From Lacihabitans soyangensis (GTDB lineage Bacteria; Bacteroidota; Bacteroidia; Cytophagales; Spirosomataceae), in NCBI RefSeq assembly GCF_024343775.1, contig NZ_RJUF01000176.1, positions 1 through 64,000 on the forward strand: a stretch of DNA of 64,000 nucleotides, written 5' to 3'. Positions 1-64,000 of the stretch are shown here, piece by piece; the stretch's first letter is position 1, and each line of letters starts with the position of its first letter. The translations under genes and the position numbers were made by a program. Under the pieces are notes generated by a model that saw only the letters and a program-made list of their open reading frames with translations, ran no database searches and had not been told where the DNA came from.

Positions 1-1
1 T

Positions 2-26
2 GGCTCTATGCTGAATAGAGTGGGTA
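2..26 (+). repeat. IS terminal inverted repeat, transposase 3' side
   Basis: It begins GGCTCTATGCTGAATAG and pairs with the reverse complement of 1256-1280 at 20 of 25 positions. It overlaps the last codons of the transposase gene. The GGCTCT start resembles ISL3-type ends. Confidence 0.8.
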
Positions 27-1262
27 CTTGAATTTGAGTTTAGCAGCAATGAAGTAAATCATACTGATAAAATTGTTTTTATTTCTGTATCCACGAGCCC
101 TAGCTTTAGCCAATTGGATTTTACTATTAATACCTTCTAAAATTCCGTTTGAAATATGGTATTTAGAATAGTTTGTAATTCCTTTCCAATGTTTGATTAC
201 GGTGTCTGCAAATTTCTCAAATTGAGGTATCATTGCCTCTTTTACCATATCACACCAATAGGCTAAAAACCCTTGAGCTTCTTGAGGCGATTTAATAGAC
301 CAAAAGTCGTCAAATAGTATTTTTAAACGATAAGCCGCACCTAATCTGGGTAATGCCTCTAGTGACATATCTCTCTGTGTTTTTTGAGAAGCCGTCATGT
401 TTTTGTCATTTTTGAGAAACAAATACTTTTGCCCTTTTAGCATTAGGTGATTCTTTAGTTCTTGTTTTCTTAAGTCGTCCATACTTTTATTCAAGAGTGC
501 TTTGACATGATACCTATCAAATACTATTTGAGCATTTGAAAATTCTGACTCCACACCACTGATAAAAGAGGGTGATAAGTCTATACAAACTTGCTTGATA
601 TTCTGTCTCTGGGTACCTTTAGTTTCCAGATAATCAGCTATTTTCGTAATGGTGTCTGCTCCCTTGCCCTCAGTTGCATGTACTACCCTTGAAGTTTTCA
701 TATCCACCGCAACGGTTATATAATCATGCCCCTTTTTAGAACTTGTCTCGTCTATTCCCAATGTTGAAATATCACTATGATCTGCACCACAATAAGCAAT
801 TCCAAGCCAATAATTAAAGATATTCCAGATGCGATTGGGGTAAACTCCAATCACTTTGCCTACCTTGTTGACTGGCATTTCTTGCTCTATTAACAACATA
901 CTAAATGCCTCAAACAGAAGTGTAAAACCACTACCTTCCCGTGCCCACGGTACTGAGACTTGTTCAACCTTATTCTCAACAGTTTTTACACGTGGTATTT
1001 TACAATGTAGGTAACACTTATGCTCAAAAAAATTCTGGTGCCGCCACTTCCTATCTACTCTATCATGTACAGTACTCTTGCCAGTCTTATCAATAAAAAA
1101 TCCAACTTTGTAGTCAATCGTTAAATGAAGCTCTTTTTGATAATCCCCATCCAAAAACTCTACTTTTGAAACATACCACGGCTCATTTAAACCTAAAGCC
1201 AATTGAAATATTTGTTCACTATTCATTGAACAAATATCAGAAACAAATTTTATCTTACCCAC
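6..1262 (-). CDS. ISL3-family transposase
   Basis: A 418-residue DDE transposase that would cut and rejoin the ends of its own element. The N-terminal third lacks a clear CxxC zinc finger but has a Cys/His cluster (FFEHKCYLHCK). The catalytic core shows the first acidic residue in LGIDETSSKKGHDY (about residue 170), the second in VCIDLSPSF (about 230), followed by the family's FDRYHVKALLN segment, and the third in NGILEGINSKIQLAKARARGY (about 380-400). These motifs and the length fit ISL3 (DDE_Tnp_ISL3). It is the only gene in the element. No frameshift or premature stop is seen, so it may be functional. Confidence 0.92.
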   Translation of the reverse strand: MGKIKFVSDICSMNSEQIFQLALGLNEPWYVSKVEFLDGDYQKELHLTIDYKVGFFIDKTGKSTVHDRVDRKWRHQNFFEHKCYLHCKIPRVKTVENKVEQVSVPWAREGSGFTLLFEAFSMLLIEQEMPVNKVGKVIGVYPNRIWNIFNYWLGIAYCGADHSDISTLGIDETSSKKGHDYITVAVDMKTSRVVHATEGKGADTITKIADYLETKGTQRQNIKQVCIDLSPSFISGVESEFSNAQIVFDRYHVKALLNKSMDDLRKQELKNHLMLKGQKYLFLKNDKNMTASQKTQRDMSLEALPRLGAAYRLKILFDDFWSIKSPQEAQGFLAYWCDMVKEAMIPQFEKFADTVIKHWKGITNYSKYHISNGILEGINSKIQLAKARARGYRNKNNFISMIYFIAAKLKFKYPLYSA

Positions 1263-1280
1263 TTAATTCAACATAGCACC
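1256..1280 (-). repeat. IS terminal inverted repeat, transposase 5' side
   Basis: Read on the minus strand it begins GGTGCTATGTTGAATTAAG. It overlaps the first codons of the transposase and also supplies the last three residues and stop codon of the interrupted leucine-rich-repeat gene. Confidence 0.8.
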
Positions 1281-1762
1281 CTAATATTTAAAGAATTTAG
1301 AAAATACATTTTCCCAATATCCTCTGGTAAATTTTTTAATGGATTATCATTTAACTTTAAATCTTTCAATAATTTCAAATGAACAAATATCCCTTCTTGA
1401 ATATTGGAAATTTTGTTATGACTTAAATTTAATGATTTTAAAAGAAATAAATCTTTAAAGGAATTAGGTATTTCATCAATCAAATTATCTGATAAAAAAA
1501 GATGTTTTAAATCCCTTATTGTAAAAACAACCTGAGGGATTTTTGTAAAATTATTATTCCTTAAATCAAGAATTTCTAAATTTTGAAGATTGACAAACTC
1601 CTCTGGAAGGTTTTTCAACCTATTTCCATTTAAACTTAAATTTTTTAAATTTGTAAGATTACATACCTCCATAGGCAGTTCTGTCATTGATTTGTTCTCT
1701 AAAACCAAATCAAAAGTTTCAGTTTGTTTTACCTTTTCTATTAATTCCCTAATAGTAGCCAT
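1268..1762 (-). pseudogene. Leucine-rich-repeat protein, 3' end removed by the IS
   Basis: Residues 1-161 are native and contain about five LRR units of 23 residues (for example LKNLSLNGNRLKNLP, LEILDLRNNNFTKIP, LKSLNLSHNKISNI) plus the start of a sixth. The frame then runs into the IS terminal repeat at 1280, which adds a short foreign tail ending VLC and a TGA stop. The remaining repeats should lie on the far side of the IS, beyond the left window edge. There is no signal peptide, so it is probably cytoplasmic. Similar solo LRR proteins in Bacteroidota have unknown roles in protein-protein contact. Whether the truncated product is stable is unknown. Confidence 0.8.
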
Positions 1763-1836
1763 TCTAATAGATTTAACTTTAAAAAATCAAATAGCAATAT
1801 ACCAATAAAAATTTAATAAAAAATCATCCAAACATA

Positions 1837-1865
1837 ACACCCCCACCTCAAAGAGGCAAGGGTGT
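1837..1865 (-). terminator. Hairpin downstream of clpB
   Basis: Interrupted stem ACACCC/GGGTGT enclosing CCTC-AAA-GAGG. On the minus strand it is followed by a T-rich stretch only after about 15 nt, so it is a possible rather than textbook clpB terminator. Confidence 0.4.
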
Positions 1866-1955
1866 AAACTATAAACCCTAAAATACCTATAAACTTATCA
1901 CAATTTTAAAACCGCAGTCGCTTCTAACGTACTCACCACTCGGAACTATATGGTC

Positions 1956-4580
1956 TTACGCAATAGTAATCTCCGGCAGATTCTCAAATTTATAATGATT
2001 GTCTGCGTCAACGTCTAACACAATAATGGCTTCTTTATTGATTGTGCCTCCGAGAATCATTTTTGAAAGTTCGTTCATGATGTTTCTTTGAATTACTCTT
2101 TTGAGTGGCCTGGCTCCAAAAACTGGGTCATAACCTTCTTCTCCGAGCTTGTCCAAAGCGGCTTCAGTGGCTTCTAAATCAATGCCTTGCTCTTTCAAAC
2201 GAGCCTTGATTGTATCAAACTGTATGGCTACAATTTTGCGTATTTCTGTTTTTCCAAGTGGATCAAACAACACAATCTCGTCGATACGGTTCAAAAACTC
2301 AGGTCTTACAGAGGCTTTTAGCAATTCCATCACTTGATCTTTCGCTTCGTCCTTGAAGTATTTCTCCCAAGCACCTGGTGCACCTTTGAGTGCTTCCATG
2401 TATTTTTCCTGGATGAAATGTGAGCCAATGTTAGAAGTCATGATGATGATGGTATTCTTGAAGTTGGCCACACGACCTTTATTGTCAGTCAGTCGGCCAT
2501 CATCCAATACTTGCAATAGTACGTTCCATACGTCTGGATGTGCTTTTTCAATCTCGTCTAGCAATATCACACTGTAAGGTTTGCGTCTTACGGCTTCGGT
2601 GAGTTGTCCGCCTTCGTCATAGCCTACATATCCTGGAGGAGCTCCTACCAAACGGCTCACAGTGTGTTTCTCCTGATATTCACTCATGTCTATACGCACC
2701 ATGGCGTTGTCGTCATTGAAGAGGTAATTGGCCAAAGTTTTCGCCAACTCAGTTTTACCCACCCCGGTACTTCCCAAAAACAGGAAGCTACCAATCGGTT
2801 TTTTAGGATCTTGCATACCCGCACGTGAACGCCTCACCGCATCTGAAACCAACTCAATAGCTTCTTTTTGGCCTGCCACACGTTTTTCAAGCTCATCCTC
2901 GAGGTGCAACAACTTCTCACGGTCGCTTTGTAGCATTTTAGAAACTGGTATTCCGGTCCATTTGGCCACTACCATGGCTATGTCCTCAGCCGTAACTTCT
3001 TCGTTAATAAGGTTATCTTTGTCTAAATTCTTAGCTGAAAGTTCCACCAAACGATTCTCGGCCTCTGGCAATTGCCCATATCGAATCTGTGCAACCTTGC
3101 CATAATCACCTGAACGTTCGGCTTGGTCGGCATCAAATTTTAGTTGTTCTATTTTTTCTTTAAGCGTTCTTACCTCATTTACTTTGCCTTTTTCAGAGTC
3201 CCATTTGGCTTTCAGGCTGTTAAATGTTTCATTGAGTTCGGCTATTTCTTTGCTGAGATTATTCTCTTTTTCTTTGTCATTTTCACGTCTAATGGCCTCA
3301 CGCTCAATCTCCAGCTGCATAATACGTCTGCGGAGTTCGTCCATATTTTCGGGCATAGAGTCCATTTCTAGACGGAGTTTAGCTGCTGACTCATCCATTA
3401 AGTCGATGGCTTTATCCGGCAAAAACCTATCAGAAATATATCTACTCGAAAGCTCCACGGCCGCTATAACGGCATCGTCCTGAATTCTTACTCCATGGTG
3501 CACCTCATATTTTTCTTTGATACCTCTCAAAATCGAAATGGCATCTGCAATATCAGGTTCATCCACTACAACAGCTTGAAAACGTCTTTCTAGAGCCTTA
3601 TCTTTCTCTATATATTTTTGATATTCTTTCAAAGTAGTAGCACCTATAGCATGCAATTCTCCTCTAGCCAAGGCTGGTTTTAGCAAATTGGCAGCATCCA
3701 TGGCTCCCTCTCCTCCACTTCCTGCACCTATCAGTGTATGAATCTCATCAATGAAAAGTATTATTTCTCCTTCAGAGTCAGTTACTTCTTTGATTACGGC
3801 TTTTAGACGCTCCTCAAACTCGCCCTTGTATTTGGCACCTGCTACAAGCAAGCCCATGTCGAGCGAAATCACGATTTTTGATTTCAAATTCTCAGGGACA
3901 TCGCCTTGTACGATACGTTGGGCAAGACCTTCCACAATAGCAGTTTTACCCACCCCAGGCTCACCAATCAACATCGGGTTGTTTTTGGTACGCCTCGACA
4001 AAATCTGTAAAACCCTCCTAATCTCCTCATCTCGCCCTATCACTGGGTCAATTTTGCCTTGCTCCGCCAAATCGTTCAGATTTTTGCTGTAACGAGCAAG
4101 GGCTTGGTACTTGTTTTCTGCGTTTTGATCTTTCACTGGATTATTTTTTCCTCTAAGTTCTGTAATAGCTTTTATAATATCTGTCTCTTTAACTCCCTCA
4201 GCTTTTAGCAAATTAGCAACTGAATCGCTTCCACCCAATATGCCCAAAAACAAAAGTTCTACACTCACAAACTCATCTCCAAACTCCTTCAGGTACGACT
4301 GAGCCTTGGTCATGGCTTTGTTAAGGTCGTTTCCAAGAAATGGCTGATTACCACCTGAAACTCTTGGATAAGCCTCCACTATGGGATCCAATTTCCTCAA
4401 AAAACCTTCTGGACTTATTCCATATTTCTTCAACAAAAAAGATGAAGTATTCGGTTCTTCTTCCAAAATGGCCTTAAGCAAATGGCCCGTTTCCACTGCT
4501 TGCTGAGAAAAACCTTGAGCTATTTGAGCAGCCTGCTGAATTAGCTCTTGCGACTTGATGGTGTATTGATTGAAATTCAT
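1956..4580 (-). CDS. clpB: ATP-dependent chaperone ClpB
   Basis: An 874-residue Hsp100 disaggregase that threads aggregated proteins through a hexameric pore together with DnaK. The order is the Clp N domain (about 1-145), AAA+ module 1 with Walker [10 protein letters not shown] (about 205) and Walker [10 protein letters not shown], a long charged M-domain coiled coil (about 405-525), and AAA+ module 2 with GSTGVGKTE (about 610) and a C-terminal [10 protein letters not shown] sensor-2 segment. The M domain and the lack of a ClpP-binding loop separate it from ClpA and ClpC. It is transcribed alone. No TAnnTTTG element was found upstream, so its promoter may be of a heat-shock type that I cannot identify. 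Confidence 0.98.
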
Positions 4581-4951
4581 TTTTTTAAGTTTTTAGCAAA
4601 TGACATCACACAATTAGCTTTTTCATAAAATGTTACATCTATCCATCGTCAAATTTTGTGCGAGATGTTTATTTCGGAAATAATGACTTAAAAAGTATTT
4701 TTGTGAGAGAAAATAAATGCCAGAATGGCTGATTTCCAATAATTAAGAAATAAAAGGTGTGCTATTTTGTCTGAATTTGGTCTGCGTTTTTTCCGACTCA
4801 GAGTTTCGCGGAGTTTATTTTTTCAGCACATTGCGTTTTTTGAGTTTCACGGAGTCTTTCACTTCGCTCATTAGAGTGTTCAAGCGATTTACAAAATTTA
4901 AACTATGCTATCTATGTGCCTATGTGTTTTAATCCAGACAATAGAAAATAA
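4581..4951. other. Intergenic region between DUF4249 gene and clpB
   Basis: About 370 nt without a supportable gene. It holds the clpB upstream region at the left and, from 4801, short degenerate repeats described separately, followed by the tandem-like CTATGTGCCTATGTG around 4910. A TATTTTTG -7-like match on the plus strand near 4694 has no gene after it. Confidence 0.6.
4801..4855. repeat. Two copies of a 14-nt repeat, 41 nt apart
   Basis: GAGTTTCGCGGAGT at 4801-4814 and GAGTTTCACGGAGT at 4842-4855 differ at one base. They sit in the noncoding DNA between the DUF4249 gene and clpB. Such G+C-richer short repeats are common between genes in this phylum, with unknown function. Confidence 0.7.
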
Positions 4952-6055
4952 TCAAAACAAGAATCCTGCAGGTTTAATTTTGGTCCTATTAAAACTCTCT
5001 TGACAAGGAAAACACTGGGTGGTTTTAATCCATCCAAGACTGTACGGTTCCACAATTACTGGCTTAGGCGTGGAGCGGTTTCGCTCGACATTTATCTGAT
5101 GTTCAAAAACATCTGACACATAAAATATCCCCAAAACCTCCTCTGTAGGGTCATTGACGTTTTTCATGTTTCCTCTTATGGACTTAGGAGTAGCATCAAA
5201 AAGTCCACCACTGTTTTTGGATTGTTCCTTTATGGCATTCCAAAATTTGTAGGCGGCCTCCGTCAAAGAGTATTGATTGATAACCATGTAATAAGGTGTA
5301 TTATTGTCAAATGGCACAGTGGCCACATGCTGACGAATGATACTGTTTCCATTAATGAGTCGGTCGTTGGCCAGTTGAAAGGCATCGTCAAACTTCACTT
5401 TCTCATAGCATGGCTCGCAGCATTTATCCACATAAGACTCGGTAACGGCTCCACCCTGGCCAAAAATATACCATTCTCGGCAGTAATTGATTTGTTTGAC
5501 ATGATAGGTATCCCATTTGTAAAAGTCTTTGGAGGCTGGTGAATCTTTTGTGTCTATGGAAACCAAAAACTCCCCAACAACTTTTGAAGGACGTCCCAGT
5601 TCTCTAAATTCAATATTTACTTTGTCAATTTTTGTTACGGGCACAGGAGACTCAAGGCTTGACTCATACTTTCTACCGTCCAATACCTCCACGGTCAGTT
5701 TATATTTTCGCCCCAATTCAGCTTTAATTTTGTTCACCGACCTGTAGTTATAGCCTTCTCTGGTTTTAATCTGATTGTTGGGTTCTATTTCATCATAAAA
5801 TTCAAAAACTTTACCTTGATCGTCGGTAATTTTCACTTTCGCTCTGTTCACCAAATTCTTAAAATTATTTCCTTCAGAATTATAAGGAGCATCATAGGTG
5901 AGGTAAACATACTGATAATCAAGCTTTGTAGTAAACTGTGCTTCCACCACTAGCCTAAGTTTATCACTGGTGAGTTTGGGGTCATAAATATCTACACATG
6001 CCACTAAGAGCGTAGCCAGAAATAAGAAAATGATATTTTTATTGAATATTTTCAT
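4952..6055 (-). CDS. DUF4249 outer-membrane-associated lipoprotein
   Basis: A 367-residue exported protein. The N-terminus (IIFLFLATLLVACVDIYDP) is a lipoprotein signal with Cys about 20. The body matches the DUF4249 pattern: an N-terminal beta-rich domain with an early DKLRLVVEA strand, and a cysteine cluster around 205-220 (CREW, KCCEPC). DUF4249 genes typically follow a TonB-dependent receptor and are thought to help it capture an unknown ligand, as SusD does for SusC. Here the start codon overlaps the stop of the receptor gene by one base (TGATG), so the two are translationally coupled. The substrate is unknown. Confidence 0.88.
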   Translation of the reverse strand: MKIFNKNIIFLFLATLLVACVDIYDPKLTSDKLRLVVEAQFTTKLDYQYVYLTYDAPYNSEGNNFKNLVNRAKVKITDDQGKVFEFYDEIEPNNQIKTREGYNYRSVNKIKAELGRKYKLTVEVLDGRKYESSLESPVPVTKIDKVNIEFRELGRPSKVVGEFLVSIDTKDSPASKDFYKWDTYHVKQINYCREWYIFGQGGAVTESYVDKCCEPCYEKVKFDDAFQLANDRLINGNSIIRQHVATVPFDNNTPYYMVINQYSLTEAAYKFWNAIKEQSKNSGGLFDATPKSIRGNMKNVNDPTEEVLGIFYVSDVFEHQINVERNRSTPKPVIVEPYSLGWIKTTQCFPCQESFNRTKIKPAGFLF

Positions 6056-8466
6056 CAGAATTTGAAATTATAAGTAACTGACGGAATGATTGTTCCCAAA
6101 ACCGAAAGCTTATAAATATCCACTTTCGAATAAAACTGATTGTAAGGATTTTTGGACCTAAAAAAGACCGAATACGCGTTTTTGCGGGCCATTACGTTGT
6201 ACAAGGAGACATTCCAAGAACCTCGATATCCGCTCGTGCGATATGGATGCGACTCAATATTCATGGCCAAGTCAAGTCTTAAGTAATTTGGTATTTGAGA
6301 TTGATTGCGACTATTGTAATAAGGCAAAACGGCTCCACTAGTATAGAATTTTGAAGCTGGATAAGTAATAGCCCGACCAGAACTGAAGTTCAAATTACTT
6401 GAAAACGAAACTTTTCTACTCACTTGGTAAGAGCCGATGGCATTGAAACTATGAGGTCTATTAAAGATTGGTGGGAAATACTTTCCGTTGTTAATGGTCT
6501 CTTCCTCCGTTGGGCCAGCCACTTTTATTCTGGTTTGCGAATAAGTGTAGCTCAACCAACCCGTAAAAGTACCGAGATTCTTTTTCACAAAAAACTCCGC
6601 ACCATAGGCGTAGCCGTCTCCTTGTAAAATAGCAGTTTCTGGAAATTTGTTCAAGAGAAGCGTTTCCCCGTCTTTATATTCTACGACATCGTATAATTTT
6701 TTATAAAAAACCTCCACCGAAGCCTCGGAAGACTTCTCTTTGAAGTTTTTGAAATAGCCCATTGAAAATTGGTCGGCCATTTGGGGTTTTATGTAGGTAT
6801 CACTCAATTTCCATCTGTCAGTTGGCAAAGCAGCTGTGGTTCCTGACAGCAACTGTATAAATTGCTTCATACGGTTGGCACTAAACTTCAAACTCGAAGA
6901 GGCCGAAATATTGAAATTCAATGAAAGCCTAGGTTCAAAACTTCCATAGCTTTTCACTACTTTTCCTCTATCATAGGCCACAGAATCAACAATATTTAAA
7001 AACGAAATCGGTTTTCCGGCCTCATAATTATAAACGGTAGATGCACCCAGTGCTTGGTAAGAAACATAACGTAGGCCCACTCCAAGATTCACTTTTTTAG
7101 AAATTTCGATCTTATCATTCACAAAAATTGCCGTTTCTATTCCACTTTCTGGATTAAGTCTAATCAAGTTCTTGTTGGAGGAAGGCAATGTGGGTTCCAT
7201 AAGACCTGGCTGAATGTCATATCGGTTAAACTGAAAACCAAAGTCTATTTCGTTTTTGGGGTTAAGATTATACGTGGCTATACCTTTAATGCTTTTATAA
7301 ACAATGTTATAGTTCAGTTTAAAAGCAGTCAAAGAATCAGAATTGATGATATCAGCGTCATAGTTAGAATAAACTCCAACCAAACGCGTAGAAAACTTCG
7401 GTCCGTAGTAATGTGACCATGAGGCTGTAGCATTGGTCGTCCGCCAGTCGTAAAGGGCGTCTCCGTTGTCATCAATGGCCGATATGGAGTCCTTAGCAAG
7501 TTTAAATTGATCTTTACCCTGAAATGCCGAGATGGAGATACGATCTTTGGTCGTTGGTCGATATTCGAGTTTGGCAGTAAGATCATAGAAATTCGCTTTG
7601 GAGCCAGCGAGTCTTTTAATCTTGATAACCTGCATCAGCTGATCGATATAAGAAATTCTACCCGCCACATACATACTCATTTTATCTTTTATGATTGGCG
7701 TTTCTATCAATAATCTACTGCTGATTGTTCCTACCCCGCCATTGATAGACAATTTGGTGGCGTTGGCGTCTTTAAGATTTACATTTAAAACCGAAGATAT
7801 CCTTCCGCCAAACTGTGCTGGAATACCCCCTCTGTAAAAGTTAAAATCTCTAAAGGCGTCTGGGTTAAAGACAGAGAAAAAACCCATCAAGTGACTGGAG
7901 TTAAATATGGGAGCTTCGTCAAGAAGTATCAGGTTCTGGTCAATATTTCCACCCCTCACATTAAATCCAGAGGCTCCTTCGCCTACGCTGGTAACACCTG
8001 GGAGGGTGTAAAGACTTTTTATGATATCAATTTCGCCCAAAAGTGAGGGCAATTTTTTCAATGTTCTGCTGCTCAATGTAGTCATGCCAGTACCCAAACG
8101 CTTGACATTTTGCTCCGAACTATTGGCACTTATTCTTACCTCTTCGAGTTCGTTTACTTTTTCGTCCAATACATAATCCATGACCATGTCTCTTCTTACA
8201 TCAATTTTCTGGTATTTCTTAAAATATGATTGATGCGATATTTCAAGAAGATAACTGCCCGTAGGGATGGTCATTTCATAATATCCTGCCGAATCAGTAG
8301 AGGTCCCTATACCATTTTCGGTAATGATGAGATTGACCCCAAAAAGAGGCAGTTTGGTCTGGTTATGTTTGATGGTTCCTTTGATTTTAACTCTTTTCTG
8401 AGAAAAACTCAGAAAGGGCATAAAACCCAGTAAAATCAAAATCAGCATTTTTTTCGTTGAAATCAT
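6055..8466 (-). CDS. TonB-dependent outer-membrane receptor
   Basis: An 803-residue receptor expected to import a ligand across the outer membrane with energy from TonB. It has a signal peptide (1-22, ending LSFSQ), a carboxypeptidase-regulatory-like beta sandwich (about 27-110, IKGTIKHNQTKLPLFGVN), a plug domain (about 118-225, with GFNVRGGNIDQNLILLDEAP), and a long beta-barrel ending in an aromatic residue (VTYNFKF). It lacks the length of SusC proteins (about 1,000 residues) and is of the smaller type paired with DUF4249. It starts 6 nt after aat, so it appears to ride in the pyrR-aat transcript. Its substrate cannot be told from sequence. Confidence 0.93.
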   Translation of the reverse strand: MISTKKMLILILLGFMPFLSFSQKRVKIKGTIKHNQTKLPLFGVNLIITENGIGTSTDSAGYYEMTIPTGSYLLEISHQSYFKKYQKIDVRRDMVMDYVLDEKVNELEEVRISANSSEQNVKRLGTGMTTLSSRTLKKLPSLLGEIDIIKSLYTLPGVTSVGEGASGFNVRGGNIDQNLILLDEAPIFNSSHLMGFFSVFNPDAFRDFNFYRGGIPAQFGGRISSVLNVNLKDANATKLSINGGVGTISSRLLIETPIIKDKMSMYVAGRISYIDQLMQVIKIKRLAGSKANFYDLTAKLEYRPTTKDRISISAFQGKDQFKLAKDSISAIDDNGDALYDWRTTNATASWSHYYGPKFSTRLVGVYSNYDADIINSDSLTAFKLNYNIVYKSIKGIATYNLNPKNEIDFGFQFNRYDIQPGLMEPTLPSSNKNLIRLNPESGIETAIFVNDKIEISKKVNLGVGLRYVSYQALGASTVYNYEAGKPISFLNIVDSVAYDRGKVVKSYGSFEPRLSLNFNISASSSLKFSANRMKQFIQLLSGTTAALPTDRWKLSDTYIKPQMADQFSMGYFKNFKEKSSEASVEVFYKKLYDVVEYKDGETLLLNKFPETAILQGDGYAYGAEFFVKKNLGTFTGWLSYTYSQTRIKVAGPTEEETINNGKYFPPIFNRPHSFNAIGSYQVSRKVSFSSNLNFSSGRAITYPASKFYTSGAVLPYYNSRNQSQIPNYLRLDLAMNIESHPYRTSGYRGSWNVSLYNVMARKNAYSVFFRSKNPYNQFYSKVDIYKLSVLGTIIPSVTYNFKF

Positions 8467-8472
8467 ATGTCC

Positions 8473-9066
8473 TCAATCAATAAATTTATTCTTTGTTGAT
8501 ATACTTTCTTTAAGGATTTTCATGAATTGTCGTTTCGGAATCTCAATGGCTCCAAACCGTTTCACGTTGTCATTTATAAATTGTGTGTCTAATAATTTAA
8601 AATTTCTTTGTCTCAAATTTTGAATTAAATAATGAAAAGCCACCTTGGAAGCATTGGGTTTGGTATGAAACATGGATTCGCCAAAAAAGGCTGAACCTAA
8701 AGAAACGCCGTACAAACCGCCCACCAACTCGTTGTTTTGATACACTTCCACCGAATGAGCAAAACCCAATTTATGTAAACTATGGTAAGAATCAATGATA
8801 TCCTGCGAAATCCAAGTTTCATCGCCTTGAAATCTTGGTAAAGCACAATTTTTCATGACTTCTTTAAAATTCTTGTTGAAGTCCACATCAAAAACCTTCT
8901 GATTAAGTGTGGGTCTCAGCGATTTAGATGGTTTGTAGGTATCGATCGGAATTATCGCCCTGGGATCGGGCGAATACCAATAAATCTCGCCTTCGTGGCT
9001 GTCGGCCATTGGAAATATACCGTTACTGTAGCCGTAGAGCAAATCGTCAGTTGAGATTTTCGTCAT
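8473..9066 (-). CDS. aat: Leucyl/phenylalanyl-tRNA--protein transferase
   Basis: A 197-residue cytoplasmic aminoacyl-transferase that adds Leu or Phe to proteins with N-terminal Arg or Lys, marking them for ClpS/ClpAP under the N-end rule. Family signatures are GYSNGIFPMAD near the start, YWYSPDPRAIIP (about 28-40), ELVGGLYGVSLGSAFFGESMF (about 113-133) and LLDTQFINDNVKRFGA near the C-terminus. It lies between pyrR (9 nt upstream) and the TonB receptor gene (6 nt downstream). The first ATG is used because homologues begin about ten residues before the GYSNGIFPM motif. Confidence 0.96.
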   Translation of the reverse strand: MTKISTDDLLYGYSNGIFPMADSHEGEIYWYSPDPRAIIPIDTYKPSKSLRPTLNQKVFDVDFNKNFKEVMKNCALPRFQGDETWISQDIIDSYHSLHKLGFAHSVEVYQNNELVGGLYGVSLGSAFFGESMFHTKPNASKVAFHYLIQNLRQRNFKLLDTQFINDNVKRFGAIEIPKRQFMKILKESISTKNKFID

Positions 9067-9075
9067 AAAGGCAGA

Positions 9076-9615
9076 TTAATCAATAAGCCAAATGCTATCC
9101 GTTTCATGGCCTTGCTCTTTCCATTCTACCAAAACCCGCTGCGAATCAAGAGTATTTACTTTTTTACCCGCAAAATTGGCCTGAATAGGTAGGTCTCGAT
9201 TGTATTTTCTGTCGATCAGGCACAATAATTCAACTTTTTCGGGCCTTCCAAAGGCCTGCATGGCATCAATGGCAGCTCTCACCATCCGTCCAGTAGCCAA
9301 CACATCGTCTATCAGTATGACGTTTTTGTCTTCAATGATAAAGTTAATTTGAGTAGAGTTGGGCTTCAATATATTGCCTTTCCGCTTAAAATCATCTCGG
9401 TAAAAAGTAGCGTCTAGGTAACCCAATGGAATATTAACCCCAAAATCCTCTTTCAGAAAATGGGCTATTCTTTCTGCCAAAAAAATCCCACGAGGCTGTA
9501 GTCCTATCAAAACGGTGTTTTCGAGAAGTTCGTGGTTTTCGATTATTTCCTGACAGAGACGCCTTAAAGTAATATCCAACAATGGCTGATTGAGTATGAG
9601 CCGCTTTTTTTGCAT
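9076..9615 (-). CDS. pyrR: PyrR-type uracil phosphoribosyltransferase / regulator
   Basis: A 179-residue type I phosphoribosyltransferase. The PRPP-binding motif VILIDDVLATGR lies at about residue 100, and LIGLQPRGIFLAERI marks the PyrR group. In Firmicutes PyrR binds pyr mRNA; in Bacteroidota it may act only as a uracil phosphoribosyltransferase for salvage. A longer frame reaches 9636, but a TATTTTTG -7 element at 9634-9641 would then lie inside the gene, so the start at 9615 (MQKKRLILN) is preferred. It heads the run pyrR-aat-TonB receptor-DUF4249 with gaps of 9, 6 and -1 nt. Confidence 0.92.
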   Translation of the reverse strand: MQKKRLILNQPLLDITLRRLCQEIIENHELLENTVLIGLQPRGIFLAERIAHFLKEDFGVNIPLGYLDATFYRDDFKRKGNILKPNSTQINFIIEDKNVILIDDVLATGRMVRAAIDAMQAFGRPEKVELLCLIDRKYNRDLPIQANFAGKKVNTLDSQRVLVEWKEQGHETDSIWLID

Positions 9616-9633
9616 TCCAAAATTAATTATCAA

Positions 9634-9641
9634 CAAAAATA
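9634..9641 (-). promoter_or_regulatory. -7 element TATTTTTG for pyrR
   Basis: Exact TAnnTTTG match on the minus strand, giving a leader of roughly a dozen nt to the pyrR start. A second match (TAATTTTG, minus, 9618-9625) is too close to the start codon. No -33 TTG at the usual distance is seen. Confidence 0.5.
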
Positions 9642-9682
9642 TTAGTTATTTTGTAAAAAACACATTTTTCAAAAATAATATA

Positions 9683-10243
9683 ATGAAGTATTTGATAGTG
9701 GGATTGGGCAATATCGGGCCAGAGTACGCCTTTACGAGACACAACGCGGGCTTTATGGTTTTGGACAGACTGGCTGCCAAAGAAAACCTCACTTTTAAGG
9801 TAGATAGACTCGCCAGCGTGGCAGAATTTAAATACAAAAGTAGATCCATTACACTCATTAAACCCACCACTTATATGAACCTCAGCGGAAAAGCTTTACA
9901 GCATTGGATGTCTGTTTTGAAAATACCGATAGACAATGTCATGATATTGGTCGACGACCTCGCTCTCCCTCTCGGCAAGTTGAGAATAAAACCTAAAGGC
10001 TCTAGTGCTGGCCACAATGGACTGAAAAACATAGAGTTGGTATTGGGAAACGACATTTACCCACGTCTAAAAATCGGAATCGGCTCAGATTTTCCGAAAG
10101 GTCGGCAGGTAGATTATGTTTTGGGGAAGTTTTCTGACAACGATATGATAGATTTATTGCCGAAATTGGACAAAGCAATTGACATGATTTTAAGCTTTTG
10201 TACCGTCGGAATTGCCCCCACCATGAACTTTCTAAACGAATGA
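9683..10243 (+). CDS. pth: Peptidyl-tRNA hydrolase
   Basis: A 186-residue enzyme that releases tRNA from peptidyl-tRNA dropped by ribosomes. It begins KYLIVGLGNIGPEYAFTRHNAGF, with the conserved Asn and catalytic His in TRHNAGF (about 18-24), followed by KPTTYMNLSG (about 64) and VDDLALPLGKLRIKPKGSSAGHNGL (about 91-115), whose Asp positions the His. The frame is open to 9590, but the Met at 9683 directly precedes the conserved KYLIVGLGN strand and is the right start. It is divergent from pyrR, with a short shared upstream region. Confidence 0.97.
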   Translation: MKYLIVGLGNIGPEYAFTRHNAGFMVLDRLAAKENLTFKVDRLASVAEFKYKSRSITLIKPTTYMNLSGKALQHWMSVLKIPIDNVMILVDDLALPLGKLRIKPKGSSAGHNGLKNIELVLGNDIYPRLKIGIGSDFPKGRQVDYVLGKFSDNDMIDLLPKLDKAIDMILSFCTVGIAPTMNFLNE

Positions 10244-10484
10244 TTGTACTTTTTCAAGAATTTTCGAATTTACTAGAAATACAAACTTTTCCTATGTTAA
10301 TTTAATTTAAACAAAATATTATTTCGATACTTATTCCTCAAATACCTATTTAAATCTAAAACAATTTGTTTATTTACTGTTTTTAAGTATATTATTTGGT
10401 TTCATATACCATACAAAATTTGGCGGTTAAATTAAAACCCTTCAATTTTGCAGAGTAATTCACGAAAGAAAAATAGACAAAAAC

Positions 10485-10940
10485 ATGAAGAAGCAATTTA
10501 AAGCGGTTATTTTAGCACTAGTATTTGGAACAGTTTCAGGTAATGCACAAGTTAGCTATGCTAACAACATTTCGGGAGACAGATTAGCGGTAAACAGTGC
10601 AACTGAGTTCTCAACATTTGTAAAAGCAAAGGCGAGAAAAGTATCTAGAAAGAACGATGAGGATTTGAAAAAATATTTGGAAGTAGTTAATCTATACCAC
10701 AATTCGTCCGTAGCGTTCTACAACTTAAGCGATGCCCAAAAGGCTGAGTTTATGGAAGCTTCGGCAACATTAAGCGATAAACTTAGTGGAATGAGCCGAA
10801 AAGAAGCGAAGGCTTGGTCACAAAAAGTACAACTGAACAAATCGGTGTTCGAATTTATTTGGTCAAGCAAAAACACTATATCTACAGAATCAGAGGTATC
10901 AGAAGTACCAGCTGTAGTAGATGCAGTAACAAGTTTATAA
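10485..10940 (+). CDS. Small exported protein of unknown function
   Basis: 151 residues. Residues 1-21 form a Sec signal peptide (LALVFGTVSGNAQ). The mature part is charged and largely helical (KAKARKVSRKNDEDLKKYLE) and ends in an acidic Glu/Val-rich tail. I do not recognise the family. A near-match -7 element (CAATTTTG, about 10445) precedes it, and a strong terminator follows at 10989, so it is a single-gene unit. Its location should be the periplasm or the cell surface. Confidence 0.75.
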   Translation: MKKQFKAVILALVFGTVSGNAQVSYANNISGDRLAVNSATEFSTFVKAKARKVSRKNDEDLKKYLEVVNLYHNSSVAFYNLSDAQKAEFMEASATLSDKLSGMSRKEAKAWSQKVQLNKSVFEFIWSSKNTISTESEVSEVPAVVDAVTSL

Positions 10941-10988
10941 TATTAGATTTTTTTCATAGTTTAATAGGTTAGGGTTGAATAGATACTT

Positions 10989-11020
10989 AGCCCGGTTTCT
11001 TTGAGACCGGGCTTAAGTTT
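10989..11020 (+). terminator. Intrinsic terminator
   Basis: Perfect 8-bp stem AGCCCGGT/ACCGGGCT with a 9-nt loop, followed by a T-rich run. It ends the 10485-10940 unit. Confidence 0.85.
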
Positions 11021-11042
11021 TTTAAAAGGGGGTTTGATTTTA

Positions 11043-11095
11043 GATTGATTCGATTCTTGGGCTGAGCGTAGTCGAAGCCTAGGATTGATTCGATT
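11043..11095. repeat. 13-nt direct repeat flanking an interspersed element
   Basis: GATTGATTCGATT occurs at 11043-11055 and again, identical, at 11083-11095 (period 40). Between them lies GGCTGAGCGTAGTCGAAGCC (11060-11079), a short interspersed sequence that I recall from many Bacteroidota genomes. No gene covers it. Confidence 0.75.
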
Positions 11096-11200
11096 TAAAA
11101 ACCTCGCTAAAATCTTTACGAGTACTCAAATAATGAAAAAAGTTAGATTTAACACAATAATGGCATGCTTTTTTCTGACTTAAAGTAAACCGAAATAATA

Positions 11201-12265
11201 ATGAGGTACCTATTTCTCTTTCTACTTACTTCACTATCTAGTTATTCACAAATACAATTTAATCCAAACTTTTCAAGATTAGATTTAGTAGGTATTAAAA
11301 TGAATATTGAAGAGATAATTGATGTTCGAAATAAGCAAGAATTAACCTTCATTCAATCTGACTCTACTTTTAATCTAGAAACATCAGCTCCGCTAAATTT
11401 GCTAATCAAAAATTTTATCAATTATAGCCTACCACAAAACAATAAAAAGAACCAAATAACTATAAGATTAAATGAATTCCAGTTTGGTTCTCGGCAAACC
11501 GAGGGGAAAGCTATTGTTTGGCTATATTCAGATTTGGAATTCTTTCTCAAAACAACTGAAGGGTACGCAAAAGTTATGCAAACTTCAAATTGTCAGGAGA
11601 TTGCAGCTTCAGATAACTTGTATTTAACCATGAACAACTTAAATTGGAAATTCTGGAACAGTACGTTGAATGACTTAGAAAAAAATCTTCGAAACCTTGA
11701 CAATAAAGTGTTGACCACTTCTAAATTTATTGAGAAAGACACCCAATTAAATAATATATTTATTGACCGAATACATAAAGATGGTATATACCCCACCTAC
11801 AAAAAATTCAAAGCAAATGACGCTTTAGAATGCAATTTCGAAATTTTAGAAATCTTAGGTCAAACTCATCTCAAAATAGAAAACAATCAATTGATGGATT
11901 CAATTTCCAAAATCTGGGGGGTTTGTCAAAATGGGAAACTTTATAAAGCGATTAAAAACGAAAAAGATTCAAGCTATTTCCTTTTACCGCTTACTAAATT
12001 CTTAAATACTTATGAGGTAGAAACAGTTTATGGTAACAATGAAATCGACCCAAATTCAATTTCTGGTAACACGAAAATACCCAAGATTGTTGATTGGGCA
12101 TTTGTGGCATTTGACATAGTAAGTTTTGTAAAATTTAAACAATTACCAACCCCACCAACATTAACTCAGTTGGGACTCAAAAAAGCTCAAATCAATATAA
12201 ATCAAAGAATGATGATCGATAAATATAGAGGAAGTCTTAAACCAATAGGGATTTATGAGAATTAA
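11201..12265 (+). CDS. Exported protein of unknown function
   Basis: 354 residues with an N-terminal signal peptide (YLFLFLLTSLSSYSQ). The rest is soluble, rich in Asn, Lys and Ile, with alternating beta-like and charged helical stretches and no transmembrane segment. I recognise no domain. It is flanked by the terminator and repeat at about 10990-11095 and, on the other strand, by a toxin-antitoxin pair. The C-terminal third contains a short apolar stretch (IVDWAFVAFDIVSFV) too short to call a membrane anchor. It could be a lineage-specific periplasmic protein. Confidence 0.65.
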   Translation: MRYLFLFLLTSLSSYSQIQFNPNFSRLDLVGIKMNIEEIIDVRNKQELTFIQSDSTFNLETSAPLNLLIKNFINYSLPQNNKKNQITIRLNEFQFGSRQTEGKAIVWLYSDLEFFLKTTEGYAKVMQTSNCQEIAASDNLYLTMNNLNWKFWNSTLNDLEKNLRNLDNKVLTTSKFIEKDTQLNNIFIDRIHKDGIYPTYKKFKANDALECNFEILEILGQTHLKIENNQLMDSISKIWGVCQNGKLYKAIKNEKDSSYFLLPLTKFLNTYEVETVYGNNEIDPNSISGNTKIPKIVDWAFVAFDIVSFVKFKQLPTPPTLTQLGLKKAQININQRMMIDKYRGSLKPIGIYEN

Positions 12266-12309
12266 CAAAAAAACAAACCTTAGTCAGCTTTTTTAAAGTA
12301 TATTAAGAA

Positions 12310-12717
12310 TCAAGCTAATTCAAGAAACTCTCTTGCTGTTATAATTTGGATTCCTTGAAAAGGATTTAAGGATAACAAATCATCATCGCCAGAAACTATT
12401 AAAATGGCATTACCATCTTTAGCTAACTCCAAAACCATGTTATCTTTTTTATCTCGGCAAACATCTAATTTACTGTAAACTTGGATAAAGGTACATTTCT
12501 CAATAAAGTTTCCCAATTCCCTATTTCTCTCAGCATTAGATTTGTATTTATCAAATTTTGGTCGTGAAAAAACCTCAATCAGTTCATTCCTTAGGTCATT
12601 AGAAATTAGAACCTCTGATGTCATTGCTTTTAATAAGGCTTTATGCGGAATAGAATCCGGCCAAACTATGGCACTAATCAATACATTTGTATCTAATACG
12701 TATCGATTATTTGCCAC
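12310..12717 (-). CDS. PIN-domain ribonuclease toxin
   Basis: 135 residues, the length of a PIN toxin. The acidic residues that bind Mg2+ can be seen in VLDTNVLISA (Asp about 8), in ELIEVF (about 46) and in CRDKKDNMVLELA and VSGDDDLL near the C-terminus. It resembles the COG1569 group. PIN toxins cleave RNA when the partner antitoxin is lost. Its start overlaps the end of the upstream gene by 11 nt, the usual antitoxin-first arrangement. Confidence 0.85.
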   Translation of the reverse strand: MANNRYVLDTNVLISAIVWPDSIPHKALLKAMTSEVLISNDLRNELIEVFSRPKFDKYKSNAERNRELGNFIEKCTFIQVYSKLDVCRDKKDNMVLELAKDGNAILIVSGDDDLLSLNPFQGIQIITAREFLELA

Positions 12718-12949
12718 TTGCTACCCACCCTTTGTTTTGCAAATAATCCTCTCCAAAAGTTAGAAGCATTTCTCTATCTGTCATATTCATAACGTCCTGA
12801 TAGTCATTCAAGTCAAACAAAGTTTCATTCTTTATTTCCTCTTCGAGAATTGAACTAATACGACTACGAATAATGGATTGCTTTTGTCTTGAAAGTCTTT
12901 TCAAGGTATTACTTGCAGTATCTGAAATTGGAATTCTTATCGTACTCAT
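12707..12949 (-). CDS. Probable antitoxin of the PIN toxin
   Basis: 80 residues if started at MSTIRIPIS; an upstream ATG at 12970 would add 7. The N-terminal STIRIPISDTASNTLKRLSRQK looks like a DNA-binding strand-helix of the ribbon-helix-helix type, and the acidic C-terminal part (NETLFDLNDYQDVMNMTDRE) would bind the toxin. Assignment rests on size, overlap with the PIN gene and this two-part layout; the family is not certain. Such pairs usually repress their own promoter. Confidence 0.72.
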   Translation of the reverse strand: MSTIRIPISDTASNTLKRLSRQKQSIIRSRISSILEEEIKNETLFDLNDYQDVMNMTDREMLLTFGEDYLQNKGWVASGK

Positions 12950-12996
12950 AGTTATAACTTCTTGATTCAAATAACAAAAAAACAGAAATCAATCTC

Positions 12997-13023
12997 AAAT
13001 AAATCAATTCAATTGATTTATTT
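12997..13023 (-). terminator. Perfect 12-bp inverted repeat after glyS
   Basis: AAATAAATCAAT and its exact complement ATTGATTTATTT are separated by 3 nt, directly after the glyS stop codon. On the minus strand it is followed by a T-run about 12 nt later. It may terminate glyS, or act as operator for the toxin-antitoxin pair that begins 48 nt downstream. Confidence 0.5.
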
Positions 13024-14499
13024 TCAAATTGCCTCCAAAATTCTCTCCATGGCTACTTCGTAACCGATTTTCTCTTTCAATGCTGAAATCGCAATTCTTT
13101 CTTGTTCCATGCTGTCACGGTGACGGATGGTTACGGTATTGTCTTCCATGGTTTGATAATCTACCGCAATACAATATGGAGTACCTATCAAATCCTGACG
13201 GGTGTAACGCTTACCTATGGCACCACCATCATCATAAATAGTTCTGAAACTTGACTTAAGTGAATTGGCTATTTCTTGGGCTTTTTCGGCCAAGCCATCT
13301 TTTTTAACCAATGGCAATACAGCAGCTTTGATAGGAGCCAGTGCAGGATGAAGTTTTAAATAAGTTCTTTCTTTTTCACCAGTTTCTTGGGTGAAGGCAT
13401 TGCAGAAAGTAGCTAAAAATAGTCTATCGGCTCCCACAGAAGTTTCTACTACGTATGGAATATAATTCCCTATTGCCTTTCCATCTTCACCCAACTCTGG
13501 ATCAAAATACTGCTGCTTTTTCTTCGACAGTTCTTGGTGGTTTTTCAGGTCAAAATCTGTCCTTGAGTGAATTCCTTCTATTTCTCTAAATCCAAACGGA
13601 AACTGATACTCAATATCTACTGCGGCGTTGGCATAATGAGCCAACTTGTCATGGTCATGATATTTCAATTTATCAGCAGGCAAACCTATGGCTTTATGGA
13701 ATTTCAGACGTGTGTCTTTCCAAGTATTGTACCATTCCATTTCTGTACCTGGTTTTATAAAAAATTGCATTTCCATTTGTTCAAATTCACGCATACGGAA
13801 TATAAACTGACGTGCAACTATCTCATTTCTAAAGGCTTTACCAATTTGAGCAATACCAAATGGCACTTTCATTCTACCCGATTTTTGCACATTCAAGAAG
13901 TTCACAAAAATACCTTGGGCTGTTTCTGGCCGTAAATAAATATTGCTAGAATCTTCAGCCACAGAACCAACTTGAGTTGAGAACATCAAATTAAACTGAC
14001 GAACTTCTGTCCAATTCAAAGTTTTAGAAATCGGGCAAACTATTTTTTCTTCTATGATAAGTTCTCTTACTTCGTCCAATTTCTCTGCACCGAGCAAAGC
14101 CCCCATTTTGGCCAAAAGTGCTGCGGCTTTTTCAGGTTCTCCGGCAGCTTCGTATTCTTCTGCCTTTCCTTCCAAAAGCTGATCGGCTCGGTATCTTTTC
14201 TTGGAATCTTTGTTATCAATCATCGGATCGTTGAAGCCGTCTACATGACCCGAGGCCTTCCAAGTCAATGGATGCATGAAAATGGCCGCATCAATACCCA
14301 CAATGTTGTCATGAAGCTGTGTCATAGCCTTCCACCAAACTTGCTTTAGGTTATTTTTTAACTCAACGCCATTCTGACCGTAGTCGTAAACGGCCTGAAG
14401 TCCATCATATATTTCGGAAGACGGAAACACAAATCCGTATTCTTTGGCGTGACTGATAATATCTTGTAAAGTAGTAGCTGGGGCAGACGCTTGGCTCAT
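13024..14499 (-). CDS. glyS: Glycyl-tRNA synthetase (dimeric, class II)
   Basis: A 491-residue enzyme that charges tRNA-Gly. It is the alpha2 type found in Bacteroidota. Class II motif 2 is seen in AFRNEIVARQFIFRMREFEQ (about 225-245) and motif 3 in SVGADRLFLATF (about 365). The glycine-pocket segment LRPETAQGIFVNF (about 187-200) and the C-terminal anticodon domain (YCIAVDYQTMEDNTVTIRHRD) are both present. A TAAATTTG -7 element lies 30 nt upstream, supporting this start. It is transcribed alone. Confidence 0.97.
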   Translation of the reverse strand: MSQASAPATTLQDIISHAKEYGFVFPSSEIYDGLQAVYDYGQNGVELKNNLKQVWWKAMTQLHDNIVGIDAAIFMHPLTWKASGHVDGFNDPMIDNKDSKKRYRADQLLEGKAEEYEAAGEPEKAAALLAKMGALLGAEKLDEVRELIIEEKIVCPISKTLNWTEVRQFNLMFSTQVGSVAEDSSNIYLRPETAQGIFVNFLNVQKSGRMKVPFGIAQIGKAFRNEIVARQFIFRMREFEQMEMQFFIKPGTEMEWYNTWKDTRLKFHKAIGLPADKLKYHDHDKLAHYANAAVDIEYQFPFGFREIEGIHSRTDFDLKNHQELSKKKQQYFDPELGEDGKAIGNYIPYVVETSVGADRLFLATFCNAFTQETGEKERTYLKLHPALAPIKAAVLPLVKKDGLAEKAQEIANSLKSSFRTIYDDGGAIGKRYTRQDLIGTPYCIAVDYQTMEDNTVTIRHRDSMEQERIAISALKEKIGYEVAMERILEAI

Positions 14500-14528
14500 A
14501 AAAAATTTTAATAATTATAAATAAAGTG

Positions 14529-14536
14529 CAAATTTA
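14529..14536 (-). promoter_or_regulatory. -7 element TAAATTTG for glyS
   Basis: Exact TAnnTTTG match on the minus strand, 29 nt from the glyS ATG. No -33 TTG at standard spacing. Confidence 0.55.
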
Positions 14537-14773
14537 TAAAAATATGCTCTAATGCTCGCATAAAAACTGCAATCAAAATGCCACGATTTGAAAAATCACC
14601 AAATGAAAAGAGAAAATTATTGAAAGGGGAAGAAAAAAAATAAAATGAAAAATTTTAATAATAAATAACAAAGTACGCCACCAATAGCCACACTTCGAGA
14701 CTTTTCGGTCGTAATTTCACTCAGACTATATTCTGAATTTTATTGTGCAAGGATGCATTTTACAAATATTCTG

Positions 14774-14826
14774 CAACCAATCAACCAATAACGAATTAAC
14801 CAATAACCAGTTTACCAGTAACCAAT
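14774..14826. repeat. Degenerate ACCAATAAC repeats
   Basis: Several overlapping variants of AACCAATAAC and ACCAGTAACC run through about 50 nt just after the 72-residue gene's stop. They occupy the gene-proximal end of the 330-nt intergenic region 14500-14829, which otherwise holds only the glyS promoter and AT-rich DNA. Confidence 0.6.
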
Positions 14827-14829
14827 CCT

Positions 14830-15048
14830 TCAATTCTCCGTCTGTCCAGTGGCACCGTCATAAACAGACTTAATGTTGGCCATTTCTTTGATTAAGAAAG
14901 ACTGCAGTTCTTCGTTGAAAATAGCTTTATCGGCATCTTCCAAGCTATTGTAGTAATCTTTAAGCTCTTTGTTTATGGCTAACTTTTCGGTTTCAGAACT
15001 AGCGTTCATGGCCCTAACGTGATATTTTTTAAAATCGAACTTCCCCAT
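14830..15048 (-). CDS. Small conserved helical protein
   Basis: 72 residues, acidic and strongly helical (SETEKLAINKELKDYYNSLEDADKAIFNEELQ without breaks), with no signal peptide or membrane segment. It begins 1 nt after the S66 peptidase gene's stop, so the two are cotranscribed. I do not recognise the family and assign no function. The tight spacing and normal codon use suggest a real gene. Confidence 0.7.
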   Translation of the reverse strand: MGKFDFKKYHVRAMNASSETEKLAINKELKDYYNSLEDADKAIFNEELQSFLIKEMANIKSVYDGATGQTEN

Positions 15049-15049
15049 C

Positions 15050-15946
15050 TTATAGTGACTTAATTGTACTTCCGGTCTTATTTACGCAAAACGCTAGCGT
15101 TTCGCCCATCCTAATTGCCAAATTTTTATTCTCGTGTCCAAAACCGAAACCGAATGCAATTGGATAATTCGTACCTTCGGTAAGTTCTAAAATAATTTCT
15201 TCGACATTCTTACCGAAAGGCTCGTCATTGTCTTTGCAATCTGAAAAATCTCCAATGACCAAACCAGCCAAATTGGATAATTTACCAGCTCTTTTCAACT
15301 GCAGCAGCATACGATCAAGGTTATAAAAATACTCCGATATATCCTCTAGGAAAAGTATTTTGCCATCATAAGTCAAGTCTGATTTTGAACCAATACTATG
15401 TGCCATCAGAGCCAAATTCCCTCCAATAGCTTCGCCCACTCCCTCTCCTTCTCTATTATATTCTTGAGAAATAAATGCATAGTCTATTTTGTCACCAAAC
15501 AAAGCAGCACGAAGTGAATCATTTGACTCTTGGTGATAAGTCATCGTTTTAGCCATTACACCATGCAAAGACTGAAAACCCAAACCATTGACATGCAACA
15601 ACATAGCTGTTAAATCAGAGAATCCACATATCCATTTCGGCTTAGTTTTGAATTTCTCAAAATTCAGGTAATCGATGATTTTGGAACAACCATAACCTCC
15701 TCGGGCAGAGAGTATAAGTTTAATAGATGGCTCATCCAAAAAACCTTGAAACTCAGAGGTTCGATTTTCTAGCGTATCGGCAAAACCGTGAAATTCATTT
15801 CCAACCGTTTTGCCAACAATAACTTCTAATCCCCAATTCTGAAGAATCTCTACCCCAATCTCTATTGATTTTCGTCCAAGTTTACTTGCTGGAGCGGTAA
15901 TCGCTATTTTATCACCTTTTTTGAGATATGGAGGTGCCGCAAGCAT
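15050..15946 (-). CDS. S66 LD-carboxypeptidase (LdcA/MccF family)
   Basis: 298 residues. The family cleaves the L-Lys(or Dap)-D-Ala bond of murein tetrapeptides during recycling, or inactivates microcin C. The nucleophile Ser lies in ICGFSDLTAM (about residue 113), after the SARGGYG oxyanion segment (about 79-85). The Glu is in FLEDISEYFYNLDRML (about 205) and the His in FGFGHENKNLAI (about 273). It has no signal peptide, so it should act in the cytoplasm on recycled peptides. It is followed by a 72-residue unknown and preceded by the DUF721 gene at 5 nt, so it may belong to the nusB operon. Confidence 0.92.
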   Translation of the reverse strand: MLAAPPYLKKGDKIAITAPASKLGRKSIEIGVEILQNWGLEVIVGKTVGNEFHGFADTLENRTSEFQGFLDEPSIKLILSARGGYGCSKIIDYLNFEKFKTKPKWICGFSDLTAMLLHVNGLGFQSLHGVMAKTMTYHQESNDSLRAALFGDKIDYAFISQEYNREGEGVGEAIGGNLALMAHSIGSKSDLTYDGKILFLEDISEYFYNLDRMLLQLKRAGKLSNLAGLVIGDFSDCKDNDEPFGKNVEEIILELTEGTNYPIAFGFGFGHENKNLAIRMGETLAFCVNKTGSTIKSL

Positions 15947-15951
15947 GATGA

Positions 15952-16254
15952 TCAGATGAATACAACGTCGTTGATGACTTGCTCGCCTATTTCGGAATTA
16001 AGCAGCTGAATGAGCTTGGTTTTAGCCAAAAGTAGCTCTTGGCTTAAAGGAGCGGAGTTTAGTCGAATAAACAAAACTCCGCTTTTGATGTAGATTTTTT
16101 CGGTACGATTCGCTATGCTAGCACCCATTATTTTCTCCCAATACGCTACCAAATACGTCTCATTAAACTTCGATTTGAGGTTATAGACTTTCAAGAAAGA
16201 CTCAAAAGCGTCTTTCATGGGTATCGATTTGGTATTTCGGGCAGAGTAAGACAT
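15952..16254 (-). CDS. DUF721 (DciA-like) protein
   Basis: 100 residues with the DUF721 pattern YLVAYWEKIMGASIANRTEKIYIKSGVLFIRLNS, a short nucleic-acid-binding fold. In other bacteria members of this group (DciA) help load the replicative helicase DnaB; whether this short form does so is inference. Its ATG overlaps the yajC stop by one base, placing it in the nusB-YtxH-DUF1573-yajC chain. Confidence 0.85.
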   Translation of the reverse strand: MSYSARNTKSIPMKDAFESFLKVYNLKSKFNETYLVAYWEKIMGASIANRTEKIYIKSGVLFIRLNSAPLSQELLLAKTKLIQLLNSEIGEQVINDVVFI

Positions 16255-16526
16255 TATTTCTTTTTAGCTATCGCCGATTTTTCAAAAGTCAATTTCGCTC
16301 CACCACCCGCTGAAATAGTAACTGTAGTTTCGTCTGTAGACATTACTTTTCCGTGCAATCCACCTGCGGTAACTACATCGTCACCAGCCTTGAGAGCATC
16401 TACCATTTTTTGTTGTTCTTTTTGCTTTTTTTGCTGAGGTCTGATCATAAAAAAATACATCACCACAAACATACCCACCATCATGAGTAAAAAGCCCATA
16501 TTACCGCCGGCTTGCAAAATCGTCAT
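16254..16526 (-). CDS. yajC: Preprotein translocase accessory subunit YajC
   Basis: 90 residues. One N-terminal membrane helix (GFLLMMVGMFVVMYFFMI) is followed by the family signature RPQQKKQKEQQKMVDALKAGD and the GDDVVTAGGLHGKV beta turn. YajC associates with SecDF at the inner membrane. It overlaps both neighbours by one base, so it is translationally coupled. Confidence 0.95.
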   Translation of the reverse strand: MTILQAGGNMGFLLMMVGMFVVMYFFMIRPQQKKQKEQQKMVDALKAGDDVVTAGGLHGKVMSTDETTVTISAGGGAKLTFEKSAIAKKK

Positions 16527-16954
16527 TATTCTTCGTTTTTATTTACTATTACATCAAAACTAACTACTTCTGAGCCATTAACAGCGTTAGAAGTAACCGT
16601 TACATATTTTTTATTTATTCCAACTTTTCCTGCACTATTGAATTCAACTTTGATTTCGCCAGTTTTACCTGCACCTATTGGTTTCTCAGGTTTTTCGGCA
16701 ACCGTACATCCGCAAGTAACATCCACACTTACGATATTCAGGGGCATAGAACCCACGTTTTTAAATTTAAAAACTGTACTCACCACCTCGCCTTCTTTGA
16801 TTTCGCCGAAGTCATGATTTGGATTTTCGAACTCAATTTTTGCAGAGTCGCTTTGCGATTCTCCAGCTGCCGAATCAGAGTTAAATGTGAAATTGCATTG
16901 CCAAAAACTCAATGCTATGAAAAGAACTAGAACAGACGCAAATGCTTTTTTCAT
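16526..16954 (-). CDS. DUF1573 exported protein
   Basis: 142 residues. Signal peptide with a lipoprotein-like end (LFIALSFWQCNFTF, Cys about 20), a Ser/Ala-rich linker, then one Ig-like DUF1573 domain: FENPNHDFGEIKEGEVVSTV, FKFKNVGSMPLNI, DVTCGCTVAEKPEKP. The fold resembles MSP/ASH domains. Its job is unknown. The nusB-DUF1573-yajC order is common in Bacteroidota, which suggests envelope or secretion housekeeping. Confidence 0.88.
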   Translation of the reverse strand: MKKAFASVLVLFIALSFWQCNFTFNSDSAAGESQSDSAKIEFENPNHDFGEIKEGEVVSTVFKFKNVGSMPLNIVSVDVTCGCTVAEKPEKPIGAGKTGEIKVEFNSAGKVGINKKYVTVTSNAVNGSEVVSFDVIVNKNEE

Positions 16955-17274
16955 TATGCCTTTGATTTTATTTGGTTCATCAAATTCTCTACATCTTCCA
17001 AAAGCCTTTCTGCCTTTTGACGTGCCTCGTTTACCACTTTTTGCCCTTCAGCTTTGGCTTCACTGCTACCACCCGACATTTCGGTGGCTACTTCATCTCC
17101 CCTTTCTATAAGGTCGGCTATAAATGCCTCTAATTGACCGCGATATTGCGAAAGTTTAGATGCCAGTTTGTCTCGGGTAACTTCGCCTTTGTCTGGTGCA
17201 TACAATATTCCTATGGCTGTACCTGCGGCTAAACCCGCTAAAAATGCTATGAATGATTTAGATGAACTACTCAT
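16954..17274 (-). CDS. YtxH-domain protein
   Basis: 106 residues. A glycine-rich membrane helix (FIAFLAGLAAGTAIGILYAPDKG) is followed by a long amphipathic helix (about 35-105). This matches the YtxH family of small single-pass membrane proteins with a stress or envelope link in Firmicutes. The start overlaps nothing upstream (59 nt from nusB), while its stop overlaps the DUF1573 start by one base. Confidence 0.85.
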   Translation of the reverse strand: MSSSSKSFIAFLAGLAAGTAIGILYAPDKGEVTRDKLASKLSQYRGQLEAFIADLIERGDEVATEMSGGSSEAKAEGQKVVNEARQKAERLLEDVENLMNQIKSKA

Positions 17275-17333
17275 GATTGAAAATTTTCTTAAAATTATTC
17301 TAAAATTAAAAACTAGACAAACACTTTCAATTT

Positions 17334-18455
17334 TTATTTGTTGTCCAGCATTCCTCGACCTGTTTTCTTAATTAGGCCACGTGAAGTTAGGTCTTTATTT
17401 ACCGAATCCAAAATACCATTTATAAATTGTCCGCTCTTGGCTGAACTGTAGTTTTTCGAAATCTCGATGATTTCGTTTATAGTTACCTTTACCGGAATAC
17501 TTGGAAAGTGCATCAGCTCACATACAGCCATTTTTAGCAAAACACGGTCTGTTTCTATGATTCTTTCAATTTCCCAATTTTTGAGGAATGGTACTAAAAT
17601 ACTCAAGATTTCTTTTTCCTCACTAACTGTAAGTTTGAAGAAAGACTTCAAAAACTCTTTGCTTTCTTCCCACACTTCGTCTAGCTTTTCTACCACAATG
17701 CCCTCCGTTTCAACAAAATCGTTGATAGAGTGGAATAACATGGTTCTAAGAATTTCTTTGTCTTCTACCCAGAAAATACTCATTTTCTCAAAAAACTCAG
17801 AGCATACTTCGTGCTTCAAGAAAATGTTTTTGATGATGTATTTTACTATAGCAAGATCGTCTTCAGTAGTACGGTTGACGATGGCTTCGTATTCTTCAAG
17901 GTGGGCATTTCCTTTTAATGCCTCATTATAAACTCTATTAATGAATATTCGCTCATTTTCCCAATTGATAGATCTTTTGAGTGACAAATGCTCTAAATCT
18001 TTGGAATTTCTGATGGCCAGAATGACCTTGTTGGTAGCGAGCTTCCCAGTCCCTTCGAATTTGTGACCGATTTCTGAAAGAAGATTTAAAAGATAAAGGT
18101 AAATATCGTACACCTTTTCAGCGTCTAAAACACTCTGAATGGCATAAAAATCAAAATCTTTCTTGTTTTTGAGTTTAAGATATTCGCGGGCTTTGCCCAA
18201 TACGCTTTTGACTTCAGCTGGAAGGGTTTCGTCAGAAGGAAAAACTCCAGCGTTTACTTCATCTGAGAACAGCGACTGTGTGAGTTTTAGCAAACCAGTG
18301 AGTTTGTTTCTGTCTTGTTTTTCCATGGAATTCAAGTCAGGAGCAAAAGACTCAGCAATAACATCTTGAGCCAGCTGGAAGTTTGCACCTTTTGATTTTT
18401 CAAAAGCATACAAAGTTTGCATTACCCTGATTCGAATTAGTCGACGATTAAGCAT
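17334..18455 (-). CDS. nusB: Transcription antitermination factor NusB (long form)
   Basis: 373 residues, more than twice the E. coli length. The N-terminal start (LNRRLIRIRVMQTLYAFEKSKG) and the C-terminal third (ETDRVLLKMAVCELMH, PVKVTINEIIEISKNYSSAKSGQFINGILD) carry NusB signatures, with an extended helical insert between them as is usual in Bacteroidota. NusB with NusE/S10 binds boxA to keep rRNA transcription processive. It heads the operon, with a TATCTTTG -7 element 31 nt upstream. Confidence 0.93.
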   Translation of the reverse strand: MLNRRLIRIRVMQTLYAFEKSKGANFQLAQDVIAESFAPDLNSMEKQDRNKLTGLLKLTQSLFSDEVNAGVFPSDETLPAEVKSVLGKAREYLKLKNKKDFDFYAIQSVLDAEKVYDIYLYLLNLLSEIGHKFEGTGKLATNKVILAIRNSKDLEHLSLKRSINWENERIFINRVYNEALKGNAHLEEYEAIVNRTTEDDLAIVKYIIKNIFLKHEVCSEFFEKMSIFWVEDKEILRTMLFHSINDFVETEGIVVEKLDEVWEESKEFLKSFFKLTVSEEKEILSILVPFLKNWEIERIIETDRVLLKMAVCELMHFPSIPVKVTINEIIEISKNYSSAKSGQFINGILDSVNKDLTSRGLIKKTGRGMLDNK

Positions 18456-18485
18456 ATTGATTCAAAGAACTTTTCATTTCGGGTA

Positions 18486-18493
18486 CAAAGATA
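18486..18493 (-). promoter_or_regulatory. -7 element TATCTTTG for the nusB operon
   Basis: Exact TAnnTTTG match on the minus strand, 30 nt ahead of the nusB start. A weak inverted repeat (GTAAATAT / ATATTTAC) lies further up in the shared divergent region at about 18570-18597. Confidence 0.55.
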
Positions 18494-18608
18494 AAAAAAA
18501 GATGCCTATTTTTATGATTTTAAACAAATTCTGAAAGAAGAATCTTGAATTTTTTATTACCATTTTTTCGTAAATATCAGATAAATAAATATTTACAAAC
18601 CCTACATT

Positions 18609-20075
18609 ATGATAAAAAACATTTTGTTGACTTTTGTGATCGAGCCAAAACGCCAAGTATTGACTTTGTTATTGGTGATTTTAAGCCAGGTCGTTTTTGC
18701 ACAGAAGAAAATCTCAAAGCAGGAACTCACCGAAGATTTTGTCCAACTCAAAGGTCAACTAGAAAAATTACATCTTGGCCTTTACTATTACGAAACTAAG
18801 GAAGATTTTGAAAAAAGGTACGCTGAAACCATCGACAACTTTCCAGATTCCTTAACTATTACAGAAGCTTATTTGGCTTTAAACAGCTTTGTGGGTGGCC
18901 TCCAAGACCTTCATACAAGTGTACTTTTTCCAAAAAACTATTTCCCAAAAGATAAAAACAAAGCCCTTCCGATGGTTATTCGTAAAAAAGGAGATAAGTT
19001 TTACATACATTTGAATGGATCAACAGATTCAACCATTCTAAGAGGCGAAGAAATAATTTCAGTCGATAAAATCCCAGTAAAGGAGACCTTTGAAAAATCG
19101 AAAGGGTTATTCGGAACTGATAAAGCCAACCAAAACAGCAAGAATTTTTATGCAGAAAGGTATTTTGCCCGAAACACCAATATACTATATGGTATAAAAG
19201 ACAGTATGTTGCTCGAACTGAAAAACACAAAAAAAGACAGCATCTATTTCAGAAAAATCTCAACCGAACTTACCAAAAATTCGAATAAGATTTTAGCCAA
19301 AAGATACAAAAATATAAACCGTAAAAACCTGAATTTCAAAATTGTGGATAGTCTGAATCATGTTGCGGTGATGGATGTTGTAAGTTTCTCAGAAAAAGGA
19401 AACAAACTTGATTTCCACCAATTAAGATTCAATAAACTGGTAAAGAAAAACTTCAAAGCCATAGAAGAAAACAACATCAAACATCTCATAGTGGACTTCC
19501 GATTCAATGGCGGCGGATTACTTACCAACACCAAAAGAATCACCAAATATGTGGCTACCAATCCTTTTGTGGCCACAGACAGTGTTAGAATTTCAAAATC
19601 AGGATTTAATAAACTTTTCCCGCCCTACCTTCTTCCTAATTACATTATTGGAAGAATGATTTTTAAAAAGCAAGTTGATGGGAGCTTCCTCAGAACTCCT
19701 AACCGATCAAACAAACCAAGTAAAAAGCATCATTACGATGGAAATTTATACGTTTTGATGGATGGAGGGTCATATTCTGCCACCACATTAACCATCGGAC
19801 TTTGGAAAGACATGAATAGAGCAACATTTGTGGGCAACACCGTTGGCGGAGCCAATTGGGGGAGCTTTGCGGGACAATGGAAGGATTTAAAGCTTAATAA
19901 TTCAAAATTCAAGGTGCATATTCCTCTAATGAAGTTAGTTCATGGACATCCAAACAAAACAAACAAGACGTTTTTTGTGGAACCAGACTATTATGTTGAT
20001 CAATCTTTTGAGGATTTCATCCGCCGCAAAGATTCGCCTATGGATTTTGTTCTTGATTTAATTAAAAATAAATGA
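18609..20075 (+). CDS. S41-family exported peptidase
   Basis: 488 residues. An N-terminal membrane or signal segment (LTLLLVILSQVVFAQ, 18-32) is followed by a helical N domain, a PDZ-like region (about 125-160, RGEEIISVDKIPV) and a tail-protease core. Core signatures are HLIVDFRFNGGG (about 295-306) and LMDGGSYSATTL with the nucleophile Ser about 387. The enzyme would act in the periplasm. The substrate is unknown. It is divergent from nusB and 67 nt before ccmB, which has its own -7 element. Confidence 0.9.
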   Translation: MIKNILLTFVIEPKRQVLTLLLVILSQVVFAQKKISKQELTEDFVQLKGQLEKLHLGLYYYETKEDFEKRYAETIDNFPDSLTITEAYLALNSFVGGLQDLHTSVLFPKNYFPKDKNKALPMVIRKKGDKFYIHLNGSTDSTILRGEEIISVDKIPVKETFEKSKGLFGTDKANQNSKNFYAERYFARNTNILYGIKDSMLLELKNTKKDSIYFRKISTELTKNSNKILAKRYKNINRKNLNFKIVDSLNHVAVMDVVSFSEKGNKLDFHQLRFNKLVKKNFKAIEENNIKHLIVDFRFNGGGLLTNTKRITKYVATNPFVATDSVRISKSGFNKLFPPYLLPNYIIGRMIFKKQVDGSFLRTPNRSNKPSKKHHYDGNLYVLMDGGSYSATTLTIGLWKDMNRATFVGNTVGGANWGSFAGQWKDLKLNNSKFKVHIPLMKLVHGHPNKTNKTFFVEPDYYVDQSFEDFIRRKDSPMDFVLDLIKNK

Positions 20076-20107
20076 GAAAACTCATATCTAGCGGCCTAAC
20101 AATTGAT

Positions 20108-20115
20108 TAATTTTG
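20108..20115 (+). promoter_or_regulatory. -7 element TAATTTTG for the ccm operon
   Basis: Exact TAnnTTTG match, 27 nt before the ccmB ATG. It rules out the longer reading frame, which would start inside it. Confidence 0.6.
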
Positions 20116-20142
20116 CAGCCAAATAGATATACTCCAAAACCG

Positions 20143-20805
20143 ATGCGGGAAATCAAAAACCTCATTTTGAAAGACATCATACTCGAATGGCGGCAAAAGT
20201 ACGCTTTCAACGGCATGGTGCTTTATGTGGTTTCTACGGTTTTTATGTGCTATATCAGCTTTAAACTCAAAACCAACTCCATAGAAGCCATCACTTGGAA
20301 CACGCTTTTCTGGATTATCATACTGTTTTCGGCCGTCAATTCAATCACCAAAAGTTTTATTCAAGAAAAAGCAGGAAGGCAACTATATTATTACCAACTA
20401 GCCAAACCGAGTTCTATAATCTTGGCCAAAATCATCTATAATTTTCTACTGATGATCTTCTTGGGGTTTTTAGGATTTTTTATTTACTCGGTTTTTATGG
20501 GAAACAAAGCCGAAAATCTATGGTTATATTTATTGTCATTGGTTTTGGGAGCCTTAGGTTTTAGTGCCAGCTTAACTTTGGTGGCGGGTATTGCCTCCAA
20601 ATCAGATAACACGGCTGGCCTTATGGCAGTTTTGAGTTTTCCCATACTATTGCCCATACTGAGCATGCTTATAAAACTCTCCAAAAATGCCATGGATGGT
20701 TTGGCTTTTAGCTCAAGTTATGACGAAATAATGGTCATTTCAGGAATTGATTTAATAGTTATTGCGTTAAGTTATATGTTATTTCCATTTCTTTGGAAAA
20801 GTTAA
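20143..20805 (+). CDS. ccmB: Heme exporter membrane subunit CcmB
   Basis: 220 residues, six predicted membrane helices (for example VVSTVFMCYISFKL, TLFWIIILFSAVNSI, SLVLGALGFSASLTLVAGIA). KDIILEWRQKYAFNGMVLY at the N-terminus is the CcmB entry helix. With CcmA and CcmC it forms the transporter that releases heme-loaded CcmE for cytochrome c maturation (System I). No ccmA lies in the window, so the ATPase must be encoded elsewhere. The start at 20143 is set by the promoter just upstream and by the conserved length. It opens ccmB-ccmC-ccmD-ccmE-menF. Confidence 0.93.
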   Translation: MREIKNLILKDIILEWRQKYAFNGMVLYVVSTVFMCYISFKLKTNSIEAITWNTLFWIIILFSAVNSITKSFIQEKAGRQLYYYQLAKPSSIILAKIIYNFLLMIFLGFLGFFIYSVFMGNKAENLWLYLLSLVLGALGFSASLTLVAGIASKSDNTAGLMAVLSFPILLPILSMLIKLSKNAMDGLAFSSSYDEIMVISGIDLIVIALSYMLFPFLWKS

Positions 20806-20809
20806 AAAT

Positions 20810-21475
20810 ATGAGAAAAATCTGGTGGAAATTTTTGGCCTCAGGCCTTTTGTTGTATACGGTAATTTTTGGATTGATTGGCGATGTACCGAGGCAACCCA
20901 TTCTAAACGAGACCATTAGAAACGTCTACTTCCATGTACCCATGTGGTTTGGCATGATGGCATTGATGATTTCATCTCTCACCTACTCCATAAAATACCT
21001 AAGACAAGGTCAAACTCAAGACGATGTTTATGCGGTTGAATTTGCAAATGTAGCGATAGTTTTCGGTGTACTTGGATTCATAACAGGTTCACTGTGGGGA
21101 AATTATACTTGGGGCGACCCACTTCCTAAAGACCCAAAAATCATTGCGGTAGAAGTTGGTTTGCTGATTTACTCAGCCTATTTTGTTTTGAGAGGTTCTT
21201 TTGAAGACGAACAAAAGAAGGCTCGACTTTCGGCAGTGTACAATATTTTTGCTTTTGCCTCTTTTATGCCTTTGGTATGGATTTTACCAAGACTTACCGA
21301 CTCGCTTCACCCAGGGAATGGAGGTAACCCGGCCTTTGGTAAATACGACATGGACAGCAATATGCGGATGGTATTTTATCCTGCTATATTGGCTTGGATT
21401 CTTGTTGGTGTTTGGATAGCCTCGTTAAGAATTAGAATAAAACTTTTGAATAATCATTTACAAGAAAATATATGA
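20810..21475 (+). CDS. ccmC: Cytochrome c biogenesis protein CcmC (CcsA-type)
   Basis: 221 residues, six membrane helices. The tryptophan-rich heme-handling motif appears as LWGNYTWGDP (about 100-109), flanked by the conserved His in NVYFHVPMWFG (about 46) and a second His in LTDSLHPG (about 166). CcmC attaches heme to CcmE at the periplasmic face of the inner membrane. It begins 4 nt after ccmB and overlaps ccmD by 4 nt (ATGA). Confidence 0.93.
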   Translation: MRKIWWKFLASGLLLYTVIFGLIGDVPRQPILNETIRNVYFHVPMWFGMMALMISSLTYSIKYLRQGQTQDDVYAVEFANVAIVFGVLGFITGSLWGNYTWGDPLPKDPKIIAVEVGLLIYSAYFVLRGSFEDEQKKARLSAVYNIFAFASFMPLVWILPRLTDSLHPGNGGNPAFGKYDMDSNMRMVFYPAILAWILVGVWIASLRIRIKLLNNHLQENI

Positions 21476-21639
21476 GTTTATTGAATTTACAGGATGTAGA
21501 AATGGCCGATGCCTTCAGAGCAGATGGCAAGATATATGTAGTGGTAGCGGTAATTTCGGTGGTGGTTTTAGGGCTAATTGCTTACTTATTCAGTATGGAT
21601 AAGAAAGTGAGTAAGCTAGAAAAAGAAATAAAAAAATAG
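21472..21639 (+). CDS. ccmD: CcmD-like small membrane protein
   Basis: 55 residues, too short for routine calls. One membrane helix (IYVVVAVISVVVLGLIAYLF, about 21-40) is followed by a Lys-rich cytoplasmic tail (DKKVSKLEKEIKK). CcmD in other bacteria is a similar single-pass peptide that holds CcmC and CcmE in the release complex. Position between ccmC (ATGA overlap) and ccmE, length and topology all fit, although sequence identity in CcmD is always low. Confidence 0.85.
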   Translation: MSLLNLQDVEMADAFRADGKIYVVVAVISVVVLGLIAYLFSMDKKVSKLEKEIKK

Positions 21640-21670
21640 TTGTAAAAGAAGTATAACTTCAATAATCAAA

Positions 21671-22096
21671 ATGAAAAAAACACATATCATCGCTCTGGTA
21701 GTTATAGCCATAGCCATCACGATGATTATCTCAACAATAGGCGACGCTAGTACTTATGCTTCCTTCAAAGAAGCGAAAGAAATGGCCAACAACGGTGATA
21801 AAGGCTCCATTCACGTGGTTGGAGAACTCATAAAAGGTGCAGATGGTAAGCCATTGGGTATGAAATACGAACCTTCTGTGGATCCCAACCACTTTGAATT
21901 TATGATGACAGACTCCCTGAACAATCACAACTTGGTGGTTTACAAGCAACCAAAACCACAAGACATGGATAAGTCAGAGAAAGTGGTAGTAGTGGGACAT
22001 ATGGACCTAGAAAAGAACTGTTTTGAGGCTGAGCAAATATTGCTCAAATGTCCATCGAAATACAACAACGGCGAATTGAAAGTCGAAAGTGAATGA
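21671..22096 (+). CDS. ccmE: Heme chaperone CcmE, CxxxY type
   Basis: 141 residues. An N-terminal membrane anchor (IIALVVIAIAITMIIS) precedes a periplasmic OB-fold (VHVVGELIKG-like start at about 47, VVVVGHMD at about 104). The usual heme-attachment His of HxxxY is replaced by Cys in LLKCPSKYNN (Cys about 126). The C(X3)Y form is known from some archaea and sulfate reducers and appears normal for this lineage. It would carry heme covalently to apocytochromes. Its stop overlaps the menF start by 4 nt. Confidence 0.92.
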   Translation: MKKTHIIALVVIAIAITMIISTIGDASTYASFKEAKEMANNGDKGSIHVVGELIKGADGKPLGMKYEPSVDPNHFEFMMTDSLNNHNLVVYKQPKPQDMDKSEKVVVVGHMDLEKNCFEAEQILLKCPSKYNNGELKVESE

Positions 22097-23256
22097 TTGC
22101 CACCGAGTCGAGTTTACATATTGATGTTTTTTTGAACAGTTGTGTAGAGCAAAAAATCCCTTTTGCACTCTACAAACTGCCTAATACTGCACAATCCAAA
22201 CTCATCGTTAGCTTCGAGAAGACAGAAGTTAGAAAAAAAATAGACTTTGACGAATGTGGCTCCGGCTTTGTCATGGCTCCTTACCACAAAGAAAACGAAC
22301 TACCTTATTTCTACAAAAATGACTTTGAAGTTGATTTTGAAGATATTACAGAAATAGAAGTACCCGAAGACCTCCGAGATCTTCTTGGAATATCAAAAAC
22401 CAACTTAGCAGATAAATTCTCGCTAAAACTCAAAAGTGAAAATACTAACAGCGATAGTCACAAAAGAAATGTTGAGGAAGTCATAAACAGTATTCAAAAG
22501 GGTGAAGCTAAAAAGGTGGTTCTCTCAAGAACCAAACACTTAGGAGAAATTACCGAAAATAACTTTTTCAGAGGCTTTCAAAACCTTTCAAAGTCTAACC
22601 CAACCGGCTTTGTATCATTGGTAAATGTGCCTTGGAAAAACCAAGTTTGGTTAGGTGCTTCACCAGAAATTTTGGTTTCCCAAGACGAAAATGGAATGTT
22701 CAAAACGGTTTCACTAGCAGGCACTCAGTCGGCTTTTGACAAAGACGGAAATGAAATTAGACCCATCGATGCTCTGTGGTCGCACAAAGAAATAGAAGAA
22801 CAGGCCTTTGTTGGACGCTATATTATCAACTGCCTCAAAAAAATAAGGGTGAGAGAATTTCTCGAAGAAGGCCCCAAAACCATAAAAGCTGGCAACTTGC
22901 TACACCTCAATACCAGCTACACCATAGACACCAAAGAGATTAACTTTGGCAACCTCAGCTCAGTTATGCTCAACCTTCTCCACCCTACTCCCGCCGTATG
23001 TGGTATGCCCAAAGATGCTGCTGAAGCAATAATTGATAGAATTGAAGACTACGACAGAGAATTTTACAGCGGCTATTTGGGCCCAGTTAATATCCAAAAT
23101 CGCAGCCAACTATTTGTAAATATCCGTACAATGAAAATAGAAAACGGGCAAGTTTTTGCCTTTGCAGGTGGTGGAATAACTGAAGATTCTGACCCTGAAA
23201 AAGAGTGGAATGAAACTGAAATAAAACTGCAAACTATCCTCAAATCTTTCTCTTAG
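22093..23256 (+). CDS. menF: Isochorismate synthase
   Basis: 387 residues of the chorismate-binding family. It converts chorismate to isochorismate at the entry of menaquinone (or siderophore) synthesis. Signatures are KKVVLSRTKHL (about 140), GFVSLVNVPWKNQVWLGASPEIL (about 175-197), TVSLAGTQ, HPTPAVCGMPKDAAEAII (about 297-314) and FAGGGITEDSDPEKEWNETE (about 357-376). No EntB-like partner is nearby, and respiratory ccm genes precede it by overlap, so a menaquinone role is the likelier reading. Confidence 0.92.
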   Translation: MIATESSLHIDVFLNSCVEQKIPFALYKLPNTAQSKLIVSFEKTEVRKKIDFDECGSGFVMAPYHKENELPYFYKNDFEVDFEDITEIEVPEDLRDLLGISKTNLADKFSLKLKSENTNSDSHKRNVEEVINSIQKGEAKKVVLSRTKHLGEITENNFFRGFQNLSKSNPTGFVSLVNVPWKNQVWLGASPEILVSQDENGMFKTVSLAGTQSAFDKDGNEIRPIDALWSHKEIEEQAFVGRYIINCLKKIRVREFLEEGPKTIKAGNLLHLNTSYTIDTKEINFGNLSSVMLNLLHPTPAVCGMPKDAAEAIIDRIEDYDREFYSGYLGPVNIQNRSQLFVNIRTMKIENGQVFAFAGGGITEDSDPEKEWNETEIKLQTILKSFS

Positions 23257-23313
23257 GCGATATCATTTATCCAAAATCTGGTGTTTTTTTTGTTACTTTC
23301 TTTAAAATAAAAT

Positions 23314-23342
23314 GTCTAAATATAGACGAAAAATTAATTTTG
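23314..23342 (+). promoter_or_regulatory. rpoN promoter with a small palindrome
   Basis: TAATTTTG at 23335-23342 is an exact -7 match. Just upstream, GTCTA-AATA-TAGAC (23314-23327) is a perfect 5-4-5 palindrome in the -33 to -7 spacer, where a repressor could act. The leader to rpoN would be about 165 nt. Confidence 0.45.
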
Positions 23343-23516
23343 ATAAACACCTAATAATCAACAATTTAAAGTTTTTGTCAGAATATTTTCTATGAATATA
23401 CTTGATTTATCGGAATAAACATAATAGCTTTAAGAAAGAGAAAAGTATTTTTTGGCATGATTAATGATATACCCTAAAAAATATTCCTAATAAATCGTTG
23501 AGAAAACTCTATTAAA

Positions 23517-25007
23517 ATGCAAAAATTAGCTCTAAGTCAATCACTCCAGCAGAGGCTATCACCTCAACAAATACAATTCATAAAACTGCTTCAGATTCCA
23601 ACTGCTGAACTGAATCAACGGATTGAGGAAGAACTGGAGATTAATCCAGCCTTGGAAGAAGGTATGGAGCTACAAGAGCGAAGTCAAGATGACGACATTT
23701 ATGGAGAAACATCTGGCTCATCTGACGATGAATATAACAATGATTTCAATGAATATGATAGCCTAGATACCTATAATCTCAATGAACTCAATGTAAAGGA
23801 ATATATCAATCAAGACGAATACTCAGGATACAAAATGGCCAGCGATGGCTGGGGTGAGGAGGAAAAAGACACTATGCCGGTTATAGCCATGGATTCTTTG
23901 GCCGAATCTCTTCTACAACAACTGGGTTTTTTAAGATTGAACGAACGCGAAACTCAAATTGGTCATCAACTGATTGGTTCTATTGAAGACGACGGCTACC
24001 TCAGAAGACCGATTAGATCTATCTGTAACGATTTGGCATTTGGTCAAAATGTTTACTGTTCTGAGGACGAAGTAATATCAATTCTGAAGAAAATTCAGAA
24101 GTTCGAACCAGCGGGGATTGGTGCGAGGGATTTGCAAGAATGCTTGATTTTACAATTAGAAAAAAACAGAAATTCCTTAGAAAACAACATAGCTCTTACT
24201 ATTCTTGAAGATCACTTTGAAGAGTTTACTAAAAAACACTTCGATAAAATACAAAGAAAGCTAAACATTGAAGACGAAACACTCAAAAAAGCTTTGAGTC
24301 TTATCACACGTTTGAATCCAAAACCAGGAAATATGGGGTCCTCGGAGAATAACGTAGCGTACTTGATGGCCGATTTCATTGTTTCATCGGTCAATGGAAA
24401 GTTAGAAATTGTTCTGAACTCGAAAAATGCTCCTCAGCTAAGGGTGAGCAGGTCATTTTCGGAAATGCTCGATACTTATGACAAAAGCGATAAACAAAAT
24501 CGCCACATCAAAGAAACGGTTAGTTTTGTAAAACAAAAACTCGATGCCGCCAAATGGTTTATAGATGCCATCAAACAAAGGCAACAAACGCTTCTGAAAA
24601 CAATGGAAGCCATTGTAGTCTACCAACAAGAGTTTTTCAACGAAGGTGACGAAAACAAACTTAAACCAATGATTCTCAAAGACATAGCAGAGAGAATTGA
24701 TATGGACATTTCTACCGTTTCGAGGGTTGCCAATAGCAAATCTGTTCAAACCGACTTTGGTATTTATCCTCTTAAATATTTCTTCTCAGAGGGTATTGCA
24801 ACAGACAATGGTGAAGAAGCCTCAAGCCGTGAAGTGAAGAACATCCTGAAAGAATTGATAGAGAGCGAACCAAAACACTCCCCACTTTCTGATGATAAAT
24901 TAGAGAAACTTCTTAAAAAACGTGGATATAACATTGCCCGTAGAACGGTAGCTAAGTATAGAGAACAGTTAGCGATTCCGGTAGCTAGGCTGAGAAAAGA
25001 AATGTAA
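23517..25007 (+). CDS. rpoN: RNA polymerase sigma-54 factor
   Basis: 496 residues. Region I begins QKLALSQSLQQRLSPQQIQFIKLLQIP, which contacts activators; an acidic region II follows (DDDIYGETSGSSDDE, about 55-70). The core-binding domain (about 120-320) includes KFEPAGIGARDLQECLILQL. The C-terminus holds the helix-turn-helix (KDIAERIDMDISTVSRVANSKSVQT) and the RpoN box ARRTVAKYREQL. Sigma-54 transcribes only with AAA+ activators; none is encoded in this window. A terminator follows at 25038. Confidence 0.97.
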   Translation: MQKLALSQSLQQRLSPQQIQFIKLLQIPTAELNQRIEEELEINPALEEGMELQERSQDDDIYGETSGSSDDEYNNDFNEYDSLDTYNLNELNVKEYINQDEYSGYKMASDGWGEEEKDTMPVIAMDSLAESLLQQLGFLRLNERETQIGHQLIGSIEDDGYLRRPIRSICNDLAFGQNVYCSEDEVISILKKIQKFEPAGIGARDLQECLILQLEKNRNSLENNIALTILEDHFEEFTKKHFDKIQRKLNIEDETLKKALSLITRLNPKPGNMGSSENNVAYLMADFIVSSVNGKLEIVLNSKNAPQLRVSRSFSEMLDTYDKSDKQNRHIKETVSFVKQKLDAAKWFIDAIKQRQQTLLKTMEAIVVYQQEFFNEGDENKLKPMILKDIAERIDMDISTVSRVANSKSVQTDFGIYPLKYFFSEGIATDNGEEASSREVKNILKELIESEPKHSPLSDDKLEKLLKKRGYNIARRTVAKYREQLAIPVARLRKEM

Positions 25008-25037
25008 AAAATCAAAGAATACATTAACCATAGGAAA

Positions 25038-25070
25038 AATCCTGTTCACACCGAACAGGATTTTTTGTTT
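25038..25070 (+). terminator. rpoN terminator
   Basis: Stem AATCCTGTTC/GAACAGGATT with a 5-nt loop and a T-run. A strong intrinsic terminator 30 nt after the rpoN stop. Confidence 0.9.
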
Positions 25071-25110
25071 TTCAAAGTCATTTTTTACGCCTCAATCGCT
25101 TTTAAAACCT

Positions 25111-25118
25111 TATATTTG
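25111..25118 (+). promoter_or_regulatory. -7 element TATATTTG
   Basis: Exact TAnnTTTG match 40 nt before the GTG start at 25159, just after the rpoN terminator. It opens the unit 25159-27411. Confidence 0.5.
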
Positions 25119-25158
25119 TAGAGTATTTCCAAGTAAAAAACCAATCGCTGAAAACCAA

Positions 25159-25785
25159 GTGCCGTTAAAATTCTCAAAGTTTCTTTCCTATGCATTGCAC
25201 CCGGTATTTATGCCTACCTACTTGGTTTTAATACTTAAAGCATTTGCTCCGTTGTCGCTGTTTTACAGTTTTTTTACCTTAAAAAGCTTTGCCGTATTTA
25301 TCTCTATCATTTTCCTATACACGGCGGTTTTCCCAATCCTATTGGTTTTTTGGTTAAATAAGACCAAATCTGTTTCAAACATTGAAATATCCAATACCAA
25401 AGAAAGACCAAAAGTTTACCTCATTACATCCGGTTTTTTCATTTCACTGGGCTATTTCTTCTACTCAAAAGGCGGACTTTTAGAACCCACCTCATTTTTG
25501 ATTGCCATTATGGTTGTCAATATTTTGGGTTTGGCGGTATTTTCAATAAGAGAAAAAATAAGTGCACATGCATCGGCTCTGGCATGCATCCTTGCCGTTA
25601 CAGCAACCGTATATATCAAATTCGTGGAACAAAACCTTTATTTACCCATACTAGGATTAATCTTGCTACTTGGAATACTCTCCTCTTCTAGACTAATTTT
25701 AGGAGCTCATACACTCAAGCAGGTCATTCTCGGCATTGTTTGGGGAGTTTTTACGGGAGTTTTGGGAACGATTTACCTTTTATAA
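25159..25785 (+). CDS. Integral membrane protein with PAP2-like C-terminus
   Basis: 208 residues from a GTG start, with about six membrane helices (PTYLVLILKAFAPLSLFY, FAVFISIIFLYTAVFPILLVFW, FLIAIMVVNILGLAVF, LPILGLILLLGIL, QVILGIVWGVFTGVLG). The end SSRLILGAHTLKQVILGIVWG resembles the last motif of PAP2 phosphatases (SR-x5-H), but the first PAP2 motif KxxxxxxRP is not obvious; TKERPKVY is the nearest. It may be an inactive or diverged PAP2-family protein. It ends 4 nt before hemC. Confidence 0.72.
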   Translation: MPLKFSKFLSYALHPVFMPTYLVLILKAFAPLSLFYSFFTLKSFAVFISIIFLYTAVFPILLVFWLNKTKSVSNIEISNTKERPKVYLITSGFFISLGYFFYSKGGLLEPTSFLIAIMVVNILGLAVFSIREKISAHASALACILAVTATVYIKFVEQNLYLPILGLILLLGILSSSRLILGAHTLKQVILGIVWGVFTGVLGTIYLL

Positions 25786-25789
25786 ATTT

Positions 25790-26704
25790 ATGAAAATCAA
25801 AATAGGAACAAGAGGAAGTCTATTGGCACTTTGGCAGGCTGATTACATACAATCAAAGCTAGAAAATGCAGGAATAGACACTGAAATTGTAATTATAGAA
25901 ACCAAAGGCGACAAAATTCTGGATAGAGCTTTGTCAAAAATTGGCAGCAAAGGTGTTTTTACCGAAGAATTAGAAGAACAACTTCATAGCGGAGCCATAG
26001 ACATTGCAGTTCATAGTGCCAAGGATTTGCAATCTGAATTAGATGAATCTCTTTCAATTATAGCATTTACTGAAAGAGAAAAAATCAATGACGTGCTGGT
26101 AAGTCATAAAGAGATTGACATTAAAAAAGAATTGGTCGTTGGTACATCTTCTACACGCCGAGTAGCCATGCTCAGGGCTTATTTTCCGCATTTTAAGATT
26201 GTGGACATGAGAGGAAACCTCCAGACGAGAATCAAAAAAATGGAAGATGGGGCTTGTGATGCTATTTTACTAGCATTTGCGGGTGTTAACAGAATGAAAT
26301 ACAACGATTTAATTCGACATGAGTTTGATAATGAGCAGTTTGTACCACCAGTAGGACAGGGAACGGTTGCTATAGAAATTTCGACAAAGTTAGCAGAAGT
26401 TAAAGCTTCAAAAATAAGAGAAATATGCAATGATCCGGAAACGGAGCAATGCCTATTGGCAGAACGGGCTTATTTAAGAGAACTCAAAGGTGGATGCTCG
26501 ATCCCTGTTTTTGGAAATGGTGTATTGGTTGAAAATAAAGTTCATTTTACGGCTGGAATAATCTCTTTGGATGGTCAAAAAATAATAAAAGTTAAAGAAA
26601 CACAAAAAAACGAGTCTCCAGAAGAGCTTGGCATAAAATTGGCAAATAGAATATTATCCGAAGGCGGAAAAGAAATTTTAGAAAAAATCAAAGCCCAATT
26701 GTAA
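25790..26704 (+). CDS. hemC: Porphobilinogen deaminase (hydroxymethylbilane synthase)
   Basis: 304 residues. It joins four porphobilinogen units into hydroxymethylbilane for heme. KIKIGTRGSLLALWQ starts the fold. HSAKDLQSELDE (about 77-88) carries the catalytic Asp, although the usual HSLKD/HSMKD is here HSAKD. The dipyrromethane cofactor Cys is in ELKGGCSIPVFG (about 239). The frame is open 18 codons further upstream, but Met at 25790 directly precedes the conserved strand. It supplies heme for the ccm system encoded nearby. Confidence 0.96.
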   Translation: MKIKIGTRGSLLALWQADYIQSKLENAGIDTEIVIIETKGDKILDRALSKIGSKGVFTEELEEQLHSGAIDIAVHSAKDLQSELDESLSIIAFTEREKINDVLVSHKEIDIKKELVVGTSSTRRVAMLRAYFPHFKIVDMRGNLQTRIKKMEDGACDAILLAFAGVNRMKYNDLIRHEFDNEQFVPPVGQGTVAIEISTKLAEVKASKIREICNDPETEQCLLAERAYLRELKGGCSIPVFGNGVLVENKVHFTAGIISLDGQKIIKVKETQKNESPEELGIKLANRILSEGGKEILEKIKAQL

Positions 26705-26709
26705 TTATA

Positions 26710-27411
26710 ATGAAAAAGTATTTTATAGTATTCACTATTCTAGTTGCTTACCTACAAGCCAATGCCCAAAAGAAAGATTATGTATTAACGCTGAAAACCT
26801 CCAAAGGAGAGGCTCACATGCTGCTTTACGACGAAACACCACTTCACAAAGCCAACTTTCTGAAACTTGTCAAAGAACACTACTACGACAGTCTTCTTTT
26901 TCATAGAGTTATAGAAAAATTCATGATTCAGGGAGGAGATCCGACGTCAAAAAATGCTAAAGCCGGAGCAAGACTAGGTTCGGGCGGCGGTAATTTAGAG
27001 AAAATCCCTTTTGAATTTACTCCACTGAGAGTTCATAAAAAAGGAGCATTGGCTGCGGCCAGTAACGGAAATCCAGAAAAAATGTCAAACCCAGTTCAAT
27101 TTTATATTGTACAAGGAAGAAAGTTATCTGATGAAGAAGTTTCAAAAGTTGAAAAAACGAATGACATCAAATACACCAATAAGCAACGTGCCGATTACAT
27201 AAGTGTAGGCGGTTACCCCTCTTTAGATAACAAATACACAGTTTTCGGAGAAGTTGTGGACAACTTCAAACTTATAGATGACATTGCATCGGTTGAAAAA
27301 GACGAATTTAACCGACCTTTAGAAGATGTAAAAATGGTAATAACAGCCAAAAAGGTCAGAAAAAAGAAAATCACAAGACTTTATGGATTCCAATACGAAA
27401 AAAAGAAGTGA
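26710..27411 (+). CDS. Exported cyclophilin-type peptidyl-prolyl isomerase
   Basis: 233 residues. A signal peptide (FTILVAYLQANAQ) leads into a cyclophilin domain: LLYDETPLHKANFLKLVKEHYYD, LLFHRVIEKFMIQGGDP with the catalytic Arg (about 75), GALAAASNGNPEKMSNPVQFYIV, and KYTVFGEVVDNFKLIDDIA. The domain carries an insert of about 35 residues (about 140-175) and a basic C-terminal tail. It would help fold proteins in the periplasm. It starts 5 nt after hemC and ends at a strong terminator. Confidence 0.93.
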   Translation: MKKYFIVFTILVAYLQANAQKKDYVLTLKTSKGEAHMLLYDETPLHKANFLKLVKEHYYDSLLFHRVIEKFMIQGGDPTSKNAKAGARLGSGGGNLEKIPFEFTPLRVHKKGALAAASNGNPEKMSNPVQFYIVQGRKLSDEEVSKVEKTNDIKYTNKQRADYISVGGYPSLDNKYTVFGEVVDNFKLIDDIASVEKDEFNRPLEDVKMVITAKKVRKKKITRLYGFQYEKKK

Positions 27412-27436
27412 TTTTTTGAAGAAAATATAAAATTTT

Positions 27437-27473
27437 AAGCCCTATTTTGCAGTCAAAATAGGGCTTTCTTTTT
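27437..27473 (+). terminator. Strong intrinsic terminator
   Basis: Perfect 13-bp stem AAGCCCTATTTTG/CAAAATAGGGCTT with a 4-nt loop, followed by TCTTTTTT. It closes the hemC-cyclophilin unit. Confidence 0.93.
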
Positions 27474-27491
27474 TGAGAGCAGCATACATAA

Positions 27492-28394
27492 ATGAAAAAA
27501 ATACTAGTAACGGGTTCAAACGGACTTTTGGGTCAAAAATTAATTGAGAAACTTTCAAAAGCTGAAAATGTAGAAGTGGTAGCAACCGCAAGGGGCGAGA
27601 ACCGCTTACCTTTTGCTGAAAATTATAAATTCGTTAGTCTCGATATTACAAAAAAAGAAGAAGTAGAAACGGTATTTGAGGTTGAAAAGCCTGATGTGGT
27701 CATTCACACGGCAGCGATGACCAACGTTGACCAATGCGAAACCGAAAAAGTTGCTTGCTGGGATTTGAACGTAAAGGCCGTTGAATATTTACTTGAAGCA
27801 TCCAAAAAGCACAACTCGTTCTTCGTTCACCTTTCAACAGACTTTATTTTTGATGGTAAAGAAGGTCCTTATGATGAAAAAGCCGAAGCCAATCCACTTA
27901 GTTTCTATGGCTGGAGCAAATACGCCGCCGAAAAATTAGTTATAAATTCTGATGTCAAATGGGCCATTGCACGAACAGTTTTGGTTTATGGAATCGCCCA
28001 TGACATGAGCCGTACGAATATCATTCTTTGGGTCAAAAACTCACTTGAACAAGGCAAAAGTATCAATGTGGTAAATGACCAATGGAGAACCCCGACTCTG
28101 GCCGAAGATTTGGCAGACGGTTGTATTCTTATTGCCCAAAAAGAAGCCGAGGGGATATTTAACATATCAGGAAAAGATCTTTTGAATCCTTTCCAAATGG
28201 CGATTATGACTGCTGATTATTTTAATTTGGACAAAACATTGATAACAGAAGTTGACGGAACAAAATTTACCCAACCAGCCAAAAGACCTGCCAAAACGGG
28301 TTTTATTTTGGATAAACCCATTGAAGTTTTAGGGTACAATCCAAAGACTTTCCAAGAAGGAATTGCTTTTGTGGCTGAGCAGATTGGGAAATAA
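27492..28394 (+). CDS. RmlD-like NAD(P)-dependent sugar-nucleotide reductase
   Basis: 300 residues, an extended SDR fold. The nucleotide motif is VTGSNGLLGQKL (about 6-17). The catalytic Tyr and Lys are in FYGWSKYAAEKLV (about 138-150), with the Ser/Thr in HLSTDFIFDG (about 114-123). The closest named family is dTDP-4-dehydrorhamnose reductase (RmlD), but no rmlA, B or C lies nearby, so the sugar is uncertain. It stands alone after a terminator. Confidence 0.85.
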   Translation: MKKILVTGSNGLLGQKLIEKLSKAENVEVVATARGENRLPFAENYKFVSLDITKKEEVETVFEVEKPDVVIHTAAMTNVDQCETEKVACWDLNVKAVEYLLEASKKHNSFFVHLSTDFIFDGKEGPYDEKAEANPLSFYGWSKYAAEKLVINSDVKWAIARTVLVYGIAHDMSRTNIILWVKNSLEQGKSINVVNDQWRTPTLAEDLADGCILIAQKEAEGIFNISGKDLLNPFQMAIMTADYFNLDKTLITEVDGTKFTQPAKRPAKTGFILDKPIEVLGYNPKTFQEGIAFVAEQIGK

Positions 28395-28458
28395 ATTTGC
28401 TGTTGCAAGTCAACATTGGCTATAAAAAACTAAACCCATTTAAACCTCAAAAAAACCT

Positions 28459-29250
28459 ATGCTGTTGAGATTATCATTTTTCTTAATAATATTTTCTACC
28501 TCATTTGCCACAGCACAAACCGTAATAGACAGCGTACTTTCACTGACATTTCCCGGAAACGTTGAAAAATTCGAAAAGACAGAAGATAATATGACTGTCA
28601 AAGGATTTTATTTTAATACGGAACTTGAGTCTTTTGTTGTTCTCAGACTTTCCTTATTAGAGGATACAGGTGAAACCTCTCCCACAAATAATTTACAACT
28701 AGATGAAATTTATAAACAACAGATTAAAGCCTTAAACAAATCAATGCTCAGGAAGAGTTTTCTTTTTAAAGACTCCTCTAAAATTACTTTAAAAAATAGA
28801 GTTGCTTACAATCTGAAATATAATGTAGTAAACACAGAAGAGGTAGGTGCTGAAAGTATATTGATTTTCATTAATGGCGTGCATTATGTCATAACTTATT
28901 CAAAAGTAAGTGAATTCAATGAAGCGAATAAAATAAAATTCTTCAAATCTATTGAAATAAACGAAGCCTACGCCACAAATCAAATTGAACCTAACAAAAA
29001 AAATTACTTTAAAATCATAAAATACAGTATTTACATCTTAATGATTTTAGCTCTTGTCATATACCAAATCAAGGCAACAAAAAATAAATCAAAATTTGGA
29101 ATCAATTTAAAGACAAATTATTGCCCTATTTGCAATACAAGACAACCCAAAATTCGTTTTCCAAATAGCTTATCTCAAGCTCTGTTTGGAGGATCAAGTT
29201 GTCCAAATTGTAAATCCCATTTGGATAAATATGGAAATATAATTTCATGA
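28459..29250 (+). CDS. Membrane protein with C-terminal zinc ribbon
   Basis: 263 residues. A signal peptide (LIIFSTSFATAQ) leads to an exported beta-rich domain (about 22-185). One membrane helix follows (YSIYILMILALVIYQIKA, about 192-209). The short cytoplasmic tail ends in two CxxC knuckles, CPICNTRQ and CPNCKSHLD, typical of a zinc ribbon. I do not recognise the exported domain. The layout, an outside domain joined through one helix to a metal-binding tail, is unusual for a protein of this size. Confidence 0.72.
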   Translation: MLLRLSFFLIIFSTSFATAQTVIDSVLSLTFPGNVEKFEKTEDNMTVKGFYFNTELESFVVLRLSLLEDTGETSPTNNLQLDEIYKQQIKALNKSMLRKSFLFKDSSKITLKNRVAYNLKYNVVNTEEVGAESILIFINGVHYVITYSKVSEFNEANKIKFFKSIEINEAYATNQIEPNKKNYFKIIKYSIYILMILALVIYQIKATKNKSKFGINLKTNYCPICNTRQPKIRFPNSLSQALFGGSSCPNCKSHLDKYGNIIS

Positions 29251-29291
29251 TTTAAGTAGACATTAAGATCAAATAAATTCTTTAAAAATAA

Positions 29292-30539
29292 TCACTTCCC
29301 CTCCTTAATCAATTTCACACTAAACAATTCTTTGGATTGGGTATAAATGTAGGTCACTATAACCAAAGTCATAGCCCCACCAAAAATAACGGAAGGAACG
29401 GTTCCCAAAAGCTTTGCAGCAAGGCCCGACTCAAATGCCCCGAGTTCGTTTGAGGTACTTACGAAAACACCATTGACGGCACTAACACGCCCACGCATGT
29501 GGTCAGGCGGGAGAATCTGCAAAATGGTGGAACGCACTACCACACTTATACTATCAAAAGCTCCCGTAAAAAATAAAGCGAAACATGAAAGATAAAAATT
29601 GGTGGAAACCGCAAAAACCAGGGTTGCCACGCCGAAACCTGCGACAGCCAATAACATGTTTCTCCAAGCCTTATTGGTAGGTGGAAAATAAGCAGTTCCC
29701 AACATCACCAAAACAGCCCCGACCGCCGGAGCGGCTCTAAGAAAGCCTAAGCCTTCTGCACCTACATGCAAAATATCTTTCGCAAAAACTGGCAACATGG
29801 CTATTACTCCTCCAAAAAGCACTGAAAACATATCTAAAACTATGCTATACCACATAATTTTGTTTTTTTTTACAAAACCATATCCCTCTTTTAGGCTATC
29901 CATCAAATTGGCCTTTGTTTGATTCTTTATTTCTTTCTTGGAAATTTGAGCAGCCAATAAAACCGTCAAAATCAAAAATGCCAATACTACCCATAATGAG
30001 CTTATAAAACCCACAAAAGCATACAAAAAACCGCCTAAAACAGGTCCAGCAATACGGCCAATTTGCCAAAACTGTGCACTCCAAGAGGCGGAGTTTGAAT
30101 AATGCTCTTCTTTCACCAAAAATGGCTTTAATGATGACCAAGATGGGCTGTAAAACCCTCTGGCGACACCAAAAATGAAGACTGAAACATAAATCACCCA
30201 AGGTTGATGCTCTTTATCAAGGCTCAAAAAAGAGTTTTCTGAAAGTCCAAAAATCAAAAGAAGTGTAACCAAACAAACTACAAAAAAACTCCATAAATAG
30301 ATTTTCTTTCTGTCAAACTTATCGGCCACATATCCACCAAACAAAGCCAATGAAATAAACGGAATCGCCTCCGCCAAACCAACCAAACCTAATGAAAAAG
30401 GGTCGTGGGTGAGTTCATATAAATAATATGAAAGCACAATCTCTTGCATCAAAATGGCCAAAGTAAAGAACAACTGGGCAGAAACGAAATACCTAAAATC
30501 GGAATATCTAAGAGCAGCGTAAGGGTCAGTTTTTGACAT
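29292..30539 (-). CDS. MFS transporter (MFS_3/EntS-like)
   Basis: 415 residues, about 12 membrane helices. The MFS loop 2-3 motif is GGYVADKFDRKKIYL (about 64-78), and the second half begins after the cytoplasmic loop near residue 205. The order of motifs (FGVARGFYSPSWSSLKPFL, ILPPDHMRGRVSAVNGVF) matches the MFS_3 group that includes the enterobactin exporter EntS and macrolide efflux proteins. The substrate is unknown. It is a single-gene unit divergent from the GIN-domain gene. Confidence 0.9.
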   Translation of the reverse strand: MSKTDPYAALRYSDFRYFVSAQLFFTLAILMQEIVLSYYLYELTHDPFSLGLVGLAEAIPFISLALFGGYVADKFDRKKIYLWSFFVVCLVTLLLIFGLSENSFLSLDKEHQPWVIYVSVFIFGVARGFYSPSWSSLKPFLVKEEHYSNSASWSAQFWQIGRIAGPVLGGFLYAFVGFISSLWVVLAFLILTVLLAAQISKKEIKNQTKANLMDSLKEGYGFVKKNKIMWYSIVLDMFSVLFGGVIAMLPVFAKDILHVGAEGLGFLRAAPAVGAVLVMLGTAYFPPTNKAWRNMLLAVAGFGVATLVFAVSTNFYLSCFALFFTGAFDSISVVVRSTILQILPPDHMRGRVSAVNGVFVSTSNELGAFESGLAAKLLGTVPSVIFGGAMTLVIVTYIYTQSKELFSVKLIKEGK

Positions 30540-30673
30540 AAATTTTATTTAATCTTTCAAGCAACTTCATGCAAATAAAACTCATCTTTAACATGTCGTT
30601 AATAAATAAACTTGATAACAGACAAAATAATTCTATCGGCAATAAAGTTTAATAGACTTAAAATCAAATAAAA

Positions 30674-31390
30674 ATGAAATATCTACTCTTTTCCCTTACC
30701 CTTTTAGTTTTTACAAGCTGCGACAAAATTCTTTATGAAGACGGCGTACCACCACGTGGCTATGACACCAAAGACTTTGCATTGAGTTCCTTTGACAGAG
30801 TTGAGCTCAACAATGCTTTTTTTGTGACCATCGTGAAATCAACAGAATCAAAAGTTTCTGCTAAAGGCTCTGGTGACGACATCGACGACTTGGAGGTTAC
30901 TGTTACCAACGGCAAATTAGACATCAGATACGACAAAAGAATCAGAATAAAACAACTCAAAAGATACAAAATGGAGTTGGTCGTTTACACTCCAAATATC
31001 ACCGAAATAGATGCTAAATCGGCTTCAGATACGGAAATTTCTGGCTTTGGTACTTTCAACAGCTTTATTGCAAGTGTTTCGGGTGCTTCTACACTTCGAC
31101 TTAATAATACTGTAAAATCTCTCACAGCTAACATCAGCGGAGCATCAAAAATAAGATTGCCTTTGAAGGTCGAAAATATTGATGCCGAAATTTCTGGAGC
31201 ATCTACGCTGGATGGGTTTGATGCCAATAGCACCGAAGTATTTCTCGAATTATCTGGAGCTAGCAAAGCCGAAGTAAGTGCTTCAAAAACACTAAGCGTA
31301 AAAGCCAGCGGTGCCAGCAAAGTTTTCTACAAAGGAGAGCCAAAAATTACCGAGGATTTATCAGGTGGAAGTAAGGTGAGTAAGGAGTAA
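30674..31390 (+). CDS. DUF2807 (head-GIN domain) lipoprotein
   Basis: 238 residues. It begins with a lipoprotein-like signal (LFSLTLLVFTSCDKIL, Cys about 16). The body is a right-handed beta-helix with a repeated SGAS turn: SVSGASTLRL, NISGASKIRL, EISGASTLDG, ELSGASKAEV, KASGASKVFY, DLSGGSKVSK. The entry motif FDRVELNNAFFVTI is typical of DUF2807. Its function is unknown; such proteins are abundant on Bacteroidota envelopes. A strong terminator follows. Confidence 0.92.
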   Translation: MKYLLFSLTLLVFTSCDKILYEDGVPPRGYDTKDFALSSFDRVELNNAFFVTIVKSTESKVSAKGSGDDIDDLEVTVTNGKLDIRYDKRIRIKQLKRYKMELVVYTPNITEIDAKSASDTEISGFGTFNSFIASVSGASTLRLNNTVKSLTANISGASKIRLPLKVENIDAEISGASTLDGFDANSTEVFLELSGASKAEVSASKTLSVKASGASKVFYKGEPKITEDLSGGSKVSKE

Positions 31391-31413
31391 GTAATCTCAT
31401 TTAATAGGTATTC

Positions 31414-31439
31414 AAAAAGGGCTTTTGCCCTTTTTTTTG
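31414..31439 (+). terminator. Intrinsic terminator of the GIN-domain gene
   Basis: AAAAAGGGC-TTTT-GCCCTTTTTTTT, with an 8-T run. Confidence 0.9.
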
Positions 31440-31538
31440 TTTTAAACTAAATTGATCAAATTATCTTCATTATATATTCTTGCCAATCTAAAGAAAGATA
31501 AATAGCACGTAAAGAACTTAGTATAACTAATTCCAACC

Positions 31539-31907
31539 TCAATCTAAATCACAATAACTTTTTTTGTCAGCTTGCATATGTAGTTTTCCCCATTGGTACA
31601 TACTGTCAATAATTGGTAAAATACTAGAGCCATAGGGCGTAATTTTATATTCAACCCTCGGAGGAATTTCGGCATAAATAATTCTTTCAATTATTCCATC
31701 AGACTCTAATTCTCTTAGTTGATTCGTCAATGTTTGCTTACTTATTTCGGTGATATTTTTCAACAATAAACTGTACCTATTTCTGTCTGTTCGAATCATG
31801 TGAATAATGCTTGGTTTCCATTTTCCACCAATAATATTCATGCAATATACCACGGGGCAATTTCCTGGGGTAAAGTCTTTTGTCTTCCTAATATTAGAGT
31901 TTTCCAT
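31539..31907 (-). CDS. HxlR-family winged-helix regulator
   Basis: 122 residues. CPVVYCMNIIGGKWKPSIIHMI near the N-terminus is the HxlR start with its redox-capable Cys, and SKQTLTNQLRELESDGIIERIIY is the DNA-reading winged helix. HxlR regulators often respond to reactive electrophiles through Cys and control a divergent gene. Here the divergent partner is the 88-residue protein at 32004, and the two -7 elements overlap, so it probably regulates both itself and that gene. Confidence 0.92.
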   Translation of the reverse strand: MENSNIRKTKDFTPGNCPVVYCMNIIGGKWKPSIIHMIRTDRNRYSLLLKNITEISKQTLTNQLRELESDGIIERIIYAEIPPRVEYKITPYGSSILPIIDSMYQWGKLHMQADKKSYCDLD

Positions 31908-31961
31908 TGGTCTAAAATTTTAGCCTATACACAATAATAGTGTCAATATAGATAGAATAGA

Positions 31962-31969
31962 CAAAGGTA
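31962..31969 (-). promoter_or_regulatory. -7 element TACCTTTG for the HxlR gene
   Basis: Exact TAnnTTTG match on the minus strand. It lies one base from the plus-strand -7 element of the divergent gene, so the two promoters must compete. Confidence 0.55.
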
Positions 31970-31970
31970 A

Positions 31971-31978
31971 TACTTTTG
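31971..31978 (+). promoter_or_regulatory. -7 element TACTTTTG for the 32004 gene
   Basis: Exact TAnnTTTG match, 25 nt before the ATG at 32004, back to back with the HxlR promoter. Confidence 0.55.
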
Positions 31979-32003
31979 TAGAATTAAATTTAAATTCAAA
32001 AAA

Positions 32004-32270
32004 ATGAAAAGAATTACCGTATTAATAACAATGCACTTTGACAATTCGAAAGGAAATTTTGAAGAATTAAGACAAAAAGAAATGGCTCATATCAAAAGTT
32101 GGAAAGAAGAAGATATTTTGGAGAATTTCTACATTAAATCTGAAAAAGATGGAGCCAAACTAATTTTCAAAAATATTGAGATGGAGCAAATCGTAAAAAA
32201 TATTGAAAACCTTCCACTTTTCCCTTACATGGAAAAAGTAGAATATCTAAATTATGATAAAGTATTCTAA
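32004..32270 (+). CDS. Small dimeric alpha/beta-barrel protein
   Basis: 88 residues. The pattern KRITVLITMHFDNSKGNFEEL, then a helix, FYIKSEKDGAKLIFKN and a final strand MEKVEYLNYDKVF fits the ferredoxin-like, YciI/muconolactone-isomerase-type dimeric barrels. No catalytic residue can be named. Its gene is divergent from an HxlR regulator, a common pairing for small detoxification or monooxygenase-like barrels. Confidence 0.65.
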   Translation: MKRITVLITMHFDNSKGNFEELRQKEMAHIKSWKEEDILENFYIKSEKDGAKLIFKNIEMEQIVKNIENLPLFPYMEKVEYLNYDKVF

Positions 32271-32276
32271 ATCGAT

Positions 32277-32303
32277 AAAAAAAAGGGCTTTCGCCCTTTT
32301 TTT
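32277..32303. terminator. Bidirectional terminator
   Basis: AAAAAAGGGC-TTTC-GCCCTTTTTTT between convergent genes. A-run and T-run on opposite arms let it serve both strands. It touches the stop codon of the molybdopterin-subunit gene. Confidence 0.88.
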
Positions 32304-34431
32304 ATAATATCTCCGCCACTTTCTCGTCTTCCTGTGCAAAAGGCTGCTTGTATAAACGCTTGCCCGTTGCTTTGAAGATCGCATTGGCCAATGCTCCGCC
32401 TGTAGGTGGTAATGCTGGCTCACCCAAACCAGTGGGATCTATTCCATTATCTATGAAATGTGCATCAATTTCTGGAACTTCGTTGAACCTTATCAATCTG
32501 TATTGGTCAAAATTCGTTTGTTTCGGAGCTCCGTTCTCGAAGTTTAGATTTCCGTACATGGCATGTCCAAGTCCATCCACAATAGCACCATAGATCTGGT
32601 TTCTTGCCCCACTTTGGTTGATTACTATTCCGCAATCGGTTACCGCAAAAACTTTCTTGAGCGTAGGTTTGCCTTTTTTCATTTCTACCTCGGCTATTTG
32701 AGCCACGTAAGAATTATGAGAAAAATATACGCTAAAGCCTTGATGCAAACCTTTCTTGGCACTCCCCCACTTCGCTCTTTCTGCTACGGTGGTGATCACT
32801 TTTTCGAACCTCAAAGGCTCATAAGTTATTTTACCCACAGGTTTTTCAATCGCCTTTTTGAGTAATTCCAAACGCAGTTTTACTGGGTCTTTTCCAGCCG
32901 CAAAAGCAATCTCATCAATAAACGCCTGCTCGGCATAAGCCAAGAAATTGGTAATTGGTGCTCTCCATGGACCTGTCGTAATATCCGACTTATAATCAGC
33001 CGATTCTATCAATACATTTTCTATTGCACCAACTGGAAAATTATCTTGCCTAGTAGAATTTCCAGCATTCAATCCAACTCCTTTCAGTGCAAAACCAGTT
33101 ACATTACCAGCTTTATCAATTGAAGCCTTAAATTTATATCTTACAGCCGGACGGTAAATTCCACCACTCATGTCGTCTTCACGTGTCCACATGAGTTTTA
33201 CAGGTGCTTTTATCAAAGACGAAACCTCCGCCGCTTCAAGAGCGTAGTCGTTGTTCAGTCTTCTACCGAATCCGCCTCCCATTTTGGTAAGCTCTACTGT
33301 GATATTTTCAACAGGTATATTTAGCAACTTAGCCACCTGATTTTGAGCAGATTGTGGCGTTTGAGTTGGCCCAACTAATTTTGCTGAATCCTTTTTCACA
33401 TCCGCAAAAAAGTTCATTGGTTCCATCGGACTATGCGACAAAAACGGACATTGATACTCAGCCTCAATGATTTTATGGGCTTCAGCAAAAGCCTTTTCTA
33501 TATCACCGTCTTTTCTTCTCACCTCAAAAGGACCGTTTTTCATCATATCGGTAAAGATTTGGTTGTGCTTTGTATCGCTTTCCAATTCTTTCGTATTTGT
33601 CCAATTGATGGTCAGCACTTTACGGGCTTTCATAATTGGCCAATTCGACTTACCAATAATGGCCACTTTGTCTTTAAACGAAATCACATCTATAACTCCA
33701 TCGATTTTCTTTGCTTCGGTGGCATCAAAATCCTTTAATGTCTGTCCAAAACCTTGTGGTCGCACGATTTGAGCATATAGCATTCCAGGCTGTTTGTAAT
33801 CCATGCCATACTTAGCCTTTCCAGTAAGTACGGTTTTGTTGTCTACACTCTTAATAGTCTGACCAATAAGCTTAAACTCCTTGTTCGACTTCAATGGAAT
33901 CTCTTTTGGTATTTCCACCGAAACGGCATCATTTACCAACTCACCATAGCTGATTTTTTCACCTTTTTCGTTGATAACAAACCCTTTATCTGTTTTCAGT
34001 GTAGTGGCAGACACATTCCATTTTTTTGAAGCCGCTGCTACCAATGCATATCTACCAGTTGCTCCTGCTTTTCTTAGCCTTTCCCAAGAATGCTTAATGG
34101 CCCCACTTCCGCCAGTGAGCTGTCTTTCAAAACGTTTAATGTCTAAGTCAGCTTGTTTTACCACGACTTTTTCCCAATCCACGTCCAATTCTTCTGCCAC
34201 TATCACTGCAAAAGCAGTTTTTATGCCCTGGCCAATTTCTGGATTTGGCGAAAAAATAGTAATCAGGTTGTTACTGTCGATGGTTAAAAAAGCATTGCTA
34301 AGCAATTCGTCTTTGACATTCTCCATACTGATAATTTCTGCAGCAGAATTACCTAAACTGTTGAAGCCAATCACCAAACCTCCAGAGGTCAATAGCATGT
34401 TTTTCAAAAAGTCTCTTCTGTTATTTTTCAT
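32302..34431 (-). CDS. Molybdopterin-binding subunit, isoquinoline 1-oxidoreductase-like
   Basis: 709 residues of the xanthine dehydrogenase superfamily. A twin-arginine signal ([16 protein letters not shown]) sends it folded to the periplasm. Cofactor-binding signatures include [13 protein letters not shown] (about 363-375) and [21 protein letters not shown] (about 478-498), and the catalytic Glu lies in [18 protein letters not shown] near the C-terminus. The order is typical of IorB rather than xanthine dehydrogenase. It oxidises an N-heterocycle or aldehyde; the substrate is unknown. Its start overlaps the 2Fe-2S subunit stop by 4 nt. Confidence 0.92.
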
Positions 34432-34892
34432 CTTTTTTGAAGTTTAGCTGCAAGTTTAACGGCCTCATTGATACGGTGATACGTGCCACATCTGCAAATA
34501 TGAGCAGACATAGCCATAGAGATTTCTTCCTCATCAGGATTAGGATTCTCTTTCAAAAGAGCGGCGGCAGTCATCATCTGACCTGACTGGCAGAAGCCAC
34601 ATTGTGGTACATCCAAAGTATCCCAGGCTTTTTGCACAGGGTGGTCTCCGTTTTCGGACAAACCTTCGATGGTCGTTATTTCTTTACCAATGGCCAAAGT
34701 GACTGGCGTAACGCACGAGCGAGTAGGCATGCCGTCAATATGAATGGTGCAAGCTCCACATTGAGCCATTCCACAACCATATTTGGTACCCGTAAGATCG
34801 AGTGTATCTCGAAGTACCCAAAGCAGAGGAGTATCCTCAGATACATCTACCTTTAGTTTTTTTCCGTTAATGCTAAGTGAATATTCTGACAT
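34428..34892 (-). CDS. 2Fe-2S subunit of the molybdenum hydroxylase
   Basis: 154 residues. The plant-type cluster is in [16 protein letters not shown] (Cys about 39, 44, 47) with a further Cys in TRSC (about 59). The second cluster is in [10 protein letters not shown] (about 98-101) and [11 protein letters not shown] (about 132-134). This matches IorA/CoxS. It passes electrons from the molybdenum centre. Lacking its own signal, it would cross the membrane bound to the Tat-targeted large subunit. No cytochrome c subunit gene is adjacent. Confidence 0.95.
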
Positions 34893-34958
34893 TTAATGGT
34901 TGATTTTGTACGTCTAAATTACAAAATATTAACCAAAAAAAGCAATTAAGGTTTTAAA

Positions 34959-35939
34959 TTACGAAACATTGGCTTTTTTTGTAGACAAAAAGCTCATTAT
35001 AAAGGCTATGAGTCCAAAAACAAGAATAAAAAGAATGCCCGTCATGGTGTGTAAAAATGTAGCCAAGCTGATACCGTCTTGATTAGAAAGCCCGTAAAGA
35101 GCCACTATTTTACCAACCAAAAGATGGTAACTTCCAATACCACCAATAGTCGGAACAGCCATACCGATGGATCCCATCACCAAAATCGTCAAAACTGCTA
35201 GAAAACTCAGAGAGTCTCCCAAAGAAACCGCCTTGCAGAGCAAATAAGTAGAGGCGTAATACATGGCCCAGATAAAAATGGTATGCAGAAAAAACTGAGT
35301 GGATTTTTCAATTTTAAGTACACTCAACAAGCCACTTCTTAGACCTTCAGTGAAGTCAAATATCTTTTTTATGAGTACAATTTTTAGAAACTTCTCTTTG
35401 TTTTTTTGAAAAGTAATTAATCCCAAAACACCAAAAAGAATTAGTCCTCCGGCAATAGTAAGTAGTTTGATGGGATTTTGATTGCCAAATAGATCAACAA
35501 AAAGGGACTGTATCCTTCCAAATTCTAACAAGAGATTTATCAAAACCAAAACGCCTAAAATCAAAACATCTATAATTCTTTCGGCTATTACTGCTCCAAA
35601 AGACTTGTCAAAAGGCACGTTTTCACTTTTTTGCAAACTTGCCGACCGAGCCAATTCTCCAGCCCTTGGAAAAACCAAATTGGTCAGGTAACCTATCAAA
35701 ACAGCTATGGAAGTATTTTTTAAAGATGGTTTATAACCCATTGGCTCAAGCATGATATTCCATCTTGCCGCACGGCTTATGTGAGCCAACAAAGCCAAAA
35801 TGGCAGCAAAAAGCACCAATACATAGTTGGCATCCTTAAAACTTTGTAGGGTTACGAGTAAATCGATATCCTTAAAGACCCAATTCAGCAAGGCCAAGCC
35901 CAAACCTACTGGCAGTATGTATTTTAATGCTTTTTTCAA
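34959..35939 (-). CDS. Flippase-like membrane protein (UPF0104/LPG_synthase_TM)
   Basis: 326 residues with about eight membrane helices. The family marks are LLAHISRAARWNIMLEPMGYKPSLKNTS (about 51-78), GYLTNLVFPRAGELARSASLQ (about 87-107) and GGIGSYHLLVGKIVALYGL (about 265-283). Related proteins include the MprF membrane domain and AglD. The likely role is moving or modifying a lipid-linked headgroup; the substrate is unknown. It starts 11 nt after panD, a frequent pairing in Bacteroidota. Confidence 0.88.
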   Translation of the reverse strand: MKKALKYILPVGLGLALLNWVFKDIDLLVTLQSFKDANYVLVLFAAILALLAHISRAARWNIMLEPMGYKPSLKNTSIAVLIGYLTNLVFPRAGELARSASLQKSENVPFDKSFGAVIAERIIDVLILGVLVLINLLLEFGRIQSLFVDLFGNQNPIKLLTIAGGLILFGVLGLITFQKNKEKFLKIVLIKKIFDFTEGLRSGLLSVLKIEKSTQFFLHTIFIWAMYYASTYLLCKAVSLGDSLSFLAVLTILVMGSIGMAVPTIGGIGSYHLLVGKIVALYGLSNQDGISLATFLHTMTGILFILVFGLIAFIMSFLSTKKANVS

Positions 35940-35950
35940 ACTGCTGATTA

Positions 35951-36301
35951 TTAAGAAACTACGCGATTGTTCTCGTCAGGGAAAACTACTGTAGGTTTGT
36001 GAGCCGCTGCTTCTTCTTGGGTCATCCAAGCATAAGAAATGATGATGATGATATCTCCTGGTTGTGCTTTTCGGGCGGCAGCTCCATTCAAACAAATAAT
36101 ACCTGTGTTTCTCTTGCCTTTTATGGCATAAGTCTCTATTCTTTCACCATTATTATTGTTTACGATTTGTACTTTTTCATTTTCCATAATGCCCGCCGCT
36201 TCTAAAAGTGCCTCGTCTATGGTTATACTTCCTACGTAATTGAGTTCCGCTTGCGTAACTTTCACTCTGTGTATTTTCGACTTGAATATGTTAACTAACA
36301 T
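35951..36301 (-). CDS. panD: Aspartate 1-decarboxylase proenzyme
   Basis: 116 residues. It makes beta-alanine for pantothenate and CoA. The self-cleavage site is Gly-Ser in [13 protein letters not shown] (Ser about 25), which yields the pyruvoyl group. Further marks are the active-site Tyr in [15 protein letters not shown] (about 58) and [20 protein letters not shown] (about 72-91). An excellent promoter (TTG-20-TATTTTTG) sits just upstream. panC is not adjacent in this window. Confidence 0.97.
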
Positions 36302-36321
36302 ACAACCTGTATTTTTTTATG

Positions 36322-36352
36322 CAAAAATACAACCATAATAATGAAATAACAA
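36322..36352 (-). promoter_or_regulatory. panD promoter
   Basis: On the minus strand, TTG (36350-36352), 20 nt, TATTTTTG (36322-36329), then 20 nt to the panD ATG. It fits the Bacteroidota consensus in both boxes and spacing. Confidence 0.7.
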
Positions 36353-36535
36353 TAAGACTAAAAACGAGAATTCTACGTAAACCCAAAAAAATGAAAGAAA
36401 ATCGACTCCAATTAATTTTTGCCTTATAGCTATTTCCAACCATCCTCAAACCTATCCTGATAGGTTTTTTGATGCTTGTCATACCTATTTTGCAAAATTT
36501 AATTTCGTCAGAATGTCTATTGATTTTTTTGGGTT

Positions 36536-36543
36536 AAATTTGC
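36536..36543 (+). promoter_or_regulatory. -7 element TAAATTTG
   Basis: Exact TAnnTTTG match 18 nt before the aminotransferase ATG at 36562. No clear -33. Confidence 0.5.
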
Positions 36544-36561
36544 AGTTCAATAACAATACGT

Positions 36562-37644
36562 ATGTCTAGAGCTCAAGTTTACTTTACAGCTGGTCCAGCA
36601 GAACTATACCCCAAGTTTGAAGAATATTTACAAGAATTTGTGGATTTGCAAATAGGGTCGATTTCGCACAGAAGTGGTCAATTCAAAAAAATCTATCAAC
36701 ATACCGACGAGCAACTGAGAATATTGATGAATATTCCTGAAGAAAATGCCATCATGTTTACTGGTTCGGCCTCCGAAATCTGGGAAAAATTAGTACTTAG
36801 CACGGTAGAACACGAGTCTTTTCATTTGGTAAATGGTTCATTCTCAGCTAAATTTTACCAATATGCCCAAATGTTACAAAAACATGCCACGAATTTTGAA
36901 AAACCGCTAGGTCAAGGATTTTCTTACGGAGAGATAGCTGTTCCAGAATTTGCAGAATTGATTTGTACTACGCAAAACGAAACTTCCACAGGTTTACAAA
37001 TGCGTGAGGCTGACATACACAAACTCAAACGAAGCAATAACGATAAATTGATTGCGGTGGACATGGTTTCATCAGCTCCAATTCCAAATCTTGACTTTAC
37101 GGTAGTAGATACTGCTTTTTTCTCGGTTCAAAAGAGCTTCGGAATGCCTGCTGGTTTGGGAGTTTGGATAGCCAACGAAAGATGTCTTGAAAAAGCCAAA
37201 CAACTCAAGTCCAATGGAATAAACATCGGAGCTCACCATGATTTGCCTACCTTGTGGAAGTTTGCCAAAGAATTTCAAAATCCAGCAACACCTAATGTAA
37301 TGGGGATTTTTATTCTCGGTAAAATTGCCGAAGACATGAACAAAATTGGCATTGAGAAAATCAGAAAAGAGACTGACGAAAAAGCCAAGAAACTGTATAA
37401 ATATTTCGAAAACAAAGCAGGTTACAGTTTATCCGTAAACGAAAGCGAGCTAAGATCGAGAACAGTGGCAGTCATAAACACCGAAAAACCTTCTTCTGAA
37501 ATAATCAATTATTTGAAAGGCAAAAATATGGTAATCGGCTCAGGCTATGGCCCGGGCAAGGATTCTCAGATTAGAATCTCCAATTTCATTGCTAATAGTG
37601 CCGAACAAATAGATAATTTATTAAAAGAAGTTGAAAAGTTTTAG
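36562..37644 (+). CDS. SerC-like class V aminotransferase
   Basis: 360 residues, PLP-dependent. The N-terminal YFTAGPAELYPKFEEYL and IGSISHRSGQFKKIY match the phosphoserine/alanine-glyoxylate aminotransferase group. The cofactor Lys lies in FFSVQKSFGMPAGLGVW (about 193), and the C-terminal domain ends RISNFIANSAEQIDNLL. It would make phosphoserine in serine synthesis, but no serA or serB is adjacent and the GPGKDSQIRISNF end is also found in related transaminases. The SerC assignment is therefore likely rather than certain. Confidence 0.82.
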   Translation: MSRAQVYFTAGPAELYPKFEEYLQEFVDLQIGSISHRSGQFKKIYQHTDEQLRILMNIPEENAIMFTGSASEIWEKLVLSTVEHESFHLVNGSFSAKFYQYAQMLQKHATNFEKPLGQGFSYGEIAVPEFAELICTTQNETSTGLQMREADIHKLKRSNNDKLIAVDMVSSAPIPNLDFTVVDTAFFSVQKSFGMPAGLGVWIANERCLEKAKQLKSNGINIGAHHDLPTLWKFAKEFQNPATPNVMGIFILGKIAEDMNKIGIEKIRKETDEKAKKLYKYFENKAGYSLSVNESELRSRTVAVINTEKPSSEIINYLKGKNMVIGSGYGPGKDSQIRISNFIANSAEQIDNLLKEVEKF

Positions 37645-37650
37645 AAAATA

Positions 37651-37681
37651 TTGGTTTTCAAAATAAAAACTCCTAATTTTG
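37651..37681 (+). promoter_or_regulatory. rpmE2 promoter
   Basis: TTG (37651-37653), 20 nt, TAATTTTG (37674-37681). Good consensus; the ATG follows 40 nt later. Confidence 0.68.
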
Positions 37682-37721
37682 CAGCCCAATCGAGGAATAA
37701 TTAGATTTAATCAATAGAGAA

Positions 37722-37967
37722 ATGAAAAAAGATATTCATCCAAATTATAGAGAAGTAGTATTCTGGGACTTGACTTCAGACGAAAAATTCTTGAGCCGTT
37801 CATGTGTTGACACTAAGGAAACAATCGTTTTCGAAGATGGCAAAGAGTACCCAGTTTGTAAAGTCGAGGTTAGCTCAAAGTCGCACCCTTTCTATACAGG
37901 TAAAAACGTATTATTAGATACTACAGGACGTGTTGATAAATTCAACAAACGTTACGGAAAGAAATAA
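37722..37967 (+). CDS. rpmE2: Ribosomal protein L31, type B
   Basis: 81 residues. [20 protein letters not shown] and [24 protein letters not shown] are the L31 signatures. The zinc-binding CxxC pair is absent, which makes it the type B paralogue that in other bacteria replaces zinc-type L31 when zinc is low. No Zur-like site is evident. It is a single gene between a good promoter and a strong terminator. Confidence 0.96.
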
Positions 37968-37985
37968 TTCGTACAAAAAAAGTTT

Positions 37986-38021
37986 AAAAAGCCTTTTCGA
38001 AAACCCGAAAAGGCTTTTTTA
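37986..38021 (+). terminator. rpmE2 terminator
   Basis: AAAAAGCCTTTTCG / CGAAAAGGCTTTTT with a 6-nt loop and a T-run, 19 nt after the rpmE2 stop. Confidence 0.93.
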
Positions 38022-38032
38022 TTGAGAAAAAC

Positions 38033-38833
38033 TTGATAAGACCCTTGGCAAAAAGAACAAAAAAAGCCAAATACACACTTAAGCCACGAATAAAACGTGG
38101 ACTCAAATTGTTGCTCCTTCTGACGAGCCCAATTCTGCTTTACATTTGTTATTACGCCTACAAGGAATTCAAAGCCGGGCTTATAAAGTATAAAGCATTT
38201 GGCGTTTATATTCCAAACCAATACGAAATTCACGGCATAGATGTATCCCACTATCAGCAGATTATCAATTGGAAGTCTGTAAAAGCCATGAATATAGAAG
38301 GTGTCAACATCGACTTTGCTTTTCTCAAAGCCACTCAAGGCACACAAACCATTGATTTACAATATTTCCAAAACAAACTAAGAGCAAGAAAAGCCGATGT
38401 ACCTGTAGGTGCCTATCACTTTTTTGTGGCCAGCAAAGATCCTGTCCAGCAAGCCAACCTTTTCAGCAAAGTGGTTCAAATCAAGAAAGGCGATTTACCA
38501 CCTGTGGTGGATATCGAAAAAGAGTATCATCAGTCGAGTGAAAAAATTAGAAAAAGTCTAAAAACTTGGCTTAGGTTGGTAGAAAGAAAATACGAGGTAA
38601 AACCCATTATCTACACCAACGTAGATTTTTACAAAAATCATTTGGAGGGTTATTTTGAAAGCTACCCAGTCTGGATTGCTCATTACACCAAACTTAGAGA
38701 ACCCAATATCGAAAAAGATTGGACATTTTGGCAATTAAGCGAAGAAGCTACAGTAAACGGTATAAATGGCAAAGTAGACTTCAACGTCTTTAATGGCACC
38801 AGAGAAGAATTTGAAGAACTCAAAATCAAATAG
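38033..38833 (+). CDS. Glycoside hydrolase family 25 lysozyme
   Basis: 266 residues. A basic N-terminus and one membrane segment (LKLLLLLTSPILLYICYYAY, about 24-43) anchor a GH25 domain. The catalytic Asp/Glu pair is in LPPVVDIEKEY (about 160-166) and the entry motif is HGIDVSHYQQIINW (about 66-79); YPVWIAHY and FWQLSEEATVNGINGKVDFN complete the barrel. It cleaves the MurNAc-GlcNAc bond. No ATG exists upstream of the membrane segment, so a TTG start (38033, or 38045) is needed. Its 3' end overlaps the convergent EamA gene by 8 nt. Confidence 0.88.
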   Translation: MIRPLAKRTKKAKYTLKPRIKRGLKLLLLLTSPILLYICYYAYKEFKAGLIKYKAFGVYIPNQYEIHGIDVSHYQQIINWKSVKAMNIEGVNIDFAFLKATQGTQTIDLQYFQNKLRARKADVPVGAYHFFVASKDPVQQANLFSKVVQIKKGDLPPVVDIEKEYHQSSEKIRKSLKTWLRLVERKYEVKPIIYTNVDFYKNHLEGYFESYPVWIAHYTKLREPNIEKDWTFWQLSEEATVNGINGKVDFNVFNGTREEFEELKIK

Positions 38834-39692
38834 TTGACTGTGGTTTTCTTTTTAACAAGATGGGATGAAGAAACACAGACAACAAAACCAAAACCCCACC
38901 CAAATAAAATTGAGTAGACATTCGTTCCCTATCTCCAAAAATAAAATAAGCCAACACTACGCCATAAACGGGTTCCAGATTTAGGCTCAGATTTACTGTG
39001 AAAACTGAAATCTTCTGCATGATTTTTATCATTTGAGCATGCGGAATAACAGTACATACTAACGCCAGAACCAATAACCAAATCCAATCTGTTTGGCTCA
39101 TTACTAAATCTTGTTTTTCGAAAAATATCAAATAAAACACCCAACAAACCACGAAAGCTGCCGTTAACTCATAAAAACTAATCAGCTGACTATCAAACCT
39201 ATACGTAAGTTTTGAGTTGAAGATCGTAAACGCAGCACATAACAAAGCTCCTAAAAGACCGATGAGAATTCCAGCCAAGTATTGGGCCTCAAAACTAAAC
39301 ATGATGGCTACACCTACCACTGCCAACAAACCCAGCATTATTTCTTTGAAATCTAATTTCTTATTGCCCAAAACCGGCTCCAATAAACTCGTAAAAAATG
39401 AAGTGGTGGAAAAAGTAACCAAACTTATGGCTACCGTGGATATTTTAGCTGAACCAAAAAAACACAACCAATGTAAACCCAAAAGAAATCCTACAAAAAA
39501 TATCAGCCCCAAGTCTCTCAGACCTATCTTTAAATTAACTTTTCTAAAATACAAAATTAGAAACAAGGCTACAGCCGCCACCAAAGTTCTATAGAAAACT
39601 ACCGCTAAAGTACTGGCTTCTATGAGTTTACCTAGAATTCCTGTAAAACTCAATAACAAAACCAAAATATGTAATTTTAGATAATCCCTCAT
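38826..39692 (-). CDS. EamA/DMT-family transporter
   Basis: 288 residues, ten membrane helices in two EamA repeats: the first starts LLLSFTGILGKLIEASTLAVVFYRTL, and the second ends LEPVYGVVLAYFIFGDRERMSTQFYLGGVLVLL. The family exports amino acids or other small metabolites. It follows the arginine-type GNAT gene with a terminator-like hairpin ending only 8 nt before its start, so the two may be partly cotranscribed. The substrate is unknown. Confidence 0.9.
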   Translation of the reverse strand: MRDYLKLHILVLLLSFTGILGKLIEASTLAVVFYRTLVAAVALFLILYFRKVNLKIGLRDLGLIFFVGFLLGLHWLCFFGSAKISTVAISLVTFSTTSFFTSLLEPVLGNKKLDFKEIMLGLLAVVGVAIMFSFEAQYLAGILIGLLGALLCAAFTIFNSKLTYRFDSQLISFYELTAAFVVCWVFYLIFFEKQDLVMSQTDWIWLLVLALVCTVIPHAQMIKIMQKISVFTVNLSLNLEPVYGVVLAYFIFGDRERMSTQFYLGGVLVLLSVFLHPILLKRKPQSTI

Positions 39693-39700
39693 AATTTCTT

Positions 39701-39729
39701 AAAAAGAAAACCCACCAATTGGCGGGTTC
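39701..39729 (-). terminator. Terminator between GNAT and EamA genes
   Basis: On the minus strand AACCCGCC-AATT-GGTGGGTT followed by TTCTTTTT. It ends the GNAT transcript, but the EamA ATG begins 8 nt later, so any readthrough would still express that gene. Confidence 0.78.
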
Positions 39730-39754
39730 TATTCTATTCTACCTTTAATATTTT

Positions 39755-40495
39755 TTACTGCTCTATGAGTTCCGTTGGTTTCACTCGACTGGGCTGAGCT
39801 TTTTTTTTACTTTTTTCCTCTCTTCTTAACAATATCCTTTGTTTCAAACTCATCCATTTTTCATAAAGGCTTGATTCTTTTATGAAATCCCAAAACTCAG
39901 GTTTTTTACCTTCAGTAATGACAGTTCTTACCTCGTCAGCATCATATTTCATTCCTGTACAAAGGCAATGAGCTCTGTTTGTACGGTTCAGAATATCAAA
40001 ATTCACACAGCTCGAACAACCCTTCCAAAACTCGTCATCCTTTGGCAATTCAGAGAAAGGAACAGGCAAATAACCCAACTCTGAGTTGATCTTCATTACG
40101 GCCAAACTGGTAGTAAGTCCAATGATTTTGGCATCAGGATATTTTGTTCTCGAAAGATTAAATGCCTTAGCTTTTATGGAGGTCGCAATCCCACTCTTAC
40201 GGTGGTTAGGATGGACAATTAAGCCTGAGTTGGCCACGAACTTTCCGTGTTCCCAGGTCTCTACATAGCAGAAACCCACCCATTCACCATCTAAAGTAGT
40301 GGCTATAACGGCTTTGTCTTCCATCATTTTCAGGCGGAGATACTCTGGCGAACGTTTGGCTATACCCGTACCACGGGCTTTTGCACTAAGCTCCATCTCT
40401 GAACATATTTGTTCTGCGTAATTCAAGTGATTTTCGTCGGCTACTTGAACTATGTAATTGCCAATAATACTTTTTTCTATTGTACTCATCGTCAT
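39755..40495 (-). CDS. GNAT acyltransferase of the arginine-biosynthesis type
   Basis: 246 residues (244 from the second Met). A GNAT domain (about 15-160) has the acyl-CoA loop in VHPNHRKSGIATSIK (about 93-107) and the strand ATTLDGEWVGFCYVETW. It is followed by a Cys cluster (CSSC, then CLC, about 160-180) and a basic tail. From memory, proteins with this GNAT plus FWKGCSSCVN layout precede argG in Bacteroides and relatives and are thought to acylate glutamate as the first arginine step. No arg genes follow here, but the leader upstream carries an arginine-rich small ORF. The exact acyl donor (acetyl or succinyl) is not known. Confidence 0.8.
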   Translation of the reverse strand: MTMSTIEKSIIGNYIVQVADENHLNYAEQICSEMELSAKARGTGIAKRSPEYLRLKMMEDKAVIATTLDGEWVGFCYVETWEHGKFVANSGLIVHPNHRKSGIATSIKAKAFNLSRTKYPDAKIIGLTTSLAVMKINSELGYLPVPFSELPKDDEFWKGCSSCVNFDILNRTNRAHCLCTGMKYDADEVRTVITEGKKPEFWDFIKESSLYEKWMSLKQRILLRREEKSKKKAQPSRVKPTELIEQ

Positions 40496-40509
40496 TTGAG
40501 AGGGCCTTT

Positions 40510-40672
40510 ACCCTTAATGGAGACGGTGTATCCGCGATTGTTAAAGATGAAAAAAATTGAGATAAAGAACAAAGGCGATTCGCTTATGAGCAAAATACCT
40601 CATGCTTGGGTCCTTGCGGACCGCATTCGTCGGAAGGGTGATATTGGAAGATTAATCTTTACCATTCTTTGT
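40510..40672 (-). promoter_or_regulatory. Structured leader RNA, candidate arginine attenuator
   Basis: The transcript should start near 40677. Visible pairings on the minus strand are GGTCC-GCAA-GGACC (40609-40622, GNRA loop), ATGAG/CTCAT (40586-40603), GCG-AAT-CGC (40575-40583), a closing pair AACAAAG (40666-40672) with CTTTGTT (40568-40574), a seven-T run (about 40550) and AGGG/CCCT just before the GNAT start. ACCCTT (40634-40639) could instead pair with AAGGGT (40510-40515). I match it to no known riboswitch. Confidence 0.6.
40600..40665 (-). CDS. Arginine-rich leader peptide (candidate)
   Basis: A 21-codon ORF reading M-V-K-I-N-L-P-I-S-P-F-R-R-M-R-S-A-R-T-Q-A and stop. Four of the seven codons 12-18 are arginine (CGA, CGA, CGG, AGG), and they run into the GNRA-capped hairpin at 40609-40622. 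It starts about 12 nt after the expected transcript start and ends 105 nt before the GNAT gene. Leader peptides of amino-acid operons have this form: a slow ribosome at the control codons changes the folding of the RNA. Whether it is translated is not shown. Confidence 0.6.
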   Translation of the reverse strand: MVKINLPISPFRRMRSARTQA

Positions 40673-40683
40673 TTAAGTCGATG

Positions 40684-40712
40684 CAAATATAGAATGAATT
40701 CCAATCTTACAA
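40684..40712 (-). promoter_or_regulatory. Promoter of the GNAT leader transcript
   Basis: On the minus strand, TTG (40710-40712), 18 nt, TATATTTG (40684-40691). Both boxes and spacing fit the Bacteroidota consensus. It places the start of transcription about 180 nt before the GNAT gene. Confidence 0.7.
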
Positions 40713-40781
40713 TAATTATTAAACTTATTTTTTTGTCAATAAATTGTTAAGATTCTCTGTCAGTTCAACGGCTGAGCATTA

Positions 40782-41708
40782 TTAACGCCTATTGTCATCG
40801 TTCTCAAACATGCTCAAATAGCTCATATAACGACTTTCTGATATTTCTCCAGCCTCCACAGCATCTTTGACTGCACACTTGGGTTCGTTGATATGCAGGC
40901 AGTTATGAAATTTACACTGACCCAACAAATCTCTAAATTCAGGAAAATAATGAGCGAGTTCTTCATTTTCAATATCCACTAAACCCAGTTCTTTTATACC
41001 CGGCGAATCTATGATGAAAGTTTTATTGGGCAACTGGAACATTTCCGCAAAAGTGGTAGTATGCACCCCTTTACTCGAAAAATCTGAAATTTCAGAAGTT
41101 GCCAAATCCAAATCTGGATCTAAAATATTGATAAGCGTGGATTTACCTACGCCAGAATGCCCCGAAATCAATGAAATTTTATTGGCCAATTTGGCAAGTA
41201 ATTCATCAATACCTTTTTTGGTCAAAGTAGAAGTAGACACACAGTCATAGCCCAAATGCGTGTATAAGTCCATCAAAGCATCCTGGAAAATGACACCCTT
41301 TTTATTCAAAAGATCGAATTTATTGAAAACAATCAAAACAGGAATTCTGAAAGTTTCGGCCGTCACTAAAAATCTATCAATGAAACCCAGCGAAGTTTTG
41401 GGACTAGCCAAAGTAACAATCAGTACCAATTGATCAATATTAGAGGCTAAAAGATGTCCATGAGCAGTTTTGTGTACAGACTTCCGGATGATGTAGTTCT
41501 TACGCGGAAGAATTTCCTTTATCATTCCGATGTTTTCGTCCTCCAAATCAAAAACCACCTTGTCTCCAACCGAAAGTGGATTGGTAACTTTCAAATCTTT
41601 GATTTTGAACTTGCCTTTCAAGCGACACGAAAAAAGCGTATTTTGCTCATCTCTGACCTCATACCAGCTACCTGTTGACCTAAATACAGTACCTATTTTG
41701 TTTTCCAA
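40782..41708 (-). CDS. rsgA: Ribosome small-subunit-dependent GTPase A
   Basis: 308 residues. It checks late 30S assembly. An N-terminal OB fold (IGTVFRSTGSWYEVRD) precedes a circularly permuted GTPase with G4 NKFD (about 130), then G1 GHSGVGKST (about 183) and G3 DSPG (about 234). A C-terminal zinc knuckle follows (CKFHNCLHINEPKC). There is no ATG near the start. A frame from TTG at 41732 is possible, but a TAGTTTTG -7 element at 41730-41737 would overlap it, so the TTG at 41708 is preferred and also fits family length. Confidence 0.93.
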   Translation of the reverse strand: MENKIGTVFRSTGSWYEVRDEQNTLFSCRLKGKFKIKDLKVTNPLSVGDKVVFDLEDENIGMIKEILPRKNYIIRKSVHKTAHGHLLASNIDQLVLIVTLASPKTSLGFIDRFLVTAETFRIPVLIVFNKFDLLNKKGVIFQDALMDLYTHLGYDCVSTSTLTKKGIDELLAKLANKISLISGHSGVGKSTLINILDPDLDLATSEISDFSSKGVHTTTFAEMFQLPNKTFIIDSPGIKELGLVDIENEELAHYFPEFRDLLGQCKFHNCLHINEPKCAVKDAVEAGEISESRYMSYLSMFENDDNRR

Positions 41709-41729
41709 ATGTTTGGGTTTAAATACAAA

Positions 41730-41737
41730 CAAAACTA
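41730..41737 (-). promoter_or_regulatory. -7 element TAGTTTTG for rsgA
   Basis: Exact TAnnTTTG match on the minus strand. It argues for the TTG start at 41708 over 41732. Confidence 0.45.
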
Positions 41738-42256
41738 GCTTAATTTTTTCTTAATTTAAAACTTATGCCTTTTAATAAAAAAATTATACTTTTTTAATAG
41801 TTTGGTTTAATATTTGAAGAAATAACCTAGAATAATCAGCTATCAAAAAAGATTTGACCTTAAAATAAGATTTTAAGGAAATTTTAAGTAGTTGTTAAAA
41901 CAAATTTTGGATTATTTACGTTATTTGGTCTAATAAACACAAAATATCATGAAAAAGGGAGTATTATTCGGATTAGCAGCTTTGGCTGTTGGGGTGGTAG
42001 TTTTAACTTTGGGCAAAAAAGAAAAACCTTCTAATAATCCAAAGCCATCCATTTACAAATGATTGAATATCAGATATTCAAGAATGTTTGTATTTAAAGA
42101 TGCTAAAAAATACTTTTTAGCAGGTAGAACCCTATTGCCTTATAATTACGTCCTTGCATCACACAATTAGACCTATTTTTTCCCTTTCACCTATTTCTTT
42201 TTTGATTTCAGAATAAAATACCGAAATTTGATTTTCATCCTTAAACTAAAAATCAA
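41738..42256. other. Intergenic region rsgA - enoyl-CoA hydratase
   Basis: About 520 AT-rich nt between divergent genes. The only gene I can support is the 37-codon ORF at 41949. Before it lie TTTTTAATAG-type AT runs; after it, 195 nt without clear structure. No tRNA is seen. Confidence 0.55.
41949..42062 (+). CDS. 37-residue single-pass membrane peptide
   Basis: It has one apolar helix (VLFGLAALAVGVVVLTLG, about 5-22) after a basic start (MKKG), then a charged, Pro/Asn-rich tail (KKEKPSNNPKPSIYK). The topology is that of a small inner-membrane peptide. A loose -7-like TTATTTGG lies about 30 nt upstream. I do not recognise it and assign no function; a chance ORF is possible, but the basic-apolar-polar order argues for a real gene. 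Confidence 0.55.
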   Translation: MKKGVLFGLAALAVGVVVLTLGKKEKPSNNPKPSIYK

Positions 42257-43033
42257 ATGTTTGAAACGCTCATCTTCGAAATTAAGGAAGGTAAATGTTA
42301 TATTACCCTCAATCGCCCAGAGGTATTCAATGCCCTGAACAATAAGCTATTAACCGAACTGAATGAGGCTTTCAATGTATGCAGGAACAATGAAACTGTA
42401 AGAGTGGTGGTGCTCTCAGGTGGAGAAGGCAAGGCCTTTTGTTCTGGAGCCGACTTAAAGTCCGGAATAACTGACCCTAACCTTGGCAAGGTTTTAAAGG
42501 CCACTTACAATCCGCTCATCACCAACATGAGAGCGATTGAAAAACCGATTATTTGTAAGCTCAACGGTATGGCAGCGGGAGCTGGTATGTCACTTGCTTT
42601 GGCCTGTGACATGATTATAGCCGACAAGAACACCTACATGACTGAGCTCTTTGTGGGTATTGGACTTTTGCCAGATGCCGGATCTATGTATTTTCTACCG
42701 AGAATGATTGGTACTCTGAAAACGTTCGAACTTTGTAGCACTGGTCGTAAGGTTTTCATGGACGAAGCTCTTCAACTGGGTTTGGTAAACAAAACCGTCG
42801 ATTCAGCGTTTTTAGAGGAAGAAGTCGAAAAAATGGCTGATTTTTATGCAAAAGCCGCCACCAAAAGCATCGGATTAATGAAAAATATTCTCAATAAATC
42901 ATTTGAAAATAACCTTGAAGGTGTTTTAAATCTTGAAGCAGAAGGCCAAACCCAATGTGGATTTAGCAATGATTTTGTGGAAGGTGTGATGGCTTTTTTA
43001 CAAAAGAGGGAACCTAATTTCCAAGGCAGATAA
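42257..43033 (+). CDS. Enoyl-CoA hydratase/isomerase (PaaG-like)
   Basis: 258 residues of the crotonase fold. The oxyanion-hole segments are KAFCSGADL (about 58-66) and NGMAAGAGMSLALACDM (about 103-119). The second catalytic position is Asp in GIGLLPDAGSMYFLPRMIG (about 138) rather than the Glu of standard hydratases. This pattern is that of the 1,2-epoxyphenylacetyl-CoA isomerase PaaG and related isomerases. No other paa genes are near, so it may simply act in beta-oxidation. Confidence 0.88.
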   Translation: MFETLIFEIKEGKCYITLNRPEVFNALNNKLLTELNEAFNVCRNNETVRVVVLSGGEGKAFCSGADLKSGITDPNLGKVLKATYNPLITNMRAIEKPIICKLNGMAAGAGMSLALACDMIIADKNTYMTELFVGIGLLPDAGSMYFLPRMIGTLKTFELCSTGRKVFMDEALQLGLVNKTVDSAFLEEEVEKMADFYAKAATKSIGLMKNILNKSFENNLEGVLNLEAEGQTQCGFSNDFVEGVMAFLQKREPNFQGR

Positions 43034-43206
43034 TACGAATGTATATTCTTGGGAATCAATATTTCAGACATTCTAGATCGTTCTAATTATAAAATCGAAA
43101 TATTTTTTAGGATTAAATCAAGTTGGAACCATAAAACCTTCAACCCAAAATACAATGTTAGAAGTGCTTTTTATAAATTAGCTTTTTGGTACAACAAACA
43201 CCGAGT

Positions 43207-44868
43207 ATGTCAGAAACAATTAAAGAACGAAGTTTGAATTTCGTAGAGGAAATCATAGAAGCAGATTTGAAGTCTGGAAAACACAATGGCAGATTGCTTA
43301 CTCGTTTTCCACCCGAGCCCAATGGCTATCTTCACATTGGTCATGCCAAGTCGATATGTCTGAATTTTGGCCTCGCTCAAAAATACGGCGGTGGTACCAA
43401 CTTACGTTTCGACGATACCAATCCGGTAACTGAGGACACAGAATACGTAGATTCCATTAAAAACGATTTGCGTTGGTTAGGTTTTAACTGGACCAACGAA
43501 ATGTACGCTTCTGACTATTTTGATCAGCTGTTTAAATATGCGAAAAAACTCATAACCAAAGGTTTGGCTTACGTGGACGACAGCTCAGCCGAAGAAATGG
43601 CTACACTAAAAGGAACACCAAACGCCCCTGGTGTTGAGAGTCCGTTTAGAAACAGGACTGTTGAAGAAAATTTGAATTTGTTTGATGGTATGGCCAATGG
43701 CGATTTTGCGGAAGGAAGCAGAGTTTTAAGGGCCAAAATTGACATGACATCGAGCAACATGCTCATGCGTGATCCCATTATTTACAGAATTAAATTCGCT
43801 GAACACCACCGTACCGGAGACAAATGGTGTATCTATCCAATGTATGACTTCGCACATGGGCAGTCTGATTCTATCGAAGGTATCACCCACTCCATATGTA
43901 CACTTGAATTCGTTTCTCACAGAGAATTGTATGACTGGTTTCTCGAAAAACTGGAGATTTTTCCTTCAAAACAATATGAATTTGCACGCCTAAACCTCAC
44001 TTACACCGTAATGAGTAAGCGTAAATTGCTGCAATTGGTGAATGAAGGACACGTGACGGCGTGGGACGACCCTCGAATGCCGACAATTTCAGGTATGCGT
44101 AGAAGAGGATATACAGCCAAGTCTATTGTTGATTTTTGTGATAGGATAGGCATTCAAAAACGAGACAACCTCATAGATGTCAGCCTTTTAGAGTTTTTTG
44201 TTAGAGAAGATTTGAACAAAACCTCTACAAGAGTAATGGCCGTATTTGACCCGCTCAAAGTTGTCATTACTAATTTGCCAGACGGAGTTGTAGAACCTTG
44301 TAGTCTTGAAAACAATCCTGAAGATCCAGAGTCGGGACATAGATTGGTGAATTTCACGAAAGAAATTTATATTGAGCGAGGAGATTTCATGAAAGAACCT
44401 CCTGCCAAATACTTCAGACTTTCTCCAGGAAAAATGGTAAGACTTAAAGGAGCTTACATTATTCAATGCGACGAAGTCATTGAAAACGAAGGCGGGAGTA
44501 TAAAAGAACTTCGTTGTAGTTACATACCTTCATCCAAAAGTGGAGCCGACGAAAGCGGAATTAAGGTGAAGGGAGTTATTCAGTGGGTAAGTGCCTCTGA
44601 AGGTTTGAAATCAGAAATAAGAATCTACGATAGGCTTTTTAAGGTAGAAGATCCAAGTTCTGAGGAGGGTGACTTCAAAGAATATATCAATGAAAACTCT
44701 TTGGAAATAATTACTGCTTATGTAGAACCTGTACTAAAAGATGCCAAGCCTGGTGATAGATACCAATTCATGAGGAATGGTTATTTTGTACCTGATACTG
44801 ATTTTTCTCCTGAAAACTTGGTTTTCAACAAAACAGTTGGACTCAAAGAAGGTTTTAAAGTTGGATGA
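43207..44868 (+). CDS. glnS: Glutaminyl-tRNA synthetase
   Basis: 553 residues, class I. HIGH is seen in PNGYLHIGHAKS (about 35) and the KMSKS loop as TVMSKRKLL (about 270). The GlnRS-type beta-barrel anticodon domain (about 340-550) follows with SPGKMVRLKGAYIIQC. The Met at 43207 is chosen over a frame extending 7 codons further because it matches the conserved MSET/ERSLNFVEEII start. The presence of GlnRS means that Gln-tRNA is made directly. Confidence 0.97.
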   Translation: MSETIKERSLNFVEEIIEADLKSGKHNGRLLTRFPPEPNGYLHIGHAKSICLNFGLAQKYGGGTNLRFDDTNPVTEDTEYVDSIKNDLRWLGFNWTNEMYASDYFDQLFKYAKKLITKGLAYVDDSSAEEMATLKGTPNAPGVESPFRNRTVEENLNLFDGMANGDFAEGSRVLRAKIDMTSSNMLMRDPIIYRIKFAEHHRTGDKWCIYPMYDFAHGQSDSIEGITHSICTLEFVSHRELYDWFLEKLEIFPSKQYEFARLNLTYTVMSKRKLLQLVNEGHVTAWDDPRMPTISGMRRRGYTAKSIVDFCDRIGIQKRDNLIDVSLLEFFVREDLNKTSTRVMAVFDPLKVVITNLPDGVVEPCSLENNPEDPESGHRLVNFTKEIYIERGDFMKEPPAKYFRLSPGKMVRLKGAYIIQCDEVIENEGGSIKELRCSYIPSSKSGADESGIKVKGVIQWVSASEGLKSEIRIYDRLFKVEDPSSEEGDFKEYINENSLEIITAYVEPVLKDAKPGDRYQFMRNGYFVPDTDFSPENLVFNKTVGLKEGFKVG

Positions 44869-44895
44869 AATATTTACAACAAAAATTAAGATAAA

Positions 44896-45615
44896 ATGGG
44901 AGGAGGTCCTCACACCGAAATTGAGTTTTTAGATGGTCCTAAATCGAGATGGACAGAGCTGAAATTTACTTTTAATGTCTTCAAGGAGTTTATTAACGGC
45001 TTCAGAACCCTGCATTTTGTTGGGCCCTGCGTCACTATTTTTGGCTCCGCTAGGTTTACCGAAGATAACAAATTCTATCAAGATGCCCGGAAAATTGGGG
45101 CTGGATTGGCTAAACTTGGATTTACAATATTAACGGGTGGCGGACCGGGAATCATGGAAGCTGCCAACAGAGGAGCAAAAGATGTTGGCGGAAAATCTGT
45201 AGGATGCAATATAGTACTGCCTTTCGAACAAAAACCAAACCCATATCTCGATAAGTGGATGGATTTTGAATACTTCTTTGTCAGAAAAACCCTTCTCATC
45301 AAATATTCCTACGCTTTTGTGATTTGCCCGGGTGGATTTGGCACCTTAGACGAATTTTTTGAGGCTTTAACACTTATTCAAACCGGAAAAATAGAGAAGT
45401 TCCCAGTGGTGATTTTCGACGATGGGTTTCATTCAAACATTATCGAACATATAAAATTCATGATTGAAAAGAAAACTATTTCCAAAGAAGATGAACATTT
45501 GTTTTTGATCACCAATGATGTTGAAGAAGCCATTTCTTATATAAAAAGAAAGACAGAAACTGGTTTTGGATTAAAATATAAACCAATAAAATGGCTGGGT
45601 GAAAGTAAGGGTTAA
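44896..45615 (+). CDS. LOG-family nucleotide phosphoribohydrolase
   Basis: 239 residues, formerly called lysine decarboxylase-like (TIGR00730). Signatures are TILTGGGPGIMEAANRGAKDVGG (about 76-98) and the catalytic CPGGFGTLDEFFEALTLIQTG (about 142-162). Members release free base from cytokinin or purine 5'-monophosphates. It starts 27 nt after glnS and is probably cotranscribed. The natural substrate in bacteria is uncertain. Confidence 0.92.
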   Translation: MGGGPHTEIEFLDGPKSRWTELKFTFNVFKEFINGFRTLHFVGPCVTIFGSARFTEDNKFYQDARKIGAGLAKLGFTILTGGGPGIMEAANRGAKDVGGKSVGCNIVLPFEQKPNPYLDKWMDFEYFFVRKTLLIKYSYAFVICPGGFGTLDEFFEALTLIQTGKIEKFPVVIFDDGFHSNIIEHIKFMIEKKTISKEDEHLFLITNDVEEAISYIKRKTETGFGLKYKPIKWLGESKG

Positions 45616-45657
45616 GCCTTTTCTTTTGAAAAAATCAACAAAATCAATCAAAAATAG

Positions 45658-45665
45658 TATTTTTG
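45658..45665 (+). promoter_or_regulatory. -7 element TATTTTTG
   Basis: Exact TAnnTTTG match 38 nt before the ATG at 45704. Confidence 0.45.
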
Positions 45666-45703
45666 GATATTACTAAAGTCTAAATGGCTTTGAATTTAAT
45701 TCT

Positions 45704-46564
45704 ATGAAATTACTATTATTGTTTTTTGCAATCCATTTTACTGTCCTAGCTCAAAATGGAAGCGAAATTTATCTGTTAAAGTTGACTAAATCGGCTGATG
45801 GATATGAGGCTAGAAATCCTTTAAACATCTCTAATAGAAGTGGTTACGATAACCAGCCCGGTTTTCATCCCAAAAAATCAATCGTTTATTTTAGTTCACA
45901 AAGCAACGGTCAAACCGACATTTGGGCGTATAATTATGCGGCAAAAAAACTGACTCAAGTTACAAACACTGAAGACTCTGAATATTCCCCAACCGTTACT
46001 TCTGACCAAAAATACATCAGCTGCATTGTTCAAAGAAAATCTAATGGTGATCAAGACTTGGTGAAATTCTCCATCGATAATCCCGAAAAGACACAGATAA
46101 TTTTAGAATCACAAAAGGCTGGTAAAATCGGATACCATGCTTGGAGTCAGAATAACGAATTAGTAACATTTGTTTTGGGCGAACCCAACACCTTACAATT
46201 GTTCGAAAATCAGTCAAAATCTGGAATTGTTCTTGGAAAAAACATAGGGAGATCTCTACATTATGTCAAAAGTAAAAAAGCATTTAGTTTTGTAGAAAAA
46301 GATGGAGAGAATTGGAATCTAAAACTATTGAAACCTCAAAATCAAACGGTTACAACTTTCGCCGAAGCCCTTAAGGACTCAGAATATTATAATGCTTGGA
46401 ATGATGCAGGGGTGCTATTTAGCTCGAAGGATAAAGAACTTTTCTTTTTTGAAACGAAATCAAATACTTGGAAAAATGTAACCCTACCCTATGGTTTTCC
46501 GTCTAATAAAATAAGCAGATTGGCCATCAAAGGTAATCTTTTAGCATTGGTAATAAACGAATAA
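45704..46564 (+). CDS. Exported PD40/TolB-like beta-propeller protein
   Basis: 286 residues. A signal peptide (LLLLFFAIHFTVLAQ) is followed by WD40-like PD40 blades: GYDNQPGFHPKKSIVYFSSQSNGQ, SEYSPTVTSDQKYISC and KIGYHAWSQNNELVTFV. Such propellers bind partners in the periplasm, as TolB does, but the usual TolB N-domain is missing. Function unknown. It appears to be a single-gene unit. Confidence 0.82.
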   Translation: MKLLLLFFAIHFTVLAQNGSEIYLLKLTKSADGYEARNPLNISNRSGYDNQPGFHPKKSIVYFSSQSNGQTDIWAYNYAAKKLTQVTNTEDSEYSPTVTSDQKYISCIVQRKSNGDQDLVKFSIDNPEKTQIILESQKAGKIGYHAWSQNNELVTFVLGEPNTLQLFENQSKSGIVLGKNIGRSLHYVKSKKAFSFVEKDGENWNLKLLKPQNQTVTTFAEALKDSEYYNAWNDAGVLFSSKDKELFFFETKSNTWKNVTLPYGFPSNKISRLAIKGNLLALVINE

Positions 46565-46621
46565 ATTAACAAATTAAACATTCATAATTAAGTATTTAGA
46601 CACAAGAGATTTGAATATTTC

Positions 46622-46648
46622 ATAGCGTCTTTGCGACTTAACGGTAAA
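46622..46648 (+). repeat. Start-proximal repeat, copy 1
   Basis: 27 nt beginning ATAGCGTCTTTGCGAC and ending GGTAAA, matching 54573-54599 at 23 of 27 positions. It ends 10 nt before the start codon of the 46659 gene. Confidence 0.75.
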
Positions 46649-46658
46649 TTATAAACAA

Positions 46659-47102
46659 ATGAAAAAACTACTCATAACCCTATTATTTGCTCAAACGGCT
46701 TTGCTTTCTTGTCAGACCGACGAAGGCAACGAAAAACTTGCGGAAGCTGGTGAAACAGTTGGAAAATCAGCCGCCACCATAGCGAAAAGCGTTAAATCAG
46801 GAATAGAAAAGGCCACTAAAATCAATATTGACATTTCTGAAAACCTGAAAACCAGGGGATTATCTACTGGAAAAGTTACTTTGGGCAGTAAAGGAGGTAG
46901 ACATAATGTCTTAAATGTCTATATGATTTTCGAAAAAAGGATTAATAGAAACGTGACCATGAAAGTATTGGATGCTGATGGATTAGAACTAGGACGCACC
47001 AAAGTATTGGTAAAAGGCGAAGCTGGTGATGCCAAATTTGTGGATTTTGTGTTTGATACCAGAACCAATATCGACCGCGACAATAAGATTGTGATGGAAT
47101 AA
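46659..47102 (+). CDS. Small lipoprotein of unknown function
   Basis: 147 residues. A lipoprotein signal (LFAQTALLSCQTDEG, Cys about 18) is followed by a helical, Lys/Ala-rich stretch (about 25-65) and a beta-rich domain (GKVTLGSKGGRHNVLNVYMIF, GLELGRTKVLVKGEAGDAKFVDFVFDT). The beta part resembles a C-terminal domain seen in other Bacteroidota lipoproteins, but I cannot name it. Its start lies just after an interspersed repeat. pta follows on its own promoter. Confidence 0.72.
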   Translation: MKKLLITLLFAQTALLSCQTDEGNEKLAEAGETVGKSAATIAKSVKSGIEKATKINIDISENLKTRGLSTGKVTLGSKGGRHNVLNVYMIFEKRINRNVTMKVLDADGLELGRTKVLVKGEAGDAKFVDFVFDTRTNIDRDNKIVME

Positions 47103-47179
47103 CTGTTCCATCTTTCTTTCGAAGATATTCGCTTCATTTTATGACCAATGAAGCATTTTATAATGATTTGTCCTATTAT

Positions 47180-47206
47180 TTGTGGTCAAATGGAAGCGTA
47201 ATTTTG
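47180..47206 (+). promoter_or_regulatory. pta-ackA promoter
   Basis: TTG (47180-47182), 16 nt, TAATTTTG (47199-47206), 18 nt before the chosen pta ATG at 47225. It decides the start: the longer frame would begin upstream of the promoter. Confidence 0.68.
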
Positions 47207-47224
47207 CATCAAACCAAAGAAAGA

Positions 47225-49309
47225 ATGACAAAAGGAATTTATATAGCATCCATTGAAGATCACAGTGGAAAATCGCTCGTTTCGTTAGGTCTAATGCAAA
47301 ATCTACTCGGAAAAATGCCGAAAGTGGCCTATTTCAGACCCATTGTAGAAAGCAAAGAGTCAGACAACCACACACAAATAATGCTTACGCACTTTGACCT
47401 CAAACTTACTTATGATCAAGTTGTTGGACTAACACATATTGAAGCTGTAAACCTCATAAATAGCGGAGAAACAGGTGAATTGATAGACCTCATCATAGCA
47501 AAATACAAGCAATTGGAGGAACAATTCGATTTTGTATTGGTAGAAGGTTCCGACTTCTCTGGCGAAGGCAATCTGGTAGAACTTGATATCAATGTACTGA
47601 TAGCCAAAAATTTAGGCTTACCAGTTATATTAGTAGGTAACGGAGTTGGCAAAACCAAAGAGGAGCTAACGTCCAGCATGAAGCTAGCTTACAACTCTTA
47701 CCGCCAAAAAGAGGTTCAAATTATAGCCATCATCAATAACAAAATCCTTCCAGAAAATTTAGATATTGCAAACTCTGCAATGAGGAGTTTTCTACCTGAT
47801 AATATTGAGGCATATGCTATTCCAAGAATAGACGCTTTACTAAATCCTACGGTTCAGGAAGTTGCGGATGTTTTAAATGCAAAAATATTATTTGGCGAAG
47901 AGTTTCTGGGAAATCAGATAGGCTCCATGGGTGTGGGTGCTATGCAACTGAGAAATTACCTACCACAAATAAAAGGGGACAACTTGGTTATTACTCCCGG
48001 TGACCGAGCTGACATCATTTTAGGTGTTTTACAAGCCAATATTTCTAAAAGTTACCCCCGAATAGCTGGAATCATCCTTACTGGTGGTCTTTTGCCCGAA
48101 GAACCCATCATCAAACTCATAGAGGGCTCTCCACAGATTGTCCCGATTTTGTCTGTAGAAGAAGGAACTTTCCAAGTAGCAAATATTGTAGGTGATTTAA
48201 AATCTAATATTTACGCCTCAAATACAAAAAAAATACTGACCTCAATAGAGACATTTGAGCATAATGTGCCTATCCATGCCCTTTTGGAGAAACTAATGAA
48301 CTTTGAGAACAAAGGGCTTACGCCGAGAATGTTTCAGTATAGTTTGGTAAGAAAAGCACAGAAAAACAGAAAGCACATTGTATTGCCCGAAGGAACCGAC
48401 GAAAGAATCATCCATGCCGCTGCGAGACTTATTAAATCCAATCTGGTAGAGATTACACTTTTGGGAAATCCAGAGCAAATCAAAGAAAAAGCCATTCAGC
48501 ATGGTATTTCGTTGGATTTTAGCAAAATACATGTAGTTGATCCAGTAAAATCTCCGAATTTTGATGATTACGTAGAAACCATTTACCAGCTGCGTAAACA
48601 CAAAAATGTAAACATGGACATTGCGAGAGACCTCATGTCTGATGTTTCGTATTTTGGAACGATGATGATTCACAAAGGTCATGCAGACGGCATGGTGTCT
48701 GGTGCAGTACATACCACGCAGCATACTATTAGACCGGCTTTGCAGTTTATAAAAACCCGTCCTGGGGTAAATATTGTTTCTTCGGTATTCTTTATGTGTT
48801 TAGAAGACAGGGTTTCTGTCTTTGGCGACTGTGCCATTAACCCCAACCCTACTGCCCAAGAATTGGCCGAAATCGCCATTTCCTCCGCCGAAAGTAGTCA
48901 AGCATTTGGCATAGAACCCAAAATCGCCATGCTCTCCTACTCTTCGGGCACCTCAGGAAAAGGCGAAGATGTAGAAAAAGTAAGAGAAGCCACTGAAATT
49001 GTAAAAAAAATGCGACCAGACCTGAAAATTGAAGGGCCGATACAATACGACGCTGCCGTAGACATGGAAGTTGGGAAAAGTAAATTACCAAACTCAGAAG
49101 TGGCAGGACAAGCCAGTGTGTTGATTTTCCCAGATTTAAATACCGGAAACAACACCTACAAGGCTGTGCAAAGGGAAACCGGAGCATTGGCCATTGGCCC
49201 TATGCTTCAAGGACTTAACAAACCCGTAAACGATCTCAGTCGAGGCTGTACGGTAGATGATGTGTACAATACGGTGATTATCACGGCCATACAAGCACAA
49301 GATTTATGA
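47225..49309 (+). CDS. pta: Phosphate acetyltransferase (long form)
   Basis: 694 residues. The N-terminal half has a P-loop-like BioD-type domain (SIEDHSGKSLVSLGLMQNLL, about 7-26) and a DRTGG domain (about 215-320). The catalytic half (about 365-690) holds IVLPEGTDERIIHAA, GMVSGAVHTTQHTIRPALQF and MLSYSSGTSGKGEDVEKV. It interconverts acetyl-CoA and acetyl phosphate. The ackA start overlaps its stop by 4 nt. A frame extending to 47141 is rejected because of the promoter. Confidence 0.96.
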   Translation: MTKGIYIASIEDHSGKSLVSLGLMQNLLGKMPKVAYFRPIVESKESDNHTQIMLTHFDLKLTYDQVVGLTHIEAVNLINSGETGELIDLIIAKYKQLEEQFDFVLVEGSDFSGEGNLVELDINVLIAKNLGLPVILVGNGVGKTKEELTSSMKLAYNSYRQKEVQIIAIINNKILPENLDIANSAMRSFLPDNIEAYAIPRIDALLNPTVQEVADVLNAKILFGEEFLGNQIGSMGVGAMQLRNYLPQIKGDNLVITPGDRADIILGVLQANISKSYPRIAGIILTGGLLPEEPIIKLIEGSPQIVPILSVEEGTFQVANIVGDLKSNIYASNTKKILTSIETFEHNVPIHALLEKLMNFENKGLTPRMFQYSLVRKAQKNRKHIVLPEGTDERIIHAAARLIKSNLVEITLLGNPEQIKEKAIQHGISLDFSKIHVVDPVKSPNFDDYVETIYQLRKHKNVNMDIARDLMSDVSYFGTMMIHKGHADGMVSGAVHTTQHTIRPALQFIKTRPGVNIVSSVFFMCLEDRVSVFGDCAINPNPTAQELAEIAISSAESSQAFGIEPKIAMLSYSSGTSGKGEDVEKVREATEIVKKMRPDLKIEGPIQYDAAVDMEVGKSKLPNSEVAGQASVLIFPDLNTGNNTYKAVQRETGALAIGPMLQGLNKPVNDLSRGCTVDDVYNTVIITAIQAQDL

Positions 49310-50493
49310 AAAAAATATTGGTTATAAATTCTGGAAGCTCCTCATTGAAGTTTCAGCTGATTTCCATGCCTGCAGAGACCATTTTGGCCTCAGGCTTGGT
49401 GGAGAGAATTGGTATGGAGGACGCCAAATATAGTTTTGAGTCGCTAAAGAACAAAGATACTCGTGTCCTAAAAATAAAAGACCATCACCAAGCATTGGAA
49501 TTGGCCGCAGTTTTTCTTTTGGACATAGGCTCCGGTGTAATATCTAGCCCAAAAGAAATTGATGCCATAGGCCATCGTGTGGTGCATGGAGGTAAACATT
49601 TTTCGGACACTACACTGATAACCAAAGAAATAAAAGAAAAAATTCATCAATTGGCCAGTTTGGCTCCTTTGCATAATCCACCGAATTTGGTCGGAATAGA
49701 AGTAGCCGAAAAGATATTTCCTGATGCCAAGCAAGTGGCGGTTTTTGATACGGCCTTTCATCAAAGTATCCCAGAAAAAGCCCACCGGTACGCCATTCCG
49801 AATGAACTTTACGAAAAAGAACACATCAGATTATACGGCTTCCACGGCACCAGCCACAAATATGTGAGTGAAAAAGCCTTGACTTATTTGAACAACCCAA
49901 ATGCAAAAATCGTAGTGCTTCATCTTGGAAATGGTTGTAGTGCCACCGCCATAAATGCTGGAAAAAGTGTGGATCATTCTCTAGGTTTTGGTCCACTAAC
50001 AGGTTTGGTGATGGGTACAAGAAGTGGGGATATAGATCCAGCCATTATTTTGTATTTAATGGAAACCAAAGGTTATAGTTACCAAGAAATCAGCAACTTA
50101 CTCAATAAAAAAAGTGGCATGCTGGGTCTGACAGGCTTCAGCGATATGCGAGAAATCCAAAAAGGCCATGAAGAAGGTAACCCCGACTGCACAATAGCCC
50201 TGGAAATGAATGCCTACAGAATAAAAAAGTATATTGGAGCCTACGCAGCAGCCATGAATGGACTGGATGCTTTGGTATTTACTGCCGGAATCGGAGAAAA
50301 TAGCTCCATTTTAAGAGAAATGGTTTGTTCTGAAATGGATTTTTTGGGAATTGAGCTTAATCCAAAAAAAAACAATTCGAAAGAAAAGGGAATTAGAGAA
50401 ATACAGACTGAGGGCAGTAGAGCCAAAATTTTGATAGTACCTACCAACGAAGAACTGGAAATTGCGAAACAATCTTTTAAATTGATAAATTAA
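49306..50493 (+). CDS. ackA: Acetate kinase
   Basis: 395 residues. LVINSGSSSLKFQLI (about 4-18), IGHRVVHGGKHF (about 87-98), FDTAFHQSIP (about 146), HLGNGCSATAI (about 206-216) and GLVMGTRSGDIDP (about 235-247) are the phosphate and acetate site motifs. It turns acetyl phosphate and ADP into acetate and ATP. ATGA overlap with pta gives a two-gene operon for acetate overflow. Confidence 0.98.
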   Translation: MKKILVINSGSSSLKFQLISMPAETILASGLVERIGMEDAKYSFESLKNKDTRVLKIKDHHQALELAAVFLLDIGSGVISSPKEIDAIGHRVVHGGKHFSDTTLITKEIKEKIHQLASLAPLHNPPNLVGIEVAEKIFPDAKQVAVFDTAFHQSIPEKAHRYAIPNELYEKEHIRLYGFHGTSHKYVSEKALTYLNNPNAKIVVLHLGNGCSATAINAGKSVDHSLGFGPLTGLVMGTRSGDIDPAIILYLMETKGYSYQEISNLLNKKSGMLGLTGFSDMREIQKGHEEGNPDCTIALEMNAYRIKKYIGAYAAAMNGLDALVFTAGIGENSSILREMVCSEMDFLGIELNPKKNNSKEKGIREIQTEGSRAKILIVPTNEELEIAKQSFKLIN

Positions 50494-50568
50494 AATTTGA
50501 GGATTGGCAAAAGAGTGAAACCTAGGGAATTCATATTTAAAAAACAAATAGATGGACCTATTGATTAA

Positions 50569-50637
50569 GCCCCACAGGGGCGTAATTTTGGTAGGAAAAA
50601 TAATGATAAAACCATAAAAGCCCAATAGGGGCGACAT
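50569..50637. repeat. Paired REP-like palindromic repeats
   Basis: GCCCCACAGGGGCG (50569-50582) and GCCCAATAGGGGCGACAT (50620-50637) are two short palindromes separated by AT-rich spacer. Similar CCCC-x-GGGGCGAC units recur in many Bacteroidota genomes. They fill the noncoding DNA after ackA. Confidence 0.75.
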
Positions 50638-50731
50638 TACGTTTTTTGCTTTCAAAAATAAACAAAGATCCATCAAATATATTCCCAAATGTGAATTCTC
50701 TAGCCAAAAACAAGATTTGTTTAAAATACCC

Positions 50732-50739
50732 TAAATTTG
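50732..50739 (+). promoter_or_regulatory. -7 element TAAATTTG
   Basis: Exact TAnnTTTG match 19 nt before the ATG at 50759. Confidence 0.5.
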
Positions 50740-50758
50740 AACCCTAAAACTTCAACAA

Positions 50759-51379
50759 ATGTCAGAAAACCTCTTTGAATGGATTGGCTATGCAGCATCC
50801 TTAATCGTGGCCATTTCCTTGGTAATGTCTTCCATTGTAAAATTCAGGTGGATAAACCTTTTGGGATCAGCACTTTTTGCTGTTTACGGATTCTTGATAC
50901 AAGCTTGGCCGGTTTGTTTTTTCAACACTGCCATCGTTTTTATAAATCTTTATTTTCTTTATAAAATATATTCAAAAAAAGACGAATTCAAGATTATCAA
51001 AACTTCTGATAAAGAGTCGCTACTGCATGAATTTGTAAATTTCAACAAAAAAGAAATAGAGAAAATAAGTCCAGATTTTGATTTCAACCTGAGCCACAAA
51101 GATTACAATTACTTCATTACCAGAAACATGGCATTGGTGGGTTTGTTTTTGGCACATAAAGAATCTGATGGAGTTTTAAGCATCGATTTGGATTTTGTGA
51201 CACCACAATACCGAGATTTTAAAAATGGCAGCTTTCTGTACCAATTTCTCACAGACACCTTTCAAAAATCTGGCATCAAAACTTTAAATGCAATAGGTAA
51301 AACACCCGCCCATCAACAATATCTTAAAGAAATGGGCTTTAAAAACAACGGAACTGATGTTTTTGTGAAGCAGATTTAA
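50759..51379 (+). CDS. YgjV-type membrane domain fused to a GNAT-like domain
   Basis: 206 residues. The N-terminal part has three membrane helices (IGYAASLIVAISLVMSSIV, INLLGSALFAVYGFLI, VCFFNTAIVFINLYFLYKIY) and resembles the YgjV inner-membrane family. The C-terminal part (about 85-206) ends with FKNGSFLYQFLTDTF and NAIGKTPAHQQYLKEMGF, which looks like the acyl-CoA loop and last strands of a GNAT fold. A GNAT attached to a short membrane module suggests modification of a membrane-borne substrate; this is inference. Confidence 0.75.
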   Translation: MSENLFEWIGYAASLIVAISLVMSSIVKFRWINLLGSALFAVYGFLIQAWPVCFFNTAIVFINLYFLYKIYSKKDEFKIIKTSDKESLLHEFVNFNKKEIEKISPDFDFNLSHKDYNYFITRNMALVGLFLAHKESDGVLSIDLDFVTPQYRDFKNGSFLYQFLTDTFQKSGIKTLNAIGKTPAHQQYLKEMGFKNNGTDVFVKQI

Positions 51380-51427
51380 ATTCTTTCCTCTAATTTTACC
51401 GAGCCGTAGATTGAACAACCAAAGAGA

Positions 51428-51931
51428 ATGATTGAAACCGAAAGACTTATATTAAGACCTTTAAACCACAGACAACTCGAAAAATACATAAAACTCGATA
51501 ATTCCTTAGAGGAAGAACTCAAAGTGAAGCCCGCCAAACGAGAAATTTCGCCCGACCTGATGGAAGCTCTAGAGTATTTTATCATGCCCAATGTGGCCAA
51601 TCCACTAAAAAATCACCTTTTCTTTACGCTTTGGACGATGATTTGGAAAGAAAAAAACTGTTTGGTGGGTGATTTGTGCTTTGTAGGAGAACCCAACGAA
51701 CTCGGGGAAGTTGAAATTGGCTACGGCACTTATGAGAACTTTAGAAACATGGGCTTTATGTCAGAGGCCGTTTCAGGCATCATCAATTGGTTTAAACCCT
51801 ATTTAAACGCCGTTTTGGCCTCCACAGAAAAGGACAATCCAGCTTCTGCGAAAGTCTTACTGAAAAACAATTTTGTAACCTACTCCAGCGATGAAACTTT
51901 GGTGTATTGGAGGATGGATATTGCGAGGTGA
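51428..51931 (+). CDS. RimJ/RimL-type GNAT acetyltransferase
   Basis: 167 residues. It begins IETERLILRPLNHRQLEKYI, the usual RimJ/RimL start. The acetyl-CoA segment is VEIGYGTYENFRNMGFMSEAVSGII (about 97-121) and the end is STEKDNPASAKVLLKNNFV. These enzymes acetylate N-termini of ribosomal proteins, small molecules or drugs. The substrate cannot be told. It follows the YgjV-GNAT gene by 48 nt. Confidence 0.88.
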   Translation: MIETERLILRPLNHRQLEKYIKLDNSLEEELKVKPAKREISPDLMEALEYFIMPNVANPLKNHLFFTLWTMIWKEKNCLVGDLCFVGEPNELGEVEIGYGTYENFRNMGFMSEAVSGIINWFKPYLNAVLASTEKDNPASAKVLLKNNFVTYSSDETLVYWRMDIAR

Positions 51932-52297
51932 AGGATGTTTTGTGAATTGGATTACGAATCTTAATTTATTTGGCCTCAAAATGCCCTATCGAAACATGCT
52001 GAAGAGCTGATTCTACCAATTTCGATAATATTGATTTTAAACATTTACAAAGCCGTGTAAAGTAAAACCAGACAGTTTATTGTCTTATTTTATTCTGAGG
52101 CTCAAACTCTCCGAATACACTTAGAGTAGTAAATTCGATTGAAAAGTGGAAAACTTCTTACATCATTTAGGACTACAAACCATTCTTATCTAGCTTCCAA
52201 ATAGCCTATCGGAACTTGTCGGAAAGCCTAACGAATTGGACATCTACTTTTTTATTAAAAAAGCCAACTCCTAGAAGTTGGCTTTAAAAATAGCTAT
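51932..52297. other. Intergenic region with two short repeats
   Basis: About 365 nt without a gene. CCTATCGAAAC (51985-51995) and CCTATCGGAAC (52205-52215) are two copies of a short motif. The right end holds the terminator of the minus-strand cassette. Confidence 0.55.
52255..52286 (-). terminator. Terminator of the small-protein cassette
   Basis: Stem AAGCCAACT/AGTTGGCTT with a T-run on the minus strand, 12 nt after the stop of the 93-residue gene. Confidence 0.85.
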
Positions 52298-52579
52298 CTA
52301 TTTATGTACTTTATATACAATTATTGCGAAAATAATTGCTAAAAGTAAGTTAATAAATATATTTCTAGACATTGATTTTCTATTTAAATCGTCCGATAAA
52401 ATATAAATAATCAATGCTAAAATTATTTGCAGAACGAGGAAAATGAATAACGGTAATAACGATAATTGGTTGCGATTTAAATAAGTACCTAAAACCATCA
52501 TTAAATATGGTGAAATCATACCTATAACCTTCAGTACTTTTAAAAGCCCGTTCCTTTTAGCATCGAATATTTTTTCCAT
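52298..52579 (-). CDS. Small three-helix membrane protein
   Basis: 93 residues with about three membrane helices (VLKVIGMISPYLMMVLGTYL, LLPLFIFLVLQIILALIIYIL, IFINLLLAIIFAIIVYKV). It lacks a signal peptide and any known motif. It is the last gene of a three-gene minus-strand cassette, 10 nt after the Cys-rich gene. Small hydrophobic partners of this type can be immunity or transport proteins, but nothing here proves it. Confidence 0.65.
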   Translation of the reverse strand: MEKIFDAKRNGLLKVLKVIGMISPYLMMVLGTYLNRNQLSLLPLFIFLVLQIILALIIYILSDDLNRKSMSRNIFINLLLAIIFAIIVYKVHK

Positions 52580-52589
52580 AATAATTTAA

Positions 52590-52976
52590 TTAATAGTAAC
52601 CACAACTGTCCCAACAAATACCAAATGACTGATAACCAGTATTAAATTGATCGTCATAAATTGCCCCTGCAACAGCAGTACACGCAAAAAAGGCCCAAAT
52701 AGTAGGACTTAAAACCACACATCCCGCAGAAGTGTAGAGAAATTGATTATACGCAGAATTAAGAGTTAAATTCAACTGTGCCTGACAATTCCTGGCACAG
52801 TCATCTGGATTCGGTATCATTACCCTAGCTTTTTCGTTGTTTTTTTCATTGAAAAGTAAATATGCGGACTGTAGTATTTTATTCCTCTCTGAAGGTTCGG
52901 AACTCCTCAACTCCGGAAATTCATTTTGAAGTTCTATTAAATTATAGTAAATATTCTCCAATTGTTTAATTTTCAT
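52590..52976 (-). CDS. Cysteine-rich small protein of unknown function
   Basis: 128 residues. The N-terminal 45 are charged and helical (LENIYYNLIELQNEFPELRSSEPS). The C-terminal half is apolar and Cys-rich: CARNC, then single Cys in AGCVVLSP and FFACTAVAG, then CWDSCGYY at the end, six Cys in about 65 residues. There is no signal peptide. The layout, a charged leader followed by a Cys-rich apolar core, is reminiscent of peptide precursors, but no cleavage motif or maturation enzyme is seen. Confidence 0.62.
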   Translation of the reverse strand: MKIKQLENIYYNLIELQNEFPELRSSEPSERNKILQSAYLLFNEKNNEKARVMIPNPDDCARNCQAQLNLTLNSAYNQFLYTSAGCVVLSPTIWAFFACTAVAGAIYDDQFNTGYQSFGICWDSCGYY

Positions 52977-52988
52977 TGAAGGTTTATC

Positions 52989-53285
52989 TTACATTTCTGT
53001 TAAAATCTGCTCATATTCCATTCGAGATTTCATACTACTCAGTCTCATTTTAATATCATCAGTTAATTTGAACCCTTTCTTTAATTTGTTGCTAATTTTA
53101 TCTTTGACAGCAATATTATAAAGGTCTTGAAAGGGTTTTGAATTTGAAATTTTCAAAACCAAATTTTCCTGATCCTTTGCACTAAGTCTTAAACTTTTTG
53201 AATTACTTTTTGTGGTAGGTGAATCGATGGGTTTTTCACAAGAAATTAAAAATGTTAGAAGTAGAAACAGTGTGATTTTTTTCAT
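52989..53285 (-). CDS. Small lipoprotein, first gene of the cassette
   Basis: 98 residues. It has a lipoprotein signal (LFLLLTFLISCEKPID, Cys about 16), a Ser/Thr/Lys linker and a helical charged domain (about 40-98, with a repeated DxI/KL pattern). It opens the cassette; the next gene starts 12 nt later. A near-match -7 (CATATTTG, minus, about 53307) precedes it. I do not recognise the family. Confidence 0.65.
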   Translation of the reverse strand: MKKITLFLLLTFLISCEKPIDSPTTKSNSKSLRLSAKDQENLVLKISNSKPFQDLYNIAVKDKISNKLKKGFKLTDDIKMRLSSMKSRMEYEQILTEM

Positions 53286-53663
53286 TTTAATTGTTTAATA
53301 ATCTACCAAATATGAATAACATATTTAACAATTTCTAAATTACTTGGAAAAAATTATTAAACGGTCAGTTTTCAGCCCTGCTACATTTTCCAGATTTCGA
53401 AGCATAAAAAAATGATATACCAATCGCAAAAATTTAAAGTTGCTATCCCCATTTGCCAAATATTTCCCACATCTAAGTCTTTTTATATATTATTCCTTTT
53501 TTCAAATTCCGCTAACCTCTAAAAAAACTAAACTCCACCTTTCCCTAAAATCCTTCCACCCAACAATATTCCAAACCCAGCTTGCATTGCTCACAGATTG
53601 TGCTTTAATTTACTTTTTGGATTACATCAAAACTTCAGCAAACATAAAAATATTCTTTCAGCA
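53286..53663. other. AT-rich intergenic region
   Basis: About 378 nt between divergent genes. It contains upstream DNA for both the lipoprotein cassette and the nucleoside phosphorylase. No RNA gene or repeat is recognised. Confidence 0.5.
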
Positions 53664-54539
53664 ATGACCAAAACCTTAGCAGCTTCCGAACTCATACTCA
53701 ATCCCGACGGCAGTTTGTACCATTGCAATCTTCTGCCTGAAAACTTGGGAGATACTGTTTTTTTGGTGGGCGACCCCGACAGAGTGCCTACGGTTTCGGC
53801 TTTTTTTGATACCGTAGATTTCAAGACTCAAAAAAGAGAAATTGTGACGCATACCGGCACCAAAAATGGCAAAAAAGTTACGGTTATTTCGACTGGCATG
53901 GGTACTGACAATATAGACATTGTACTGACAGAATTGGATGCTGTAGTGAATATAGATTTGCAGAAAAAACAATTGAAAGATACCCATAAGCAACTCACCT
54001 TCATACGTTTAGGCACTTCTGGTTCTTTACAAAAACACATACCAGTTGATAGTTTTTTGGCCAGCACGCATGGTTTAGGAATGGACGGATTATTGCATTT
54101 TTACAAAAACTCTGAGGCATTTACTTACAATCCTTTCGTAGAAAAGTTTATAGAAGAAACCGAATGGAGCAGCAAACTTTCGAGACCATATTTGGTTGAA
54201 GGAGATGAGGATTTAATCCAAAAAGCCAAGAATTTAGGTTTTTATACGGGTATTACAGCAACAGCCTGTGGCTTTTATGGTCCTCAAGGCAGAGTTTTAA
54301 GATTGGATGTGCAAGACAGTTTACTCAACGAGAAGCTTTCCAGATTTGAATACAATGGCTTAAAAATCACCAATTTCGAGATGGAAACTTCAGCCATTTT
54401 TGGGCTCTCAAAACTTTTGGGACATAAAGCCATTTCGATAAATTGCATTATAGCCAACCGATTTTCGGGCGAATATTCCAAAGATTACAAGAAATCGGTT
54501 CAAATAATGATAGAAAAAGTCCTCAACAGTTTTATTTAA
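53664..54539 (+). CDS. Uridine-phosphorylase-like nucleoside phosphorylase
   Basis: 291 residues. GDPDRVPTVSAFF (about 38-50) is the phosphate-binding start, FIRLGTSGSLQ (about 116-126) is the ribose/phosphate segment, and ITNFEMETSAIFGL (about 237-250) is the ribose-binding end. The group splits uridine (or another nucleoside) with phosphate. The reading frame is open upstream, but Met at 53664 fits family length. With cdd 70 nt downstream it forms a pyrimidine salvage pair: cytidine to uridine to uracil, which PyrR could then use. Confidence 0.88.
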   Translation: MTKTLAASELILNPDGSLYHCNLLPENLGDTVFLVGDPDRVPTVSAFFDTVDFKTQKREIVTHTGTKNGKKVTVISTGMGTDNIDIVLTELDAVVNIDLQKKQLKDTHKQLTFIRLGTSGSLQKHIPVDSFLASTHGLGMDGLLHFYKNSEAFTYNPFVEKFIEETEWSSKLSRPYLVEGDEDLIQKAKNLGFYTGITATACGFYGPQGRVLRLDVQDSLLNEKLSRFEYNGLKITNFEMETSAIFGLSKLLGHKAISINCIIANRFSGEYSKDYKKSVQIMIEKVLNSFI

Positions 54540-54572
54540 ATGTAAAAATTGCCGTTTTGCAGTGAATGAGAA

Positions 54573-54599
54573 ATAGCGTCTTAGCGACCTAGTGGTAAA
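54573..54599 (+). repeat. Start-proximal repeat, copy 2
   Basis: 27 nt beginning ATAGCGTCTTAGCGACC and ending GGTAAA, matching 46622-46648 at 23 of 27 positions. It ends 11 nt before the cdd start. Confidence 0.75.
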
Positions 54600-54610
54600 A
54601 AAGAAACAAA

Positions 54611-55093
54611 ATGATAAAGAAAACAATAAATATAGAATACAGTGCTTTTGCCAACACCGAAGAAATGGCAGAATCTGACAGAATTCTGATAAACAGAGCC
54701 ATTGAAATAGCCAAATTGAGTTATTCGCCCTATTCAAAATTCCCGGTTGGGGCGGCAGTAATGTTGGATTCTGGAGAAATTTTCGCAGGAAATAATCAAG
54801 AAAACATAGCATTTCCGTCTGGAACCTGTGCCGAAAGAACTGTTTTAAACTACGTTAATGCCAATTTTCCTGACAAAAAAATAAAGACCATTGCCATAAC
54901 GGCCACCAATACCACCACCACCGAACCCGTAACGCCATGCGGTTTTTGTAGACAAGTAATTGTAGAAATGGAAATGAAACAAAAATCTCCATTACGCATC
55001 ATATTGCACAAAATAGGCGGTGAAACCTACGTTTTCGAAACTTCCAAAGCCATTTTGCCTTTGGCATTTGATGACAATGTTTTGAAAAACTAA
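54611..55093 (+). CDS. cdd: Cytidine deaminase
   Basis: 160 residues, the tetrameric short form. The zinc-site Cys and catalytic Glu are in [12 protein letters not shown] (about 74-82), and the other two Cys are in [14 protein letters not shown] (about 108-111). The N-terminal [15 protein letters not shown] is the substrate loop. It turns cytidine into uridine, feeding the phosphorylase encoded just before it. Confidence 0.97.
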
Positions 55094-55136
55094 GCAATCT
55101 AATTGGTCATTAGCTCAATTTAAATGGGGAAATAAT

Positions 55137-55727
55137 ATGGGTTTAGATAGTGTTGAACTTCTAATGCAAATTGAAGATGAATTTAAAATAAAAATTAGTG
55201 ATCAAGATGCCCAAAATATATCGACTGTAGGAGATTTGGCAAACTACATTTACCAAAATTCTACCTTTATATTTCCTAACAATTGTTTGAAAATCCGATT
55301 ACTTAATTCCATCAAATCTGCCTTAACAGTCCTTGAATTTCCAGCCAATCTTGATCTCACTAACACTGTGGGTGAATTCTTAGCAAAAGACGACTTAAAA
55401 ACTACATGGAAGAAATTAGAGGAAACGTTAAACTTGAAATTACCTGAACTTAATCCTCAAGATTTAAAAGTAGAAAAAATAGAAGATGTGAAAATATTTG
55501 GTTTTAATATCATTCGAATAAAGCCACCTATTTTAGATATGACTTTCGAACGGTTAATAGAATGTATTGGAGCACTTAACTATCAAGACTTTATAGACTT
55601 CGATAATATTACAAGCTTTTTTGAAATACTAATCGCAGTTATAGGAATTACCCATTTAAAGTCTGGGGTGGATGTCGATGAAATTTTTACATCAAGTTCC
55701 TTTACCTATGACCTCGGAATCGATTAA
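55137..55727 (+). CDS. Acyl-carrier-like protein with permuted layout
   Basis: 196 residues. It begins at [20 protein letters not shown], which is where the phosphopantetheine Ser and helix II of an acyl carrier protein normally lie (Ser about 5), and runs through helix III and IV ([12 protein letters not shown]). The C-terminus, [21 protein letters not shown] then SFTYDLGID, looks like ACP helix I and the DLGxD lead-in. A middle domain (about 45-150) is unknown. I recall similar proteins of this length in other Bacteroidota. In-frame DNA upstream is open for only 17 codons with no start. Confidence 0.65.
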
Positions 55728-55866
55728 TTATCTCAGCCAGACTTAATGCTCCATTTGAATATTTCTTTCCTAAACCACAAAACCTACTAAAATCTTAAAT
55801 GTTAAAAAATATTTACTAATCAAAATTCAATTCTTATTGTACATTTAATCTAATGTCAGAATAAAA

Positions 55867-55918
55867 AAGGACATGCAGCGAACCGCTTTTGGCACTGTCA
55901 AAATTGTCCTTATTTTTT
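55867..55918 (+). terminator. Terminator upstream of groES
   Basis: Stem AAGGACA (55867-55873) / TGTCCTT (55905-55911) with an inner GCG-AAC-CGC hairpin and a T-run. It closes the acyl-carrier-like gene's transcript. Confidence 0.7.
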
Positions 55919-55936
55919 CTCCAAAATTTACTTTTG
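55904..55936 (+). promoter_or_regulatory. groES-groEL promoter (candidate)
   Basis: TTG (55904-55906), 22 nt, TACTTTTG (55929-55936). The -33 box lies inside the preceding terminator stem. The leader would be about 110 nt. Confidence 0.5.
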
Positions 55937-56050
55937 GCAGACAAACCTGAAAAAATGTCAGTAAAAATATACCTACTTGGCCTTTGGCTTAGTAATTGTT
56001 CATAGGCATTGCAGATAAAATTAAATAATCTTTAAACTTTAAATAGTATT

Positions 56051-56326
56051 ATGTCAGTAAACGTGAAACCTTTAGCAGACAGAGTTTTGATAGAGGCAGC
56101 TCCAGCGGAGGAGAAAACAGCCTTCGGAATTATTATTCCTGATACAGCAAAAGAAAAACCTCAAAAAGGAACAGTGGTAGCTGTAGGACCAGGTAAAAAA
56201 GACGAGCCAATGTCGGTAAAAGTAGGTGATGCAGTATTGTATGGCAAATATTCTGGAACTGAACTTACAGTAGACGGTAAAGAGTATTTGATCATGAGAG
56301 AATCAGACATCTACGCAATCGTTTAA
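56051..56326 (+). CDS. groES: Co-chaperonin GroES
   Basis: 91 residues, one heptamer-forming subunit. [36 protein letters not shown] contains the mobile loop (about 17-34), and [17 protein letters not shown] and the closing [13 protein letters not shown] complete the beta-barrel. It caps GroEL. groEL follows after 42 nt. No CIRCE element is seen, so HrcA control is not indicated. Confidence 0.98.
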
Positions 56327-56341
56327 TTTCATTTTTAATAG

Positions 56342-58000
<1,659 letters not shown>

Positions 58001-58020
58001 TTCGTTCTAAAATATTCTTT

Positions 58021-58054
58021 AAAAAAGCCTGCATTTCGATGCGGGCTTTTTTTT
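58021..58054 (+). terminator. groEL terminator
   Basis: AAAAAAGCC-T-GCAT / ATGC-G-GGCTTTTTT with a 4-nt loop and a T-run, 20 nt after the groEL stop. Confidence 0.92.
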
Positions 58055-58098
58055 TAGCACAATTTTTGCAATAACATTATGGACAAAACAACACCATA

Positions 58099-58908
58099 AT
58101 GCCAAAAAGATTTTTTCACCTAACAATTTTATTTTTTTCACTGCTTGCCTGTGAAAAAGACGCAACTAAAGACCTTGGAATAGAAAAACCAATAGAGCCT
58201 AATAAAGAGTGTAAAATACTATCCAACACACGCTCAGACGGTCAGCAATATCAATTTGTGTTTAAGGAAAATACCCTTCAAAACATTATCGGATTTAATG
58301 ATTTTGATACTTTCATTTACACAGCAGGAAAATTATCTCGAGCAGTGCATAGCAGGACAAAAAATGCCTATACGCTTTTTGAGTACAACGATAAAAACCA
58401 ATTAAGTAAAATCACCTTTGAAGGAACTGACAGCCAAGGGAAAAAATTCAGCTACCCTACGGTAATTACCTATAACAATATAGGCAAAATCGACAAATTG
58501 GTTCTCAACTGGCCTACTTTCCCTGATAAAGTAGACACCAGATTTACCTACGATGCCAACGGAAACGTGAAATATATCACCGCATTCTTAAATGGAGAGT
58601 GGGAAACTATATTAGAAAATACGGAATTTGATGACAAGCCATCGCCCTATAAAAACCAGAAGATCGGCAATATACTTAGTTACTACATGGTTTATTCTCT
58701 ATTGAGCGGTGGACTTAATTTTACGCAGTACCTTAACACCAACAACGTTAAAACCGCAGTTGTAAAAAGGGGATTTGAAAACATTACCTATCGTTACGAA
58801 TACCAGTATAATACACTCGGATTTCCAACCAAGGTAGATTACACCCGAACCCTGAACAATAGACCAACTCCGATGTCTGAAAATTTTTCCTACGATTGCG
58901 AACTATAA
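58099..58908 (+). CDS. Exported lipoprotein with YD/RHS-like strands
   Basis: 269 residues. A lipoprotein signal (LTILFFSLLACEKDATKD, Cys about 18) is followed by repeated strand-turn units: FEYNDKNQLSKITFEG, VITYNNIGKIDKLVLNW, FTYDANGNVKYITAF and YEYQYNTLGFPTKVDYT. The pattern resembles RHS/YD strands and the DUF4595-type lipoproteins common in Bacteroidota. Function unknown; it should lie in the outer membrane or on the cell surface. It sits alone between the groEL terminator and the pyrG promoter. Confidence 0.78.
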   Translation: MPKRFFHLTILFFSLLACEKDATKDLGIEKPIEPNKECKILSNTRSDGQQYQFVFKENTLQNIIGFNDFDTFIYTAGKLSRAVHSRTKNAYTLFEYNDKNQLSKITFEGTDSQGKKFSYPTVITYNNIGKIDKLVLNWPTFPDKVDTRFTYDANGNVKYITAFLNGEWETILENTEFDDKPSPYKNQKIGNILSYYMVYSLLSGGLNFTQYLNTNNVKTAVVKRGFENITYRYEYQYNTLGFPTKVDYTRTLNNRPTPMSENFSYDCEL

Positions 58909-58931
58909 TGTTTTAGTTTTAAAGACATTAA

Positions 58932-61621
<2,690 letters not shown>

Positions 61622-61624
61622 GTT

Positions 61625-61984
61625 CTAAATTGCGAGGTGAATTTCCTCTCCCTTATTGTTTTGGTGGTTTAATGTCCATAAACTCGTGTAGGTAGTTTCC
61701 ACCTCAGAAGTTCCCATTTTTCTAAAAATAGAAATTTCCAGACCCAAGTTTTCCAGAAAAAGCTTTTCAATTTCATTTACTTTCATGTCACCTTCAATCG
61801 CAAATCCCTTAGGATTTACAATATTGGCAATTTCGAAAACCACAAAATCTCTATGTCCAAGACTCACAGCCTCTCCTTTTCTATAAATTTCAATTCTTAA
61901 AAAAGGAAAAGCGGTGTTAAACCCATTCATGAGCTCAGATATCCTCGTCGCAGAGTCAATCAATATTTTTTTACCGCCTTTCAT
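61625..61984 (-). CDS. Conserved small protein of unknown function
   Basis: 119 residues, cytoplasmic, alpha/beta. It begins GGKKILIDSATRISELMNGFN, with FPFLRIEIYRK and then an Ile/Glu-rich helix (MKVNEIEKLFLENLGLEISIFRKMG) and SLWTLNHQNNKGEE at the end. I recall similar short proteins in Bacteroidota genomes, with no known role. It is divergent from the PAS kinase across the region carrying two palindromes, so it may belong to the same regulon. Confidence 0.68.
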   Translation of the reverse strand: MKGGKKILIDSATRISELMNGFNTAFPFLRIEIYRKGEAVSLGHRDFVVFEIANIVNPKGFAIEGDMKVNEIEKLFLENLGLEISIFRKMGTSEVETTYTSLWTLNHQNNKGEEIHLAI

Positions 61985-62034
61985 ACCTTATGTTTCAAAT
62001 AGGCTTCAAAATTTGTAAAAAAAAAATTACGCAA

Positions 62035-62056
62035 CTATGACTCAAATCAGTCATAG
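62035..62056. promoter_or_regulatory. 8-6-8 palindrome with TGA/TCA arms
   Basis: CTATGACT-CAAATC-AGTCATAG, a perfect inverted repeat in the divergent region between the 119-residue gene and the PAS kinase. It also contains TGA-N6-TCA, the spacing of CRP/FNR-type sites. Confidence 0.6.
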
Positions 62057-62097
62057 AAATTTTAGAAAAGAAAATTTAATCATTCATAATAGTTATC

Positions 62098-62111
62098 ATG
62101 ACAAAAGTCAT
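62098..62111. promoter_or_regulatory. FNR-like 5-4-5 palindrome
   Basis: ATGAC-AAAA-GTCAT, a perfect palindrome with TGA-N6-TCA spacing. It abuts the -7 element of the kinase gene at 62111-62118, so a bound regulator would lie between -33 and -7. Confidence 0.6.
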
Positions 62112-62118
62112 ATTTTTG
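62111..62118 (+). promoter_or_regulatory. -7 element TATTTTTG for the PAS kinase
   Basis: Exact TAnnTTTG match 25 nt before the ATG at 62144, overlapping the end of the FNR-like palindrome by one base. No -33 TTG at standard spacing, which suits a regulated promoter. Confidence 0.55.
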
Positions 62119-62143
62119 ACCAAACAATAAGGATAGTTTGCCA

Positions 62144-63400
62144 ATGGAAGAGAAAAGTGACCAATTATATAATCAGTATTTCGTGGAAATTGACATTTTA
62201 AATCAATTCGAAGCTATTTTTAAATATGCCAATGAGGGTATTGTAATATCTGACGATCAAAGTAAGATATTGAAAATCAACCCCTCTGGTTTAAAAACCT
62301 TTGGATATGAACACGAAAACGAGGTTCTTGGTCAAAAAATTGAGATTTTGATTCCAAAAAGATTTCAAGAAAGACACGTCGGACACCGAGAAAAATATAT
62401 GGAATCGCCACACGCACGCAGTATGGGTTTACAATTTGACCTCTATGCCCTAAAAAAGGGTGGCGACGAATTCCCAGTGGAAGTGAGTCTTAGTCCATTC
62501 AAAAACTCCCAAGGTAGCTTTGTCATTTGTTTCATTATCGACATTAGTACTCGAAAAAAGGCTGAAGAAAACGAAAAAAACTATAGAAAAGAGCTGGAAA
62601 AGGAGGTTGAAGAACGAACGCTTATTCTGAAAGAAGCCATACAGAAGCTTGAAAAAACCAAAAACGAACTTGATAATTCATTGAAGAGAGAACAAGAGCT
62701 CAACTCTATGAAGACCAAATTCATTTCTATTGCTTCGCACGAGTTCCGAACACCACTTTCTACCATTTTGTCGTCGCTTTCGTTGATGGAAAAATACAAC
62801 GAGCTCAATGAGACTGAAAAACGAAACAAGCACAACGACCGTATTAAAAAATCCATTAAAAACCTCACTGATATACTCAATGACATACTTTCAGTTAATA
62901 AAATAGAAGAAGGAAAAGTGATTGTAAATCCTGAAAATTTCAATATTCAGAATTTTATAAATGAGCTCATTCAAGACTTACAAGGCCTTCTTAAACCCGG
63001 TCAAAAGATAAATTTCAAAGGTGCTGAAACCCCAGAAACTGTTGTCTTTCAAGATCCAAAATTGCTCAGACACATACTCATTAATCTCTTGACCAATGCC
63101 ATTAAGTTTTCAAAGGAAGATAGCCCAATAGACATTAGTCTCAGACTAGAGCCTAACGAAATTTACCTTGAGGTGAAAGACTACGGTTTGGGAATTCCAA
63201 AAGCGGACCACGAGAAACTTTTTACAAGATTCTTCAGATCAAGTAATGTCGAAAATATACAAGGTACAGGACTAGGACTAAGCATAGTTCTGCAATACGT
63301 TAACTATCTAAAAGGAACCATTAAATTTTCGAGCGAAGTTGGCAAAGGCAGTGTTTTTAACGTAAATTTACCCAAAAACTTAAAGTCATCTAAAATCTAG
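62144..63400 (+). CDS. Cytoplasmic PAS sensor histidine kinase
   Basis: 418 residues, no membrane segment. A PAS domain (about 20-140) has the segment RHVGHREKYMESPHARSMG, whose first His aligns with the heme-ligand His of FixL (H-x6-Y). A coiled coil (about 145-185) leads to HisKA with the phospho-acceptor His in SIASHEFRTPLSTIL (about 199). The ATPase domain has LLTNAIKFS (N box), DYGLGIPK (G1), FTRFF and GTGLGLSIV (G2). An alternative TTG start two codons upstream is possible. The partner response regulator follows after 22 nt. The signal is unknown; oxygen or redox is a guess from the FixL likeness. Confidence 0.92.
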   Translation: MEEKSDQLYNQYFVEIDILNQFEAIFKYANEGIVISDDQSKILKINPSGLKTFGYEHENEVLGQKIEILIPKRFQERHVGHREKYMESPHARSMGLQFDLYALKKGGDEFPVEVSLSPFKNSQGSFVICFIIDISTRKKAEENEKNYRKELEKEVEERTLILKEAIQKLEKTKNELDNSLKREQELNSMKTKFISIASHEFRTPLSTILSSLSLMEKYNELNETEKRNKHNDRIKKSIKNLTDILNDILSVNKIEEGKVIVNPENFNIQNFINELIQDLQGLLKPGQKINFKGAETPETVVFQDPKLLRHILINLLTNAIKFSKEDSPIDISLRLEPNEIYLEVKDYGLGIPKADHEKLFTRFFRSSNVENIQGTGLGLSIVLQYVNYLKGTIKFSSEVGKGSVFNVNLPKNLKSSKI

Positions 63401-63422
63401 GACCCATCATAAAAACAATCAG

Positions 63423-64000
63423 ATGAAACGAATTTTGCTCATAGAGGACAATAACGAAATAAGAGAAAACACAGCTGAAATACTTGAATTGGACGGCTAC
63501 GAAGTATTAACCGCAGAAAACGGCAAGATTGGAGTTGAATTGGCCGCTAGTTCAAAACCTGATCTGATTATTTGTGATATCATGATGCCAGTTTTGGATG
63601 GCTACAGTGTCTTACATTTATTGTCAAAAAACCCTGACACCGAAAATATTCCTTTTATTTTTCTCACGGCCAAGGCTGACCGTCAAGACTTTAGAAAAGG
63701 CATGGAAATGGGTGCAGACGACTATATCACCAAACCTTTTGACGATGTAGACCTGCTGAATGCCATTGAAAGTAGGTTTAAAAAAATGGAGTTGCTCGAA
63801 AAAAAATATTCGAGAAATATAGACGGGCTCAACAATTTGGTAAGAGATGTAGGTGGCGAACAAGAGCTTAAAAACCTTACAAATAACCGAGAAAAAAGAA
63901 AATACAAAAAGAAATCAGAGATTTTCAGAGAGGGAGACTTCCCACTTTATTTGTTTTATATAGAACAAGGAAAAATAAAAACCTATAAAACCAACGAAGA
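63423..64000 (+). CDS. Response regulator with CRP-type sensor domain (cut by window end)
   Basis: 192 codons are visible. A receiver domain (1-125) has Asp in LLIEDNNE (about 8), the phospho-acceptor Asp in ICDIMMPVLDG (about 52), LTAKAD (about 82) and ITKPFDD (about 104). After a coiled linker comes the start of a cyclic-nucleotide-binding (CRP/FNR) fold: IFREGDFPLYLFYIEQGKIKTYKTNEE. The rest, with the expected HTH_Crp domain, lies beyond the window. A receiver joined to a CRP/FNR-type regulator would be the natural binder of the TGA-N6-TCA palindromes upstream of the kinase. Confidence 0.92.
   Translation, partial: MKRILLIEDNNEIRENTAEILELDGYEVLTAENGKIGVELAASSKPDLIICDIMMPVLDGYSVLHLLSKNPDTENIPFIFLTAKADRQDFRKGMEMGADDYITKPFDDVDLLNAIESRFKKMELLEKKYSRNIDGLNNLVRDVGGEQELKNLTNNREKRKYKKKSEIFREGDFPLYLFYIEQGKIKTYKTNE

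Follow-up and report, generated by a model that had tools for sequence, protein, structure and literature searches.

A putative arginine-responsive leader before an early arginine-synthesis gene in Lacihabitans soyangensis and its relatives

In Salmonella and its relatives, the speF mRNA carries near its start a short open reading frame, ORF34 (SpeFL), with arginine codons at positions 12 and 13. When a ribosome waits at these codons, a hairpin downstream of the stop codon can form; Rho works on a CU-rich region, and the beginning of speF is sequestered (PMC6386406). For Bacteroidota, the sources consulted include a general statement about leader-peptide clues before amino-acid operons in Flavobacterium psychrophilum (PMC9723704) and a mention of leader-like small ORFs in Bacteroides thetaiotaomicron (PMC7366714). 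We found no description of an arginine leader in this phylum in the open-access literature available to us.

Here we analyze a minus-strand leader in a 64,000-nt window of Lacihabitans soyangensis (contig NZ_RJUF01000176.1, positions 1 to 64,000), located between rsgA (40782-41732) and a GNAT gene (Table 1). Comparison of sequences makes it likely that this is a ribosome-mediated, arginine-responsive leader of an early arginine-synthesis gene. As such it is a candidate regulator of that gene across an order and beyond.

Table 1. Features of the GNAT leader and their positions in the window
Feature	Position	Strand	Basis or remark
Promoter: TTG (40712-40710), 18 nt spacer, TATATTTG (40691-40684)	40684..40712	-	sequence
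Leader ORF, 21 codons and TGA, MVKINLPISPFRRMRSARTQA	40600..40665	-	sequence and comparison
P1 hairpin, GGUCC-GCAA-GGACC	40609..40622	-	overlaps Arg15, Arg18 and the ORF end
P2 hairpin (core 40594-40579), outer stem in the window's clade	40574..40601	-	sequence and comparison
Pyrimidine-rich stretch after P2, possible Rho loading region	40534..40573	-	sequence; composition in relatives; role putative
H-type pseudoknot, directly before the GNAT ATG	40490..40533	-	pattern in relatives, alignment, tree
Pseudoknot stem 1, GGA with UCC	40533-40531 with 40521-40519	-	sequence and comparison
Pseudoknot stem 2, CGUC with GACG	40525-40522 with 40493-40490	-	sequence and comparison
P4 hairpin (AGGG..CCCU), inside the long pseudoknot loop	40501..40515	-	variable sequence, unscored
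GNAT, probable N-acyl (succinyl) glutamate synthase, ATG at 40489	39755..40489	-	homologue, gene-order and start-codon comparison; regulated gene

The leader and the gene it precedes

A sequence-only reading of this DNA had proposed an arginine attenuator here. The promoter, the 21-codon ORF and the GGTCC-GCAA-GGACC hairpin it named are all present. Transcription would start near 40678. TAnnTTTG is the −7 consensus in F. psychrophilum (PMC9723704), and TATATTTG or TATCTTTG is present by eye in the window's clade. The arginine codons of the leader are CGA at 12 and 13, CGG at 15 and AGG at 18. They are uncommon, as had been remarked: among 535 arginine codons in window ORFs of at least 200 aa, CGA makes up 10.7%, CGG 3.0% and AGG 12.0% (jointly 25.7%) and AGA 48.8%, and the leader uses the first three alone. 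A second small ORF, MRYFAHKRIAFVLYLNFFHL (40603-40541, minus strand), overlaps the leader stop through ATGA, and similar ORFs occur in several close relatives.

The GNAT start, earlier placed at 40495, is better set two codons later at 40489; the upstream ATG is kept in only 30 of 58 loci, these 58 having been selected by a pattern ending in GACR-ATG. GNAT homologues were found in 194 of 200 genomes of the family; for the order the count is 310 of 390 and for the class 133 of 395, with E-value limits that differ between these searches. The proposed tie to arginine synthesis is borne out by gene order. argG is the next gene after GNAT in 50 of 85 loci, 31 of 65 inside the family and 19 of 20 outside it, where the contig of the twentieth ends early. 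Among the loci listed, argC, an argD-like gene and often more lie behind argG, and in other clades a similar leader precedes such GNAT-argG operons. Genetic data give BT3761 a role in arginine synthesis, and it is probably an N-succinylglutamate synthase (GapMind, PMC7311316). By class and gene order, our GNAT probably corresponds to the N-succinylglutamate synthase that this paper discusses for Bacteroidota and would be the counterpart of BT3761. The leader thus precedes a gene in the synthesis of the amino acid that its codons specify, as in attenuators (argG after GNAT in the loci above; PMC7311316).

In the L. soyangensis genome, argG lies on a separate contig from GNAT, and its upstream region has no clustered-Arg leader. 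Directly downstream of GNAT on the same strand is an EamA-type transporter gene (38826-39692), which may be co-transcribed with GNAT and under the same control. ORFs that look alike by eye follow GNAT in L002, L006, L007 and L008.

Arginine codons and hairpins in relatives

We fetched 188 regions upstream of GNAT homologues and excluded 12 that could not be oriented. A leader was called when the best upstream ORF of 12–60 codons had at least three arginines in its last 16 residues. The conserved short ORF with clustered arginines that had been predicted is found by this rule in 159 of the 176 loci, where the opposite strand yields 64 of 176 and mononucleotide shuffles 19%; near-identical loci enter the count separately, and related genomes are non-independent, a kinship that shuffles leave in place. 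The rule fails in 17 loci and misses some visible leaders, such as L058 and L044.

Family leaders follow the consensus HTTPFRFRSERT or ISPFRRMRSARTQ. When the leaders are anchored on the P2 loop, codon 0, inside P1, is AGG in 66 of 66 unique family rows. Codon −2, outside P1, is arginine in 52 (CGG 23, CGA 23, AGG 6) and another residue in 14, and codon +3 is arginine in 57 (AGG 43, CGG 14). Anchoring on P1 yields 75 unique leaders from 98 loci, includes the window's clade and misses 16 of 114 loci; arginine is then found at −2 in 64 of 75 and at +3 in 65. The corresponding 73 of 75 at codon 0 is partly imposed, because this anchor permits only A, C or T before GG there and names CGA or AGG in two other forms. 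The P2-loop anchor repeats the codon count free of the P1 anchor.

Within the family, arginine is kept through synonymous codons, mostly CGA, CGG and AGG. These three account for 90% of arginine codons in family leaders versus 36% in genes of the same loci; the bias is weaker outside the family, at 67% in the order and 56% in the class. Leaders from other families retain the arginines (LRRFRNSFRA, IRRRRRFIFRV, ILPFRNPRP), as do those from other orders (FRPRRPRR, VRRMRPPFGV, RRPFSRRPARV). Clustered control codons for the pathway end product, which characterize attenuator leaders, are therefore found here, and this codon-level conservation suggests that the ORF is translated. In three loci (L059, L127, L118) the leader ORF lacks the usual stop, reads through P2 and ends in FCLPMW or NCLPMR, with its stop inside the 3′ arm of P2; their P1 region can also form UUUCGG..CCGAAA.

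The residues HTTPF before the arginine codons are conserved as well (H 50, T 56, T 51, P 51 and F 47 of 75, at −7 to −3), which is more than plain control codons need. Nascent-peptide arrest has precedents in the ornithine-sensing SpeFL and the fungal arginine attenuator peptide. Under such a mechanism HTTPFRFRSERT and its variants would stall the ribosome at high levels of arginine or of a related metabolite and so turn the gene off. The non-arginine residues are indeed conserved in the family at the amino-acid level through many synonymous changes, but HTTPF is absent from the leaders of other families while arginine stays, the distance to the stop codon is not fixed, and family arginine codons are biased to CGA, CGG and AGG. 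We therefore regard peptide arrest as improbable, though the strongest of the alternatives to control codons.

P1 in relatives overlaps the last arginine codons and mostly also the stop codon or its neighborhood. In some (L027, L031, L038) its sequence is replaced by GAUAU/AUAUC, and the arginine codon at the edge of this type is CGA. P2, an element additional to the earlier reading, sits in the window's clade where relatives have the CC-UAYGY-GG hairpin, but it lacks that loop. The two hairpins are separated by 12 nt on average (8–20, 114 loci), and P2 lies 49 to 165 nt from GNAT. A single copy of the nonamer CCTAYGYGG is present in 97 of 176 loci.

Covarying stems had been expected in relatives, and both P1 and P2 covary across 91 unique sequences selected for the P2 loop, a selection under which this loop and the inner two pairs are fixed. 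Pairing reaches 96% in P2 and 86–88% in P1; in one group the P1 finder picked UUUCGG..CCGAAA, so gaps there are overstated. Over both stems, 92.3% of cells are paired versus 79.2% in shuffles, and two-sided cells number 102 versus 27.8; 0 of 500 shuffles reach either value. The stems also exceed 500 of 500 shuffles on further pair types and on the covariation score, and they exceed every slid version. The number of pairs with two-sided change is reached by 9 of 500 shuffles. The stems thus carry natural compensating changes. In scans of 101 family genomes, the P1-P2 pattern occurs in 38, once per genome and always at GNAT; reversed controls for the pseudoknot pattern and for this one gave 0 and 1 matches.

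Two other ideas about P2 were discarded. By standard pairing rules its loop does not mimic a tRNA-Arg(ACG) anticodon, as the middle letter is C or U. Its nonamer is not a general amino-acid-leader motif, since 0 of 14 hisG upstream regions carry it. One hisG region (L208) has GCUUC-UACGU-GGAGC, with a UACGU loop like that of P2. Small ORFs with at least three histidines precede hisG in 7 of the 14 genomes (L204, L205, L206, L208, L211, L212, L215), and those in L204 and L205 have a hairpin with TTTTTT at their end.

ArgR is an arginine regulator. Its profile (PF01316), positive in 9 of 14 control genomes, found no match in L. soyangensis and was absent from 52 of 55 genomes tested. Control of arginine synthesis in most of these genomes would thus operate without ArgR, with the leader as candidate regulator. 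Of the 55, 45 satisfy the leader rule, 7 show two arginines and 3 fewer than two. The three genomes with ArgR have an ArgR ORF that ends 51–103 nt before the GNAT match, and P2 was not found at their GNAT; two of them (G614, G753) pass the leader rule through chance ORFs. This swap of ArgR for the leader may be one event in a shared ancestor. Two further GNAT loci, L087 (G244) and L189 (G530), have neither an Arg-rich leader by rule nor ArgR, and their GNAT would be under some other control or none.

From P2 to the GNAT start

Attenuators commonly have an intrinsic terminator, a hairpin followed by a U-run, before the gene. Among 107 loci no regular U-run follows P2, which we therefore reject as a regular intrinsic terminator; none was seen by eye elsewhere in the leader. 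Six T follow P2 in only three of the 107 (L033, L058, L066). Positions 0–4 after P2 are 40–58% T and 31–43% C, and the ~20 nt after P2 are C/T-rich and G-poor (2–19% G per position).

The sequence-only reading had also proposed a long-range switch in which ACCCTT (40639-40634) in the leader ORF pairs with AAGGGT (40515-40510) near the GNAT start. Both segments are present in the window, but only 4 of 17 clade loci, the window included, have both, and we reject this switch as not conserved. The attenuator proposal as a whole fares better in relatives: its short ORF, arginine cluster and covarying stems pass the comparative tests, as does the tie to arginine genes, while this pairing fails. No conserved alternative partner for P1 was found. 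A pairing of its 3′ arm with the pseudoknot GUCUCC (4 bp by eye) was dropped because relatives with a different P1 retain the same pseudoknot.

The pseudoknot itself was likewise no part of the earlier reading. GGA-N-YGUC-UCC, with GACR just before the ATG, is found at 58 of the 159 loci from the order. Stem 2 takes the forms CGUC:GACG (42), UGUC:GACA (14), UGUC:GACG (2) and CGUC:GACA (0), so that its single variable pair fits in all 58. The pattern fixes GUC and GAC, and variation is therefore possible at this one pair only. The type of this pair switches three times on the GNAT tree. In an alignment with 46 unique rows, pairing in stem 2 is 100%, with one pair varying and the other three never. 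Stem 1 changes from GGA/UCC to GGG/CCC in 2 of the 46, and each of its two outer pairs is open in some rows (16 and 21).

The pseudoknot is absent in 49 of 85 loci. Its presence is associated with a separation of GNAT and argG (31/5/4/45, Fisher p 9e-14), but 3–4 supported independent pairs on the GNAT tree give no association. We therefore reject a link between the two; the association is probably due to shared descent.

Could the pseudoknot be the sensor, binding a small molecule or a protein at the GNAT start, while the leader ORF plays a lesser part? Its anatomy would suit this role: it is a compact H-type fold that abuts the start codon, its variable stem-2 pair always fits, and genome-wide its pattern occurs in 38 of 101 family genomes, once each, 36 times at GNAT and twice elsewhere. 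Against this stands its limited distribution, in barely more than a third of the order loci, while the leader ORF is found far more widely. We consider a sensor role for the pseudoknot quite unlikely.

Proposed mechanism and relation to described systems

That the ORF arises by chance, its arginine codons following from a conserved GGUCC/GGACC structure, is very unlikely: two of the four arginine codons in the window leader do lie within P1, but arginine is also kept at −2 outside it, with synonymous variation, and NGG at +3 has A or C as its first letter in 57 of 61 cases.

We folded leaders with the region under a ribosome masked, which is a rough model. Ten leaders were run and eight were usable; L116 (P2 mis-set) and L018 (no P2) were excluded. 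For five family leaders (L012, L022, L031, L032, L127), the free RNA forms P1 at 0.95–1.0 and P2 at 0.28–0.99. Placing the first conserved arginine codon in the A site removes P1 and gives P2 at 0.61–0.99; with the ribosome at the stop codon, neither forms. Three leaders from outside the family behave differently. In L096, P1 survives a stalled ribosome and P2 is present with the ribosome at the stop; in L091, P2 appears only with the ribosome at the stop and is missing in the stalled state; L086 is indifferent to ribosome position. No shared alternative helix was found in the masked folds of the ten.

In the control-codon mechanism that we favor, the transcript would begin near the position given above and a ribosome would translate the 21-codon leader. 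With ample charged tRNA-Arg it would pass CGA, CGA, CGG and AGG to the stop, covering P1 and the 5′ arm of P2. With scarce Arg-tRNA it would wait at codons 12 to 15, where P1 is blocked and P2 allowed. GNAT would be on when arginine is short, a direction that we infer from pathway logic. The state of the leader would set GNAT output most likely by two routes: Rho access to the pyrimidine tract downstream of P2 and, in the clade of the window, the pseudoknot, which would communicate with the leader and bury the four nucleotides that precede the GNAT start codon. Output would thus be Rho-like or through a pseudoknot, in place of a textbook terminator.

A broader scenario is possible but doubtful. 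A class-wide arginine leader would replace ArgR in Bacteroidia without an intrinsic terminator; a dedicated factor, be it Rho, RNA polymerase or an RNA-binding protein, would recognize P2, whose pentaloop CC-UAYGY-GG recurs across orders on a covarying stem; and the window's clade would add a translational pseudoknot switch on the start codon.

The sequence-only reading had matched the leader to no described arginine element, and database searches agree. Rfam scans of the window region and 11 relatives gave only unrelated matches below gathering scores. Seven leader peptides had no Pfam match to DUF2618, the family of SpeFL, at E ≤ 1, with one unrelated match at E 0.27, and no relevant NCBIfam match. 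Bacteroid-trp (RF01692) and GUCCY-hairpin are Bacteroidota motifs, named for trp and for a GUCCY hairpin; the latter has no Rfam number in the table of PMC2864571, and the likeness considered here is one of phylum and name. ArgR differs in kind, being a protein, and in three genomes its gene holds the leader's place. We regard the leader as a probable variant of ribosome-mediated attenuation that has no match to a described family in Rfam, Pfam or NCBIfam.

Like trp- and his-type attenuators, it is rich in codons for the end product and precedes an early gene of the pathway; unlike them, it lacks a regular U-run after P2, and no shared terminator/antiterminator pair was found in the masked folds. 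It also resembles speF ORF34 (PMC6386406) in its short ORF near the mRNA start with arginine codons at 12 and 13, a hairpin after the stop, a CU-rich region and structure over the gene start, and by analogy the predicted folding of the family resembles speF. Compared with speF as described there, the GNAT leader precedes arginine synthesis rather than ornithine decarboxylase, is far shorter and belongs to another phylum; the loop of P2 is conserved among relatives, and the pseudoknot at the start codon covaries.
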